A stretch of DNA of 53,143 bases from NCBI GenBank assembly GCA_949738935.1, contig CATJCJ010000292.1:1-53143 (forward strand), written 5' to 3'. The stretch's first letter is position 1. Each line of letters starts with the position of its first letter. The stretch is from an uncultured Eubacteriales bacterium. GTDB taxonomy: Bacteria > Bacillota > Clostridia > Lachnospirales > CAG-274. This document shows, piece after piece, positions 1 to 53,143 of this stretch. The position numbers were made by a program, and so were the translations under genes. Under the pieces are notes generated by a model that worked only from the letters and a program-made list of their open reading frames with translations, was not told where the DNA came from and ran no database searches.

Positions 1-115
1 CAAAAGTTTTTGTCAAACTTTTTTCAAAAAGTTTGTGGAGTTTGAGGTGAAACCTCAAGGTTTTTAATGCCCCAAGAGCATTTTGGGAGGTTTGGAACCT
101 TTTTGTGATAAAAAA
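1..115. repeat. Fold-back repeat family H, partial copy at window edge
   Basis: The first ~75 bases match the end of the repeat at 53003-53060: both hold a tract of the form AAAAGTTTTTGTC, then CTTTTTTCAAAAAG, GGAGTTTGAGG and CCTCAAGG. No gene is visible. It is one of several dispersed copies of this non-coding repeat (others near 25.3, 31.6, 42.6, 49.2 and 52.9 kb). Confidence 0.6.
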
Positions 116-124
116 AGGTTCCAT

Positions 125-253
125 TAATTATAAAATTTCATCGAACTCACGTTAAAAATAATATTGCGCTCCAAAATGATTTTATTTTCGTTGATTTTTT
201 GTGTATATTTTGTTTTTAGCAGGCTTTTTTTAAATTTTAGACAGGTTCTAAAT
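125..253. repeat. Family A TIR element, copy with eroded left end
   Basis: From about 170 the sequence is nearly the same as the intact element at 9584-9721, sharing GCTCCAAAATGATTTTATTT, GATTTTTTGTGTATATTT and the right terminus TTTTAGACAGG. The left terminal repeat (GAGCCTGTCTAAAAACT in intact copies) is not recognisable. It lies downstream of cobS and fills the gap with no coding sequence. Confidence 0.7.
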
Positions 254-325
254 ACCCGTTCGGAACAACCTGAAATTTCTGTTCAAATAAACCCAAATAT
301 CTTTCCAACACACTCCGTATAAGTT

Positions 326-1075
326 CTACAAAACAACAGCACTTACAATAATAAAAACAAGCTCAGTTACCTGCAAAAAAAATCCCGCCAAATCTCCTGT
401 AATACCTCCAAAATTTTTAATACAGTTCCTGTAATGGAATAAAAAGCAAATTCCCGCCAAAAACAGTGTCAAAACAGCGCCCAAAAAATTAATAAAAGAC
501 AAAATAATAATGTCAAAAATTATAAACGCCGTCATTGAGGCTATAACCATAAAATTATCGGATTTCTCGGCAAAATCAGCGGCAAGACCGTTTTCTTTAG
601 CCTTAGGAAATAAAACAACCCCAAGAGCGCTAAAAGCTCTTGATATAACATACCCAAAAGATATAACCTGAAGAGATGTACTGTCAATCTCGCTCCAAAA
701 ACCAACGGACAAAGTAAAATAAACAAGCCCTCCCATTATAGCGAAAGCCCCCGAATTAGAATCTTTCAATATTTCAAGACGTTTTTTTTTATCAGCGAAA
801 GAGCAATAACCATCCATTGTGTCAAGAAACCCATCAAAATGTATTCCGCCCGTAATAAACAAAGGAACAACAGTCATAACACAGCCAAAAAGCAATGAGG
901 AACAATCGCTCTCAATCAAAACCATTCCAAAAATCCAAACCACAATGCCCAAAACAACTCCAACAAAAGGAAAAAAACACAAAACATATTTCATACAGTC
1001 TCTCTCCCATTGGAACTTAGGAACAGGAATTCTGCTGTACATAGAAAAAGCGGCGAACAAAGACCTAAACAGCAT
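326..1075 (-). CDS. cobS: Adenosylcobinamide-GDP ribazoletransferase (cobalamin synthase)
   Basis: CobS joins adenosylcobinamide-GDP to alpha-ribazole (or its phosphate), the last assembly step of the nucleotide loop of cobalamin, at the cytoplasmic membrane. The 249-residue protein has the family length and is very hydrophobic, with about six predicted membrane segments. It carries the family's Asp-rich motif GGIHFDGFLDTMDG near residues 76-90. The ATG at 1075 shares its A with the TGA stop of cobU (TGATG), so the two are translationally coupled; a TTG one codon upstream is possible. No other cobalamin genes are in the window, so the rest of the pathway must lie outside it or be replaced by salvage of cobinamide. 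Identification is firm from sequence pattern and operon partner. Confidence 0.93.
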   Translation of the reverse strand: MLFRSLFAAFSMYSRIPVPKFQWERDCMKYVLCFFPFVGVVLGIVVWIFGMVLIESDCSSLLFGCVMTVVPLFITGGIHFDGFLDTMDGYCSFADKKKRLEILKDSNSGAFAIMGGLVYFTLSVGFWSEIDSTSLQVISFGYVISRAFSALGVVLFPKAKENGLAADFAEKSDNFMVIASMTAFIIFDIIILSFINFLGAVLTLFLAGICFLFHYRNCIKNFGGITGDLAGFFLQVTELVFIIVSAVVL

Positions 1076-1638
1076 CAATAAACACCGCCTTTAACACGTA
1101 TAGGAATACCGCACACAACCTCAACAACAGAATCAGCCGACAAAGCGATAAACCTGTTTACGTTTCCAAGAGCTTTAATATAATTTAAAGTCAAATCATC
1201 ATATTCCACCAAGCCATCAGAAAAAATCTCATTGGTTACAACAATCAAACCGGCGCATTTACGAACAAGAAATTTTAAACCTTTTATAACTCTGTCAGTG
1301 ACAGTCGAAACTCCCAAAACACTTCCATCCTCCAAAAACATTTCATTAGCGACCAAGTTTGACAAACACTCCAACAAAACAACACTTTTATACAAAGTTA
1401 AACCGGATAATCTCTCCAAACTCTCAATACAAGAAAAACACTCAACAGTGACAAACCCCTTGCCCTTTCTCATATTTCTGTGTCTTTTAATCCTAAAAAG
1501 AGCGTCTTGTCCGAAAGGACGCATAGTAGCGGCATATATCAAATTTTCAGCAAAAACTTTCTCAAAAACAGAAACAGTCTTTTCCTCAGCGTATTCACTT
1601 TTTCCGCTTCCGCTTCCGCCGGTCACAACAATAAACAC
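1075..1638 (-). CDS. cobU: Adenosylcobinamide kinase / adenosylcobinamide-phosphate guanylyltransferase
   Basis: CobU phosphorylates adenosylcobinamide and then transfers GMP to it, giving the substrate of CobS. The 187-residue protein begins with a P-loop, GGSGSGKS, at residues 7-14. The segment RIKRHR near residue 50 contains the His that is guanylylated in this family, and ATMRPFG just before it is also typical. Translation starts at GTG, seven bases after AAAGGGG. It overlaps cobS by one base. I see no cobalamin riboswitch in the ~200 bases upstream; that space holds a TIR element (1672-1835) starting 34 bases before the gene, so transcription may come from within or beyond the element. 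Confidence 0.92.
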   Translation of the reverse strand: MFIVVTGGSGSGKSEYAEEKTVSVFEKVFAENLIYAATMRPFGQDALFRIKRHRNMRKGKGFVTVECFSCIESLERLSGLTLYKSVVLLECLSNLVANEMFLEDGSVLGVSTVTDRVIKGLKFLVRKCAGLIVVTNEIFSDGLVEYDDLTLNYIKALGNVNRFIALSADSVVEVVCGIPIRVKGGVY

Positions 1639-1671
1639 AGCAATTCCCCTTTCGTCATCTACAGGTTCTTA

Positions 1672-1835
1672 TATAGTCAATCAACTTGAAAAATGAACAA
1701 GTTCGGCGGCTAAAAATTCTTTTCACCGCGTTGTCGTCAGTCGGCATAGGACAAGGCTATGCTCTCCTTCCTCCGCCTTGTGAAAATAATTTTTATTTCG
1801 CCTCCTTTTGCTCATTCTCAAGTTGATTGACTATA
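1672..1835. mobile_element. MITE-like element, family C (164 bp, perfect 18-bp terminal inverted repeats)
   Basis: The left end TATAGTCAATCAACTTGA (1672-1689) and right end TCAAGTTGATTGACTATA (1818-1835) are exact inverted copies, with partial similarity continuing inward. No open frame of note lies inside. The ends carry TA, consistent with TA target-site use by mariner/IS630-type transposases. A second copy starts at 53103 and leaves the window; an isolated right end is at 48940-48955. It separates cobU from the CvpA-like gene. Confidence 0.88.
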
Positions 1836-1845
1836 CAGGCGATGA

Positions 1846-2535
1846 TTAAATCAAATTACTTATTGCCGACAATCCTTTTATCAATATATTGGAATCATAA
1901 AATTTACTGGCGATTAAAGAATTAGCGACAGCCTCATTAGCGCCATTAAACATAGGCTTGCCATAAAGCATAGTCAAAACAGCGAGACCAATCCAAACAA
2001 TGATAATCCCCTGAGCCAGACCAAGTGCGCCGCCGCCAAATTTGTTAGCCGTTTTAATAATCGGAAGTTTTGAAAACACATTCAGTGTTCTTGAAAGAAC
2101 TTTAAACAAAAAAGCGAGCAAAACAAACACCAAAATCATAGCTATAATATTTACAACAAAATTAGCGATATACTCACTCACATAATCTTTAGGATTAACG
2201 ACATTAAACTTATCATAAACAACACTGTTATTATTATCAAGTATAGCGGTTTTAAGAAACTCCGGGATTCCAAGTCCCTCTATAATATTGTTTTCAGCTT
2301 CAGCGCCGGTTTTAAAAACAGCGTCATACACATAATCCTTTATAGAGCCAAACAGAGGAGTACTCTTTAAAATATCGGCGATAACAGGGCTCAAAAATCT
2401 CGACATTACAAGCGACAGAACAGTAGAGCAAAATCCCAAAAGAGTCCTCACAAGACCCTTGTTATAATAAAAATACACGCATGAGGCAATAACTATAATA
2501 ACAACCACATCCGCGGCATTAAAAGAATTATTCAT
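1846..2535 (-). CDS. CvpA-family membrane protein
   Basis: This 229-residue protein matches the CvpA/colicin V production family: four hydrophobic helices, an early segment with YYNKGLVRTLLGFCS resembling the family's G-x-x-R motif, and a late pair of helices around GGGALGLAQGIIIVWIGLAV. In other bacteria CvpA proteins affect envelope stress tolerance and, in E. coli, colicin V export; the role here is unknown. GGAGG lies five bases before an ATG at 2538 and eight before one at 2535; I chose the latter. It reads in the same direction as the DUF5711-like gene, but a degenerate family A element (2554-2696) lies in between. Confidence 0.8.
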   Translation of the reverse strand: MNNSFNAADVVVIIVIASCVYFYYNKGLVRTLLGFCSTVLSLVMSRFLSPVIADILKSTPLFGSIKDYVYDAVFKTGAEAENNIIEGLGIPEFLKTAILDNNNSVVYDKFNVVNPKDYVSEYIANFVVNIIAMILVFVLLAFLFKVLSRTLNVFSKLPIIKTANKFGGGALGLAQGIIIVWIGLAVLTMLYGKPMFNGANEAVANSLIASKFYDSNILIKGLSAISNLI

Positions 2536-2553
2536 CATTATATCCTCCATTTC

Positions 2554-2696
2554 AGAGCCTGTATAAAAACTATTAAAATATCCAAAAAATCAGTGGAAAT
2601 AATATCATTACAATTCAGAACTCTATTATTTTCACTGATTTTATATATATTTTTGTTTTTAAACAGACTTTTTTAAGATTTTAGGCATATTTCTCA
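2554..2696. mobile_element. Family A TIR element, degenerate copy
   Basis: The left end GAGCCTGTATAAAAACTATT matches family A with one change. The interior keeps AATAATATCATTA and TTTTGTTTTTAAACAGACTT. The right end (GATTTTAGGCATATTTCTC) has drifted from GATTTTAGACAGGCTCT. It occupies most of the 206-base gap between the DUF5711-like gene and the CvpA-like gene. Confidence 0.72.
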
Positions 2697-2741
2697 GCGA
2701 TACTGATAAATAAAGCCTAACCGATTTAACTGATATCATTT

Positions 2742-4544
2742 TTATTGTTCAGGTTCCACAATATCCGCTTCCGGAACAGGATTGGATTGTTTCGGCGTTT
2801 CCTTAGGAGCCGAAGGTGTAACTGCCTGAACATCATTTACAGCATTATTATTTTGCTGAACCGAAGGCGGCGGCTCAATATTTGTTCCCTCCGACTTTGG
2901 TGTTTGAGTATTATTTTGCTGAGTTTTTTGAGCCTCATTATTTTCGGAATCAGATTTTTTTGAATCATTATTACTTTGTACCGGGGCTGACGAACTTCCC
3001 GAAGCGTTTTCATTTTTACTTGGAGATGTCTTATTATTCTCACTAGCGCCCGAAGAATTATCATTATTACCACTTCCGTTGTTTTTATCATTAATTTTTT
3101 GACTGTTTCTTTGTTTGTCATTTTTATCATCATTTTTATTATTAGTCTGATTTTTACCTTGATTATTATTTGTGCTGTTGTTTTGTTCACTGTTTTTATT
3201 ACTAATCTGAGGATTATCTTCTGTTTGTCTTTGAGTTACAGCCTCGGAAGAAGTTTCCTGTACCGTAGTAACAACAGACTCCTGTTCCGTGGTTGTTTCT
3301 ATTTCCTGAACACTAAAATCCTCGCCCTCTTGTGTTTGAACAGCCATTTCATTTAATTTTATAATAGACGCTTTATTTGAGCCGACAAAGAGTATCAATT
3401 CTTCCTCATCAATCAAAAGCATTTTTTTAGTATCCTGAGTTGTGTTATACTCCCACAAAAAAACACCTGATTGAGTATAATTACGAAATCTCATATCCGT
3501 TCCAATCAAGACAGACTCTTTTCCAGGATAAATCCCGCTAACCTTTTTATTTGTCTGAATATCAAATTTCTTAACACCGTCTTTATCATAACACACAACG
3601 GTACCGCTTTCAAGAGCGTCATTTCCAGAATTCATAAGCTTATCGCCAAAATATATATATATATTAAAATTCTCATCAAAAGCGATTTGTTTAATCTGAT
3701 TTTTAAACTCAATTTTAGACTTTTCAAAATACTTTTCATTTTCCAATGGATTTACATTCACAATTTTCAACGATTTATCAGAAACGACAGCGGCCAAATT
3801 ATCACTTAAAAAGTTAATAATCCCGCAAGAAGCGTCTTCCTCACTAAAAGACGCGAAAACCGAATCATTTGTCTCACCCTCAGCGGTATATTTAGGGCTT
3901 ATATCATAAAATGAGATTCTGGAGCTCACGCTTATCTCGTTTATATTCAAAAATCCCACAGCCAGTATATTACCATCCTGAGAAATATCCGAGGAAATAG
4001 GAATGCCCTGAAGCATTTGAAACTTTCCAAAAAAAGCCTTATCCCCCTTAGAGTTATAAACCTCAAGCTGATACTCATTTTCAGAAGATGTTATAACACT
4101 TGAAAACCCCTTATTATTCACAGAAAAACTGACAATAGGGTTATCAGTCTGAGCGGAATACAATTTCCCCTCATTATCATAAACAATCAAGACTCTCCCC
4201 ATATGTTCACTAACAGCGACAATTCCCCCATCCTGAATCATATAGGGTATAGTCATATTATAAGTATCATTCCACAAAGTCTCTCCGCCCGAGTTAACAT
4301 ATTGCATACCGTCTTTTGTACAAAAGAAAATTCCCTCATTAAACACAGCGAAATCAGCCTTACTGCCGGCGTCATACTCAAAATCTCTCAAAGACCTGTT
4401 TTGAGATGAGGCAAACTTTCCGTCAGCGACAGTTTGCCCGTATTCCATAGAAATAAGCGCGGCAAGAGAAGAAGCCAGAATAATAACAAGGAAAAAAATT
4501 TTTTTATTCACATTTTTTTTATTTTGTGTCACATTATTTCGCAT
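2742..4544 (-). CDS. DUF5711-family membrane-anchored protein with Asn/Gln/Ser-rich tail
   Basis: The 600-residue protein has a short basic N-terminus, one membrane segment (about residues 16-36, KKIFFLVIILASSLAALI) and a long outside region. Residues ~45-400 show repeated beta-rich units like a beta-propeller (GGIVAVSEHMGRVLIVYDNEG, GTDMRFRNYTQSGVFLWEY), as in DUF5711 proteins. Residues ~420-600 are low complexity, rich in Asn, Gln, Ser, Lys and Glu, ending in Pro-rich sequence, and probably span or bind the cell wall. Function is unknown. GGAG sits seven bases before the ATG at 4544; another ATG at 4547 is possible. The YkvI-like gene ends 64 bases upstream in the same direction, so they may be co-transcribed. 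Confidence 0.75.
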   Translation of the reverse strand: MRNNVTQNKKNVNKKIFFLVIILASSLAALISMEYGQTVADGKFASSQNRSLRDFEYDAGSKADFAVFNEGIFFCTKDGMQYVNSGGETLWNDTYNMTIPYMIQDGGIVAVSEHMGRVLIVYDNEGKLYSAQTDNPIVSFSVNNKGFSSVITSSENEYQLEVYNSKGDKAFFGKFQMLQGIPISSDISQDGNILAVGFLNINEISVSSRISFYDISPKYTAEGETNDSVFASFSEEDASCGIINFLSDNLAAVVSDKSLKIVNVNPLENEKYFEKSKIEFKNQIKQIAFDENFNIYIYFGDKLMNSGNDALESGTVVCYDKDGVKKFDIQTNKKVSGIYPGKESVLIGTDMRFRNYTQSGVFLWEYNTTQDTKKMLLIDEEELILFVGSNKASIIKLNEMAVQTQEGEDFSVQEIETTTEQESVVTTVQETSSEAVTQRQTEDNPQISNKNSEQNNSTNNNQGKNQTNNKNDDKNDKQRNSQKINDKNNGSGNNDNSSGASENNKTSPSKNENASGSSSAPVQSNNDSKKSDSENNEAQKTQQNNTQTPKSEGTNIEPPPSVQQNNNAVNDVQAVTPSAPKETPKQSNPVPEADIVEPEQ

Positions 4545-4608
4545 CATAAATCTCCAAACTACAATCAAGGCTTTAAAAAACGTCCCCTTAATTATACCTC
4601 ATTAACAT

Positions 4609-5712
4609 TTATACATCAATGGTGTTTTGGTGATTTTTTGAAAAAAAAGCTGTTTTAATAATAAAAAATGTTTCAATCATTCCGATTGCGCCAAAAAAAG
4701 GATATATTTTGTCAATAAAATTAGAAAAACCAACTTGCGCCATCAGAATACCCCAAACTGACAAAAAAATTTTTATAAACAGCTTATTACCAACGCTTTT
4801 CTCAAAATTTTGAATTAATGAAAACCCATTCGCGAGAGCCGTTGTAAATATTGCTGAAAGAAGAATAACAACATATATGTATTTAAGAGCTCTATAATTA
4901 AGTATAATACTCAAAACAGGCATTTGAGCGGAATATATCTCATTATAATTAGCAAAAAGAGGCAGCGACATAGAAATTCCCAGAAGAAAAACGCACACCC
5001 CGCCAAATATTCCGCCATATTTAGCCGTTTTTTTTGAAAGTATCAATTTACCCAAAGAAACAAGAACCGTTACAGCGGTTATTATGTTATAAGAAACATA
5101 TATAAGAGCGGAAGTTATAAAATTATTAGAGAGTGAAAAAGAAATTGATTTAAACGACAAAAAAAATTTTTGAAAAAAATCCTCAAAAGATGTATTGGAA
5201 GCGGTCCAAGCAGGTGTCTCAAAAAAAATATATAACCCTATAGCTATTCCCCCAATAACCAAAACGGGCGCAAGCAAAGTATTAATCTCAACAAACCCAT
5301 CCAGTTCAAAAAGAAAAGTAAAAAAACAAAGACAACTTAAAACAACCTCTCCATTAAAGCCATTTATCTTAAAAACAGAACGGCTCATTTCCCCTCCGGC
5401 GGCAATCATAGCGGAAAAAAGCACCAAAAGAAAACCACATACAAGCCATTCCGAAACACAGCCAAACTTCTCGCCAAAAATCAAAACAGAAAACTCGTGA
5501 TAATCTTTTATTTTATTTTCAAACACTATTTTTAACACACCAAATCCAATCAAAGAAAAAAACATGCCGGAAATAATCATACCAAAAAAACCCGGCAAAC
5601 CAAAACCAACAAAAAAACTAACAAGCTCCTTGCCTGAGGCAAATCCCGCCCCAAGAACAGTACCGGTATAAACCGAAGCGATTTTCAATATATTTTTTTT
5701 CTCCAAACTCAA
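4609..5712 (-). CDS. YkvI-family membrane transporter-like protein
   Basis: This 367-residue protein has about ten hydrophobic segments. The first helix, KIASVYTGTVLGAGFASGKE, is the family signature of YkvI-type proteins, which resemble amino-acid/branched-chain carriers of the APC superfamily with an unwound, Gly-rich first helix. Substrate is unknown. It starts at TTG, five bases after GGGGGAG; no ATG fits better. It is followed by the DUF5711-like gene in the same direction. Family assignment is fairly firm; transport activity is inferred from the fold only. Confidence 0.8.
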   Translation of the reverse strand: MSLEKKNILKIASVYTGTVLGAGFASGKELVSFFVGFGLPGFFGMIISGMFFSLIGFGVLKIVFENKIKDYHEFSVLIFGEKFGCVSEWLVCGFLLVLFSAMIAAGGEMSRSVFKINGFNGEVVLSCLCFFTFLFELDGFVEINTLLAPVLVIGGIAIGLYIFFETPAWTASNTSFEDFFQKFFLSFKSISFSLSNNFITSALIYVSYNIITAVTVLVSLGKLILSKKTAKYGGIFGGVCVFLLGISMSLPLFANYNEIYSAQMPVLSIILNYRALKYIYVVILLSAIFTTALANGFSLIQNFEKSVGNKLFIKIFLSVWGILMAQVGFSNFIDKIYPFFGAIGMIETFFIIKTAFFSKNHQNTIDV

Positions 5713-5838
5713 AATAACTCCCCCTGCATATTTAATTAAGAATTATCCCTAAAACAAATAGAGCTCTCTTAAATATATATGAGGGGGATATAAAAGCTAT
5801 ACTGAAAATTATAAGCCCAAATAAATCTATAAATATTT

Positions 5839-7266
5839 TTAAGAAATCATTTTAGTATATAACTCAATGTATTCCTTAGCGGAATCTTCCCAGCTGAATT
5901 TTGTGTTAATAGCGTTCTTAACAACATTTTGCCACTCGTCTGTATAATATGTGTGAATAGCGTTATTAACAGCCCACATCATACCGCTTGCTATATAATC
6001 GTGGAAAGTAAAACCGTTTCCCGTTTTTGAGTCATAATTATACTCTTGAACCGTGTCAACAAGACCGCCTGTTGTTCTGACAATAGGAACAGTACCATAA
6101 CTCATAGCGAAAAGCTGTCCAAGACCACAAGGCTCAAACAGAGATGGCATCAAAAACATATCCGAGGCGGCGTATATTTTTTTAGCGAGAACGTTGTCAA
6201 ACATTATGTTAGCGCTGATTTTATCAGGATTACGATAAGCGAATTCTTTAAACATATATTCATATCTGCCGTCTCCTGTTCCAAGAATAATAAGCTGAAT
6301 ATCTTTAGAGAGAAGCTCACCGATAGAATCAATAACAAGATTAATACCTTTCTGGTCAACAAGACGAGATATAATACTGATAACAGGAACATCATCTCTA
6401 ACAGGCAAACCAAGTTCCTCCTGAAGTCTTCTTTTATTTTCCTTTTTGCCTGAAAGGTCATTCTTGCTGAAATTTTTATAGATAAACTTATTTGTCTCAG
6501 GGTCATCTTGAGAATAGTCAATTCCGTTCACAATACCGGAAAGAACATTGCTTCTGGCGCGAAGCATTCCGTCAAGACCATATCCGTATTGTCCCGTTTG
6601 AATCTCATAAGCGTAAGTTCTGCTTACAGTGCTGACAGCGTCAGCGTAAACTATACCCGCTTTCATAAAACTAACCATACCATTAAACTCAAGCTTGTCC
6701 GAAGTAAAATATCCGTAATTCAAACCCATTAAGCCAAGAATATCTCTTCCGCAAATACCTTGATACTGAAGATTATGAATAGTAAAAAGCGTTTTCACAT
6801 TAGAAAGCGGAAGAAATCTGCTGTAATAATCTTTAACATAAACAGCGATGGGGCCGGTTTGCCAATCGTTACAATGAATAACATCCGGAACAAAATCAAT
6901 CAGATTTAAAAGGTCAAGAGCCGCCTTACAGAAAAAAGTAAACCTCTCCCCATCATCACCATAACCATAATAACCGTCTCTGTTTGTAAAATAATAATCA
7001 TTTTCTATAACATAAGTAGGCACGTCCGAAGAAAGCTTAAAAACCGAGGCGCTTTGCTCACGCCACTCAAGTTTTACTTTATATGAACCGATGTACTCAG
7101 CGGAATCAACAAACTCCGGCTTAATTGTTTTATATTTCGGAAAAACAACGCGGACGTCAACCCCCATATTCTTCAAAGCTCTGGGCAAAGAACCGGCAAC
7201 GTCACCAAGTCCGCCGCTTTTAGCGTACGGCGAAACTTCTGATGACACAAATAATACTTTAAGCAT
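5839..7266 (-). CDS. glgA: Glycogen synthase (ADP-glucose, GT5)
   Basis: GlgA adds glucose from ADP-glucose to the non-reducing ends of alpha-1,4-glucan in the cytoplasm. The 475-residue length is normal for bacterial GT5 enzymes. The N-terminal domain begins with VSSEVSPYAKSGGLGDV, with the Lys of the K-x-G-G-L ADP-glucose motif near residue 16. The C-terminal domain has ISRLVDQKG and the EPCGLGQLFAMSYGTVP segment with TTGGL, conserved in the family. A GGGGG ribosome site precedes the ATG. No glgC, glgD, glgB or glgP is next to it, so it is a solitary gene here. The 246 bases upstream (7267-7512) hold no visible gene or convincing promoter. Confidence 0.96.
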   Translation of the reverse strand: MLKVLFVSSEVSPYAKSGGLGDVAGSLPRALKNMGVDVRVVFPKYKTIKPEFVDSAEYIGSYKVKLEWREQSASVFKLSSDVPTYVIENDYYFTNRDGYYGYGDDGERFTFFCKAALDLLNLIDFVPDVIHCNDWQTGPIAVYVKDYYSRFLPLSNVKTLFTIHNLQYQGICGRDILGLMGLNYGYFTSDKLEFNGMVSFMKAGIVYADAVSTVSRTYAYEIQTGQYGYGLDGMLRARSNVLSGIVNGIDYSQDDPETNKFIYKNFSKNDLSGKKENKRRLQEELGLPVRDDVPVISIISRLVDQKGINLVIDSIGELLSKDIQLIILGTGDGRYEYMFKEFAYRNPDKISANIMFDNVLAKKIYAASDMFLMPSLFEPCGLGQLFAMSYGTVPIVRTTGGLVDTVQEYNYDSKTGNGFTFHDYIASGMMWAVNNAIHTYYTDEWQNVVKNAINTKFSWEDSAKEYIELYTKMIS

Positions 7267-7512
7267 AATATAAATTCCCCCTTACCATAATTTTTTAAAC
7301 GCTTGTTCAATAAGTACAATTACATAAATAATATCAGTCAGTGTTTTCAGCAAACCGTAAAATAGAACAAAAACACAATGAACAAACAAGCTCTTTCCGT
7401 TAAATTTACGTGTGTTTTAAAAAACAAAATTCTTCCTTTACAATAATAATACTATATTTTCAAAACAAAAGCAAGTATCAAGATATTATTTTTAACAAGA
7501 ATCGGAATTTAA

Positions 7513-7986
7513 TCACAAATCAGGCCTTTGAGTGTTTTTTCTATATTTATCAAGGATATAACTTTTTGAAGATTTCAAAGTTTTAATTTTAGGAGAAAGA
7601 ACATCAGGCGTAACTTTAACACCCTGTTTCGCTCTAAGCTCTTTGGCGCGAATTTTAAAATCTATATCAGAGACTTTTCTTATTTTATCCTGCATCTTTT
7701 TAATATCATCTTTAAATTTATCTTTGTTTCTGTTCAAATCCCCCTTAAACTCACCAAACACTTTCATAAATGTATTATCAGCAGCGATAACCTCGTCAAT
7801 TATTTTCTGTTTTTCTTTAATCGCCTCTTGAAGAAGAATATCCTTATCCTCTCCAAATAAAGTTTTCTCAAAAAACTCTTGATTTTCAGTTATGTTATAA
7901 ATTTCCTCCAAAGCCTTAAGTTTACGTTCAAGAACTTCCATTAAGAAACGCATTTTAAATGATATTTCCGAAATAGTAAATCCCAC
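7513..7986 (-). CDS. Small coiled-coil protein, possibly a FlgN-type flagellar chaperone
   Basis: The 157-residue protein is almost wholly helical and charged. Residues ~12-75 (RFLMEVLERKLKALEEIYN, then EAIKEKQKIIDEVIAADNTF) resemble FlgN/FliT-like export chaperones, where an early 'kit for filling then a long heptad region' arrangement of two helices is usual; residues ~76-110 continue as coiled coil and the tail is basic. Similarity is to the general pattern only, so the call is tentative. Start: GTG at 7986, eight bases after AAGGAGG; the first in-frame GTG at 7995 lies inside the ribosome site. It is divergent from the Maf gene, which fits a flagellar role. Its own promoter (8010-8038) abuts a TIR element. 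Confidence 0.55.
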   Translation of the reverse strand: MGFTISEISFKMRFLMEVLERKLKALEEIYNITENQEFFEKTLFGEDKDILLQEAIKEKQKIIDEVIAADNTFMKVFGEFKGDLNRNKDKFKDDIKKMQDKIRKVSDIDFKIRAKELRAKQGVKVTPDVLSPKIKTLKSSKSYILDKYRKNTQRPDL

Positions 7987-8009
7987 CAAGTCCACCTCCT
8001 TACTTTTTA

Positions 8010-8038
8010 ATTATATCATAACTATTTTTTTTATTCAA
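8010..8038 (-). promoter_or_regulatory. Sigma-A-type promoter for the FlgN-like gene
   Basis: On the minus strand TTGAAT (8038-8033) and TATAAT (8015-8010) are 17 bases apart. It lies 24 bases before the gene and directly beside the TIR element at 8040-8181. Confidence 0.6.
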
Positions 8039-8039
8039 T

Positions 8040-8181
8040 TATAGTAATTCCACTTGAGATATAATAAAAAAATATTTTACGAGTGTGTAAGCACTGCTGG
8101 ATAGTAAGCGAATTGCAAAGCAATTTGCAGTCCGTGCAAGTAAAATAATTTTTTTGTAACTTTTAAAGTGGAATTACTATA
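8040..8181. mobile_element. MITE-like element, family E (142 bp, perfect 16-bp terminal inverted repeats)
   Basis: TATAGTAATTCCACTT (8040-8055) and AAGTGGAATTACTATA (8166-8181) are exact inverted copies with TA at both ends. Subterminal tracts also pair (AAAAAAATATTTTAC with GTAAAATAATTTTTTTG). The centre has GCAAAGCAATTTGC. No coding potential. It sits between two divergent promoters. Confidence 0.88.
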
Positions 8182-8188
8182 CGGTGAA

Positions 8189-8216
8189 TTGACAATTTAG
8201 AAAAGATTGCTATAAT
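8189..8216 (+). promoter_or_regulatory. Consensus sigma-A promoter for the Maf gene
   Basis: TTGACA (8189-8194) and TATAAT (8211-8216) match the consensus exactly, spaced by 16 bases, and lie 50 bases before the start codon. The -35 begins eight bases after the end of the family E element. Confidence 0.8.
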
Positions 8217-8265
8217 TAAAATAAACTTACCGTTTCTCAAAATAAACTTAACAAGGAGGAAAAAG

Positions 8266-9546
8266 ATGTTTGACTTCAAAAAAATTGATTTAATAATATC
8301 AAAGACAAAAATAAACGACAAACATTTTACTGTTATGAAAGGAAAAGACAACTCTCCTGTTCTAAAGGTATTTGCTGAAAACTGTTCCTTTTATATAAAC
8401 AGCAAATACAACTCAAAAAACGAGGGTCTACAGTTTGCCGAACACTATTACAAACCAACAAAAAATCTGATATTATATGGGCTTGGAATGGGCTTTCACG
8501 TAAAAGCGCTTTTAGATATGTTAACTCCAAATCAGCATTTATACATTATAGAGTGCAATCTTTCCCTCATAAAAATAGCTTTTGAAAACACGGACATATC
8601 AGAAACCCTCAAAAAAAGTAATGTCACATTCACACCATTAACTGATTTCAATAACGCTGTTTTGACAATTCAAAATCTTTTAAAAAAAGACGATATAACT
8701 TTAATATGTCACGAACCGTCATTAAGAATTATTCCCGAGGAATTCACTGAGTTAAAAGACATATTCGAAACTTTCATTATTAGAAACAGGTCATTAACAG
8801 CGCACGGAACAACTCTTTCAGACAATCAAAAAATCAACTTAACAAAAGGATATGAAAACGGCGGAAAAATCTTTAAAGATATGTTTAAAGGCAAACCCGG
8901 AATAGTTGTCTCAGCCGGTCCATCCCTCGAAATAAACGGGCATATGCTCAAAAAAGTAAAAGACAAGGCAATAATAGTCAGCGTCGGACGAGCCATGCGA
9001 TATTTGAAAAGCATAGGTATAAAACCCGATTTTACAATAATATCCGACCCGCTTGAGGCTGTGTTAAATCAGCTTGATATGAACGAAAAAGAAATCCCCC
9101 TTTTATTTCTGTCAACAATACACCCTAGTGTTGAAAACTATAAAGGTCCAAAATATATTATATTTGAAAAACTCTCAGATTGTATAAAAACCGAGGAGGA
9201 AAAAAGCTTCGCTATTGACGTGGGCGGTTCTGTAGCAACCGCGGCTTTAAGTTTGATAAATCTTATGGGCTGCAATCCATTAATTTTGATTGGTCAAGAC
9301 TTATGTTTTCACTCAAACAAAATACATTCAGGAGAAAATGAGTCATTCATACATTTAAAGTCCAGTAAAATGGTCAAAGGCATCGATGGAAACGAATATC
9401 AGTCAGCGACAAACTTATATGAATATTTAAAATGGTTCAGAAAATTCGCCAAAAGGCATCCAGAGTTAAAACTAATAAACTGCACAGCAAAGGGAGCGTA
9501 TATAGAAGGTTTTGAACACAAAAGTTTAGAAGATATCTTTGATTAA
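8266..9546 (+). CDS. Motility accessory factor (Maf/DUF115) flagellin glycosyltransferase-like protein
   Basis: The 426-residue protein matches Maf-type proteins, which attach nonulosonic (sialic-like) sugars to flagellin in the cytoplasm before export. The DUF115 core (about residues 190-370) shows GIVVSAGPSLEINGHMLKK, then VSVGRAMRYLKSIGIKPDFT, then DVGGSVATAALSLINLMGCN and LIGQDLCF, all typical. The N-terminal ~180 residues form a separate Rossmann-like part (LILYGLGMGFHVKALLDML). GAGG-type ribosome site AAGGAGG precedes the ATG. No flagellin or sugar-synthesis genes are adjacent, but the FlgN-like gene lies divergently. Family call is firm; the exact sugar is unknown. Confidence 0.85.
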   Translation: MFDFKKIDLIISKTKINDKHFTVMKGKDNSPVLKVFAENCSFYINSKYNSKNEGLQFAEHYYKPTKNLILYGLGMGFHVKALLDMLTPNQHLYIIECNLSLIKIAFENTDISETLKKSNVTFTPLTDFNNAVLTIQNLLKKDDITLICHEPSLRIIPEEFTELKDIFETFIIRNRSLTAHGTTLSDNQKINLTKGYENGGKIFKDMFKGKPGIVVSAGPSLEINGHMLKKVKDKAIIVSVGRAMRYLKSIGIKPDFTIISDPLEAVLNQLDMNEKEIPLLFLSTIHPSVENYKGPKYIIFEKLSDCIKTEEEKSFAIDVGGSVATAALSLINLMGCNPLILIGQDLCFHSNKIHSGENESFIHLKSSKMVKGIDGNEYQSATNLYEYLKWFRKFAKRHPELKLINCTAKGAYIEGFEHKSLEDIFD

Positions 9547-9583
9547 AAAATATGTCTAAAACCCAAAAAATCAGTTCCACTTT

Positions 9584-9721
9584 TAGAGCCTGTCTAAAAA
9601 CTATTAAAATTTCACTCATTGAAAATAATATCATTACGCTCCAAAATGATTTTATTTTCGCTGATTTTTTGTGTATATTTCGTTTTTAGACAGGCTTTTT
9701 TAGATTTTAGACAGGCTCTTA
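9584..9721. mobile_element. Family A TIR element, best-preserved copy (~138 bp)
   Basis: TAGAGCCTGTCTAAAAACT opens the element and AGATTTTAGACAGGCTCTTA closes it. The terminus appears twice at the right side (TTTTTAGACAGGCTTTTTTA then TTTTAGACAGGCTC), suggesting an older nested end. It fills the gap between the convergent Maf and pectate lyase genes and ends just before the lyase stop codon. Confidence 0.85.
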
Positions 9722-9722
9722 A

Positions 9723-12700
9723 TTATTCACTTTTTAAGAACTTGTGAGAATCCCTCAAAACCTTTTTTAAAATCTCAACAGCGTCATTAACTGTCAAAAT
9801 ATCATCCTCATCGACATTACCCGCCTCAGGATTCCAGTTTTCCGTTGTTATTGAGTTTTTATCAAGCACATATTTAAGAACAAGAGCGGCATCTTTTGCC
9901 GTAAGATAACCGTCGCCATCGGCGTCACCCAAAATATATGTCTCAAATTCGGATACCGATTCTGTCTCTGTATTTATTTCAGTACTTGTCTCTGTTTCAG
10001 TACTTGTTTCCGTCTCTGTGGCTATCTCCGTTTCAGTACTTGTTTCCGTCTCTGTACTTATTTCCGTTTCAGTACTTATTTCCGTCTCCGTGGTTGTCTC
10101 TGTTTCAGTACTTGTTTCTGTCTCAGTTGTTGTCTCTGTTTCAGTACTTGTTTCCGTCTCTGTTTCAGTTGTATTTTCGCCTATAATATCTAAATTAGCG
10201 AATTTTATATTATCAAAATAAAGATTTCCGGCAGCGGTTCTCATAAACTTTAATTGTTTAAACACACTATTTCTGCTCTCGGTACAACTCAAAGGTCCGC
10301 TATAAATAGGCTCCGAAAGATTTTCGGGACTATACTCCCCATCAACTCCGTGCTTATAAATATCAAGTCTCAAATCATTTTCACCATTTGTGCCCATAAT
10401 TGTATAATGATACCAAATGTTAGGCTCAACATCAAACAAATAATCCATAGAATCGACAGAAGAATCTTTTCCAGCGGCAATATCCGCCAAAGTCTTTGTA
10501 ACATAAACTTTATTTTTCAAATCCATTATATGAACGAAAGCATTGTTATTGCCAAACTCTGTAGCCTTTCCGGTATTTTTATCATAATCATGAATATTAT
10601 TATCCATATAGATTCTAAATGAACGTCCAGCCGAATCCACATTTGTTGTGAGAAAATCAAAATCAACTTTATACTTTCCTGTCTGGTACTCTTGTGGAAT
10701 TTCAATTTGGACAGCTTTATTAATCAAAGCGATTTTTGGAGTAGAATTTCCCGCAACATAGGAAACATCCTCAAAACAAGTTTCATTACTTCCGTCAGAT
10801 GATATTATCCACTTTCCTCCGCTTGACTTATCTTTCATAAGAAAAGACCTGTCATACGAAAAACCATTATATGTGGCCGAATCTTTATACTCAGGAACAT
10901 ATTCCCCAAACACCTCATCAGCGGGATTTTGAACATCATCGCCCTCAATTAAAGATAATTGAGAGAACTCTGAAACTGAAAAATAAGGAATAACGGAAAT
11001 AGTATCAGCGGAATCCGTAGCGTATCCAACATACACGGTTTCAGGCAAATTTTCAAAAGTCATGGAATAAGGCTGTCTTGTATCATTAGACCAATCTACA
11101 CCATCTTTTGACACATATAACCGAACTGTATCGCCATATCTAACAATTCTCATATAAGGAGCAGTCTCATAATTGACAGCCTCAGAATTTTCAACAACAT
11201 TTCCGTTTTTATCTTTAAAAAAAGTGGCGTAAGATTTCTGTCCCGAAACATCTCTTCTTATAATACGCTCATTTTCACCAAGCTTAAGCCAGCTATCCGT
11301 TACCATAGCCATTCTTGCCGTAGGTTCAAGGCTCTCGCGGAACATAAGTCCATTTATCTGTTGATTTTCAAACTTAGGTATAGTGCCAACTTTTACTCTT
11401 ATATCAAAGTTTCCCTTAATTTCCTTATAAAGATAAGAAAAAGAATCAGCGGAATTTGACGCCAAATATTTAGGTTCCTCACCATCCCCGGCGGAATTTG
11501 ACGTTCCCATCACTCCCGCGGCGCCGGAGCCATAAAGGATATAATTGCCCTTAGCGTCTTTAGACGCACCGCCCTTGCCGGAAAAACTCTTTACCTTTCC
11601 AATTTGTTTGAAAGAAAAATCACCTAAATCTCCGGTTTCTTTTTTAACATAAACAATAGCTTCCGTACTTTGAGTTTTCTCGCCCTTTGAGTTGTAAGCT
11701 CGGCTTGTCAAATAATGAATTCCCGGAAAGAGCTTAATATCATCATCAATCACCGTAACCTTTCCATAATCTTTAATAAGAGTATTACCATCATATAGTT
11801 CAAATTTCTCAATAGAAGTACCCAAAACAGGCTCAGCGACAGCGTGATAATTCACAGTTTCCCCTTCCGAAACAACAGTCCACTCTCCATTATCAACATC
11901 ATATCCGTTTACAGACTTGTTAAGTCCCGCTGTAGCCGGCGAAATGACTGTAATCATAGCGTTTGACGGATTTTCCCGCTGTGCCGTCCACTCATTGACA
12001 TAAGCCTCAATAAGAGTATATCCTTTATACTCCCCGTCACTAATAATCTGATTTTCACTATAACCATCCAGTCCTTTTTGTGTTATCCACTCTTTAGGAA
12101 CAGAAAACACTCTTGTTTGAGTTGTTCCGGCATTCAAATCTATTTCCCCGCCAACCTCGGTAGGGTTATTTATAACTCGGCCGGTAAAGTTTTTAACATC
12201 ATTTACAATTCTAGCGTCTATAGCGTCTCTTTTGGGGATAGTAGCGCCAACACCGGCTAAAATTTTATCACGGGCGGCCTCAGCGGTATCAGCGTTAATT
12301 TGATATTTCCCAAGGTCAATAGGCTCAGAAACAAGATTAGCGTACTCAGGATTTTTCAAAGGGCCTTTTGTTCCGTTTGAGAATGATTGGCTTTCGGAAA
12401 TCAAGTTATTGGCTGTAGCGTCAGGATTTCCATACACAAAATTTCCGTTCACATAATAATTTCCCTTACATTCATTTACATATTTATTCTCAAACTGAAA
12501 AATACGGCTTCTGATAGAGCTTTTTGTAGACGCTCCATAGTTGTAATAATTATTCATATAATTCACATTTGTAGGATTTTGGGTTTTATTATGCATTGAG
12601 TATGGCTCTCCGCCATAAGCCGAATTAGTTTGTCCCCAGTCATAAATAATATTGTTAACAACTTCTGTCCCGTTCATTTCCCTGTCAAGCCTTGGGCTTC

Positions 12701-13418
12701 TGCTGTCGTGGTGAGCCAAAAGATTATGATGATAAGACGCCATATCAGCGCCAAAAATAGCGCCATAGCCATGAGCTCCTTTAAAATGACTGCTCATACG
12801 AAGACTTTCACTTGTGATTGTGTTAGAGACAGTATAATAAGAACCGTGGGGCTTATCTTTAGTCGCAGACTCATACGACCCGGCGTAAAGGGTCAAAAGC
12901 TCATCAACCCCCCAAGACACACTGCAATGGTCAAACACAACCCTTGTAGCAAACTTACCTCCAAGACCATCAGGCTCATCACCGCTTTTATCGGTAGGAC
13001 GCACCTTAAGATACCTGATAATAACATCAACGGCGCCGTCTCGAAGCTGAACATCATATCCCGTAACAGTAATCCCCTCTCCGGGAGCTGTCTGAGCCAG
13101 AATAGTGGTATTACTCGGAACGCTCAATTTACTTTTAATATTAATAGCGCCGTCCACATCAAACACGACAATTCTGCCCTCTTTTGACAAAGCGTCTCTC
13201 AGCGAGCCTTTTCCGCTGTCATTAAGATTTGTAACATGGTATACCTCAATACGGCTGCTTCCTCGCGCGCCTTTTGAGTACATTCCCCCACCCTCAACAC
13301 CGGGAAAAGCGAGAACCTCCCCATCATCAGCGGCACTTACCGAAACCGTGCCAAGAACGAAAGACAACGTCACACACAAAGAAAGAATAATAGCCAAAAA
13401 TTTTCCGCTTTTTCTCAT
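9723..13418 (-). CDS. Secreted multidomain pectate lyase (PL1-like) with Thr/Glu linker and dockerin
   Basis: Predicted to cleave polygalacturonate by beta-elimination outside the cell. Of 1231 residues, 1-30 are a signal peptide; ~35-430 a right-handed beta-helix lyase with FPGVEGGGMYSKGARG, VVFDHCSVSWGVDE and SRSPRLDREM as in PL1 relatives; ~500-600 an Ig-like domain; ~605-830 a beta-sandwich with GLMFRESLEP resembling DUF1349-like or carbohydrate-binding modules; ~850-1090 another beta-rich, possibly sugar-binding domain. A ~70-residue Thr/Glu/Ser repeat follows, then two Ca-binding dockerin repeats (DADGDGYLTAKDA and NVDEDDILTVNDA). GGAGG lies before the ATG at 13418. The dockerin implies docking to a cohesin scaffold, none of which is in the window. 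Confidence 0.88.
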   Translation of the reverse strand: MRKSGKFLAIILSLCVTLSFVLGTVSVSAADDGEVLAFPGVEGGGMYSKGARGSSRIEVYHVTNLNDSGKGSLRDALSKEGRIVVFDVDGAINIKSKLSVPSNTTILAQTAPGEGITVTGYDVQLRDGAVDVIIRYLKVRPTDKSGDEPDGLGGKFATRVVFDHCSVSWGVDELLTLYAGSYESATKDKPHGSYYTVSNTITSESLRMSSHFKGAHGYGAIFGADMASYHHNLLAHHDSRSPRLDREMNGTEVVNNIIYDWGQTNSAYGGEPYSMHNKTQNPTNVNYMNNYYNYGASTKSSIRSRIFQFENKYVNECKGNYYVNGNFVYGNPDATANNLISESQSFSNGTKGPLKNPEYANLVSEPIDLGKYQINADTAEAARDKILAGVGATIPKRDAIDARIVNDVKNFTGRVINNPTEVGGEIDLNAGTTQTRVFSVPKEWITQKGLDGYSENQIISDGEYKGYTLIEAYVNEWTAQRENPSNAMITVISPATAGLNKSVNGYDVDNGEWTVVSEGETVNYHAVAEPVLGTSIEKFELYDGNTLIKDYGKVTVIDDDIKLFPGIHYLTSRAYNSKGEKTQSTEAIVYVKKETGDLGDFSFKQIGKVKSFSGKGGASKDAKGNYILYGSGAAGVMGTSNSAGDGEEPKYLASNSADSFSYLYKEIKGNFDIRVKVGTIPKFENQQINGLMFRESLEPTARMAMVTDSWLKLGENERIIRRDVSGQKSYATFFKDKNGNVVENSEAVNYETAPYMRIVRYGDTVRLYVSKDGVDWSNDTRQPYSMTFENLPETVYVGYATDSADTISVIPYFSVSEFSQLSLIEGDDVQNPADEVFGEYVPEYKDSATYNGFSYDRSFLMKDKSSGGKWIISSDGSNETCFEDVSYVAGNSTPKIALINKAVQIEIPQEYQTGKYKVDFDFLTTNVDSAGRSFRIYMDNNIHDYDKNTGKATEFGNNNAFVHIMDLKNKVYVTKTLADIAAGKDSSVDSMDYLFDVEPNIWYHYTIMGTNGENDLRLDIYKHGVDGEYSPENLSEPIYSGPLSCTESRNSVFKQLKFMRTAAGNLYFDNIKFANLDIIGENTTETETETSTETETTTETETSTETETTTETEISTETEISTETETSTETEIATETETSTETETSTEINTETESVSEFETYILGDADGDGYLTAKDAALVLKYVLDKNSITTENWNPEAGNVDEDDILTVNDAVEILKKVLRDSHKFLKSE
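9950..10180 (-). repeat. In-frame Thr/Glu/Ser tandem repeat inside the pectate lyase gene
   Basis: About 70 residues made of units such as TETETS, TETETT and TETEIS between the last sugar-binding-like domain and the dockerin. The DNA shows repeated GTTTCAGTACTTGTTTC-like blocks on the plus strand, so length can change by slippage or recombination while the frame is kept. Confidence 0.9.
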
Positions 13419-13590
13419 CAACTTTCCTCCTAACAATATTACAGCAATTCTATTCCATGTTTATTTCAGAATTACCGCAAAAAACTTAAAACATTAACCA
13501 AATTTCCCATTTTCTACAGTCAATCAAACTAATTGACTTGACTTTACTATACTTTATTTTAGCATATTTTACCCCTTTACACAACAAAAA

Positions 13591-13623
13591 TTAAGAGGTA
13601 TCACAATAAGCGACACCTCTTAA
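13591..13623 (-). terminator. Terminator after the leucine-rich-repeat gene
   Basis: TTAAGAGGT (13591-13599) pairs with ACCTCTTAA (13615-13623). Read on the minus strand the stem is followed by TTTTTG, and it lies ~45 bases past the stop. Confidence 0.65.
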
Positions 13624-13666
13624 TATATCTTCCTTGCATATTTGAAAAATTTTAAGAATATATAAA

Positions 13667-15889
13667 TTATTCTATTGGAAACTTAAACTTATCATTTAAA
13701 ACCTTTTGCAAAAGCAACGAGGCGTCCATAGCGGTCAAAACTTTATCACCGTTAAGGTCACCTAAAACTCCTGTCGGATAAATGGAATTTTCCTTTACTA
13801 TTACCGTAAGTCGTGTTGATATTTTACCGTCTTCTGTCGTGGCTTTTATACTCACCGTTCCTTTTTTTATTCCTTTCACAAGTCCCGTCTGGTCAACTGA
13901 CGCTATTAATGGGTCGCTTGATTCCCATTTTATATTTGCTGTCGAACCCACTATTGTCGCCGTAAGTTGTAATGTTCCGCCTTTTGAAAGCTCAATTGAT
14001 TCTTTGTTTATTGTTATTCCTGACGACGCTGTATCTGTTGTACTTTCAGAGATACCCTCAGTCGATGACTCAGAAGATGTTTCAGTTGTCCCATCACTTT
14101 TTTTAATAATTTCATATGGAATGTTGTTTTCCTTTGCGTAAGTTTCGGCATATGAGTTTTCATAACAACGTATTATAAAATCCGCCGAACAACTGTCAAA
14201 AGCGTAATATCCTATAGAGGTAACGCTTTTTGGAATTGTTACACTTGTTAAACCATTACATCCATAAAAAGCATAATGTCCTATTATTTTAACATTAGAT
14301 GACATTGTTATATCTGTCAAACCTGTACAGTCACTAAAAGCGCTTTCGCCTATTGTCGTAACACTTGTCGGGATTATTATCTTTGTCAGGCTTAAACAAC
14401 TAGAGAAAGCGCAGTCACCTATTGTCGTAACGCTGTTTGGAATGGATACATCTGACACTTTTTTACCTATGGGATAACATAAAAGCTCCGTAAAATCCCC
14501 ATTATATAATATTCCGACCGAGCTCGCGTATTTTGGATTATTTTCATCCACATTAATTTCTAAAAGATTGTTGCAATTAACAAAAGCGGTACTATCCAAA
14601 TCTGTGACGCTTTGAGGAATAGTTACGCCTGTTAAGCTGTCACAATCATAAAAAGCGCCGTCACATATAGTCGTGACACTGTTGGGGATTGTGATATCCT
14701 TTAAATTAACGCAGCCCTCAAAAGCGCCCCTATCTATAGTTGTAATACTATTCGGAAGTGTTACGCTTGTTAAATCAAGACTGTAATAAAAAGCCTTTTC
14801 TCCTATAACTGTTATTTTAATACCGTTTATTTCTTCCGGAATTACGGCGGAAGTTATGGTTCTATCGGCGTCTACTATTTCTCCCGTGTTGGAGTTATAA
14901 TATATATATCCTTTCTCAACGGCGTATCTCATTCTCTCGGGAGATTCGTCGGACAAAATAAGATATGAAATACCGTTTTCCTCCGCGTAAGTTCGGGCGT
15001 AGGCGTCCTCATGACCTTGTATCAAAAGATTTTCCGAGCAGTTTTGAAAAACAAAATCTCCAATAGAAGTAACGCTGTCAGGAATTGTTATCTCTGTTAA
15101 GGATAAACAACCGTCAAAAGTGTAATTGTCAATAGAAGTGACGCCATTGGGAATTGTTATCTCTGTTAAACTCTCACAGTGTCTAAAAGCGGAACTTCCT
15201 ATAGAAACAACACTGTCAGGGATAGTTATGTTTGTAAGACCCTTACAGCCATAAAAAGCGTGACCTCCTATAGATGTGACATTTTTAGGGATTATTATGT
15301 TTGTTAAGCTCTCACAGCACCTAAAAGCGGAACCTCCAATAGAAGTAACACTGTCAGGGATAGTTATGTTTGTCAGGTTTGTACACTCGTTAAAAGCGCT
15401 GCTGCCTATAGAGGTAACGCCACTCGGTATGGTTATATTCGCTAAGTTTTTGCAACCATCAAAAGTATTGCCCTTTATAGACGCAACACCTTTGGGAATT
15501 GTTATACCCATTAAAGCTTCACAGCCCGTAAAAGCCCATGACCCAATAGAAGTAACACTGTCAGGAATTATTACACGTGTTAAATTTACGCAGCCATAAA
15601 AGGCATAAAAATCTATGCCAATTATTTTAACCCCATTTATTTCCTCAGGAATAACAGCGTAAGTAACACTCTTGTCACACCCTGTTATCTCTCCCGTATC
15701 AGGGTTATAATAAATATTTCCGCCCTCAACGGCATAGCTTAAATCCGACTCACCTTTTTCCGCCAAAGAAACAGAACTCTCATCAATATTTTTAGAACCC
15801 ATCTCAATTTTCTCTCCAAAACAAAAACTTGTGTTAAATGTCATAATAACCGCCGCAAACAGTAATTTCACTGTTTTTTTAATTTTCAT
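13667..15889 (-). CDS. Secreted BspA-type leucine-rich-repeat protein with Big2 domain and single dockerin-like repeat
   Basis: A 740-residue surface or secreted protein of unknown target. Residues 1-~27 look like a signal peptide. Two arrays of ~23-residue BspA/LRR_5 repeats follow, with the recurring form ITIPDSVTSIGSSAF, broken near residues 300-350 by a repeat of the N-terminal start (GYIYYNSNTGEIVDADRTIT echoes GNIYYNPDTGEITGCDKSVT), so the array is a duplication. A Ser/Thr linker leads to a Big2 domain (~620-695). The C-terminus has one Ca-binding repeat, GDLNGDKVLTAMDASLLLQK, where a dockerin normally has two. AAGGAGG lies nine bases before the ATG at 15889. Such repeats often mediate adhesion; that role is inferred. 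Confidence 0.87.
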   Translation of the reverse strand: MKIKKTVKLLFAAVIMTFNTSFCFGEKIEMGSKNIDESSVSLAEKGESDLSYAVEGGNIYYNPDTGEITGCDKSVTYAVIPEEINGVKIIGIDFYAFYGCVNLTRVIIPDSVTSIGSWAFTGCEALMGITIPKGVASIKGNTFDGCKNLANITIPSGVTSIGSSAFNECTNLTNITIPDSVTSIGGSAFRCCESLTNIIIPKNVTSIGGHAFYGCKGLTNITIPDSVVSIGSSAFRHCESLTEITIPNGVTSIDNYTFDGCLSLTEITIPDSVTSIGDFVFQNCSENLLIQGHEDAYARTYAEENGISYLILSDESPERMRYAVEKGYIYYNSNTGEIVDADRTITSAVIPEEINGIKITVIGEKAFYYSLDLTSVTLPNSITTIDRGAFEGCVNLKDITIPNSVTTICDGAFYDCDSLTGVTIPQSVTDLDSTAFVNCNNLLEINVDENNPKYASSVGILYNGDFTELLCYPIGKKVSDVSIPNSVTTIGDCAFSSCLSLTKIIIPTSVTTIGESAFSDCTGLTDITMSSNVKIIGHYAFYGCNGLTSVTIPKSVTSIGYYAFDSCSADFIIRCYENSYAETYAKENNIPYEIIKKSDGTTETSSESSTEGISESTTDTASSGITINKESIELSKGGTLQLTATIVGSTANIKWESSDPLIASVDQTGLVKGIKKGTVSIKATTEDGKISTRLTVIVKENSIYPTGVLGDLNGDKVLTAMDASLLLQKVLNDKFKFPIE

Positions 15890-15923
15890 AATCAAATTCC
15901 TCCTTAAATTTTTAGTTTTATAG

Positions 15924-16089
15924 TAGACCTGTTTAATAACCTAAGTGATGACGATTGACAAAAGATTTTTTTGTTAGACGAAGCCTGATTTTTGCAGGAA
16001 TACCCACAGCGGTATTTCAAAAAAATCAGGCAAAGTATGGCGAAAAAATCTTTGTCAATCGTTATTACAGAGGTTATTAAACAGGTCTA
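15924..16089. mobile_element. MITE-like element, family D (166 bp, perfect 19-bp terminal inverted repeats)
   Basis: TAGACCTGTTTAATAACCT (15924-15942) and AGGTTATTAAACAGGTCTA (16071-16089) are exact inverted copies. Pairing continues inside (ACGATTGACAAA with TTTGTCAATCGT; GCCTGATTTTT with AAAAATCAGGC), so the whole element can fold into a long hairpin. It lies just upstream of the leucine-rich-repeat gene. A related end is at 31542-31560. Confidence 0.88.
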
Positions 16090-16170
16090 GTTAAAAAGCA
16101 TGTGAATAAAAAAGATGACAGCATATTTTCTGTTGAAACTTACGCTGTCTTATGATTAGTTTTTTTCTGT

Positions 16171-16323
16171 CAAAAAGTATACTTTATGGGAGTATTTGTT
16201 TTTGACAAAAATTGTAGAATATTCTTGACATATTGTAGAAAATATAATATTATTTTATTATAATATTTGTAATATCTCAACAAATAGTATAAGTCCCCCA
16301 TAAAGTATACTTTTTGGGGGACT
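16171..16323. repeat. Inverted pair of 20-base sites, one within a 32-base palindrome
   Basis: CAAAAAGTATACTTTATGGG (16171-16190) recurs inverted at 16297-16316. The right copy is the core of a near-perfect palindrome at 16292-16323 with arms AGTCCCCCA and TGGGGGACT and a centre AAAGTATACTTT. The ~105 bases between are very A+T-rich. On the minus strand this palindrome is also downstream of spoIIE and could end its transcript. Confidence 0.8.
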
Positions 16324-16382
16324 TTAAATCCTAAAAAATCTGATTTCCTTGGTACTTTTAGCGCGCCAAAACACAATTTAAC

Positions 16383-18764
16383 TCATTCGATTTTCTTGCG
16401 TATTTTAGCGGTCAAAACAGTCATATCATCTTTAGGAACCCCATCAGAAAGCTCCTTAGCGCTGTTAAGAATAGTTTCAGAGATAGTGTGAGGGTCTTTA
16501 TTTCTGACAGCCCTGATTAAAGACTCAATATAATTCTGATTTTCAGTACACAAACAATCCCTAATCCCATCAGTAAACATAACTATAACATCTCCGTCCG
16601 AAAGCTGAAAACGGCTTGTTTCCATATCAACACTATTGAGCATTCCGACAGGCAAGGTAGATGAGTTTATAATCTCGGTTTTATCAGCGGAAATTATAAA
16701 AGACTCACAAGCGCCAATTTTAGCGAGCTCACACACCCCCGTATACATATTTACGGTACATATATCAAGAGTCGAGAAATTTTCAGGCTCAGATTTAAGA
16801 GCCAAAACCGAATTTATAAGACGAACAGCGGTATCCCTGTCAAAGCCCGTTTCCATAAAATTCTCAAAGAGCTCAATAGCGGCGGCGCTTTCCTCTTTAG
16901 CTTTAACTCCCGAACCCATTCCGTCAGAGAGAGCAAGGAGATAAGAGCCGTTTCCAAGGTCCATAAAAGTATGACTGTCCCCGGACTCTCTGCTGTCGCT
17001 TTTTGTAGCTGTCGAAACACCCGTGGTCACAGTATACGGCTGTTCCTCAGACAACTTCAATTTACATATATTTTTACGTCCCTCAATGGATGTACTGCAA
17101 TGATACAATCCTTTATACATATTTTTATCAAGTATCTCACTGACAGCCGGCATTATATCTTTAAGACACATATGCCTTCCATAACAAGAATCGTGAGTTA
17201 TAATAACTTCTGTTTTTTTATCCTTATTTTCGGTAACAGCCGCTGAATAAACAGAAATACCCCTTTTGGCGAGCTCCTCAATCATTTTTTTAGACATAGA
17301 ATCATTAAAAGACAACTCAGATGAGAGTTCTTCAGCAAATCCATTTATTATCTCAGCAAGCCCGGCGATTTGTGTGCCAACAAGTTCTCTGCTTTCGGCG
17401 ATTTTGTTTTTCCACATTAAGTTTACCATATACTTTTCAAAAAGAATATTCGTGGTTTCCGCCAAAGAATCGGCGTTCACACAATTTTTTCTAAAATCCG
17501 CCGGCAAATCATAATACTCAATACAGCCCTTTTTCTCACAGGAGGCAAGCAATCCAAAAAAAACCTGATAAGTGTTATAGAAATTGTTTTTCCAGCAAAA
17601 ACTTCGCATATTACAGCCATCACATACTTTTGCAGCGACATCGTCAATAAGTTCATCAACATCCTCTTTTGACAGATTATTTTGTTTCTCAGAGAGATTA
17701 GAAAAAGTTCTGGCGAGTTTTGAAAAAGACTCAGAAAATCCTTTAAGGCGATTTGACGCGATATCTTTTATTCTCAATATATACGCTGACGCCGTATCAG
17801 GAACGGGCAAGACTTTCGGAAGTAAAGACGGAAGACTTTTGACTGGAACAAGCAAAAAAAGTATAATAGAGAGTATCCCCGAGAATATCACTTCTTTTGT
17901 CAGCAAATTTCCGTTTATGTATATAAAACATATCAACGATGAGAATATAAAAGAAATAACCGTAAACAGCTTGTTGAGATTTTTTGATATTCCGCAGACA
18001 GCCCCTGTAATCCCAAAAACCCATGAGTATTCCACAAACACACTCCCCGACAGCATCAAAACAGTGGAAAGAAGCATTCCAGCACAGCACCCGGCGAGGC
18101 TTCCGTTTCTATGAGCGATAAGCATAACCGAAATCATCAGCAGCACGAGCATAACCGAAACACTTCCCATATATATATCGGCCGACCCCGCGACAACAGC
18201 CCCTGTCAATATAGAAAGGCTCAATATGTCAGCGCTCTCAAAATTTCTTTCTCCCATTCTAAGATAAACGGTATCAATGCCCCTGTTTAAAACATAAATA
18301 AGTGAAAAAACCAACACTGCCTCAAGAATCGCCAAAACAACATAATAGATTAAAAACCCATTTATAAAAGCGCTAATCAGCCCTGAAATCAATATTGAAA
18401 CCGCCCCTGTAACGCTTTTAGCGGCGGCGGAGGAACTTTCCATATGACTCTTAAGACAAACATTAAAAAGTGACATTATAACCACGCAGATTACATACTT
18501 TGTTATATCCAGCTCACCGGTACTCAAAAAAAACCCGGGAATCAAAAAAGCCGCCAACAGATAAAACATTCTGTCAGAATAAAGAAAGACCGCGAGAAAA
18601 GCCACAGCGACAGGATTTATCCCTCGAAAAACAGTTATTCTTCCAATAAAAAAACTCAAAACTGTCAAAACAACTGAATAAACAATTTTCTTCGTTATGA
18701 CAAAACTTTTCTTATCTGTTTTCTGAGCGGAACAGCTTAATGCCTTATTAATCACTTTTTCCAT
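16383..18764 (-). CDS. spoIIE: Stage II sporulation protein E
   Basis: SpoIIE is the membrane serine phosphatase that dephosphorylates SpoIIAA and so frees sigma-F in the forespore; it also joins the FtsZ ring at asymmetric division. The 793-residue length is near the usual ~820. Residues ~25-310 are hydrophobic with about ten membrane segments. The middle has a Cys-rich motif (VCDGCNMRSFCW) typical of SpoIIE. The C-terminal PP2C domain (~590-790) has the metal-binding ALSDGMGSG and FTDGIRD motifs. GGAG precedes the ATG. An extended -10 promoter is upstream; I see no clear Spo0A box. It is strong evidence that the organism forms endospores or descends from one that did. Confidence 0.95.
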   Translation of the reverse strand: MEKVINKALSCSAQKTDKKSFVITKKIVYSVVLTVLSFFIGRITVFRGINPVAVAFLAVFLYSDRMFYLLAAFLIPGFFLSTGELDITKYVICVVIMSLFNVCLKSHMESSSAAAKSVTGAVSILISGLISAFINGFLIYYVVLAILEAVLVFSLIYVLNRGIDTVYLRMGERNFESADILSLSILTGAVVAGSADIYMGSVSVMLVLLMISVMLIAHRNGSLAGCCAGMLLSTVLMLSGSVFVEYSWVFGITGAVCGISKNLNKLFTVISFIFSSLICFIYINGNLLTKEVIFSGILSIILFLLVPVKSLPSLLPKVLPVPDTASAYILRIKDIASNRLKGFSESFSKLARTFSNLSEKQNNLSKEDVDELIDDVAAKVCDGCNMRSFCWKNNFYNTYQVFFGLLASCEKKGCIEYYDLPADFRKNCVNADSLAETTNILFEKYMVNLMWKNKIAESRELVGTQIAGLAEIINGFAEELSSELSFNDSMSKKMIEELAKRGISVYSAAVTENKDKKTEVIITHDSCYGRHMCLKDIMPAVSEILDKNMYKGLYHCSTSIEGRKNICKLKLSEEQPYTVTTGVSTATKSDSRESGDSHTFMDLGNGSYLLALSDGMGSGVKAKEESAAAIELFENFMETGFDRDTAVRLINSVLALKSEPENFSTLDICTVNMYTGVCELAKIGACESFIISADKTEIINSSTLPVGMLNSVDMETSRFQLSDGDVIVMFTDGIRDCLCTENQNYIESLIRAVRNKDPHTISETILNSAKELSDGVPKDDMTVLTAKIRKKIE

Positions 18765-18821
18765 AAAAATTTCTCCTTTTCTTTTGTTTCATCCATATAT
18801 TTCCATACGCTTTACACTTAA

Positions 18822-18830
18822 ATTATACCA
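18822..18830 (-). promoter_or_regulatory. Extended -10 promoter for spoIIE
   Basis: On the minus strand TGGTATAAT gives a perfect -10 (18827-18822) with an upstream TG. A TGACAG lies 20 bases further up, which is too far for a normal -35, so activator dependence is plausible. Confidence 0.5.
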
Positions 18831-18888
18831 CCCATAAAGCACAAAAACTGTCATTTTATGTAATTAAAAAATAAAAGTTTAAAAACCT

Positions 18889-18969
18889 TAGAGCCTGTCT
18901 AAAAACTATTAAAATATCCAAAAAAATAAAATTTTAACCTGCTTTTTTTAGATTTTAGACAGGTTCTTA
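18889..18969. mobile_element. Family A TIR element, short internal-deletion copy (~81 bp)
   Basis: TAGAGCCTGTCTAAAAACT and AGATTTTAGACAGGTTCTTA bound a core of only ~40 bases; the central part found in the 9584 copy is missing. It lies between the divergent spoIIE and MocR-type genes. Confidence 0.82.
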
Positions 18970-19123
18970 CATTTGACATTTTTCCCATATAAATTTATAA
19001 TATATTTATAGCGATTTATGAAATTTTCAGCTCGAAGCAACAAAAAACTTCTTAACATATTAATCTCTTTAAAACTTGTCTGTTCATTTTTTGTTGTTTC
19101 ATTTTATAATAAGGAGGTTGTTT

Positions 19124-20500
19124 ATGAGTGATTTTAATATTAAGTTCAACCATAACAGCGGAATCCCTCTGTACCGTCAGCTTTATGAATATTTGTTAAA
19201 AGAAATTCACAACGGAAATTTAAAAGAGAACGAAAAACTACCTTCAAGAAGAATGTTATGCAATCGCCTTAATGTAAACAAAAACACTGTAGAGGCGGCA
19301 TATCAAAAACTAACGGCGGAAGGTTATATTATGTCAGAACCAAGAAGCGGCTTTTACGTGAAAACAAAACTTGATAACTTTGACAAAGATGAGGATACTC
19401 TTCCCGATTACACTTACAATTTCAGTATAAACGGAATAGATGTTATGAAAATTCCAAACAATATATGGGGAAAACTATACAAAGACACAATACTGGAAAA
19501 TCCAAACCTATTTAACCATGGAGAAAACTTTGGCGAACGAATTCTTCAAAAAGCGATACAAAAATATCTTTATGACACAAGAGGAATAAACTGTTACTCC
19601 AATCAAATAATAATCGGAGCCGGAATGGATTATCTTATACTAATGACAAGTCTTGTTATGAACAAAAACACGATATACGGAATTGAAAACCCTTGTATGA
19701 AACGAATATACTCCACTCTTAATATATGCGACAAAAAAATACGGCTGATTAATGTCACAAAAGACGGTTTTTCGACAGAACTTCTCAAAAACTCAAATAT
19801 AAATGTTCTGTTTGTCATGCCGTCACATCAATACCCTGTCGGATACAAAATAAGTTTAGAACAAAGGCACGAACTAATAAACTGGGCAAACTCCGGAAAA
19901 AACAGATATATCATAGAGTTTCATTATGACAGTGATTTCATCTATGACAAATCGATAAGCCCGATATACAGTTTAGACACAAATGAGAAAGTAATATACA
20001 TCGGAGATTTTGTAAAAACAATAGGTCCGTCAATTAAAACATCATTTGTTATTTTACCCAATCCCCTTTTAAAAAAGTGGAAACAGAGGCTAAACACCTA
20101 CTATTCTCCCGTAAATCTTTTTGAGCAATGGGTTTTAGCGGAATTCATACAAAAAGGATTTTTTACAAGACATATAAAACAAATGAAAGACATATACATG
20201 AAAAAAAAAGACTATCTGATATCTGAGTTAAAAAACTGCTCATTTTATAATAAAATGGAAATATACAACGCAAACGGAGGAACCCACTTTATCGCTAAAT
20301 TCAACACAGACATTCCCGAAAAACAAATGGAAAGAGCCGCGAGACTACAAAAGGTAAAAATAGTACCTCTCTCAAGAAATTTTATCACAAGCTCACCTCT
20401 TTCCGATGAAAAATACTTTGTTTTTGGTTTTGGGGGTTTTGAGAACTTTGAAATCCGCGAAGCGGTATCTCTTCTTGAAAAAGCTTGGGGAACTTTATAA
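19124..20500 (+). CDS. MocR/PdxR-type regulator (GntR winged helix plus aminotransferase-like domain)
   Basis: The 458-residue protein has an N-terminal GntR winged-helix (residues ~5-75: IPLYRQLYEYLLKEIHNG, LPSRRMLCNRLNVNKNTVEA) joined to a class I aminotransferase-like domain (~100-455). The PLP-binding Lys is probably in YIGDFVKTIGPS near residue 297, and the partner motif FHYDSDF is present. Members control vitamin B6, GABA or amino-acid genes using PLP as ligand or cofactor; the target here is unknown, as neither spoIIE nor cca is an obvious one. AAGGAGG precedes the ATG at 19124; longer in-frame starts lack a ribosome site. Confidence 0.88.
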   Translation: MSDFNIKFNHNSGIPLYRQLYEYLLKEIHNGNLKENEKLPSRRMLCNRLNVNKNTVEAAYQKLTAEGYIMSEPRSGFYVKTKLDNFDKDEDTLPDYTYNFSINGIDVMKIPNNIWGKLYKDTILENPNLFNHGENFGERILQKAIQKYLYDTRGINCYSNQIIIGAGMDYLILMTSLVMNKNTIYGIENPCMKRIYSTLNICDKKIRLINVTKDGFSTELLKNSNINVLFVMPSHQYPVGYKISLEQRHELINWANSGKNRYIIEFHYDSDFIYDKSISPIYSLDTNEKVIYIGDFVKTIGPSIKTSFVILPNPLLKKWKQRLNTYYSPVNLFEQWVLAEFIQKGFFTRHIKQMKDIYMKKKDYLISELKNCSFYNKMEIYNANGGTHFIAKFNTDIPEKQMERAARLQKVKIVPLSRNFITSSPLSDEKYFVFGFGGFENFEIREAVSLLEKAWGTL

Positions 20501-20528
20501 AGACTGTAAGAACTTTTCCACAGTCTTT
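20499..20528. terminator. Bidirectional terminator between the MocR-type gene and cca
   Basis: AAAGACTGT (20499-20507) pairs with ACAGTCTTT (20520-20528) and is followed by ATTTAT. It overlaps the MocR-type stop codon and lies just beyond the cca stop of the opposite strand. Confidence 0.65.
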
Positions 20529-20533
20529 ATTTA

Positions 20534-21760
20534 TCACTTATATTCCCGAGCTATTTCAATAAGACGTTTTTTTGTATTCAGCAAAGGGTTTTTTAAAACC
20601 TCCTCAAGACAAAAACTCAGAATGGCGCCGATTTTTTTACCATCTGTCACGCCAATTTTTTTAAGAACATTTCCGTCAATCTCAAGCCCCTTAATATTAA
20701 AACAATCCCCTTTTAATAAAATTTCCTCAAACATATTCTGAGCGGAAACAACCTTATTAAACTCAGGGAAATTTTCACAAAACATAGCTTTTCTCATATC
20801 AATCAGCATCCTGTAAACGTCAGCGCCGATTTCAGAAAGAGTTTTTCGTACCTCATAGTGGTTACTTTCTGTTTTATTTTTAGAATAACTCACAATAACA
20901 GTTGTTTCTTTAACAGTTTTATTGTCAAATCTCAAATTCCTCATAGCCAAAAATGTTTCCTTTTCAGACATGTCCCAAAAAAGAGCGGAATATAAAAGAG
21001 AAACAGATGAAATTCCATTTTTCTGAAAATACCTCAAAATCTCCGTTATTTTACATCCATAATATATTTTATCCTCAAGAAAAGGAAAAATTTCTTTAAG
21101 TAAAAAAGTCTTTTTAAGCTCAATTATTTTTTCAGGCTTTGGTGAAATCAAAAGTTTGCTAAGTTCGTCACGTATTCTCTCAACGCTCACATTTTTAATC
21201 AAAGCCGAGTTTCTCAAAACAGAGTCATAAGTTTTTTTCTCAATCTCAAAATCAAGCTGAGCCGAAAACCTAACACATCTAAGCATTCTCAGCGCGTCCT
21301 CTTTAAATCGCTTATCAGCGTCCCCCACAGCTCTTATAACATGATTTTTAATATCACCAAGTCCGTCAAAAGGGTCTTGAAACCCAAATTTCTCATTATA
21401 AGCGACAGCGTTCATTGTAAAATCACGCCTGCTCAAATCCTCTTCTATTTTACTAGTAAATGTAACCTCCGAAGGATGCCGAAAATCAACATACTTTCCG
21501 TCTATCCTATAAGTGGTAACCTCATAATTTACTTTATCTATAACAACTGTTATTGTACCATGCTGTATTCCTGTGTTATAGCTATGAGGAAAAAGCTTTT
21601 TTGTCTCCAAGGGAAGAGCGGATGTTGTTATATCCCAATCTTTAGGAGACTTCCCAAGAAGAAAATCTCTCACGCAGCCTCCCACAATATAAGCCTCAAA
21701 TCCGGCGTTTTCCAAAGTTTTTATTATATAAGAAACTTGACCTGGCATATTCATCAGCAT
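20534..21760 (-). CDS. cca: CCA tRNA nucleotidyltransferase
   Basis: Adds or repairs the 3' CCA end of tRNAs using CTP and ATP. The 408-residue protein starts with the class II nucleotidyltransferase head: GFEAYIVGGCVRDFLLGKSP followed by DWDITTSA with the catalytic Asp-x-Asp pair, then RRDFTMNA and the nucleotide-selecting EDALRMLRCVRF. The C-terminal half is helical. The start at 21760 (ATG) has AGAAGGA six bases upstream; an upstream TTG has none. It faces the MocR-type gene tail to tail, and follows the glucosaminidase-like gene in the same direction after ~70 bases that include TAGACCTTGTCTAATAAACC, a weak family D-like end. Confidence 0.93.
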   Translation of the reverse strand: MLMNMPGQVSYIIKTLENAGFEAYIVGGCVRDFLLGKSPKDWDITTSALPLETKKLFPHSYNTGIQHGTITVVIDKVNYEVTTYRIDGKYVDFRHPSEVTFTSKIEEDLSRRDFTMNAVAYNEKFGFQDPFDGLGDIKNHVIRAVGDADKRFKEDALRMLRCVRFSAQLDFEIEKKTYDSVLRNSALIKNVSVERIRDELSKLLISPKPEKIIELKKTFLLKEIFPFLEDKIYYGCKITEILRYFQKNGISSVSLLYSALFWDMSEKETFLAMRNLRFDNKTVKETTVIVSYSKNKTESNHYEVRKTLSEIGADVYRMLIDMRKAMFCENFPEFNKVVSAQNMFEEILLKGDCFNIKGLEIDGNVLKKIGVTDGKKIGAILSFCLEEVLKNPLLNTKKRLIEIAREYK

Positions 21761-21830
21761 TATGTATCCTTCTTTCAATGACAATCCGCTACTCCATTAA
21801 ACTTGTTAAATAAGCTCTAATAGACCTTGT

Positions 21831-22469
21831 CTAATAAACCTTATTATTCATTATCTCAAAAAATATTTTAACATCTTTATGCCATTCCTTATCCTCCGCA
21901 TAACCGCCCTTTCCCCCCTGAAGATTAAGCCATTTAAAAAAATCCTCATTTTTAGGCCGTGATTTTGAAATCCTGATTATTGTTCTGCAAGCTATAGCCG
22001 CGGAATCATCAATAGTAGTATTATAATCTTCCCAGCTGCCAAAAACATTAAAAGGGTTATTTGAGATTTGAGAGGCAAACTTATGACTTTTAGGGACAAA
22101 ACTCTGTTCTCTTCCTGTTATGGCAAAAAGCAAACAAGGATTAATATTAAACTTTTTAGCCTGTTTAAATATCTCGCCAAAATATGGCTCATTAGCAAGA
22201 TTAGAGTTTTTATCAAACAGATATTGCCTAAGAGCCTCCATATTCCCTGTTCTGTAAAGATACATCCCCGGTATGGTTTTTGTGTCTTTTGAGTATACCT
22301 CAAAACTTTCCTCGTGTTTTCCTCTGTCATTATGCAATATAATTGTCTTGTCAATTTTGGAAACAGTTCTCACGTCACTTGAAAATATAAAAAAACCACA
22401 CGAGCATAATATAATTATAAGCAAAAAAAGAAAAAACCATTCTTTAATTATTCCTTTATTTTTTCGCAT
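21831..22469 (-). CDS. Membrane-anchored glucosaminidase/lysozyme-like peptidoglycan hydrolase
   Basis: The 212-residue protein has one N-terminal membrane anchor or signal (WFFLFLLIIILCSCGFFIF, residues ~11-29) and an extracellular lysozyme-like domain (~85-212). FNINPCLLFAITGREQSF places a probable catalytic Glu near residue 122, NNPFNVFG matches the conserved N-N-x-F/G region of GH73 glucosaminidases, and GGYAEDKEWHKDV matches the family's end motif. It likely cleaves glycan strands; the exact bond is unknown. GGAGGG lies four bases before the ATG. It is divergent from walR; since WalRK usually controls wall hydrolases, joint control is plausible, but I see only one half-site (TGTAAC) of a WalR box between them. 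Confidence 0.72.
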   Translation of the reverse strand: MRKNKGIIKEWFFLFLLIIILCSCGFFIFSSDVRTVSKIDKTIILHNDRGKHEESFEVYSKDTKTIPGMYLYRTGNMEALRQYLFDKNSNLANEPYFGEIFKQAKKFNINPCLLFAITGREQSFVPKSHKFASQISNNPFNVFGSWEDYNTTIDDSAAIACRTIIRISKSRPKNEDFFKWLNLQGGKGGYAEDKEWHKDVKIFFEIMNNKVY

Positions 22470-22525
22470 TGTTCCCTCCGATAATGTTTACGCCATTTAC
22501 TTTGGGGCATATTTCAAAAAAATAG

Positions 22526-22554
22526 TTACAATTCTGAAAATAATGTGATATAAT
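22526..22554 (+). promoter_or_regulatory. Sigma-A-type promoter for walR-walK
   Basis: TTACAA (22526-22531) and TATAAT (22549-22554) are 17 bases apart, about 150 bases before walR. Confidence 0.55.
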
Positions 22555-22703
22555 TAAGGAAATACTGATTAATAAGATTTAATTACAAATTGTTCAGTAT
22601 CATCTTAATTATACCGTAAAATTAAAATATAGTCAATATTTGGGTTATCTTACGATAGAAAGTCAATTTTCGCGGTATTGCCATAAAGATTGGAGTGACA
22701 CAT

Positions 22704-23396
22704 ATGACACGAAAAATTTTAGTTGTTGACGATGAGGACAGCATCGTAAAAATAATAAAGTACAATCTAGAAAAAGAGGGTTTTGATGTTCTGACAGCCT
22801 GTGACGGAGAAGAAGGCTATAAACTCGCCTCAGAGAAAAAACCCGACCTGATTCTTCTTGATATAATGATGCCGAAAATGGACGGCTATGAAGTCTGCAA
22901 AAAAATAAGAGAAAAAAGCAGCGTACCGATTATAATGCTCACGGCAAGAGCGGAAGAAGTCGACAAAGTGGTAGGACTTGAGCTTGGAGCTGATGATTAC
23001 GTTACAAAACCTTTTGGAAACAGAGAACTGATAGCAAGAGTTAAAGCTCACTTAAGACGAACGGAAATCAAGAAAGAAGAGGCTCAAACCTCAGAGAATT
23101 CCGGAAAGTACGGAGATATCGTAATTGATTTTGAGCGTTTTGAGGTATATAAAAGAGGAGAGGTAATTTATCTGACAGTAAGAGAATTTGAGCTTCTAAA
23201 ATTTCTGGCGACTCAGAAAAATCAAATTTTCTCAAGAGAGGCTCTTTTGGAAAAGGTTTGGGGATACGAATACTTCGGCGACGTTCGGGCTGTTGATGTC
23301 ACAATAAGACGTCTTCGGGAAAAAGTAGAGGATGACCCGGGAAAACCTCGATATATAATAACAAAAAGAGGCTTCGGCTATTATTTCACGGTATAA
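22704..23396 (+). CDS. walR: WalR-type response regulator (OmpR family)
   Basis: A 230-residue DNA-binding regulator of cell-wall metabolism. The receiver domain (1-~118) has acidic residues at VVDDED, the phosphate-accepting Asp at ~53 in LILLDIMMPK, Thr in IIMLTARAE and Lys in VTKPFG. The winged-helix domain (~135-228) has LTVREFELLKFLATQ and VDVTIRRLREKVEDDP, both typical of WalR/VicR/PhoB. The ATG at 22704 has GGAG eight bases upstream; a GTG at 22695 overlaps that site. walK follows 33 bases later. The usual yycH, yycI and yycJ genes are absent, as is common in Clostridia. The name rests on similarity and the partner kinase; a PhoB-like role cannot be fully excluded. Confidence 0.85.
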   Translation: MTRKILVVDDEDSIVKIIKYNLEKEGFDVLTACDGEEGYKLASEKKPDLILLDIMMPKMDGYEVCKKIREKSSVPIIMLTARAEEVDKVVGLELGADDYVTKPFGNRELIARVKAHLRRTEIKKEEAQTSENSGKYGDIVIDFERFEVYKRGEVIYLTVREFELLKFLATQKNQIFSREALLEKVWGYEYFGDVRAVDVTIRRLREKVEDDPGKPRYIITKRGFGYYFTV

Positions 23397-23429
23397 AAAT
23401 TTACAGTTTACAGAATCCGAGGTTTTTAT

Positions 23430-25232
23430 ATGAAAAGCATTCGCTGGAAATTAATTTTTATCTATCTCGCGCTTGTATTCATTGTTATGATTATAAGCGG
23501 TACTTATATAATCATTATGACAGACTCCCGGGAGTCTCAAAACGCCGAGGAGGAGCTTAAGCAGTGTGCCGTGTACGTTGAGGAACAGATAATAAGAGAA
23601 TATGATAACCCTGATGATTTTCAAAGCGGATTTGACAACTTTTTCATAGTCAAGTCATCAATGAGAAACATTCAAGCGAACATTCTCGATAAAGACGGAA
23701 ACACAATAGCGTCAAGCGCGTCTTCCGATAAATCCCTTTTTATGGACTATAAAAACTCAGCTGTGATTTCCGCCCTAACAGGAAAAGAAAGTTTTGAGTC
23801 CAACAAAAAATATGTTGACTTCAACTCCCAGGTCAAAGATTGGATTACTTACGGTTATCCTGTCTTTGACAAAAACGGCGATGTTGAATACGTAATTTAT
23901 GTTCAGCTTGACGGAGAAAGCATCAAAAAAAATATTATGACAATATCAAGAACAATTATGATTTCCGTCATTATAGCTCTTGTTATGACAGGAATTCTCG
24001 GTATGATTTTTTCCGTCACAATAACAAGGCCGATATCTCTTCTGACAAAAAAAGCAAATCAGCTCGCTCACGGAAGAAAATTCGAGAAACTTCCCGTAAA
24101 ATCAAACGACGAGATAGGTCAGCTCACAAGAAGTTTCAACTATATGGCGTCCGAACTTCGAAAGACGATGTCAGAGCTTGAGAATGAGAACAACAAGCTT
24201 GAGATTGTCGTAAACAACATGACCGATGGCATTTTAGCGTTTGATTGTCTTGGAAAATTAATTCACGCCAACCACGTTTGCAAGGAGCTTTTGGGATATC
24301 CAACAGATAATCTGACACTAAGCGAATTTCTGAAAAACACAAATATGACAAATATAGCCCTTGTCCCCAACGTAATATCAGAAACAATCATAAAACGGAG
24401 CAACATATATCTAAGCATATCATTCATACCATATGGTCAAAAAGAAGATGAATTTGAGATATATGACGCAAAAAAAAGCAAAGATAGTTTTGAGGGCGTT
24501 GTAATTGTTCTTCAAAACATAACAAAACACAGAAAACTCGATGAAATGAGGCGAGAATTTGTCGCGAATGTCTCCCACGAAATCAGAACGCCTCTGACAA
24601 CAATCAAAAGTTACGCTGAGACATTAATCGACGGAGCGATTGACGAAAAAGAAACAGCGATTGAGTTTTTACAAATAATAAATTCCGCCGCAGACAGAGT
24701 AGCGTTTTTGGCGAAAGATTTATTGGATTTATCCCACTTAGATAACAATCAAATGAAATTTAATTTTGAAAAAGTAAATCTTATAGGAATTTTAAGAGAC
24801 TGTGTTACACAAAATTATATAGCGGCTCAAAACAAAAATCAAAATATTCTGTTTAATACTGACACATACGACAAAAACTATATAATAAACGCCGATACGG
24901 GCAGAATAACACAAGTTTTCAACAACATTATCTCAAACGCCATGAAATACAGTCCGGAAAACACAGACATAAAAATATTTATTACTGAGGACAAAAAATA
25001 CTATTATGTTCACATCAAAGACAACGGAATAGGAGTTCCAAAAGAGGATTTAAAAAGAATTTTCGAAAGATTTTACAGAGTTGACAAAGCGCGTTCAAGA
25101 GCAATGGGCGGAAACGGTCTCGGACTTTCAATAGCGAAAGAAATAATGGAAGGGCACAAAGGAAAAATCGAGGCAAAAAGTTCCGCCGGAGACGGAACGG
25201 AAATGATTTTAAAATTTCCAAGAGCAAATTAA
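23430..25232 (+). CDS. walK: WalK-type sensor histidine kinase
   Basis: The 600-residue membrane kinase pairs with WalR. It has a first membrane helix (~8-30), an extracellular Cache-like sensor (~31-170), a second helix (~172-196), HAMP (~197-250), PAS (~258-365), and HisKA with ANVSHEIRTPLTTIK, whose phospho-accepting His is near 383. The ATPase domain (~485-598) has the N box NIISNAMKYSPEN, G1 DNGIGVP and G2 GGNGLGLSI. Intact length and all catalytic boxes indicate an active enzyme. The start ATG at 23430 has a weak ribosome site (GAGG), consistent with coupling to walR. Downstream lie a weak AAATCC/GGATTT hairpin and the fold-back repeat at 25267. Confidence 0.87.
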   Translation: MKSIRWKLIFIYLALVFIVMIISGTYIIIMTDSRESQNAEEELKQCAVYVEEQIIREYDNPDDFQSGFDNFFIVKSSMRNIQANILDKDGNTIASSASSDKSLFMDYKNSAVISALTGKESFESNKKYVDFNSQVKDWITYGYPVFDKNGDVEYVIYVQLDGESIKKNIMTISRTIMISVIIALVMTGILGMIFSVTITRPISLLTKKANQLAHGRKFEKLPVKSNDEIGQLTRSFNYMASELRKTMSELENENNKLEIVVNNMTDGILAFDCLGKLIHANHVCKELLGYPTDNLTLSEFLKNTNMTNIALVPNVISETIIKRSNIYLSISFIPYGQKEDEFEIYDAKKSKDSFEGVVIVLQNITKHRKLDEMRREFVANVSHEIRTPLTTIKSYAETLIDGAIDEKETAIEFLQIINSAADRVAFLAKDLLDLSHLDNNQMKFNFEKVNLIGILRDCVTQNYIAAQNKNQNILFNTDTYDKNYIINADTGRITQVFNNIISNAMKYSPENTDIKIFITEDKKYYYVHIKDNGIGVPKEDLKRIFERFYRVDKARSRAMGGNGLGLSIAKEIMEGHKGKIEAKSSAGDGTEMILKFPRAN

Positions 25233-25266
25233 AATATTAAATCCTCAGGATTTCATTTACGTTAAT

Positions 25267-25540
25267 TAAAAACCATATGACACTGTCCCGTACCCCACGA
25301 GCCTTTCAAAGAAGGGCCTAACCCTAAACTTTATAACGCAAAGCTCACGGCTTGCTAAAAAAATTACGGCTTTAATACAATTTTTACCAATAATTTTAAT
25401 TTTCCATAAGCAAAACCTCTTTTCGCCGAAAAAATAATAAATTTCCGGACAAAAACGATAGTTTTCGCTTATTAGAGTTTAGGGTCAAGCCCTTTTTAAA
25501 GGGCTTGCGGGTATGGGACAGCGTCACATGGTTTTAACTT
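25267..25540. repeat. Fold-back repeat family H, ~270-bp copy
   Basis: The left arm (AAACCATATGACACTGTCCC onward) and right arm (ending GCGTCACATGGTTTTAAC) are diverged inverted copies of ~65 bases, each containing a hairpin of the form CAAGCCC-AAA-GGGCTTG. The middle has no gene. It fills the 372-base gap between walK and nadE. Confidence 0.75.
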
Positions 25541-25604
25541 AGCGCATATGACATAAGCCCACAATCTTAAAAAAATAAAAAATAATCGAATAGGAGAAAT
25601 TTGT

Positions 25605-27509
25605 ATGGAATTTGGTTTTTTAAGGGTAGCGGCGGCAACGCCAAAAGTTTATTTGGCTAATTGTAAAAAAAACGCCGAGGAAATTGTAAAAAATATATTT
25701 GATGCTGAAAAAGAAGGCGCCTCAGCTGTTGTTTTTCCCGAATTGTCAATAACAGGCTACACATGCGGCGACCTGTTCTCAAGACCGGAGCTCATAGACG
25801 GCGCGAAAACAGCGCTCACGGATATAGCTGAAAAAACAAAAAATATTAATATAATATCATGTGTCGGTCTTCCATTTGAGTTTGACGGAAAACTATTTAA
25901 TTGCTGCGGAGTTTTGCACAAAGGAGAAATTCTTGGAATTATTCCAAAAACAAGTTTGCCAAATTACAACGAGTTTTATGAGAAACGCTGGTTTACGGAA
26001 GCCTTTCCGGAAAACAGACAAACCGTTTTAAACAACAAAAAAATCCCTTTTGGAACAAATATTCTTTTCAGAGACACAAATAACAAAGATTTTGTTTTTT
26101 CCGTTGAGATATGCGAGGACCTCTGGGGAACAATTCCTCCGTCATCATATCATGTAAAAGCCGGAGCGACTGTCATATTTAACCTTTCCGCCGGAAATGA
26201 GATTACCGGAAAAGACATTTACAGAAAAGAACTTGTAAAAAGTCAGTCAGCGAGACTTTTGTGCGGATATATATATGCCTGCGCGGGAGAGGGTGAATCA
26301 ACAACGGACGTTGTTTTCTCAGGGCATAATATAATAGCCGAAAACGGAAAGATTTTGAAAGAAAGCAAAAGATTTAAAAACGGCATTATTTTCGCTGATA
26401 TAGACATATCATATTTAAGAAGTGAAAGAATAAAAAACACAAGCTTTTCCTTAGACTCAAAAAACTATGAAACCGTATTTTTTACATTAGGAGAAAAAAA
26501 CTTTGAACTTAACAGATATATTGACCCAACACCGTTTGTTCCAAGAGACATAAAAGAGCGTGACAAAAGATGTGAAGAAATTATTACAATTCAGTCTCTT
26601 GGATTAAAGAAAAGAATTTCCCATATAGGCTGTAAGAATATTGTGGTAGGCATTTCAGGAGGTTTAGACTCAACACAGGCATTAATTGTCTGCTCAAGAG
26701 CGTTTGAGCTTCTTGGTCTTGACAACAAAGGAATAATAGCTGTCACAATGCCATGTTTCGGAACGACCGACAGAACCTATCAAAACGCGATAAGCCTTTG
26801 CGAGGCGCTTGGAACAACAATCATAGAAATCGACATAAATGAAGCTGTGCTTAAACATTTCAAGGATTTAGGTCACAATCCCGAAATTCATGACCTGACA
26901 TACGAAAACAGTCAAGCGAGAGAAAGAACACAAGTCCTTATGGATTTATCATCAAAATATAATGGATTTGTTGTTGGAACAGGAGACCTTTCCGAATTGG
27001 CTCTAGGTTTCGCGACATATAACGGCGACCATATGTCAATGTATGGAGTAAATGCCTCTGTCCCAAAAACATTAATCAGATATTTGATAAAATATATAGC
27101 GGACAATCCAACAGGGCATTTCAAAAACAAAAGCGTGTCAAAAATACTTCTTGACATTTTAGACACACCCGTCTCACCGGAACTTCTTCCTCCGGACAAA
27201 GCCGGTGAAATATCCCAAATCACAGAAGACATTGTAGGTCCATATGAGCTTCACGACTTCTTTTTATATAACTTTACCCGAATGAGTTTTTCCGCTGATA
27301 AAATAATATATCTGGCGAAAAAAGCCTTTAAAGACAAATACAGTGAAGACACAATAAAAAAATGGCTCAATATTTTTATAAAAAGATTTTTCGCTCAGCA
27401 ATATAAACGCTCCTGCCTTCCGGATGGCCCAAAAGTCGGCTCTGTCTCTCTATCCCCAAGAGGAGATTGGAGAATGCCCAGCGACGCTCTCAGCGACATG
27501 TTTTTTTAG
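25605..27509 (+). CDS. nadE: NAD+ synthase, glutamine-hydrolysing
   Basis: Converts deamido-NAD+ to NAD+ using ammonia from glutamine, the last step of NAD synthesis. The 634-residue protein is the fused two-domain form. The N-terminal nitrilase-like amidase (~1-290) shows its triad: Glu near 46 (FPELSITGYTCGD), Lys near 115 (IPKTSLPNYNEFYEKRWF) and Cys near 170 (VEICEDLW). The C-terminal synthase (~330-634) has the P-loop VGISGGLDST near 350 and the conserved GTGDLSELALGF. AGGAG lies before the ATG. The last codons merge with a family A terminus: the stop TAG is part of TTTTTTTAGACAGGCCCTTA, so an element end now supplies the C-terminus. Confidence 0.95.
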   Translation: MEFGFLRVAAATPKVYLANCKKNAEEIVKNIFDAEKEGASAVVFPELSITGYTCGDLFSRPELIDGAKTALTDIAEKTKNINIISCVGLPFEFDGKLFNCCGVLHKGEILGIIPKTSLPNYNEFYEKRWFTEAFPENRQTVLNNKKIPFGTNILFRDTNNKDFVFSVEICEDLWGTIPPSSYHVKAGATVIFNLSAGNEITGKDIYRKELVKSQSARLLCGYIYACAGEGESTTDVVFSGHNIIAENGKILKESKRFKNGIIFADIDISYLRSERIKNTSFSLDSKNYETVFFTLGEKNFELNRYIDPTPFVPRDIKERDKRCEEIITIQSLGLKKRISHIGCKNIVVGISGGLDSTQALIVCSRAFELLGLDNKGIIAVTMPCFGTTDRTYQNAISLCEALGTTIIEIDINEAVLKHFKDLGHNPEIHDLTYENSQARERTQVLMDLSSKYNGFVVGTGDLSELALGFATYNGDHMSMYGVNASVPKTLIRYLIKYIADNPTGHFKNKSVSKILLDILDTPVSPELLPPDKAGEISQITEDIVGPYELHDFFLYNFTRMSFSADKIIYLAKKAFKDKYSEDTIKKWLNIFIKRFFAQQYKRSCLPDGPKVGSVSLSPRGDWRMPSDALSDMFF

Positions 27510-27520
27510 ACAGGCCCTTA

Positions 27521-27652
27521 CGGCAATTCTGATAAAGACATAAAAAACCATTTTATTCAAAATCTATTAAAAGGCATTTTCTTTATACAAAAAATGTAAA
27601 AATATGTTGAATAAAATGGTTTTTCTTTTTTATGTACATTACTGAATTGCTT
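27521..27652. mobile_element. Hairpin element, family G (~130 bp) after nadE
   Basis: ACATAAAAAACCATTTTATT (27538-27557) pairs with AATAAAATGGTTTTTCTTTTTTATGT (27610-27635) apart from a small insertion; outer ends GGCAATTC and GAATTGCT also pair. The stem followed by T runs could end nadE transcription. Similar AGCAATTC or AGCAATCC ends occur at 31527 and 49013. Confidence 0.65.
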
Positions 27653-27662
27653 TAAAAAGGGC

Positions 27663-27691
27663 TTGCGAGATAAAGCAAAAAGTTGTATAAT
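27663..27691 (+). promoter_or_regulatory. Sigma-A-type promoter upstream of the first chemoreceptor
   Basis: TTGCGA (27663-27668) and TATAAT (27686-27691) are spaced by 17 bases. It would give a leader of ~200 bases containing the palindrome at 27744-27762. No good sigma-28 site was found here. Confidence 0.45.
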
Positions 27692-27743
27692 TAAGTAAAG
27701 ATAAAATGCTTTAAAGCAATACCCATAAATTAATAAAACAGAT

Positions 27744-27762
27744 TTGAACGGATATCCTTCAA
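27744..27762. promoter_or_regulatory. Palindrome in the chemoreceptor leader
   Basis: TTGAACGGATATCCTTCAA is an inverted repeat with one mismatched pair, centred on GATATC. It could be an operator or an RNA stem; nothing else identifies it. Confidence 0.35.
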
Positions 27763-27904
27763 ACATAAATAAAAGACTCTCAAATATAGTTAGAATCTAT
27801 AATAACAGCCTTTAAAAACAGTGACAGAAAGTATCCTCCAAAACTGCGGAATCATAATTGTGTGGTATCATAACCAAGTAATGTTTAGAGAGGCGGTTAA
27901 TTTT

Positions 27905-28012
27905 ATGAAAAAAGAAAAAATTCAGGAGCATAAAAACAAAAATGCTCAAAACCCTATCAACCCTGTTGATAACAGCTCTTGTCATAATCGGATGTGTTAC
28001 AGTATATCTTAA
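27905..28012 (+). other. Out-of-frame start segment of the first chemoreceptor (probable frameshift)
   Basis: An ATG at 27905 has a good ribosome site (GAGAGGCGG, nine bases upstream) and codes [13 protein letters not shown], the short basic N-terminus usual for chemoreceptors, but then reads into unrelated sequence and stops at 28012. Removing one A from the run at 27937-27942 joins it exactly to the frame of the chemoreceptor at its first codon. This suggests a recent one-base insertion, a sequencing error, or a slip-controlled start. Confidence 0.6.
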
Positions 28013-29903
28013 TTATGACAGCACCACGGAACTTGTGGATAACAATATGCTTGAAATGGCAAGCCTTTCAGCTGATATTATTCAAAAAGAGATTGAAAGC
28101 TCCAAATCCGTTGTGGACAGTGCCGGAAAGAAAAACGGTCTTGTAAAAGGTATTGCCGCCAGCGATGTCAACCAAATGAAAGACGCTATTAATGAGATGG
28201 TTTCAGATTTCAATTACAAAAGCGGGGATGCTATTGGCCTAAACGGAATAAGTCTTATCGACAAAAAAACAGATTATTCAAAAAATGAGTTTTTCAGCAA
28301 AGCGTCAGCCGGTGAAATCTATATTTCTGACCCAATGGTTGATGACTCAAACAATATCATTTCATATATGGCTGGTCCGGTTTGGAAAGATGGTATTGAG
28401 GGCGGTTCTGTAATAGGTGTTATTTGTTTTATTCCTCAAAGCGAGTATCTAAACGATATTTTAAGAAAAGTAAATGTCTCAGATGAAGGCTACGCTTATA
28501 TTGTTAACAAAGATGGTTATACCGTGGCACATAAAGAAACTCAAACAGTGGTTGGAAGAGAAAATATCGCTCAAGAAGCAAAAACCGATTCTTCCCTTGA
28601 GGCTCTCGCTGAACTTGAGAAAGATATGGTCAGAGGAAACACCGGCTCAGGTTCATATACATATAAAGGCGAAAGCAAGTTTTTAGCCTATAATCCAATC
28701 CCCGAAACCAATGGATGGAGTATAGCTGTTGTTGTTCCAAAACATGTGTTTATGACAGGAACATACTATGGCATGGCGATTACAATTGTTTTAATTATAT
28801 TAACTATTTTGGCAATGCTTCTTGTAACCTATAAAGCCATAGTCAATATTACAAAACCTATAATCCTTTGCTCAAAAAGACTTGACAGGCTTTCCGAAGG
28901 CGATTTAACGTCAGAAATACCTGTAATCTCAACAGGAGATGAGATAGAACAGCTCTCAAACTCAACTAATGTTATTGTAACAGGAATAAACACAATAATA
29001 AAAGACATAGAATTTCTTCTCAGTTCTATGGGCGATGGGGATTTTAACATAAGAAGTCAGGCGCCTGAAAGCTATGTTGGAGATTTTAAAGCAATTTTAA
29101 CATCCATAAAAAAAATTAACAGAAACTTAAGTTCCGCTCTTGGAAATATAGCTCTTACGGCGGAACAAGTTTTCTCAGGCTCAAGGCAAGTCGCTGACGG
29201 AGCCGAATCCCTAAGTCAGGGAACAACAGAGCAAGCCGCCTCAATAGAGGAGCTTGCCGCAACAATCAACGATATATTTGTAAATGTTGAAAAAAACCGA
29301 GATAACGCCATTTCCACAAGTGATGACGCCCAAAATGTTAAAACTGAGATTGAGAAAAGCTGTAACGATATGAATGAGATGCTCAAAGCTATGGATTCAA
29401 TCAACAAAAGTTCTCATGAAGTTGAAGACATAATAAAAGTTATTGAGGATATAGCTTTCCAAACAAACATTCTCTCACTCAACGCCGCTGTTGAAGCGGC
29501 AAGAGCCGGAGATGAGGGAAAAGGGTTTATGGTTGTGGCTGAGGAAGTCAGAGAGCTCGCTGCGAAAAGCGCAGAAGCCTCAAGAAACTCAGCAGACCTT
29601 GTTATAGCATCTTTAAAAGCTGTTGAGAATGGAAAGAAAATCGCGAAAAAAACAGCTAATATTTTGTTTCAAACAGTCGCGAACGTTGATGACGCTGTTG
29701 AGAATATGAGAGAAATCTCAATATCATGTGAGGAACAATATGTTCAAGTTAAACAAATAAATGAGGGAGCCGACCAAATCGCTTCTGTTGTCCAAACAAA
29801 CTCGGCGACCTCAGAGGAAAGCGCGGCGATAAGCGAAGAACTTTCAGGACAGGCGGAAACTCTAAAAAATACCGTCAGAAGATTCAAACTTAGAAAAGAC
29901 TGA
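27942..29903 (+). CDS. Methyl-accepting chemotaxis protein with Cache sensor
   Basis: A 653-residue chemoreceptor that would signal through CheW/CheA to the flagellar motor. First helix ~5-22; extracellular dCache-type sensor ~30-270 (SFIXED-like core around [18 protein letters not shown] and SYMAGPVW); second helix ~278-300; HAMP ~300-355; signalling domain ~430-650 with the hairpin tip [20 protein letters not shown] near 503. Such Cache domains often bind small organic acids or amino acids; the ligand is unknown. The ATG at 27942 has AGGAG 13 bases upstream, a poor spacing, and lacks the usual basic leader, which lies in another frame just upstream. Alone in its direction; the FliD-like gene follows after its own promoter. 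Confidence 0.9.
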
Positions 29904-29999
29904 TTAAAATTGATTAAAGCCGTATAATGAAACTATAGTAAACAACAAAAATATTTGTCATTTGCTATAAATAAAATTTATAATAAGCGCTTATTAATG

Positions 30000-30027
30000 T
30001 AAACTTTTAACAACTTTATGTCGATGT
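30000..30027 (+). promoter_or_regulatory. Sigma-28 (SigD)-type promoter of the FliD-like gene
   Basis: TAAA (30000-30003), 16 bases, then GTCGATGT (30020-30027) fit the flagellar consensus TAAA-N15-GCCGATAT at the -35 and six of eight -10 positions. Confidence 0.65.
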
Positions 30028-30033
30028 AAATAT

Positions 30034-30070
30034 GGGAGGGTTTTGGCCGGTGAAGCAGCCAAAATTCCCC
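30034..30070 (+). promoter_or_regulatory. Leader hairpin before the FliD-like gene
   Basis: TTTTGGC (30041-30047) pairs with GCCAAAA (30058-30064), and flanking GGGA/TTCCCC extend the stem. It starts within a few bases of the expected transcript start and ends ~44 bases before the ATG, so it may stabilise or regulate the mRNA. It matches no riboswitch I recognise. Confidence 0.5.
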
Positions 30071-30113
30071 GAAGAGAAGGTCAAATATTTTTATTTTAAA
30101 GAAGGTGAAGATT

Positions 30114-31418
30114 ATGTCATATTTATCCATTTCAAATCGATATTCAATGTATTCAAGCTTGATTTCACAGACTTATTCGACAGGAGGCGCCCCATCAGTC
30201 GCTTCAACAAACAGTCTCCTTGGAATGTATTCCAATATTTATGGCGCGAACAGCTCAAAAGGCTCAACTGTTTCTTCACAAACAAGCAGCTATATGGTTA
30301 ACTTAAAAAAATCGGCTTCAGATGTCCTTGACGCGGTAGATACGATAAAGTCGTTAAACGACAAAAAGAACGTTTCCGCGAACAGCAGCGACAGTGCCTC
30401 TGTTTCAGCCAAATATAAGGGAACCGAAAAAAGAGATGATATTGAAGTTGATGTTTCCAGAATCGCGACGGCACAGGTAAATGAGAGCTCCGCTTTAAAA
30501 ACAAACTCCTCAAGTTTATATTACTCAAAAGCGAGCGGAATTTCAATCACCACAAGCGATGGAAAAACTCATTCTTTCAATTACTCGTCTTCCATTAACG
30601 AGACTGACGGAAAGGCTCTTGAAAAAATCGCTCAAAAAATTAACAAAGCGGATATTGGGGTTACCGCTTCAGTTGAGACCGACAGCAAAACAAAGACAAG
30701 TAAACTTGTTTTAAAAGGTGAAAAAACAGGAGCTGAAAATGATTTTTCCGTTTCCGGAGACCTTGCTGAAAAAATCGGACTTAACAAAGTAAAAACAGCG
30801 GCTTCCGATGCGATTTACTCAATTAACGGTGAGGAAAAAGTTTCCTCATCAAACAAAATTCAAATTGACGACGATTTAAGCATAACTCTTAACAAAACAA
30901 CAGATGAGCCCGCTAAAATTACATTTGGAAAAAGTAATATCGCCTCAATCAACGCCGCGAGAGAACTTGTAAACGCGTTCAACGGTCTCGCCAACACAGC
31001 TTACTCAACAGAAGATTCAGGCGCCGAAAAGCTTGGAAACAGACTTCAATCCATAGCAAACTCTTATGGAGCGGCTCTTGACAGAATAGGCATTTCCCTC
31101 AATGGAAAAGGTTACCTTGAAATTGACGAGGACAAAATGAAAGAAGCCGCCGAAAGCGGAGAACTCTCCAAATTTTTTGATAACAATGGAAAAGCCGGCC
31201 TTAGTTATGGTTTTACAAACAGACTTGAAAATGTTGCGAACAGAGCTTTCAATGACCCAACAAGTTTCTTGTCAAGTGCCGGAAAGGCTGAAGTTAATGG
31301 AAGCAGCAACAGCGGCAGCGGTTCTTATTTAAGTTCCGCGTCACCGGTTTCCTACAATTACATCAGCGCATACTACAGATATTCAACAGCGGCTATGTTA
31401 TTCAGCACTATGGTATAA
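30114..31418 (+). CDS. FliD-like flagellar protein of unusual build
   Basis: The 434-residue protein resembles the flagellar cap/hook-associated protein 2 in its middle: DIEVDVSRIATAQVNESSAL like the FliD N-terminal region, and AARELVNAFNGLANTAYST with LDRIGISLNGKGYLEIDEDK like the FliD C-terminal region. It differs at the ends: the start (MSYLSISNRYSMYSSL) and end (YNYISAYYRYSTAAMLFSTMV) are Tyr/Ser-rich instead of the usual helical ends that bind the filament tip. Probably exported by the flagellar apparatus or surface-located. The ATG at 30114 has AAGGTG before it. Sigma-28-type promoter, leader hairpin and terminator mark it as a single-gene unit. It may be a FliD paralogue; true fliD would lie with fliS elsewhere. 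Confidence 0.7.
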   Translation: MSYLSISNRYSMYSSLISQTYSTGGAPSVASTNSLLGMYSNIYGANSSKGSTVSSQTSSYMVNLKKSASDVLDAVDTIKSLNDKKNVSANSSDSASVSAKYKGTEKRDDIEVDVSRIATAQVNESSALKTNSSSLYYSKASGISITTSDGKTHSFNYSSSINETDGKALEKIAQKINKADIGVTASVETDSKTKTSKLVLKGEKTGAENDFSVSGDLAEKIGLNKVKTAASDAIYSINGEEKVSSSNKIQIDDDLSITLNKTTDEPAKITFGKSNIASINAARELVNAFNGLANTAYSTEDSGAEKLGNRLQSIANSYGAALDRIGISLNGKGYLEIDEDKMKEAAESGELSKFFDNNGKAGLSYGFTNRLENVANRAFNDPTSFLSSAGKAEVNGSSNSGSGSYLSSASPVSYNYISAYYRYSTAAMLFSTMV

Positions 31419-31426
31419 ACAAACAG

Positions 31427-31487
31427 TATGAAAAATAAAAAGCGGAAAAATTAACATAATTAATTTTTCCGCTTTTTATTTTTCATA
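31427..31487 (+). terminator. Strong terminator after the FliD-like gene
   Basis: A perfect 28-base inverted repeat (31427-31454 with 31460-31487) around a five-base loop, containing AAAAAGCGGAAAAATTAA and its complement. It lies nine bases past the stop, with A runs before and T runs after the GC core. Confidence 0.85.
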
Positions 31488-31541
31488 ATAAGTCATTATT
31501 TTTAAACATATCCTTAATCATTTTATAGCAATCCAATTTAT

Positions 31542-31680
31542 TAGACCTGTTTACTAACCTCCGCAGTTTCCATAAAGTTTTTTGCCTCACTTTTTTCAAA
31601 AAGCAAACGGCGCCTCAATGCTTTTGTTAAGTTAGCTCAAACAAGGCACCGCTCACAGTTCTTTGCTTATCTTTTTATTG
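31542..31680. repeat. Remnants of family D and family H repeats
   Basis: TAGACCTGTTTACTAACCT (31542-31560) is a family D end with one change. It is followed by a family H-like stretch (TTTTTTGCCTCACTTTTTTC, GCCTCAATGC, GTTAAGTTAG). No gene is visible in the 287-base gap. Confidence 0.55.
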
Positions 31681-31705
31681 TTTTTCTATAATACAATACT
31701 AAATA

Positions 31706-32827
31706 TCAAGCCATACTAACAATCTTAACATCACTGTTATAAGCTAAATCTATAGCCGTTCCATCACGCAAAACAACAATCGGCCTTGAAGGAAAATTTT
31801 GGTTTATAAAAACAACCTGAGCCGTTCTGTCGTCAGAAAGCCGAACATAAGAACTAATATATGTATAAGCGATATTTTTAGTAAACTCCAAAAGTATCTT
31901 AGTATCAAACCTGCCTATATACATAGGCTCAAAATCATTTATTATATCAAAAGGACAACGTTTTTTTACAGATATAAGCTTGTCATACTCATTACATATA
32001 GAGACAACTTTGCTTATTATATCCAAATCATCATTTTTAAGTCCATTCGGATAACCTGAACCATCAATTTTCTCATGATGATTAAGAACAGCCTGTTTTA
32101 TTTCATCATCAAGGTCCTGAAAAAGCAACATTTCATAACCTATTTCCGAATGTTTTTTAAATTTAACCAATTTCTCATCAGACAATAAATCCTCGTCCAA
32201 AATCTCCTCATCGGACAAATCAAGAGAAGCCTTGCCTATATCGTGCAAAAGCCCGGCGACAGCGGCTTTCTCAATATCCTCTTTACTAAGGTGCAGCCAT
32301 GTGGCACATATATTCGACAAAACAGCAACATTTATACTATGGGTATATGTATTATCATCCATTTTATCAAGATAACTAATATAATGAATCAAATCACTGG
32401 AACAATTAGCCGTACTGATAATACTGTCAACAATACCATAAAGCTCATCTTGATTAGCGTCTCCGCCCTGTTCCAATACAGTGATACAATTCTTAAGCTC
32501 GTCCACCTTTTTATCATAAGTCTCTTGAAAACGTTTAAACTCAGATTTTTTTACAATAGGATTTTCCTCTTGTTTTTTGTTCTCAGAGTTTTTCTTCTCA
32601 CCATCAGCGTTTGAAAAAGGTTTGCTTCTTTTATCAATAGAATAGTCCCAAATCTCAACGCTTAAAATATCCGAATTTCTTTCAAGTTTTTTATAATTTA
32701 TATTATCAAGTTTTGTGTTTTTTGCAAGAATCACAACGCCGCTCTTAGAAACAGCGTCTTTTGCGAGAATCATATTAGGTCTCAATTCAGACATTGTAAC
32801 TTTTACAGTTTCTTGTGAAAAATCCAA
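31706..32827 (-). CDS. HD-GYP domain protein, probable cyclic-di-GMP phosphodiesterase
   Basis: Predicted to hydrolyse cyclic-di-GMP, the second messenger that opposes motility. The 373-residue protein has an N-terminal ~60-residue domain often found before HD-GYP (VKVTMSELRPNMILAKDAV), a charged linker, and the HD-GYP domain (~120-300) with HSINVA, LLHDIGK (His ~195), and NHHEKIDGSGYPNG, so the metal ligands and GYP motif look intact. The C-terminal ~60 residues repeat a small beta domain. It starts at TTG (32827), eight bases after AAAGGAG; no ATG fits. Own promoter (32874-32902). Location among chemoreceptors suits a role in the swim/settle choice. Confidence 0.85.
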   Translation of the reverse strand: MDFSQETVKVTMSELRPNMILAKDAVSKSGVVILAKNTKLDNINYKKLERNSDILSVEIWDYSIDKRSKPFSNADGEKKNSENKKQEENPIVKKSEFKRFQETYDKKVDELKNCITVLEQGGDANQDELYGIVDSIISTANCSSDLIHYISYLDKMDDNTYTHSINVAVLSNICATWLHLSKEDIEKAAVAGLLHDIGKASLDLSDEEILDEDLLSDEKLVKFKKHSEIGYEMLLFQDLDDEIKQAVLNHHEKIDGSGYPNGLKNDDLDIISKVVSICNEYDKLISVKKRCPFDIINDFEPMYIGRFDTKILLEFTKNIAYTYISSYVRLSDDRTAQVVFINQNFPSRPIVVLRDGTAIDLAYNSDVKIVSMA

Positions 32828-32873
32828 AATATCCACTCCTTTAAATAAAAAGTACCAAAACATCTTTATTATA

Positions 32874-32902
32874 ATTATATACTTTTTTTTATGAAATGGC
32901 AA
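32874..32902 (-). promoter_or_regulatory. Sigma-A-type promoter for the HD-GYP gene
   Basis: On the minus strand TTGCCA (32902-32897) and TATAAT (32879-32874) are 17 bases apart, ~47 bases before the TTG start. Confidence 0.65.
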
Positions 32903-33015
32903 TTACTTTTTTTACATAAAATTCAAATTTTTAAAACGGCAAACAACCTCTAAATAATCACAAAAAAAATAAAATTATATTTGTAAATTATTTTTATTTT
33001 ATATATTTCATTTCC

Positions 33016-33044
33016 TTTACAAACCCAGTTTTTTATGTTAAAAT
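33016..33044 (+). promoter_or_regulatory. Sigma-A-type promoter upstream of the second chemoreceptor
   Basis: TTTACA (33016-33021) and TAAAAT (33039-33044) are 17 bases apart. The family B element begins 17 bases downstream of the -10, so the transcript would carry the whole element in its leader. Confidence 0.5.
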
Positions 33045-33060
33045 TATATTATAATAAATT

Positions 33061-33244
33061 TAGAGCGTATCTGAAAACTCATACTAACTGTTGAAAATAT
33101 ACAAAACCTTATTTTTCAAGGATTATTTTTATTCTCTCAAAACTAAAATATTCAAAAAATTATTAAAAAATAAACGGAAACATTTTTATTTCATTCTATT
33201 TTTTATAATTTTTTACGCATATTTTAGTTTTCAGATACGCTCTA
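33061..33244. mobile_element. MITE-like element, family B (184 bp, perfect 19-bp terminal inverted repeats)
   Basis: TAGAGCGTATCTGAAAACT (33061-33079) and AGTTTTCAGATACGCTCTA (33226-33244) are exact inverted copies with TA ends. The termini resemble family A (GAGCCTGTCTAAAAACT), so the two may share a transposase. The interior is A+T-rich; an open frame runs through it into the chemoreceptor but has no ribosome site. Confidence 0.88.
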
Positions 33245-33297
33245 GAAAATATACTATAAACTTTCAAAACAAACTAAACAAAAAAGGAGCAAAGATT

Positions 33298-35175
33298 ATG
33301 AAAAATATCAAAATAAGTATAAGATTAACAATGCTATTGTCTTTCTGTATTGTATGTTTACTTGGATTATCTGTTTTCGCGATTATCACAATGAATCAAA
33401 TTGACAAAGAAACAGAAAATATCGCTGATAACTGGATGCCTTCCTCAGTAACAGCCTCAAACATATACATAAATCTTGCCAGATACAGAACAAGCGAATA
33501 TAAATATGTACTTACATCCATCACTGGAGGCAATGCTAATGAAGTCGCTTCTCAAGCGACCGAGTTTTACAACTTAATGCAAGATGAGATTTCAGCTTCT
33601 CAAGGTTATGTCTCAAGCACGGAAGAGCAAAGCACTTTAGATTCTGTTAAAAAAGCCATAGACGCTTACAGCGAACAATTTAAAGTATCCACAACCCTTT
33701 GTGGTGAAAACAAAAATCAGGAAGCTATGGAAAATCTCATAGGTTCTTCAGCGAATGCCTTTAACGTGGCTGTTGATGAGATTAATAAACTTATTGACCT
33801 TAATAAAACCGGGGCGTCAGACGCTAGAACAGCGTCTGACTATACATATACCTGGGCAACAACAAGCTCTATTATAGTTATTATATTTGTTCTCGTTATT
33901 GTAATCACTTTAGGTCTTTTGCTCATTAAATCAATTATAACCCCAATAAAAGTCATTGAGGAAGTTGTCGAGGAAATCGCTGACGGAAATCTAAACAACA
34001 CAGTTCATTATGACGGAAAAGACGAACTTGGTATGCTCGCGAAAGGTTTCAATAAAACCGTTGTTCGTCTTAGAGACTATGTAAAATATATTGATGAAAT
34101 CACTGATGTTTTAAATAAAATAGCCGGCGGTGACTTATGTTACACACTGGTATACGATTACAGCGGCGAATTCGCAAAAATAAAAGACGCTCTTGAAAAC
34201 CTCTCAAATATTTTGAGCAATACAATAGGGAATATACATCAAAGCGCAAATCAAGTTTCAGACGGTTCCGCTCAGGTTTCAGACAGTTCTCAGACCCTTG
34301 CCCAAGGAGCGACAGAACAAGCAAGTTCTGTTGAGGAACTTGTCGCTACAATCGGAACAATCTCCGATACAGTAACAGTCAACGCTGAAAGCGCTGAAAG
34401 CGCCAGAAAACTCGCTTACTCTTTTGGGGAAACAATTAAAGAAAGCAACACAAAAATGAATAATATGATTGACTCTATGGCTGAAATCACAGAGACATCG
34501 GGAGAAATCAGTAAAATTATAAAACTTATTGATGATATAGCTTTCCAAACAAACATATTGTCTCTTAACGCGGCAGTCGAGGCAGCAAGAGCCGGCACAG
34601 CCGGAAAAGGTTTCGCTGTTGTCGCTGATGAAGTTCGTAACCTTGCCACAAAGAGTGCCGAAGCGGCAAAGAACACTTCAGCGCTTATCAAAAACTCAAT
34701 AAAAGCTGTTGACAACGGAACAAAAATAGCTGATGACACAGCTAAAATACTTAATTCTGTTGTTGAAAAAACCGAACAACTTATTGGGACAATGAACTCA
34801 ATCGCCAAATCAAGTGAAAGTCAATCTGACGCAATTTTACAAGTAAAAGATGGTGTGGAACAAATATCAAATGTTGTTCAGGCAAATTCAGCGTCCGCTG
34901 AACAAAGCGCGTCAATAAGCGAGGAGCTCAACGAACAAGCCAACATTCTTAAGACTCTTGTCGGAAGATTTAAAATCAAAACGGGATACAATAATTCTTA
35001 CACCAATGCTTATCCGTCTCCCGCTGCTATAAACAATATTTCTATTCCAAATAATATAAATTTAAACAGCGCTCCATCTTTCCCTGATGAGATTGTTTTA
35101 GATGAAAACGCAAATGACGCTTATGTTCCTGAAGTGAATCTTGTAAAAAATGATTACGGCAATGATAAATATTAA
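33298..35175 (+). CDS. Methyl-accepting chemotaxis protein with four-helix-bundle sensor
   Basis: A 625-residue chemoreceptor. First helix ~10-32 ([20 protein letters not shown]); extracellular ~35-188 all-helical, matching the 4HB_MCP sensor class; second helix ~188-212; HAMP ~213-265 with a second HAMP-like unit; signalling domain ~340-585 with [20 protein letters not shown] near 414. The tail (~590-625) is Asn/Ser/Pro-rich and unstructured. The ATG at 33298 follows AAGGAG. An in-frame extension to 33091 exists but runs through the family B element and lacks a ribosome site, so I reject it. Ends in a strong terminator. Confidence 0.92.
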
Positions 35176-35192
35176 TTAAATAAAATACATTA

Positions 35193-35225
35193 AAAATTCC
35201 CCGACATTAAATATCGGGGAATTTT
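35193..35225 (+). terminator. Terminator after the second chemoreceptor
   Basis: AAAATTCCCCGA (35193-35204) pairs perfectly with TCGGGGAATTTT (35214-35225), ~17 bases past the stop, then CTTCG. Confidence 0.85.
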
Positions 35226-35251
35226 CTTCGCCTATGCGCAAAAATCAGCGC

Positions 35252-35331
35252 GGTAAACGTCATAAATTATGACGTTCGTTTACTATAATAGACCTACTTG
35301 CAAATGTCACAAAGATTTACACGTAGGTCTA
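35252..35331. repeat. Two adjacent inverted repeats between the second chemoreceptor and the PL9 lyase
   Basis: First, a palindrome at about 35252-35282 with arms GTAAAC and GTTTAC around GTCATAAATTATGAC. Second, a 43-base hairpin at 35289-35331 with ends TAGACCTAC and GTAGGTCTA and 17-base arms holding two mismatches. The latter lies after the PL9 stop on the minus strand and may serve as its terminator; its ends resemble family D. Confidence 0.6.
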
Positions 35332-35346
35332 ATTAATTATCAAATA

Positions 35347-36822
35347 TTAAAATAACTTATCAAATACAGATACACTTGTTGTCTTATTATTGTTAACATT
35401 TTCCACAACCTCCGCGGCCGCCGAACGTATAACTATTTCCTTATCAGAGATGTTCTTAACTTCCAAATTAACACCTTCATAAGCCTTAGGCAAATCATCA
35501 GGTTCCTCTCCCGACCATCCGTTTATATTCTCCCATTTATAAGCAGTATATCCGTCAAGATGATAATTTATTTTATTGCCAAAAGAGATACAATTTTCAG
35601 CGTAAATTTTAGCTCTCGAATTATTTTTATCAAAGCCATACTTTATATGGTCAAAAGCTATACAATTTTTCATAAACCTCATAGAATTATCTCTTGTAAA
35701 TTTACTTCCAAATTTAAATCCATTAGGATTTCCGCCCCAGTTCTCAAAAGCAAACTGGCTTGATTTAAAAGTACCCTTTGACGTAGGAATCTCTCCAAAA
35801 ATATCATCAAGTTTAGCAAAATAAACTGACTTATCCCCATTTATGTCACAAAGAGACCCTTCATTATAAGCCTTTACAAAATCGTTATAAACATTTTCCT
35901 CAGACAAATCTTTAAATCGTCTGATAATCGGCAAATTCTCATCAAGAGAAAGACCTTTAACATAGTCATTATATCCAAAAGCGCTCTCAGGCGTTCCGTT
36001 ATTCCAACACATACAATTAACATAATCATTTCTATATGTCCAGTGTCCGCCCACAGCCTTAAAACTCTCGCTTTGGTCAGAAACATCTTTATCAAAACTA
36101 TCCCAAGCATCGTCACTGTTTTCCCACGCGTAACAATCATAAAAATAATTTCTATTAGAAAGAATTGAAACCAAATCGTCAGTAACAGCGGAACCAGCGC
36201 CAAGTTTAATGGCAAATCCGTCAGCATTTCCTCCAAGAGTAAACACATCACAATTTCTATAGCTATAAACCCCTTTAAGCACATTTCCGCAGGCACCGCC
36301 TGTAATTTGAATGCCACTATCATTGTTATATCTCAAAATACAGTTTGAGACCTCATTTTTGACTGCTTCCGTTCCTTTAATAAGTATACCATTATCATGC
36401 CCTTTTTCAATAATAAGGTTTTTAATCACATTATTAGAACTACTAACCCTTACAGCGACATCTGAATCCGAAGATTTATTATTCACAATATCATTTTGAC
36501 CTTTCATTTTTTCAAAATTCAAAACAGGGAGAGTACCGTCACTCATTGGAACTCCAATAATAGACTGTCCTCCCTTTTCAAGTTTAACGCCATCTTCCAT
36601 ATCAATAGAATTCACAATATAAATACAGCTTTTTCCAGAAGAAACAGCGTCAGCAAGCTCTCCATAAGTAGAAACTTTAATTCCATTAGATGTATCAAGA
36701 TAATCCGTCAATAATATTGGATTTTGTGATTCTTCCGCAAAAACCGTAAAACTTCCAACCCCCATCAAACCGGAAAAAGCCCCAATAACCGTTAATAACG
36801 CCAACATTCTTTTATACTTCAT
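35347..36822 (-). CDS. Secreted pectate lyase, PL9-like
   Basis: Predicted to cleave polygalacturonate by beta-elimination. The 491-residue protein has a signal peptide (1-~29, ending SFTVFAEE) and a right-handed beta-helix. The run GGNADGFAIKLGAG, then DCYAWENSDDAWDSFD, is the Ca-binding and catalytic region of PL9 enzymes, in which the Lys (here after FAI) acts as base and Asp residues bind calcium. CISFGN and CIAFDH are further helix turns. There is no dockerin or surface anchor, so it is probably freely secreted. GGGGG precedes the ATG. dut ends 30 bases upstream in the same direction, so they may share a transcript. It lies among chemoreceptor genes. Confidence 0.85.
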   Translation of the reverse strand: MKYKRMLALLTVIGAFSGLMGVGSFTVFAEESQNPILLTDYLDTSNGIKVSTYGELADAVSSGKSCIYIVNSIDMEDGVKLEKGGQSIIGVPMSDGTLPVLNFEKMKGQNDIVNNKSSDSDVAVRVSSSNNVIKNLIIEKGHDNGILIKGTEAVKNEVSNCILRYNNDSGIQITGGACGNVLKGVYSYRNCDVFTLGGNADGFAIKLGAGSAVTDDLVSILSNRNYFYDCYAWENSDDAWDSFDKDVSDQSESFKAVGGHWTYRNDYVNCMCWNNGTPESAFGYNDYVKGLSLDENLPIIRRFKDLSEENVYNDFVKAYNEGSLCDINGDKSVYFAKLDDIFGEIPTSKGTFKSSQFAFENWGGNPNGFKFGSKFTRDNSMRFMKNCIAFDHIKYGFDKNNSRAKIYAENCISFGNKINYHLDGYTAYKWENINGWSGEEPDDLPKAYEGVNLEVKNISDKEIVIRSAAAEVVENVNNNKTTSVSVFDKLF

Positions 36823-36852
36823 ACAAATTTCCCCCTTTTTTTTAAAATCTTT

Positions 36853-37371
36853 TTACTTTCCTGAGCTTCCAAGTTTACCGCCGCCCCTTTTGGATGAAAT
36901 ATCGGCAAGCTCACCAAAACTCAGCTCACATACATCAAACTCATTGTGCACACAATGAACAATACCTTGAAACAAAGCTTTAGAATAAGGATATACAACA
37001 TAAGCTTCCTCAATAATAGTTTTCTCCGGCTCTCCAAACTCATTAATATCCTTTTTAAGTATAATGACAGGTTTCAAATTAGCGTTTGTAGCGGCGAGAA
37101 ACCACTCACCTCTATAACTTGAGTCAATCACACCAGCGCTATATTTAATACCCTTACTGCCGCTTGAGCCCCTTTCCTGGATTTGAATATAATACCCCTC
37201 AGGAATAGCGCTGGCGACTCCCGTAGGCACCAAAACCGTTTCCCCAGGCTTTATAATTAAATATTCCTCCTCAAAGCACGGATATATATCAAATCCAGCA
37301 TTCCATTTTTCTTTTGTGGGAATAATCCCGTTACTTTTAACTTTAGCGAAATATATTTTTCCAAAATCCAT
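36853..37371 (-). CDS. dut: dUTP diphosphatase, trimeric type
   Basis: Hydrolyses dUTP to dUMP, keeping uracil out of DNA. The 172-residue protein has the trimeric dUTPase motifs in order: AGFDIYP (25-31), VPTGV, ERGSSGSKGI, AGVIDSSYRGEW and the C-terminal RGGGKLGSSG arm. It is longer than the usual ~150 because of a segment around GEPEKTIIEEAYVVYPYSK, and the substrate loop differs slightly, as in the divergent dUTPases of some Clostridia and phages. The ATG at 37371 has GGGAG seven bases upstream; an upstream GTG lacks a site. It follows a terminator of the third chemoreceptor and precedes the PL9 gene. Confidence 0.85.
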   Translation of the reverse strand: MDFGKIYFAKVKSNGIIPTKEKWNAGFDIYPCFEEEYLIIKPGETVLVPTGVASAIPEGYYIQIQERGSSGSKGIKYSAGVIDSSYRGEWFLAATNANLKPVIILKKDINEFGEPEKTIIEEAYVVYPYSKALFQGIVHCVHNEFDVCELSFGELADISSKRGGGKLGSSGK

Positions 37372-37418
37372 AGTAAAACTCCCAAAAATATTTTTACACA
37401 CTATTATTTGTCCAAAAC

Positions 37419-37457
37419 TTATAAAACACTGATTATAGATTAATCAGTGTTTTATAA
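37419..37457 (-). terminator. Terminator after the third chemoreceptor
   Basis: TTATAAAACACTGATTA (37419-37435) pairs perfectly with TAATCAGTGTTTTATAA (37441-37457), 31 bases past the stop; on the minus strand GTTTT follows. Confidence 0.75.
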
Positions 37458-37487
37458 AATTCTACAGCTTATCGCCAAAAAATCATA

Positions 37488-39551
37488 TTAATACTTTCCA
37501 AAATCCTTTGTCTTGTCAAAATCAATAACATCAATGTCATAATTAACAGGAGCGGATGCTTTAGGAACCGAAGCCGCGACAGCGTCTGCAACTGACGGCG
37601 AACCTTCAGGAATATGCTGCACACCTCTTTCAGAAGTTATATTTAATGGAGGAGCGCTTCTGTTTTCTCTCACTTCTTTTTTTATAGGTGCTGAGTTTAA
37701 AGATAACCTTTTATTTTGCTCTATAGTCTTATTCAACTGTTTATTCTGTTCAATTTCAATTCTTGATTTAAGTTTAAATTTTGATATAGACGCCATAATA
37801 GAGTCAGCGTCTTTAGCAAAGTTATTTGACGCCATTGCCTCAGCGGCGCGAGAAATTTCTCTGGCGACAGAATCTATCTCAGAGATACCTTTATTCAAAG
37901 CCTCAATTTCAGAGCCCTGCTCACTTGATATTCTTGAGGTTTTCTCAATAATAGCCGAGATATTATTAATTTTTTCTATTATATCAGAAAGCGACTCCGC
38001 CGTATTATGAGCGATAGCTGAACCATCAGAGATTTTCTCAATAGCGCTTTCAATAAGTTCTGTAATTTCCTTTGCCGCCTGCTGAGTTCTTGAAGCGAGG
38101 GTTCTAACCTCATCAGCTACAACAGCGAAACCTTTTCCGTGCTCACCGGCTCTGGCCGCCTCAACAGCGGCGTTAAGAGCGAGGATATTAGTTTGAAAAG
38201 CGATATCATCAATAACTTTAATAATGTTAGAAATACTGTTTGAGGTATCATTTATAGCGTTCATAGCAGAAAGCATACTGCCCATTTGCTCATTGCCGAC
38301 AGAGATACTCTCTTTAGCTATAACAGCGATTTCATTAGCGTCAGATGTACTTTTCTCATTTTCAACTGATTGCTGCAAGAGTTTTGAGATTCCCTCATTA
38401 AGTCTATTAATAGCGTCTGTCTGACGAATAGTTTTTCCGGAAAGGTCAGAACTTGACCTTGAAATCTGTTTTGACTCAGAATTAACCCTCTTAATAGAAT
38501 CTTCAAAATTGCTTATAAGCTCATTAAAATTGCCTATAGCGATATTAACATAATTTTTAATAACCTCAAAATCACCTTTGTAATATCCATTTAAAGAAAC
38601 ATCAAGATTAAATTTAGATATTTCATTAAAAATCTCAACAAATTCCCTAAGGCAGTCACCAATAACATCAATAGAGCCATTAACAGCGTTTTTAATTTTA
38701 CCAAAAACACCGTCATAATTACCGCTGATTTTAGAACCAAAAGTATTTTGCTGAGAAATATCATTAAATACTCTCAAAAAATCCAACATTACTTTATCAA
38801 CCGATTTAATAAAAGTATTTATTTTAACAGCGTAATCTTTAAATTCTCCCGAGTAAACATTTTCATTAATACGCTTTGAAAAATCCCCCATAGCGGCGGA
38901 ACTAATAACGGAATCAAGACTGTCAAAAAAATCAAAAACAACTCCCGAATCATCGGCGATATTATTAAAAGCCGCTTTTTCACCGGAGAAGTTCAAAGAA
39001 ATATCATCAAAATTCCCATCAACATAATTTCGAAAAGCATCGGCAAGAGCGTTTGTCTCACTTGAGAGTTTTGACACAATAAAATTAAGTTCTGAAGCGG
39101 TCTTTTTAAAATTCCCCGAATAAGCACCCTCATCAACAGAAAGAACAGCGGCGCCGTCCTCAACTTTTTTGGAAAGACCAGAGATATCAGAAACGACATT
39201 TCCAAAAGCGTCTGTAATATCAGCGATTTTATTTGATAAAACATCAATGTCATAAGAATCATTTGTTCTAAAAGACACATTAAAATTACCTTTTGAAAAA
39301 GACGTAACCTTATCAGATAACTCCGAAACCTTTTTTTCCATTTTTTTAGGAAGAACAACTCCCGCCACAATCGCTATAACAGCGACAACAACAGCAAAGA
39401 CTGAGATAAGCGCAATCGTCGGAACCGCCGAAAGACCCATAAAGACTATAAGCGAAACCGAAATAATCCCATACACAACAGAAACAGCGGCAATCGCGAA
39501 AAACGCCAAGGCGATTTTCTTTCCTGTTGACTTACCATTTTGATTTGTCAT
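37488..39551 (-). CDS. Methyl-accepting chemotaxis protein, poly-HAMP type without extracellular sensor
   Basis: A 687-residue receptor. Two hydrophobic helices (~13-35 and ~38-64) are joined by only a few residues, so there is no outside sensor. Residues ~66-370 are cytoplasmic and hold several repeated units with G-D/N-F and Y-x-G-x-F motifs ([52 protein letters not shown]), which look like a HAMP array. The signalling domain (~375-600) has [20 protein letters not shown] near 447. The tail is Pro/Ala-rich and disordered. Such receptors sense internal or membrane state. AGAAGG precedes the ATG. Upstream, ACCGATAT (39593-39586) looks like a sigma-28 -10, without a good -35. Confidence 0.9.
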
Positions 39552-39585
39552 TGAATATACCTTCTTTCATATTATAAAATTTAAT

Positions 39586-39593
39586 ATATCGGT
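39586..39593 (-). promoter_or_regulatory. Possible sigma-28 -10 element of the third chemoreceptor
   Basis: On the minus strand ACCGATAT matches seven of eight bases of the GCCGATAT consensus and lies 34 bases before the ATG. The expected TAAA at -35 is not present, so the call is weak. Confidence 0.35.
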
Positions 39594-39814
39594 CAGCGCC
39601 GACACAGAAAAACATTGTTAACAGACGCTTCGCCGTCATATTAACATTTCCTTATGTATAAAATAAAAAGCCCTTAGAGTAACACCGCATAACCAATTGT
39701 CCATAAAATTCTAATTATACGCTATTCCCTTTATACAATAATTATAAAATAAATTGATATTTATTGCAATAATTATTTAAAATTTATATATAGAAAAATA
39801 TTTTTAAATTTTAT

Positions 39815-39841
39815 TAACTTTTCACATAATCAGTCCGATAT
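39815..39841 (+). promoter_or_regulatory. Sigma-28-type promoter of the 203-residue protein gene
   Basis: TAAC (39815-39818), 15 bases, then TCCGATAT (39834-39841) match the flagellar consensus at three of four and seven of eight bases. The leader is ~75 bases. Confidence 0.7.
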
Positions 39842-39923
39842 ATTTTATATAAAGAAATATTGGTTATTTTAACCTTTAAATGTAGCTGGCAATTAATATA
39901 TAATTTTAAAAGGAGGTAATATT

Positions 39924-40535
39924 ATGTCAGTAAACTCTGTAGATTATACAAAATACACTCAGACATATGAGGCAACTCAAAGTCAAGAACAAACTTCCCC
40001 TAAAGAAACATCGGAAAAAGCGGAAAAAACAACTCAAACAACTTATGACACATATGAAAAAGGCTCAGATACAACTTTCAACCGCGCCGACGCTTTAAAA
40101 GCTGTTGAGGCGGCAAACAACGCGAAAGCTAAAAGTATGCAGACCCTTTTAAACAGCATGATTAAAACTCAATATGAAAAATACAAAAAAGCCAACTCAG
40201 GAAACCTCAAAGATTACTTCTCAAATCTTCAAGTTGACGAGGCTACAAGACTTCAGGCTCAGCAAGAAATATCAGAAGACGGCTACTGGGGTGTTGAACA
40301 AACTTCCGGAAGAATTTTTGATTTCGCTGTCGCTCTCGCTGGAAACGACCCTGAAAAATTAGCTGAGATGAAAGACGCCGTAATAAAAGGCTTCAAACTT
40401 GCTGAGGATATGTGGGGAGGTTCTCTTCCATCAATTTCTCAAAATACTTATGACCGAGTAATGGAGCGTTTTGACGAGTATGAAAAGAGTTTAACAGCAA
40501 CATCAGCTACAACCGACACAGCTGCTGCCCAATAA
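39924..40535 (+). CDS. Small protein of unknown function in the flagellar regulon
   Basis: I do not recognise a named family with certainty. The 203-residue protein has a disordered N-terminal third rich in Thr, Gln, Glu and Lys (residues 1-50) and a compact helical part (~55-190). The segment EDGYWGVEQTSGRIFDFAVALAGNDPEKLAEM and the later LPSISQNTYDRVMERFDEY resemble a domain in uncharacterised proteins of flagellated bacteria. There is no signal peptide or membrane helix. AAGGAGG precedes the ATG. The sigma-28-type promoter and two terminators make it a single-gene unit. Possible roles are a flagellum-exported substrate or a motility-linked regulator; both are guesses. Confidence 0.72.
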   Translation: MSVNSVDYTKYTQTYEATQSQEQTSPKETSEKAEKTTQTTYDTYEKGSDTTFNRADALKAVEAANNAKAKSMQTLLNSMIKTQYEKYKKANSGNLKDYFSNLQVDEATRLQAQQEISEDGYWGVEQTSGRIFDFAVALAGNDPEKLAEMKDAVIKGFKLAEDMWGGSLPSISQNTYDRVMERFDEYEKSLTATSATTDTAAAQ

Positions 40536-40546
40536 GGCAAAAGCTC

Positions 40547-40580
40547 AAGGAATAGGGGTCAAATCCCCGATAATTTCCTT
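40547..40580 (+). terminator. Terminator after the 203-residue protein gene
   Basis: AAGGAA with TTCCTT and an inner GGGG/CCCC pair form a stem followed by TTTTA, 12 bases past the stop. Confidence 0.7.
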
Positions 40581-40605
40581 TTTATATAAATAAATACCTA
40601 AAAGA

Positions 40606-40641
40606 AACCTTTGCCAATATACAGACCGGCAAAGGTTTTTT
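40606..40641. terminator. Bidirectional terminator between convergent genes
   Basis: AACCTTTGCC (40606-40615) pairs with GGCAAAGGTT (40628-40637) and is followed by a T run on the plus strand; on the minus strand TTTCTTTT follows, so it also serves the DUF4127 gene. Confidence 0.8.
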
Positions 40642-40644
40642 TAA

Positions 40645-42534
40645 TCAATTATCATCCAACACAAATTTCTCAATATCACAGTCAAATCCAAGATAACACT
40701 CAAAAAGCCTTCCCCAAGGGAAATTATAATCCAAAATATCAAATCTTTTGGTGATATATTTTTTCTCACCAATAAAATATATCTTATCTCTAAAAGCGGA
40801 CAAAACTTCCTCACTTCCGATAACAGGCAAAAGCTTTTCACTTTTCAAAGTATCCTCATAAACAGGAACAAATCTTTCATTTGTCAAAATTCTCTTTCCG
40901 CTGACGGTATAAAAACCATCCTCAGCGCAATGTACAGAAAGCAGCCCCAAATGAGATGTTATAAAATCGCAGCTGTCGTCATTATTTTCAGAAAATTGTT
41001 TCATTATTCCAAAAACCTGAGCGTGAGCTATCCCAAGACCTATAGCGTTAGCGTTTGTATTCCACGCACTATAGCAGGCGAGTTCATTAACTCCAATTCC
41101 CCCTGTTTTTTCCTTTGAGTTTCTAAGCAAAGTTTTAAACAAAGTATTCTGACCAGAAGCCAAAATGTCACCGCTATAAATCTCAATAAGTCCAACATCT
41201 CTTCCAATTTTTTTACTTTCCTCCATTTTCTTAATAACATCTCCGACCGAAACAGTCTTATTGCCATAATCAAAAATATATAAATCAATTTTAGAGTTCG
41301 TTTTATTTTTTCCGGCACATACAAAGCTCAAATCATTTTTAACAAGAGAATTCACTTTCAAGACATCAAACTGAGCGACCTCACCTTCCGGACTTGTACT
41401 ATACACATTAAAATCCGAAGAGATATTTTTTCTTTTAGACAAACTTCTGGCATAAATAAGCTGAGGAATCTCGTCCGTGCCAAAAATAAAATTAATATTC
41501 TCGCCTTTTCCCTTCAACGCCAAATCAGCCTGACGAGCGCCTCTGTTATCTTTAAGCAATTTATAAATACTTCTTGGGCCATTTGTAATATAATTTCTGG
41601 CAAAACTGAATTTAATAGGAGTCCCGTTTTCTCTGGGAATCCACTCAGCGTTTTTTCCATTCATATAAGTTATAAAATCCGGAATTTGAAAATCATCATT
41701 ACTCACAATAATTTCATCTATCTTCCCATCTTCCTGCATCCTCATCAGCTTTAAAAATATATCGGACACAGAGGAAAAAGGCATAATATATTTAGACAGA
41801 TAACTCTTATATGGCTCAATCCACCTATAAACAGCGTCAAAATGTTTAATAAAGTCCTGTTCCCATTGTTCCAAAGCCTCGTCACCAAGTTCAGTCCGTT
41901 TATTTGTCACATAACTCCATTCCATAATAAGCTGAACAGGATTAACTCTTGAAAATTTCATCTCAATATAACTTTTATCCTCACATCCATTATTACACTT
42001 AGTATAATAATATCCCAAACCATGATATTTTTTATTATCTCTCCATATATCATTCATACGAGTTTCCGGAAGTGTTCTTGGCATAGAGACATTAACATAA
42101 TATTTAGGCTTCCGATAATTTGAGACAAGCTCATCAAGTTCTGAGAGAGCCTTCTGATAATCCAAGTAATTATCACCGCATCTGCTTCCGACAAGACCCG
42201 CCGTCATATAAGACGAGGTATTTATAATAACTGTAGTATCCTCATTATCAGCCTTAGATACAGCATCTCTAATCTGTTCCCTAACTTTTTCACTTTTTAC
42301 AAATCTATTGTAGCTGGCGTTTATGGGAAACATATCAAGAACATCTTTATCAGGTGCGAAAAACTCTTCGCCATTAAGTTTCCCAAGTTTATCCAAATAA
42401 TCCAAACTAACGGGTCTGCCGTCTATCGGGGCGGTAACAATCTCACCAAACACACAAGAAACCACAACAACAAACACCAACGCCATTACACCAAAAAAAA
42501 CAACTGTATTTCTCAAAAAAATCATTTTCTTCAC
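40645..42534 (-). CDS. DUF4127-family secreted or membrane-anchored protein
   Basis: The 629-residue protein matches the DUF4127 family: APIDGRPVSLDYLDKL just after the N-terminal helix and NELACYSAWNTNANAIGLGI near residue 490 are its two best-conserved blocks. Function is unknown; the many conserved Asp, Asn and His residues suggest an enzyme. The N-terminus (~8-30) is a signal peptide or anchor, so it acts outside. I keep the GTG at 42534, with AAAGGAG four bases upstream; an ATG three codons later is possible. It is a single gene. Downstream is a bidirectional terminator; upstream is the fold-back repeat at 42575. Confidence 0.82.
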   Translation of the reverse strand: MKKMIFLRNTVVFFGVMALVFVVVVSCVFGEIVTAPIDGRPVSLDYLDKLGKLNGEEFFAPDKDVLDMFPINASYNRFVKSEKVREQIRDAVSKADNEDTTVIINTSSYMTAGLVGSRCGDNYLDYQKALSELDELVSNYRKPKYYVNVSMPRTLPETRMNDIWRDNKKYHGLGYYYTKCNNGCEDKSYIEMKFSRVNPVQLIMEWSYVTNKRTELGDEALEQWEQDFIKHFDAVYRWIEPYKSYLSKYIMPFSSVSDIFLKLMRMQEDGKIDEIIVSNDDFQIPDFITYMNGKNAEWIPRENGTPIKFSFARNYITNGPRSIYKLLKDNRGARQADLALKGKGENINFIFGTDEIPQLIYARSLSKRKNISSDFNVYSTSPEGEVAQFDVLKVNSLVKNDLSFVCAGKNKTNSKIDLYIFDYGNKTVSVGDVIKKMEESKKIGRDVGLIEIYSGDILASGQNTLFKTLLRNSKEKTGGIGVNELACYSAWNTNANAIGLGIAHAQVFGIMKQFSENNDDSCDFITSHLGLLSVHCAEDGFYTVSGKRILTNERFVPVYEDTLKSEKLLPVIGSEEVLSAFRDKIYFIGEKKYITKRFDILDYNFPWGRLFECYLGFDCDIEKFVLDDN

Positions 42535-42574
42535 AACACTCCTTTAACACCAAAATAACTTAAAGGCTAAAGAC

Positions 42575-42785
42575 CTTGGGCGTTGCCCAAACCCCACAAG
42601 CTTTCTTGAAAGAAAGCTTAGCAAAGAACTTCAGTGCGAAACTATCGTTTCGCTGACAAATATCAACCCTTCACGGCAAAAACGATAGTTTTTTCTTATC
42701 AAAGTTTAGGGTCAAGCCCTTTTTAAAGGGCTTGCAGGGTATGGGACAGCGTCCCATGGTTTTAACTTAACGCATATGGGCAGAA
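42575..42785. repeat. Fold-back repeat family H copy
   Basis: Positions 42706-42778, with hairpin CAAGCCCTTTTTAAAGGGC, GGGTATGGGACAGCGTCCCA and GGTTTTAACTTAA, are an almost exact inverted copy of 52855-52932. The other half (CCCCACAAGCTTTCTTGAAA onward) is a diverged inverse arm. It fills most of the 271-base gap between mntR-like and DUF4127 genes. Confidence 0.8.
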
Positions 42786-42805
42786 CCCTCAATGTTTTTC
42801 TTTTC

Positions 42806-43174
42806 TCATTTTTCTTTTTTAACAATAGCCTTAATCCTGTCAAAAGACTCATCGCTGATAACATGCTCAACACGGCAAGCGTCCTGAGCGGCAACTTCAT
42901 CGCCGACCCCAATAGATATAAGATACTCGGTAAGAATTAAGTGCCTCTCATAAATTTTCTCCGCAATCTCCTGCCCCGACTCAGTAAGCAAAATTTGATT
43001 AAGCCCGTCCACTTTCACATGTCCAGCCTGTTTAAGAACAGACATAGCCTTGCTAACACTCGGTTTTGAAAAATTAAGCTCATTAGCGATGTCAACAGCT
43101 CGAACGTAGCCGTTTCTCAACTTCAAAATCAAAATAGTCTCAAGATAATTTTCTCCCGATTCCTGAATTTTCAT
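42806..43174 (-). CDS. MntR/DtxR-type metal-dependent regulator
   Basis: The 122-residue protein has an N-terminal winged helix (ESGENYLETILILKLRNGYV, then IANELNFSKPSVSKAMSVLK) and a dimerisation and metal-binding region (LTESGQEIAEKIYERHLIL, DACRVEHVISDESFDRI), with Glu, His, Cys and Glu ligands placed as in MntR. It lacks the C-terminal SH3-like domain of DtxR, as MntR does. It likely represses Mn or Fe uptake genes when metal is plentiful. The ATG at 43174 has GGAGG nine bases upstream. It starts 19 bases after metH and is probably in its operon; why is unclear. No metal transporter is in the window. Confidence 0.85.
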   Translation of the reverse strand: MKIQESGENYLETILILKLRNGYVRAVDIANELNFSKPSVSKAMSVLKQAGHVKVDGLNQILLTESGQEIAEKIYERHLILTEYLISIGVGDEVAAQDACRVEHVISDESFDRIKAIVKKEK

Positions 43175-43193
43175 AAACCAATTCCTCCAAATC

Positions 43194-45590
43194 TCAACCA
43201 AATACTTTCTGAGCATAACCAACAGAGGCAAGAGCGTCTTTTCCATAAAAATCAGCACCAATCACGTCAGCGTAATCCTCATTCAAAACAGCTCCTCCAA
43301 CCATAATTTTACAATCAGGCTTAACTTTTCGAACCGCTTTTATAGTTTTTTCCATATTAACAACTGTTGTGGTCATAAGCGCGCTAAGTCCCAAAAGCTT
43401 AATATCCTCCTCAACCACCTTATCGGCTATAACAGAAACCGGAACATCTTTTCCGAGGTCAATAACATCAAAACCATAATTTTCAAGAAGAGCCCTTACA
43501 ATATTTTTTCCAATATCATGAATATCCCCCTCAACAGTAGCGATAACAATTTTTCCTTTTTTCTCCTGAATAGAACCACTTTGGCTCAAAAACTCAGAAA
43601 TAGCGGAAAAAGCGCTTTTAGCCGTTTCAGCGCTCATAATAAGCTGAGGCAAAAAATATTTACCTTTTTCATATCCGTCTCCCACAATATCAAGAGAGGA
43701 CACAATATAATCATTAATAACTCTCATAGGCTCTTTTTGTTCCTCAGTGAGAAGCCTTTTTGTTTCCTCAAAAGCGCCGTCTTTAACACCCTTAACAATA
43801 AGTTCTTTAAGAGACGGCTCTTTTTTTCTGACAGCGGCGACTCCAACGGTAAGTCCCGCACCCAAGTCAATATTCAAGTCACTTTGACGAGAGATATATT
43901 CCGAGCAGCCGGAATCAATTCCATACAATATATTATAAGCGCTTATAGTGTCAATCATAGGTTTTGACAAAGGATTTATTATACAAGCGTTAAGCCCTGA
44001 CTGAAGAGCGAGAGCCAAAAAAGTAGTATTAACAAGACTTCTGTTAGGAAGGCCAAATGATATATTTGAGATACCCAAAACAGTTTTAACCCCAAGCTCA
44101 TCTCTGACAAGAGTCAATGCTCTTAAAGTTTCCCGAGACTCTTCCTGCTGAGCGCTCACAGTCAATGTAAGGGTATCAATAATAATATTTTTTTTAGATA
44201 TACCATATTTCTGAGCTGTCTCAACGATTTTACGGGCGATATCAAGACGGCCCTCAGCGGAAGGAGGAATACCATCCTCATCAATACAAAGTCCAACAAC
44301 AACTCCGCCGTATTTTTTAACAGCGGGAAAAACCTTTTCCATAATTTCCGCTTTACCGTTTACAGAATTCACAAGAGGCTTACCATTATAAACTCTAAGA
44401 GCCTTTTCAATAACCTCAGGTGTGGAACTGTCAATTTGAAGAGGAAGATTTACAGATGCCTGAATTGTTCTTATAGCCTCAATCATCATTTCCGTTTCAT
44501 TAATTTCAGGCAAACCCACGTTTACATCAAGAACATCAGCGAAATTATCTGCCTGAGACAACGCCTCTCCAAGTATATAATCCATATTACGGGATTTAAG
44601 AGCTTCCTTAAATTTCTTTTTTCCGGTAGGATTAATTCTCTCACCTATAACAATAGGTTTTTTATCTATAACAACAGCTTTAGAATAAGAGCAAACAACT
44701 GTCAAATCCTTTTCAGAAACAGACGGAGGAACAATATCCCGACAAAGCTCAACAGTTTTTTGAATATGTTCCGGGGTTGTCCCACAGCATCCACCGATAA
44801 ACCAGGCCCCCTCCTCAGCGAATTCTTTCATACACAAAGCGAACTCCTCAGGTGAGACATCATAAACAGTTTTTCCATTCTCAATTCTTGGAAGTCCGGC
44901 GTTGGGCTGAACAAGAATAGGAATAGAGGCTATTTTAACAAGCTTGTCAAAAAGGCTCTTAATTTGAACAGGCCCAAGACCACAATTAATTCCCAAAGCG
45001 TCCGCGCCAAGCCCCTCAACAAGAGCCGTCATAACAGCAACGTCTGCTCCCGTAAGAGCGAAACCTTTCTCATCAAAGGTCATAGTACAAATAACCGGCA
45101 AAGAAGTATTCTCCTTAATAGCCAGCAACGCCGCCTTAACCTCATACGTATCAGACATAGTCTCAAGAATAACAAGGTCAGCCCCCGCCTTTTCCCCGGC
45201 GACAGCCGAGCGTTTATAAATCTCATAACAATCCTCAAAATCAAGTTCTCCAAGAGGCTTAAGAAGCTTTCCGACTGAGCCCATATCAAGAGCGATAAAT
45301 TTATCTTTCAGCTCCAAAAGAGCGATAGCCTGTTTAACATTGTCTATTCCATATTTAATAATTTCCTCAACGTTATCATATTTTGTCGAATACGCTCCAA
45401 AAGTGTTGGCTGTTATAATATCAGCGCCCGCTTTAAGGTAACGCATATGAATATCAATAACGATTTCAGAGTTTGTAATATTAAGAGTTTCCGGCAATTC
45501 TCCGGTTTTAAGCCCGCTTTTTTGAAGCATAGAGCCCATAGCTCCGTCAAAAAACAAAATTTTTTTCCCAAATAAATCTTTTATACTCAT
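43194..45590 (-). CDS. metH: Cobalamin-dependent methionine synthase, short form
   Basis: Transfers a methyl group from methyltetrahydrofolate through cobalamin to homocysteine. The 798-residue protein has the homocysteine domain (~1-290) with zinc ligands Cys ~202 (CGLGPVQ) and Cys-Cys ~266 (GGCCGTTPEH); the pterin domain (~305-585, IGERINPTGKKKFKEAL); the helical cap (~600-670) and the cobalamin domain (~675-798) with EGDIHDIGKNIV, its His (~690) being the cobalt ligand. The ~350-residue SAM-dependent reactivation domain of E. coli MetH is missing, as in many Clostridia, so a separate activator is expected. The ATG at 45590 follows AAAGGA. mntR-like follows. Functional link to cobU-cobS through B12. 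Confidence 0.92.
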   Translation of the reverse strand: MSIKDLFGKKILFFDGAMGSMLQKSGLKTGELPETLNITNSEIVIDIHMRYLKAGADIITANTFGAYSTKYDNVEEIIKYGIDNVKQAIALLELKDKFIALDMGSVGKLLKPLGELDFEDCYEIYKRSAVAGEKAGADLVILETMSDTYEVKAALLAIKENTSLPVICTMTFDEKGFALTGADVAVMTALVEGLGADALGINCGLGPVQIKSLFDKLVKIASIPILVQPNAGLPRIENGKTVYDVSPEEFALCMKEFAEEGAWFIGGCCGTTPEHIQKTVELCRDIVPPSVSEKDLTVVCSYSKAVVIDKKPIVIGERINPTGKKKFKEALKSRNMDYILGEALSQADNFADVLDVNVGLPEINETEMMIEAIRTIQASVNLPLQIDSSTPEVIEKALRVYNGKPLVNSVNGKAEIMEKVFPAVKKYGGVVVGLCIDEDGIPPSAEGRLDIARKIVETAQKYGISKKNIIIDTLTLTVSAQQEESRETLRALTLVRDELGVKTVLGISNISFGLPNRSLVNTTFLALALQSGLNACIINPLSKPMIDTISAYNILYGIDSGCSEYISRQSDLNIDLGAGLTVGVAAVRKKEPSLKELIVKGVKDGAFEETKRLLTEEQKEPMRVINDYIVSSLDIVGDGYEKGKYFLPQLIMSAETAKSAFSAISEFLSQSGSIQEKKGKIVIATVEGDIHDIGKNIVRALLENYGFDVIDLGKDVPVSVIADKVVEEDIKLLGLSALMTTTVVNMEKTIKAVRKVKPDCKIMVGGAVLNEDYADVIGADFYGKDALASVGYAQKVFG

Positions 45591-45760
45591 AACTTCAATC
45601 CTTTTCACGTTGTTATCATAAAAACAAAAAGTAAATACAGTATACCCCTTAATCATATAAAAAAACAAGGAAACGCTCACCAAAGCGGCATTTCCCCAAA
45701 TTTAATTTTTATTTTCCCAAAACTCGCAAATAATTGATACCAAAGACAGCGCCTAAAGTT

Positions 45761-46810
45761 TTAATCAATAATCTTAGCCTTTTCCTCTTTTTTAAGCTGT
45801 TCCAAAAGTGACGCGGTAAGCTGAGTATCAAGATAGTTAAGCCCGCGATTAACAAACTCAACAACTTTTTCTCTCAATGTCGCGTTTCTCATTTTATAGG
45901 CGACAATATCATACAAATTAGCGATATGTAAAATTCTGGCTCCCAAAGGAATATCAAGCCCCTTAAGACAAAACGGACCATATCCGTTAAAAGTCTCAAA
46001 TTGGTACTTTACATTATCAGAAAGAGGTGTTGAGAGAGTAATATTCTCCAAAATCCTTTCCGAAAAATTCGCTTGAAACATTCTAAGAGAATTATAGTCA
46101 GCGTCATATCTTTTTATTGTTTTAAGACGTTCTAATTCCTCATCAGACATAGCGAGTTTTCCGACATCATGCAAAAGAGCGGATTGAACAAGTACCTTCA
46201 AATCCTCCATTTCCAAAGAAGCGGCTTTTCCAATCATCTCAGCGTATTTAGCGACTCTGTGAGAATGGTCACCCTTATCAGGGTCACGCAAATCACAAGC
46301 ATCGGCGAAAGCGTTCAAAAGTTTATCATAGTTTTCATATTTCTCACTATATAAGTTTTCATACTTATAGTATAATACCTCATAATTTTTACTAAGCTCA
46401 GCGTTAACTTTATCTTTCTCATAACTTTTTATAGCCTCAAGAAGAGTAAGCATCAAATCCTTATTATCCCATGGCTTCAACATATAGCGGTAAATACCAG
46501 CTTTATTTATGGCGTTAATAATTCCATCTATAGCGGAATATCCTGTCAGCATAATTCTCTTTATTCTGGGGTCGCGTTCTCGAACTTTTATAAGAAGTTC
46601 GTCACCTTTCATAATAGGCATAATATAATCGCTTATAAAAACAGAGACATCCCTGCCAGCAGCGATACAATTATCAAGAATTTTAAGAGCGTCAGGTCCG
46701 CTTTGAGCCTTTTCAATCAAATAATTATTTCCAAACCAGGCCTCAAGCTGTTCATATAACATGGTCAAAAGCAACTTTTCATCATCAACGCATATTATTG
46801 TTGAGCGCAT
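45761..46810 (-). CDS. Response regulator with degenerate HD-GYP output domain
   Basis: The 349-residue protein joins a receiver domain (~1-135: CVDDEKLLL, accepting Asp near 62 in VFISDYIMP, MLTGYS, LKPWD) to a coiled linker (~135-175) and an HD domain (~175-345). HSHRVAKYAEMIG and LLHDVGKLA (His ~213) keep the HD pair, but the second motif, usually HH-x-x-x-D/N-G-x-GYP, reads YQFETFNGYGPFCLKG: the His pair and the Pro placement are altered. It may bind but not cleave cyclic-di-GMP, or act on something else. GGGAGGGG precedes the ATG at 46810. No sensor kinase is adjacent. Confidence 0.82.
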   Translation of the reverse strand: MRSTIICVDDEKLLLTMLYEQLEAWFGNNYLIEKAQSGPDALKILDNCIAAGRDVSVFISDYIMPIMKGDELLIKVRERDPRIKRIMLTGYSAIDGIINAINKAGIYRYMLKPWDNKDLMLTLLEAIKSYEKDKVNAELSKNYEVLYYKYENLYSEKYENYDKLLNAFADACDLRDPDKGDHSHRVAKYAEMIGKAASLEMEDLKVLVQSALLHDVGKLAMSDEELERLKTIKRYDADYNSLRMFQANFSERILENITLSTPLSDNVKYQFETFNGYGPFCLKGLDIPLGARILHIANLYDIVAYKMRNATLREKVVEFVNRGLNYLDTQLTASLLEQLKKEEKAKIID

Positions 46811-46921
46811 AAAATACCCCTCCCTAAGCCTCCTCAAAAAAGAACGCTATTTTTTATTTAATTATACCACAAATAACCTCAGCACACAATACGCAAATTT
46901 GAAATCACTCTAAAACTGTAT

Positions 46922-47042
46922 TAAGAGTCTATCTAAAAACTATTAAAATTTCATTCAATGAAAATAATATCATTAGCATTGAATTAAATATTTTTTTCAG
47001 ACAATATTTGTATCAATAATAAAGTTTCGAAAGAAGTCTAAT
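46922..47042. mobile_element. Composite TIR element: family A left half joined to family F right half
   Basis: 46922-46975 matches family A (CTATCTAAAAACTATTAAAA, then AATAATATCATTA). From GCATTGAATTAAATATTT to TTCGAAAGAAGTCTA it matches the right end of the family F element at 49025-49196. The junction shares TTTCATTCAATG-like sequence with family F. Confidence 0.75.
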
Positions 47043-47053
47043 AAAATAATCAG

Positions 47054-47082
47054 TTGACTGAATAATTCCATTGATATATTAT
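47054..47082 (+). promoter_or_regulatory. Sigma-A-type promoter for purK-pth
   Basis: TTGACT (47054-47059) and TATTAT (47077-47082) are spaced by 17 bases, ~75 bases before purK and 12 bases after the composite element. Confidence 0.55.
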
Positions 47083-47157
47083 ATATATATTAGCCTTAGA
47101 GCGTTTCCTGTAATCTAAGGAAATAATAACAATAAATATAGATAGAGGTGTGGTACA

Positions 47158-48318
47158 GTGAACAGCTTAAATAAAAAAATCGGAATAATAGGCGGCGGTC
47201 AGCTTGGAAAAATGATGATACAAGAAGCTAAAAAAATGGGATTTTATATAACTGTCCTAGACCCAACGGAGAAATGTCCATGTGATAGTATATGCGATGA
47301 ACATATAATAGCCGACTTTGACAATAGAGAAGCGATACGACTTCTCTCCTCAAAATCAGATGTTGTAACATATGAGTTTGAGCATATCGACTATAAAGAA
47401 CTTATGGCGTTAGAAGCTGAGGGTAAAAAAATATACCCAACAGCAAAAAGCCTAAAAATAATACAAAACAAAATGACCCAAAAACAAGCTTTAAAAAAAG
47501 GCAATATTCCGACAGCGGATTTTATAGCTACAAAAACAGAGAACGAAATATATAAAGCGGGAGAAACATTTGGCTATCCGTTTATTTTAAAAACCTGCAC
47601 AGGGGGATATGACGGAAAAGGAAACGCTTTGGTAAAAGACAAAGAATCTGTTACTGAAGCCTTTAAAGCTCTGGGAAGCGGAAAAACACCTTTAATGGCC
47701 GAAAAATTTGTAAACTTCAAAATGGAGATTTCTGTTCTCGCCTGCCGAGGCTTAACAGGAGAAACAAAAGTTTATCCTGTCGGCGACAACCGCCACATAA
47801 ACAACATACTTCACGAGACAATAGTCCCCGCGAAAATAAATGAGGATACAACTGAAAAATCAATGGAACTCGCGGAAAAAGTAATGGAAGTTTTTGAGGG
47901 AATAGGAATGTTTTGCGTAGAGATGTTTGTAACGGAGGATAATGATGTTTTAATAAATGAGGTTGCCCCAAGACCCCATAATTCAGGGCACTATTCGATA
48001 GAGGGCTGTATCACAAGTCAATTTGAGAATCATATAAGAGCGATAACGGGGCTTCCTCTTGGAAGCACAAAGCTCATAAGACCGACAGTAATGATAAATC
48101 TGCTTGGGGAAGAAAGCTCAACAGGAACAGCGGAAGTTGTCGGCGCTGAGGACGCGCTAAAAACAGAAGGATTAAAACTTCACATATACGGTAAAAAAAT
48201 AACATCTCCAAGACGAAAAATGGGTCACCTGACTGTCACGGCAAAAGACATAGACTCAGCCATTGAAAAGGCCGAAAAAGCGTTTGAGAAAATAAAAATC
48301 ATCTCAAAGGAGAATTAA
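47158..48318 (+). CDS. purK: 5-(carboxyamino)imidazole ribonucleotide synthase
   Basis: PurK carboxylates AIR with bicarbonate and ATP in purine synthesis. The 386-residue ATP-grasp protein starts IGIIGGGQLGKMMIQEAKK, the family signature, with VTYEFEHID near residue 78, LKTCTGGYDGKGN in the ATP-binding loop, and FVTEDNDVLINEVAPRPHNS with the metal ligands. It starts at GTG seven bases after GAGGTG. pth follows after one base, so the two are co-translated. No purE is nearby, although PurK needs a class I PurE to use its product; purE must be elsewhere. Confidence 0.95.
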   Translation: MNSLNKKIGIIGGGQLGKMMIQEAKKMGFYITVLDPTEKCPCDSICDEHIIADFDNREAIRLLSSKSDVVTYEFEHIDYKELMALEAEGKKIYPTAKSLKIIQNKMTQKQALKKGNIPTADFIATKTENEIYKAGETFGYPFILKTCTGGYDGKGNALVKDKESVTEAFKALGSGKTPLMAEKFVNFKMEISVLACRGLTGETKVYPVGDNRHINNILHETIVPAKINEDTTEKSMELAEKVMEVFEGIGMFCVEMFVTEDNDVLINEVAPRPHNSGHYSIEGCITSQFENHIRAITGLPLGSTKLIRPTVMINLLGEESSTGTAEVVGAEDALKTEGLKLHIYGKKITSPRRKMGHLTVTAKDIDSAIEKAEKAFEKIKIISKEN

Positions 48319-48319
48319 A

Positions 48320-48898
48320 ATGCGTATAATAGTTGGACTGGGAAACCCAGGAAATGAATATAAATGGACAAGACACAACGTAGGTTTTGAGGTAATATCA
48401 AAATTAGCCTATGACTATAATATAGAGATAAACAAATCAAAATTCAAAGCTATGATTGGCGATGGAATTATAGACGGACAAAAAGTATTATTGGTAAAAC
48501 CACTGACATATATGAACTTAAGCGGAGAGAGTGTTATACAAATAATAAACTTTTACAAAGAGGATATAGAAAACCTCATAGTTATATGTGATGACATAAA
48601 TCTTCCCATTGGAGGAATACGAATACGTCAAAAAGGGAGTGACGGTGGACAAAAAGGATTAAGAAGCATAATCTCAACACTTAACACAGACACGTTTCCC
48701 AGAATTCGAGTAGGAATAGGAAGCAAACCCAACGGCTGGGACTTAAAAAATTATGTGTTAAGCAGATTTACAGAAGAAGAAAATGCCGACATAATAAAAG
48801 GGATAACTGACGCCGGCAACGCCGTCATAAAAGTCATAAACGGCAAAATCTCAGATGCCATGAACACCTACAATAAAAAAACAAAAGAAAAACATTAA
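48320..48898 (+). CDS. pth: Peptidyl-tRNA hydrolase
   Basis: Frees tRNA from stalled peptidyl-tRNA. The 192-residue protein shows GLGNPGNEYKWTRHNVGF with the catalytic His near 20, KPLTYMNLSG, CDDINLPIGGIRIRQKGSDG with the conserved Asp ~95, and IRVGIGSKP. Length is usual. It begins one base after the purK stop, with AAGGAG overlapping the end of purK. In many Firmicutes pth is directly followed by mfd, as here, although a 415-base block of repeats separates them. Confidence 0.96.
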   Translation: MRIIVGLGNPGNEYKWTRHNVGFEVISKLAYDYNIEINKSKFKAMIGDGIIDGQKVLLVKPLTYMNLSGESVIQIINFYKEDIENLIVICDDINLPIGGIRIRQKGSDGGQKGLRSIISTLNTDTFPRIRVGIGSKPNGWDLKNYVLSRFTEEENADIIKGITDAGNAVIKVINGKISDAMNTYNKKTKEKH

Positions 48899-48913
48899 AA
48901 ATTTTATGGAGTA

Positions 48914-48986
48914 CTGAGCGTATCTAAAAACTAAATTTTAAGTTGATTGACTATACACGTTATCATAAGTTTTCAAATACACTCTA
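48914..48986. mobile_element. Family B remnant (~73 bp) containing an isolated family C end
   Basis: GAGCGTATCTAAAAACT and AAGTTTTCAAATACACTCTA are the two ends of family B. Between them is AAGTTGATTGACTATA (48940-48955), the right end of family C. Confidence 0.72.
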
Positions 48987-49024
48987 ATCTTATTTTTCAA
49001 ATTTATAGCAATTCAATTTATTAA

Positions 49025-49196
49025 TAGACTTCTTTCGAAACCGCAAAATTATGCCAATGCAACAATAAAATATTTCATTCAATGTTTTAGTAAAAGGCGT
49101 TTTGTTTTTTAAACGCCGAAAGCGTTAAAAAGCATTGAATTAAATATTTCTTTCAGACAATATTTGTATCAATAATAAAGTTTCGAAAGAAGTCTA
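49025..49196. mobile_element. MITE-like element, family F (172 bp, perfect 17-bp terminal inverted repeats)
   Basis: TAGACTTCTTTCGAAAC (49025-49041) and GTTTCGAAAGAAGTCTA (49180-49196) are exact inverted copies with TA ends. An inner stem has AAAAGGCGTTT and AAACGCCGAAAGCG. Flanked by AGCAATTC-type sequence at 49013. Confidence 0.87.
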
Positions 49197-49200
49197 ATAA

Positions 49201-49270
49201 TAAAATTTAGAGTTAAGCCCTTTTTAGAGGGCTTGCTGATATGAGCGGAGCTCACATTTTTTTGCTCATC
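49201..49270. repeat. Fold-back repeat family H, short remnant
   Basis: TTAAGCCCTTTTTAGAGGGC and GGGCTTGCTGATATGAGC match the hairpin core of family H. It lies just upstream of mfd, whose ribosome site follows at ~49300. Confidence 0.6.
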
Positions 49271-49313
49271 TTTTTATTGTTTTGCTGTAACCGCTGAGGA
49301 GGAGGTAATAAAA

Positions 49314-52300
49314 ATGGAAAACGCGCTTTTGGAACCGCTGACAAAAATGGAAAATTTCATAGAACTTACCAAATCGGTTTCAAATGGGCAAACCCCGGTT
49401 CTAGTTTCAGGGGCTTTAAGCTCACAAAAATCTCATTTAATAAATGGCATTTTAAATTCTTTAAACGCGCCGTCGCTGATAGTAACCGAAAACGAACTAA
49501 GAGCGAAAGAGATATATGAAGACCTTCAATTTTTCAAAAAAAACAACGTTATGCTGTATCCGTCAAAAGATATAATTTTTTACAGTGCGGACATCAAAAG
49601 CACGGATATAATAAAAAACCGTTTTGAGATAATCAGTAATATCGCTTTTAACAACGAAAATGAAAATAAAAATAATTTCTCAATAGTTCTTTCTGTCGAG
49701 GCTCTGTTTGACAAACTTGTTCCAAAATCTCGTTTTAAAGACTTCATAATTAAAATTGAAGAGGGAATGTCTCTTTCTATTGATAAACTTTGCGAAAAAC
49801 TAATATTTATGGGATATGAGCGCTGCGAACTTGTTGAGGGAGGAGGACAATTCGCTTTAAGAGGCGGAATAATGGATATATTCCCTTCCGTTTCAAAATC
49901 AGCCGTAAGAATTGAGTTTTGGGGCGATGAAGTTGACACAATTCGAAGTCTTGACAGCTTTTCCCAGCGTTCGGTCGAAAGACTCTCAGAAGTGACAGTT
50001 TATCCGTGCAGAGAGCTGGTTTATGACGATAAAGAACTCTCTGAGGCAATCACGAAAATAAAAAAAGAATTCAAATCAACTTTGTCATTAATGACAAAAA
50101 AATCAATGTCAACAGAAATTGAAAATATAAAAGAATATATAGGGGAAGCGATAGAAAACTTAGAGGAAAATAAAAGTATCTCAGGAATCGACAGATATAT
50201 CAACTTTTTTTATGAAAACCACGAAAGTCTTTTAGACTATCTTCCAAAAGACACAATAATCATATATGACGAGCCAAACAGAATAAAAGAACGCTCAAAA
50301 AGGGTTTTGTCCGAATTCTCAGAAAGTATAAAAGGCCGAATAGAAAAAGGCTCAATGCTTCCGTCCTCGGTAAATATAGTTTTTTCTTACGAGGATATTC
50401 TAAAAAAAAGTTCTGATTTTAAAGAAATACTTTTTTCAGGAATAGTAAAAACCATCAAAGACTTCAAACCAAAATCCATTTATGATTTTCTTATAAAATC
50501 ATCCGGAATATTTAAAAACAATTTTGAGATGCTTCTTGAAGATATTAGGTTTATGGTTTCAAAAGACTACCGAATTATTTTTCTCGCAGGAAACACAACT
50601 CGTTGTGAGCGGATTGTAAAAGAGTTAAACTCAAACGATATAACAGCTTTTTTCTCTGAAAACCCTGAAAGACTTAAAATGAGCAAACGAGTTGTATATG
50701 TCATAAGAGGAAGTCTTCACAGCGGATTTGAATACGTAAATGAAAAATTCGCGGTAATAAGCGATAAAGAAATTTTCGGAGCTGAGAAAAAAAAGCGAAA
50801 GCCAAAGAAAAATAAAAACGGAATAAAAATAGAAAATTTTTCTGATTTAAAACAAGGCGACTATGTTGTTCACGACAATCACGGAATAGGCATTTTCAGA
50901 GGTGTTGAAAAAATAACGACAGACGGAATAACAAAAGACTATATAAAAATCGGCTATGCTGATGACGGAAACCTCTATGTCGCGATAAATCAAATGGATA
51001 TGGTTCAAAAATATATAGGCGGGGAAGCGAATCTGCCAAAGCTCAATAAACTTGGCGGCACTCAGTGGACAAAAGCAAAAACCAAAGCAAAAAAAGCAGC
51101 GTATATTCTGGCTCAAGACCTAGTCGACTTATACGCTAAAAGACAAGGGATAAAAGGCTTTGTCTATTCGGAAGACACCATATGGCAAAAAGAATTTGAG
51201 GATTCTTTTCCATTTGACGAGACAGACGACCAATTAATAGCGATAGAAGATGTAAAAAGAGATATGGAAAGCGGAAAAGTTATGGATAGACTAATCTGCG
51301 GAGATGTTGGCTTCGGCAAAACCGAAGTAGCTCTCAGAGCGGCATTCAAAGCGGTACAAGACTCAAAGCAAGTGGCATACCTTGTTCCGACAACAATTCT
51401 GGCCCAGCAGCATTTCAATACATTTATTTCCCGTATGCGTGACTTCCCGGTAAAAGTGGAGATGATGTCCCGATTCCGCACGCCAAAGCAGCAAAAAGAC
51501 ATTATAAAAGGGCTGAAAAACGGCAGCGTTGATATCGTTATCGGAACCCATCGAATACTGTCAAAAGACTTGGAGTTTAAAAATTTAGGACTTATAATAG
51601 TTGACGAGGAACAGCGTTTTGGAGTCGCCCACAAAGAAAAAATGAAGTCAATAAAAGACAATGTAAATGTTTTAACTCTTACTGCAACTCCAATTCCAAG
51701 AACACTTCATATGAGTCTAACTGGAATAAGAGACATGAGCATACTAGAGGAACCGCCAAACGAGAGGCTCCCGATTCAGACATATGTTATGGAATATAAT
51801 AACGAGTCTGTAAAAGACGCCATTCACAGGGAATTAGCAAGAGGCGGACAGGTATATTACCTTCATAATCGAGTAAAAAACATTTCAGAGACAGCGTCAA
51901 GACTTCAAAACCTTGTTCCTGAAGCTGTAGTGGCGTTCGCTCATGGTCAAATGAGTGAACGGGAGCTTGAAAATATAATGCTTGAGTTTATGCAGGGAAA
52001 CATAGATGTTCTGGTATGCACAACAATAATCGAAACAGGGCTCGATATTCCAAACGTAAACACAATTATAATCCAAGACGCCGACTGTATGGGTTTATCA
52101 CAGCTTTATCAGCTCAGGGGCAGAGTAGGACGTTCAAACAGAAGCTCATTCGCTTATCTTATGTATAAGAAAAATAAAGTCTTACAAGAAGTTTCCGAAA
52201 AAAGGCTCCAAACCATAAAAGAATTCACTGAATTTGGCTCAGGATTTAAAGTGGCGATGAGAGACCTTGAGATAAGAGGAGCCGGAAATCTTCTTGGAGC

Positions 52301-52838
52301 CGAACAGCACGGTCATATGGATGTGGTAGGCTATGATATGTATTGTAAACTTTTAGACCAGGCAATATTAGAACTCAAAGGAGAAACCCCTCCGGAAGAA
52401 TTCGAGACCCTTGTGGATATAAATATAAGCGCGTATATACCCGAAAAATATATTCCCAACGAGGAGCAAAAATTAGAGATGTACAAGCGGATTTCAGAAA
52501 TACAAAATCAAAGTGACTTTTTTGATATTCAGGACGAGCTGGAAGACCGTTTCGGACAAATTCCCAACTGTGTCCAAAATCTTTTGGACATTGCCGAAAT
52601 GAAAAGTGCCGCTCACAAAATAGGAATTATAAGCGTAATACAAAAGAAAGAAAATATTATATTAAAATTCAAGGACAATTCCGATGTAGACATACAAAAA
52701 CTCCTCGAAACCGTAAAGAAAAACAGCGAATGTCTTTTATTAAGCGGAGGCGCCTCTCCATATTTAACCTACAAAACCGAAAAAGCCGAAGGCAAATTTA
52801 TCCCCCATTTAAAAAACTGTCTTTTAGAAATATTATAA
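49314..52838 (+). CDS. mfd: Transcription-repair coupling factor
   Basis: Mfd pushes stalled RNA polymerase off damaged DNA and recruits UvrA. The 1174-residue protein has the full domain order: UvrB-like region (~1-340, with GGQFALRGGIMDIFPS), CarD-like polymerase-binding domain (~500-570, LKQGDYVVHDNHGIGIFRGV), RecG-like helicase (~615-960) with Walker A GDVGFGKTEVALRA near 662 and DEEQRF near 763, then ETGLDIPNVNTII and QLYQLRGRVGRSNR, and the C-terminal D7 domain (~1030-1130) with ISAYIPEKYIPNEEQKLEMYKRI. A strong GGAGGAGG ribosome site precedes the ATG. It is complete and shows no defects. Confidence 0.97.
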   Translation: MENALLEPLTKMENFIELTKSVSNGQTPVLVSGALSSQKSHLINGILNSLNAPSLIVTENELRAKEIYEDLQFFKKNNVMLYPSKDIIFYSADIKSTDIIKNRFEIISNIAFNNENENKNNFSIVLSVEALFDKLVPKSRFKDFIIKIEEGMSLSIDKLCEKLIFMGYERCELVEGGGQFALRGGIMDIFPSVSKSAVRIEFWGDEVDTIRSLDSFSQRSVERLSEVTVYPCRELVYDDKELSEAITKIKKEFKSTLSLMTKKSMSTEIENIKEYIGEAIENLEENKSISGIDRYINFFYENHESLLDYLPKDTIIIYDEPNRIKERSKRVLSEFSESIKGRIEKGSMLPSSVNIVFSYEDILKKSSDFKEILFSGIVKTIKDFKPKSIYDFLIKSSGIFKNNFEMLLEDIRFMVSKDYRIIFLAGNTTRCERIVKELNSNDITAFFSENPERLKMSKRVVYVIRGSLHSGFEYVNEKFAVISDKEIFGAEKKKRKPKKNKNGIKIENFSDLKQGDYVVHDNHGIGIFRGVEKITTDGITKDYIKIGYADDGNLYVAINQMDMVQKYIGGEANLPKLNKLGGTQWTKAKTKAKKAAYILAQDLVDLYAKRQGIKGFVYSEDTIWQKEFEDSFPFDETDDQLIAIEDVKRDMESGKVMDRLICGDVGFGKTEVALRAAFKAVQDSKQVAYLVPTTILAQQHFNTFISRMRDFPVKVEMMSRFRTPKQQKDIIKGLKNGSVDIVIGTHRILSKDLEFKNLGLIIVDEEQRFGVAHKEKMKSIKDNVNVLTLTATPIPRTLHMSLTGIRDMSILEEPPNERLPIQTYVMEYNNESVKDAIHRELARGGQVYYLHNRVKNISETASRLQNLVPEAVVAFAHGQMSERELENIMLEFMQGNIDVLVCTTIIETGLDIPNVNTIIIQDADCMGLSQLYQLRGRVGRSNRSSFAYLMYKKNKVLQEVSEKRLQTIKEFTEFGSGFKVAMRDLEIRGAGNLLGAEQHGHMDVVGYDMYCKLLDQAILELKGETPPEEFETLVDINISAYIPEKYIPNEEQKLEMYKRISEIQNQSDFFDIQDELEDRFGQIPNCVQNLLDIAEMKSAAHKIGIISVIQKKENIILKFKDNSDVDIQKLLETVKKNSECLLLSGGASPYLTYKTEKAEGKFIPHLKNCLLEIL

Positions 52839-52854
52839 ATACAAAATGGCTCCG

Positions 52855-53060
52855 CCCCATATGTGTTAAGTTAAAACCATGGGACGCTGTCCCATACCCT
52901 GCAAGCCCTTTAAAAAGGGCTTGACCCTAAACTTTAATAAGCAAAAACTATCGTTTTTGCTTAAAAGTTTATTATTCTTTCGGCGAAACGTAGTTTCGCT
53001 TAAAAGTTTTTGTCTCGCTTTTTTCAAAAAGCGAGCGGAGTTTGAGGCTCAGCCTCAAGG
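52855..53060. repeat. Fold-back repeat family H copy after mfd
   Basis: 52855-52932 is the near-exact inverse of 42706-42778. It continues with AAACTATCGTTTTTGC, GGCGAAACGTAGTTTCGC, CTTTTTTCAAAAAGCG and TTGAGGCTCAGCCTCAAGG, several of which are small hairpins, and its last part matches the start of the window. Confidence 0.8.
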
Positions 53061-53102
53061 TCTTTATTAACTTAGTGCGTATGGGGCTGAGCCTGCGTTC
53101 TT

Positions 53103-53143
53103 TATAGTCAATCAACTTGAAAATAAAAAAAGAGGCGAGACAA
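53103..53143. mobile_element. Family C element, left end cut by window edge
   Basis: TATAGTCAATCAACTTGA is identical to the left end at 1672-1689. The following AAATAAAAAAAGAGGCGAGA differs from that copy but recalls its inner right side (TTTATTTCGCCTCC) inverted. Confidence 0.75.

Follow-up and report, generated by a model that had tools for sequence, protein, structure and literature searches.

The gene considered here occupies positions 30114-31418 on the forward strand of a 53,143-nucleotide stretch of DNA from an uncultured Eubacteriales bacterium; we refer to this whole stretch as the window. Three chemotaxis receptor genes (MCPsignal; 27942-29903, 33091-35175 and 37488-39551) are found around it within 12 kb. 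The gene lies between the first two of these, is convergent with a gene for an HD-domain protein (31706-32902), and is not adjacent to fliS. Its orthologues align from the ATG at 30114, which follows a fair Shine-Dalgarno-like sequence (AGAAGGTGA, 30100-30108) and is a likelier start than an in-frame GTG at 30105. The features of the locus are:

29955..29984, forward strand: sigma-70-like promoter TTGTCA-N18-TATAAT, a competing start fitting at 11/12 positions, just upstream of the sigma-28-like site
30000..30027, forward strand: sigma-28-like promoter TAAA-N16-GTCGATGT, beginning 114 nt before the ATG
about 30034..30070, forward strand: leader hairpin (-23.3 kcal/mol, z -2.7; 3/200 shuffles as good)
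30114..31418, forward strand: coding sequence of the FliD-like protein, 434 aa (ATG at 30114, stop at 31416-31418)
30114..30263, forward strand: N-terminal end, residues 1-50, Ser/Tyr-rich, in place of the FliD N-terminal D0 segment (pLDDT <50; unaligned to the canonical FliD profile)
30282..31295, forward strand: FliD body D1-D2-D3, residues 57-394 (VIA-align Z 19.6 to 5h5v_C; profile E 1.8e-28)
31308..31415, forward strand: C-terminal end, residues 399-434, Ser/Tyr-rich, in place of the FliD C-terminal D0 helix (residues 398-416 pLDDT <50; unaligned to canonical FliD)
31392..31415, forward strand: C-terminal octapeptide AMLFSTMV (family consensus G-[ML]-[LM]-F-[ND]-x-x-hydrophobic)
31427..31487, either strand: perfect 28-bp inverted repeat (31427-31454/31460-31487) with a terminator score on both strands

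Over its full length the protein contains neither Cys nor Trp. Ser and Tyr number 19 and 7 in residues 1-60 and 12 and 6 in the last 38 residues, and no hydrophobic N-terminal signal peptide or Sec signal is apparent on reading the sequence. Pfam returned no match up to E 10; the flagellin families were included, and Flagellin_N and Flagellin_C domains are thus absent at that level. The sole meaningful library match was a weak one to the NCBIfam FliD model NF005281 (PRK06798, 'flagellar hook-associated protein 2', 440 positions), which covers residues 61-355 at E 5.5e-8, leaves out the initial 60 and final 79 residues, and falls short of the curated cut-off (32.2 bits, with 375 required).

A preliminary description of this DNA had proposed that the middle of the protein resembles FliD, while the terminal segments that pack into the filament are replaced by Tyr/Ser-rich sequence. 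Both statements were borne out by profile and structure comparison. Searched by itself against solved structures with phmmer, the window protein gave chance-level matches (best E 0.05), so a profile of 48 family sequences (alignment A2) was needed; from residue 69 on, this profile finds solved FliDs, best among them 5h5v at E 1.8e-28. An AlphaFold2 model built from the same alignment has a mean pLDDT of 82.5, falling below 50 for residues 1-50 and 398-416, and its top structural matches by VIA-align are FliD chains. E. coli FliD (5h5v_C) was best, with Z 19.6 and rmsd 10.2 over 321 aligned residues (model 57-394, chain 43-411); the large whole-chain rmsd probably reflects differing angles between domains. 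The D2-D3 head taken separately fits more closely (5h5w_B, Z 16.9, rmsd 3.2, 179 aligned) and has the same fold as 6kty (Z 16.2, rmsd 2.4, 164 aligned), and the 5h5v_C alignment places a D1 helical region joined to this head in the model. D2-type domains of phage tail proteins also align to the model, at a Z of about 9-10 across some 100 residues; we take this as a small fold in common and not as a sign of kinship. A viral structure library gave two matches at E <=0.001, both poor.

Compared profile to profile, the family and 23 canonical FliDs (alignment A3) match with a probability of 99.8 over columns 79-384 of 428 and 75-573 of 649, respectively, so that in each profile the alignment excludes the two ends. 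The family therefore shares the D1-D2-D3 body of FliD/HAP2 (E. coli 5h5v, Salmonella 9gnz, Campylobacter 6sih) by profile and predicted fold, but differs in D0 segments that cannot be aligned, in its C-terminal signature, and in coexisting with canonical FliD. Two studies (PMC12221982, PMC7316729) describe the end parts of FliD as its D0 domain, which forms a channel constriction under the cap and contacts flagellin.

The ends of the window protein clearly contain no recognisable D0 segments. Its model draws low-confidence helices at 6-20, 27-44 and 411-433. A model of a family member from the bacterial family f6 (L144, alignment A4) has ends at moderate confidence, with helices at 32-48 and, C-terminally, 420-434, and with short strands at 51-54 and 405-409; some full-length FliD chains reach into these ends, but at an rmsd of about 16-22. 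At E 0.001, FliD_C is found in 38/48 family members and FliD_N in 6/48, the latter weakly (best E 3.8e-5). Because the ends are of low confidence in the model and these few FliD_N matches exist, they may be a very divergent relic of D0.

The last eight residues carry the family's own signature. Among 61 members (the 48 rows of A2 and 13 of 15 ends from the phylum sample described below), counting from the C-terminus, position -8 is G in 51, the commonest residue at -5 is F (40), and position -1 is mostly hydrophobic or Cys. Position -4 is N or D in 55/61, compared with 1/23 canonical FliDs. The window copy, AMLFSTMV, carries A instead of G at -8 and S at -4, and so counts among the six departures at the latter position; a sister species (G002) ends in ALLFNAMI. 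The hydrophobic C-terminal tips of flagellin (QGVLSLLG) and FlgL (SLLDYI) look superficially similar, but G at -8 together with N/D at -4 is missing from the seven flagellins and one FlgL examined. The octapeptide keeps its register across the phylum, and its fixed spacing from the free C-terminus suggests recognition by some partner.

Such a peptide, strictly C-terminal and conserved, could be read by a chaperone. One may picture the protein as a cytoplasmic or export-gate regulator, retaining the FliD body while having lost the filament anchors, that resembles FliD enough to bind the FliD export chaperone or the anti-sigma switch and delays or gates export of FliD and flagellin. We consider this very unlikely: we found no known example of such a regulator, and the D2-D3 domains of FliD are extracellular structural domains.

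The gene is not the only fliD of its genome. A genome search placed FliD_N at a single site, in a canonical FliD of 750 aa with both FliD_N and FliD_C on another contig (C267), followed by FlgN-like, FlaG and FliS genes; the window gene lacks FliD_N. fliS occurs on C267, where it adjoins the canonical fliD, and on C380, and there are four Flagellin_N places in the genome, with flagellins on C301, C380 and C428. The assembly comprises 885 contigs with a listed contamination of 8.56%, but the C267 FliD is unlikely to be a contaminant, since in the tree described below it clusters, with full support, with its canonical counterparts from the sister species G001, G002 and G003. The window protein is not the cap protein of its genome, because this canonical FliD exists on C267 and 107/111 carriers of the gene in its order likewise have FliD_N.

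These latter counts come from an evenly drawn sample of 392 genomes of the order. A 14-row profile at E 1e-6 matched 188 of them, canonical FliDs included; the paralogue was called at a profile match below 1e-50. On this definition the paralogue is present in 111/392 genomes and FliD_N in 231/392: 107 have both, 4 the paralogue only, 124 FliD_N only and 157 neither, a coexistence with a Fisher p of 3e-25 if kinship is ignored. Three of the four genomes with a paralogue and no FliD_N match (G112, G203, G233, G342) are 79-92% complete, and G342 is listed at 99%. Some members of the order hold several copies. Among closer relatives, the window protein finds matches at E 0.001 in 15/61 genomes, a count that includes G045, G057 and a second place in G047, which were matched only or also through canonical FliD. 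In the bacterial family f1 the paralogue was found in 7/37 genomes and FliD_C in 12/37; the five flagellated genomes without the paralogue all belong to one genus (g7), so flagella work without it. Outside the order, occurrence is patchy within the phylum. A class sample (391 genomes) yielded one match with internal stops (G430), and in a phylum sample (398 genomes) 16 genomes match at 1.5e-54 or similar strength; family-type ends were read in 15 phylum-sample members, G1017 and G430 standing outside these. Short open frames of 209-260 aa, whose similarity is confined to the rear part of the family profile, were seen at G121:C1:29236-29559, G071:C46:400-738, G150:C92:1392-1730 and G038:C35:11406-11804, and are perhaps small FliD-derived proteins.

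A core tree was built from the body alone, with the ends removed (48 family members, 23 canonical FliDs, 328 columns). A single branch with SH-aLRT 100 parts the family from the canonical FliDs; the tree is a quick one with some long branches and no outgroup, and it speaks to the separation rather than to which form is older. The idea of a second FliD-like protein with replaced packing ends is thus supported in its core, and we are confident that the gene belongs to a distinct, old family of FliD paralogues. That it might instead be an ordinary canonical FliD of divergent sequence, missed by a Pfam FliD_N model that is too strict, is suggested by a RefSeq entry that labels one member FliD and by the FliD_C and FliD_N matches within the family. 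We give this reading hardly any credence: a canonical FliD coexists with the paralogue, the tree separates the two, the ends do not align, and N/D at -4 sets 55/61 members against 1/23 canonical FliDs.

The RefSeq entry is WP_306785058.1 of Agathobacter rectalis ('flagellar filament capping protein FliD'). It is 35.0% identical to L144 over 94% of the latter, carries the family's signatures at both termini, and differs from the family in label only, being filed as the cap. Its gene adjoins secE-nusG-rplK, and the record's source is given as 'Homo sapiens, fecal sample'. We infer from this gene position, and from the ends that the protein shares with an f6 member (L147), that f6 corresponds to Lachnospiraceae and the order to Lachnospirales. 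An A. rectalis record labelled 'plasmid' (NZ_CP143948.1, L180) carries rpoC, rpoB, rpsL, nusG and ribosomal protein genes, a content that fits an ordinary plasmid poorly and suggests part of a chromosome or a second one. The only match in phage collections was an unverified, unannotated 'Bacteriophage sp.' scaffold from human faeces (MT837051.1, L181) with a FliD-like stretch (25.7% identity, 65% covered); this is probably a bacterial contig, and we do not favour a phage origin of the family.

In this genome the gene lies away from fliS and flagellin, as the preliminary description had noted, but this is a local fact that does not hold in many relatives. In f6, 67 genomes have the paralogue and 60 list both it and FliD_N; the two are on one contig in 29 of these 60 and within 40 kb in 23, counts that contig breaks lower. 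Examples from this family, named by Pfam, run FliW, FlaG, FliD, FliS, flagellin, glycosyltransferases, the FliD-like gene and nusG-rplK, and in G052 the FliD-like gene sits in a 17-kb stretch with FlgK, FlgN, FlgM, CheB and CheA. In two genomes only (G005 and G011, genera g3 and g9), the gene adjoins one for an Asn-rich protein with a Rubrerythrin match (L073:8621-9430 and L075:4887-5777; E 3.3e-4 and 2.5e-8), the two being 42% identical over 178 residues.

The same description had placed the gene in a transcription unit of its own, with a sigma-28-type promoter, a stable leader hairpin and a perfect terminator stem of 28 bases. All three elements can be found, but their interpretation changes. 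The sigma-28-like site at 30000-30027 makes such a promoter plausible for the window gene: a near-identical element (TAAACTTTTGACTGATTTATGACGATAT) occurs in G002, about 120 nt further from the orthologue and in a leader that otherwise cannot be aligned, and G004, G005 and G011 have TCCGATAT or GCCGATAT sites upstream. Against this, the sigma-70-like sequence competes with it (10 such sites were found in the region, 4.0 being expected), and no sigma-28-like site with CGAT was present within 330 nt upstream in G001 or G003. Sites of the form TAAA-N14-16-GCCGATAT-like reached threshold in 14/54 upstream regions of the family and 14/169 controls, a modest excess (Mann-Whitney p 0.010). Among the controls are flagellin genes, fliD, flaG and cheA, and these have the top-scoring sites. 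The genome's own fliD is preceded by a sigma-28-like TTAA-N16-ACCGATAT. On these upstream motifs, sigma-28 control is likely for the genus and its neighbours and only a candidate for the order at large. Elsewhere in the window, a gene at 39924-40535 (forward strand) encodes a 203-aa protein without a Pfam match behind a sigma-28-like TTAA-N16-TCCGATAT at 39814, which is similar in sequence to the site of the genome's fliD; this gene, too, may belong unrecognised to the motility regulon.

The leader hairpin folds stably on paper, but the leader does not align in G001-G003, nor does it have a second copy in the genome beyond chance matches, and we reject it as a conserved RNA element. The 28-bp stem is confirmed; it stands between the FliD-like gene and the convergent gene at 31706-32902, scores as a terminator on both strands, and reads as a bidirectional terminator of the two rather than a special feature of the former. 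Hairpin and terminator carry little weight for this reason, the one not being conserved and the other being shared. A search of the entire window against Rfam gave no match at gathering level; matches of miRNA type at 31420-31499 (E 0.0006-1) stem from the perfect hairpin, fall far below gathering scores, and were discarded.

We favour the view that the protein is a FliD body without D0 legs, made late and exported through the flagellar type III route, that acts as an accessory at the filament tip; we assign this statement as a whole a probability of roughly 0.45. Its parts differ in strength. A role of the family in the flagellum is probable, whereas the mechanism of a tip accessory is tentative and falls somewhat short of even odds. 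In this scheme the protein, which keeps D1-D2-D3 of the cap together with its own Ser/Tyr-rich N-terminus and C-terminally anchored octapeptide, would be produced late with the filament genes and, as no Sec signal is apparent, would leave through the flagellar export channel. Its D2-D3 plate could then join the cap formed by canonical FliD or self-associate, and its short ends, chiefly the octapeptide, would bind a partner in place of D0 legs, so that the protein would be an accessory of the tip and not a cap that inserts flagellin. We prefer an exported tip accessory because the plate body is kept, the anchors are exchanged, the gene keeps company with motility genes in relatives, and it coexists with FliD. 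The orphan position between receptors in the window and the competing sigma-70-like site are points against this view, as are the lack of a sigma-28-like site in G001 and G003, the modest promoter excess across the family, the flagellated g7 genomes that do without the gene, the four carriers with no FliD_N match and the six members that match FliD_N weakly.

A true second cap, which would replace FliD on some filaments, for example those built with an alternative flagellin, would suit the D1-D3 body shared with FliD, the four Flagellin_N places of this genome and the several paralogue copies in some members of the order. The terminal regions of FliD, however, are those that contact and insert flagellin according to PMC12221982, and exactly these differ here; we consider a second cap distinctly unlikely.

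The chief rival to the tip accessory is an adhesin, released or bound to the filament surface, which would likewise be exported through the flagellar channel and whose D2-D3 face would bind mucus, glycans or cells. Ser/Thr/Tyr-rich ends and the lack of Cys and Trp suit an extracellular protein, the D0 helices by which a cap is anchored in the filament are missing, carriers include A. rectalis from human faeces, and glycosyltransferase genes often adjoin the FliD-like gene in f6. Selection, however, has been purifying: dN/dS is 0.09-0.16 for the gene across four species of the genus, where dS is saturated, and about 0.1-0.3 for body and ends both. Such constraint, like the retention of the octapeptide across the phylum, fits a conserved internal partner more readily than a surface ligand that varies, and there is no added binding domain. 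Overall an adhesin is an unlikely reading, though it has more in its favour than a second cap.

FliD is regarded as the only cap protein of bacterial filaments. Databases already recognise the body of these proteins as FliD; what is new is a family with other ends and an octapeptide of its own. We found no description of it in the open-access literature, and a study that reannotated the motility genes of Eubacterium and Roseburia (PMC3720852) names fliD, in the parts available, only in the flaG-flgN/fliC cluster. There is thus apparently a second, widespread and undescribed FliD family, a lineage with a FliD body; of the order's 231 genomes with a canonical FliD_N match, 107 have retained it. 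A broader proposition, that many flagellated Bacillota, gut Lachnospiraceae among them, possess a dedicated second filament-tip protein in which D0 legs have been exchanged for a docking peptide, is on balance somewhat unlikely; if it were true, the flagellar tip would have two components, a cap and an accessory, the latter providing, for example, tip stabilisation, contact sensing or adhesion. Should the protein act at the tip, that structure would be more complex than the one-protein model; should it be shed or displayed on the surface, abundant gut commensals would be exporting a flagellar product that has gone unrecognised. In both cases, genome annotation and comparative studies of 'FliD' from these bacteria mix two proteins.
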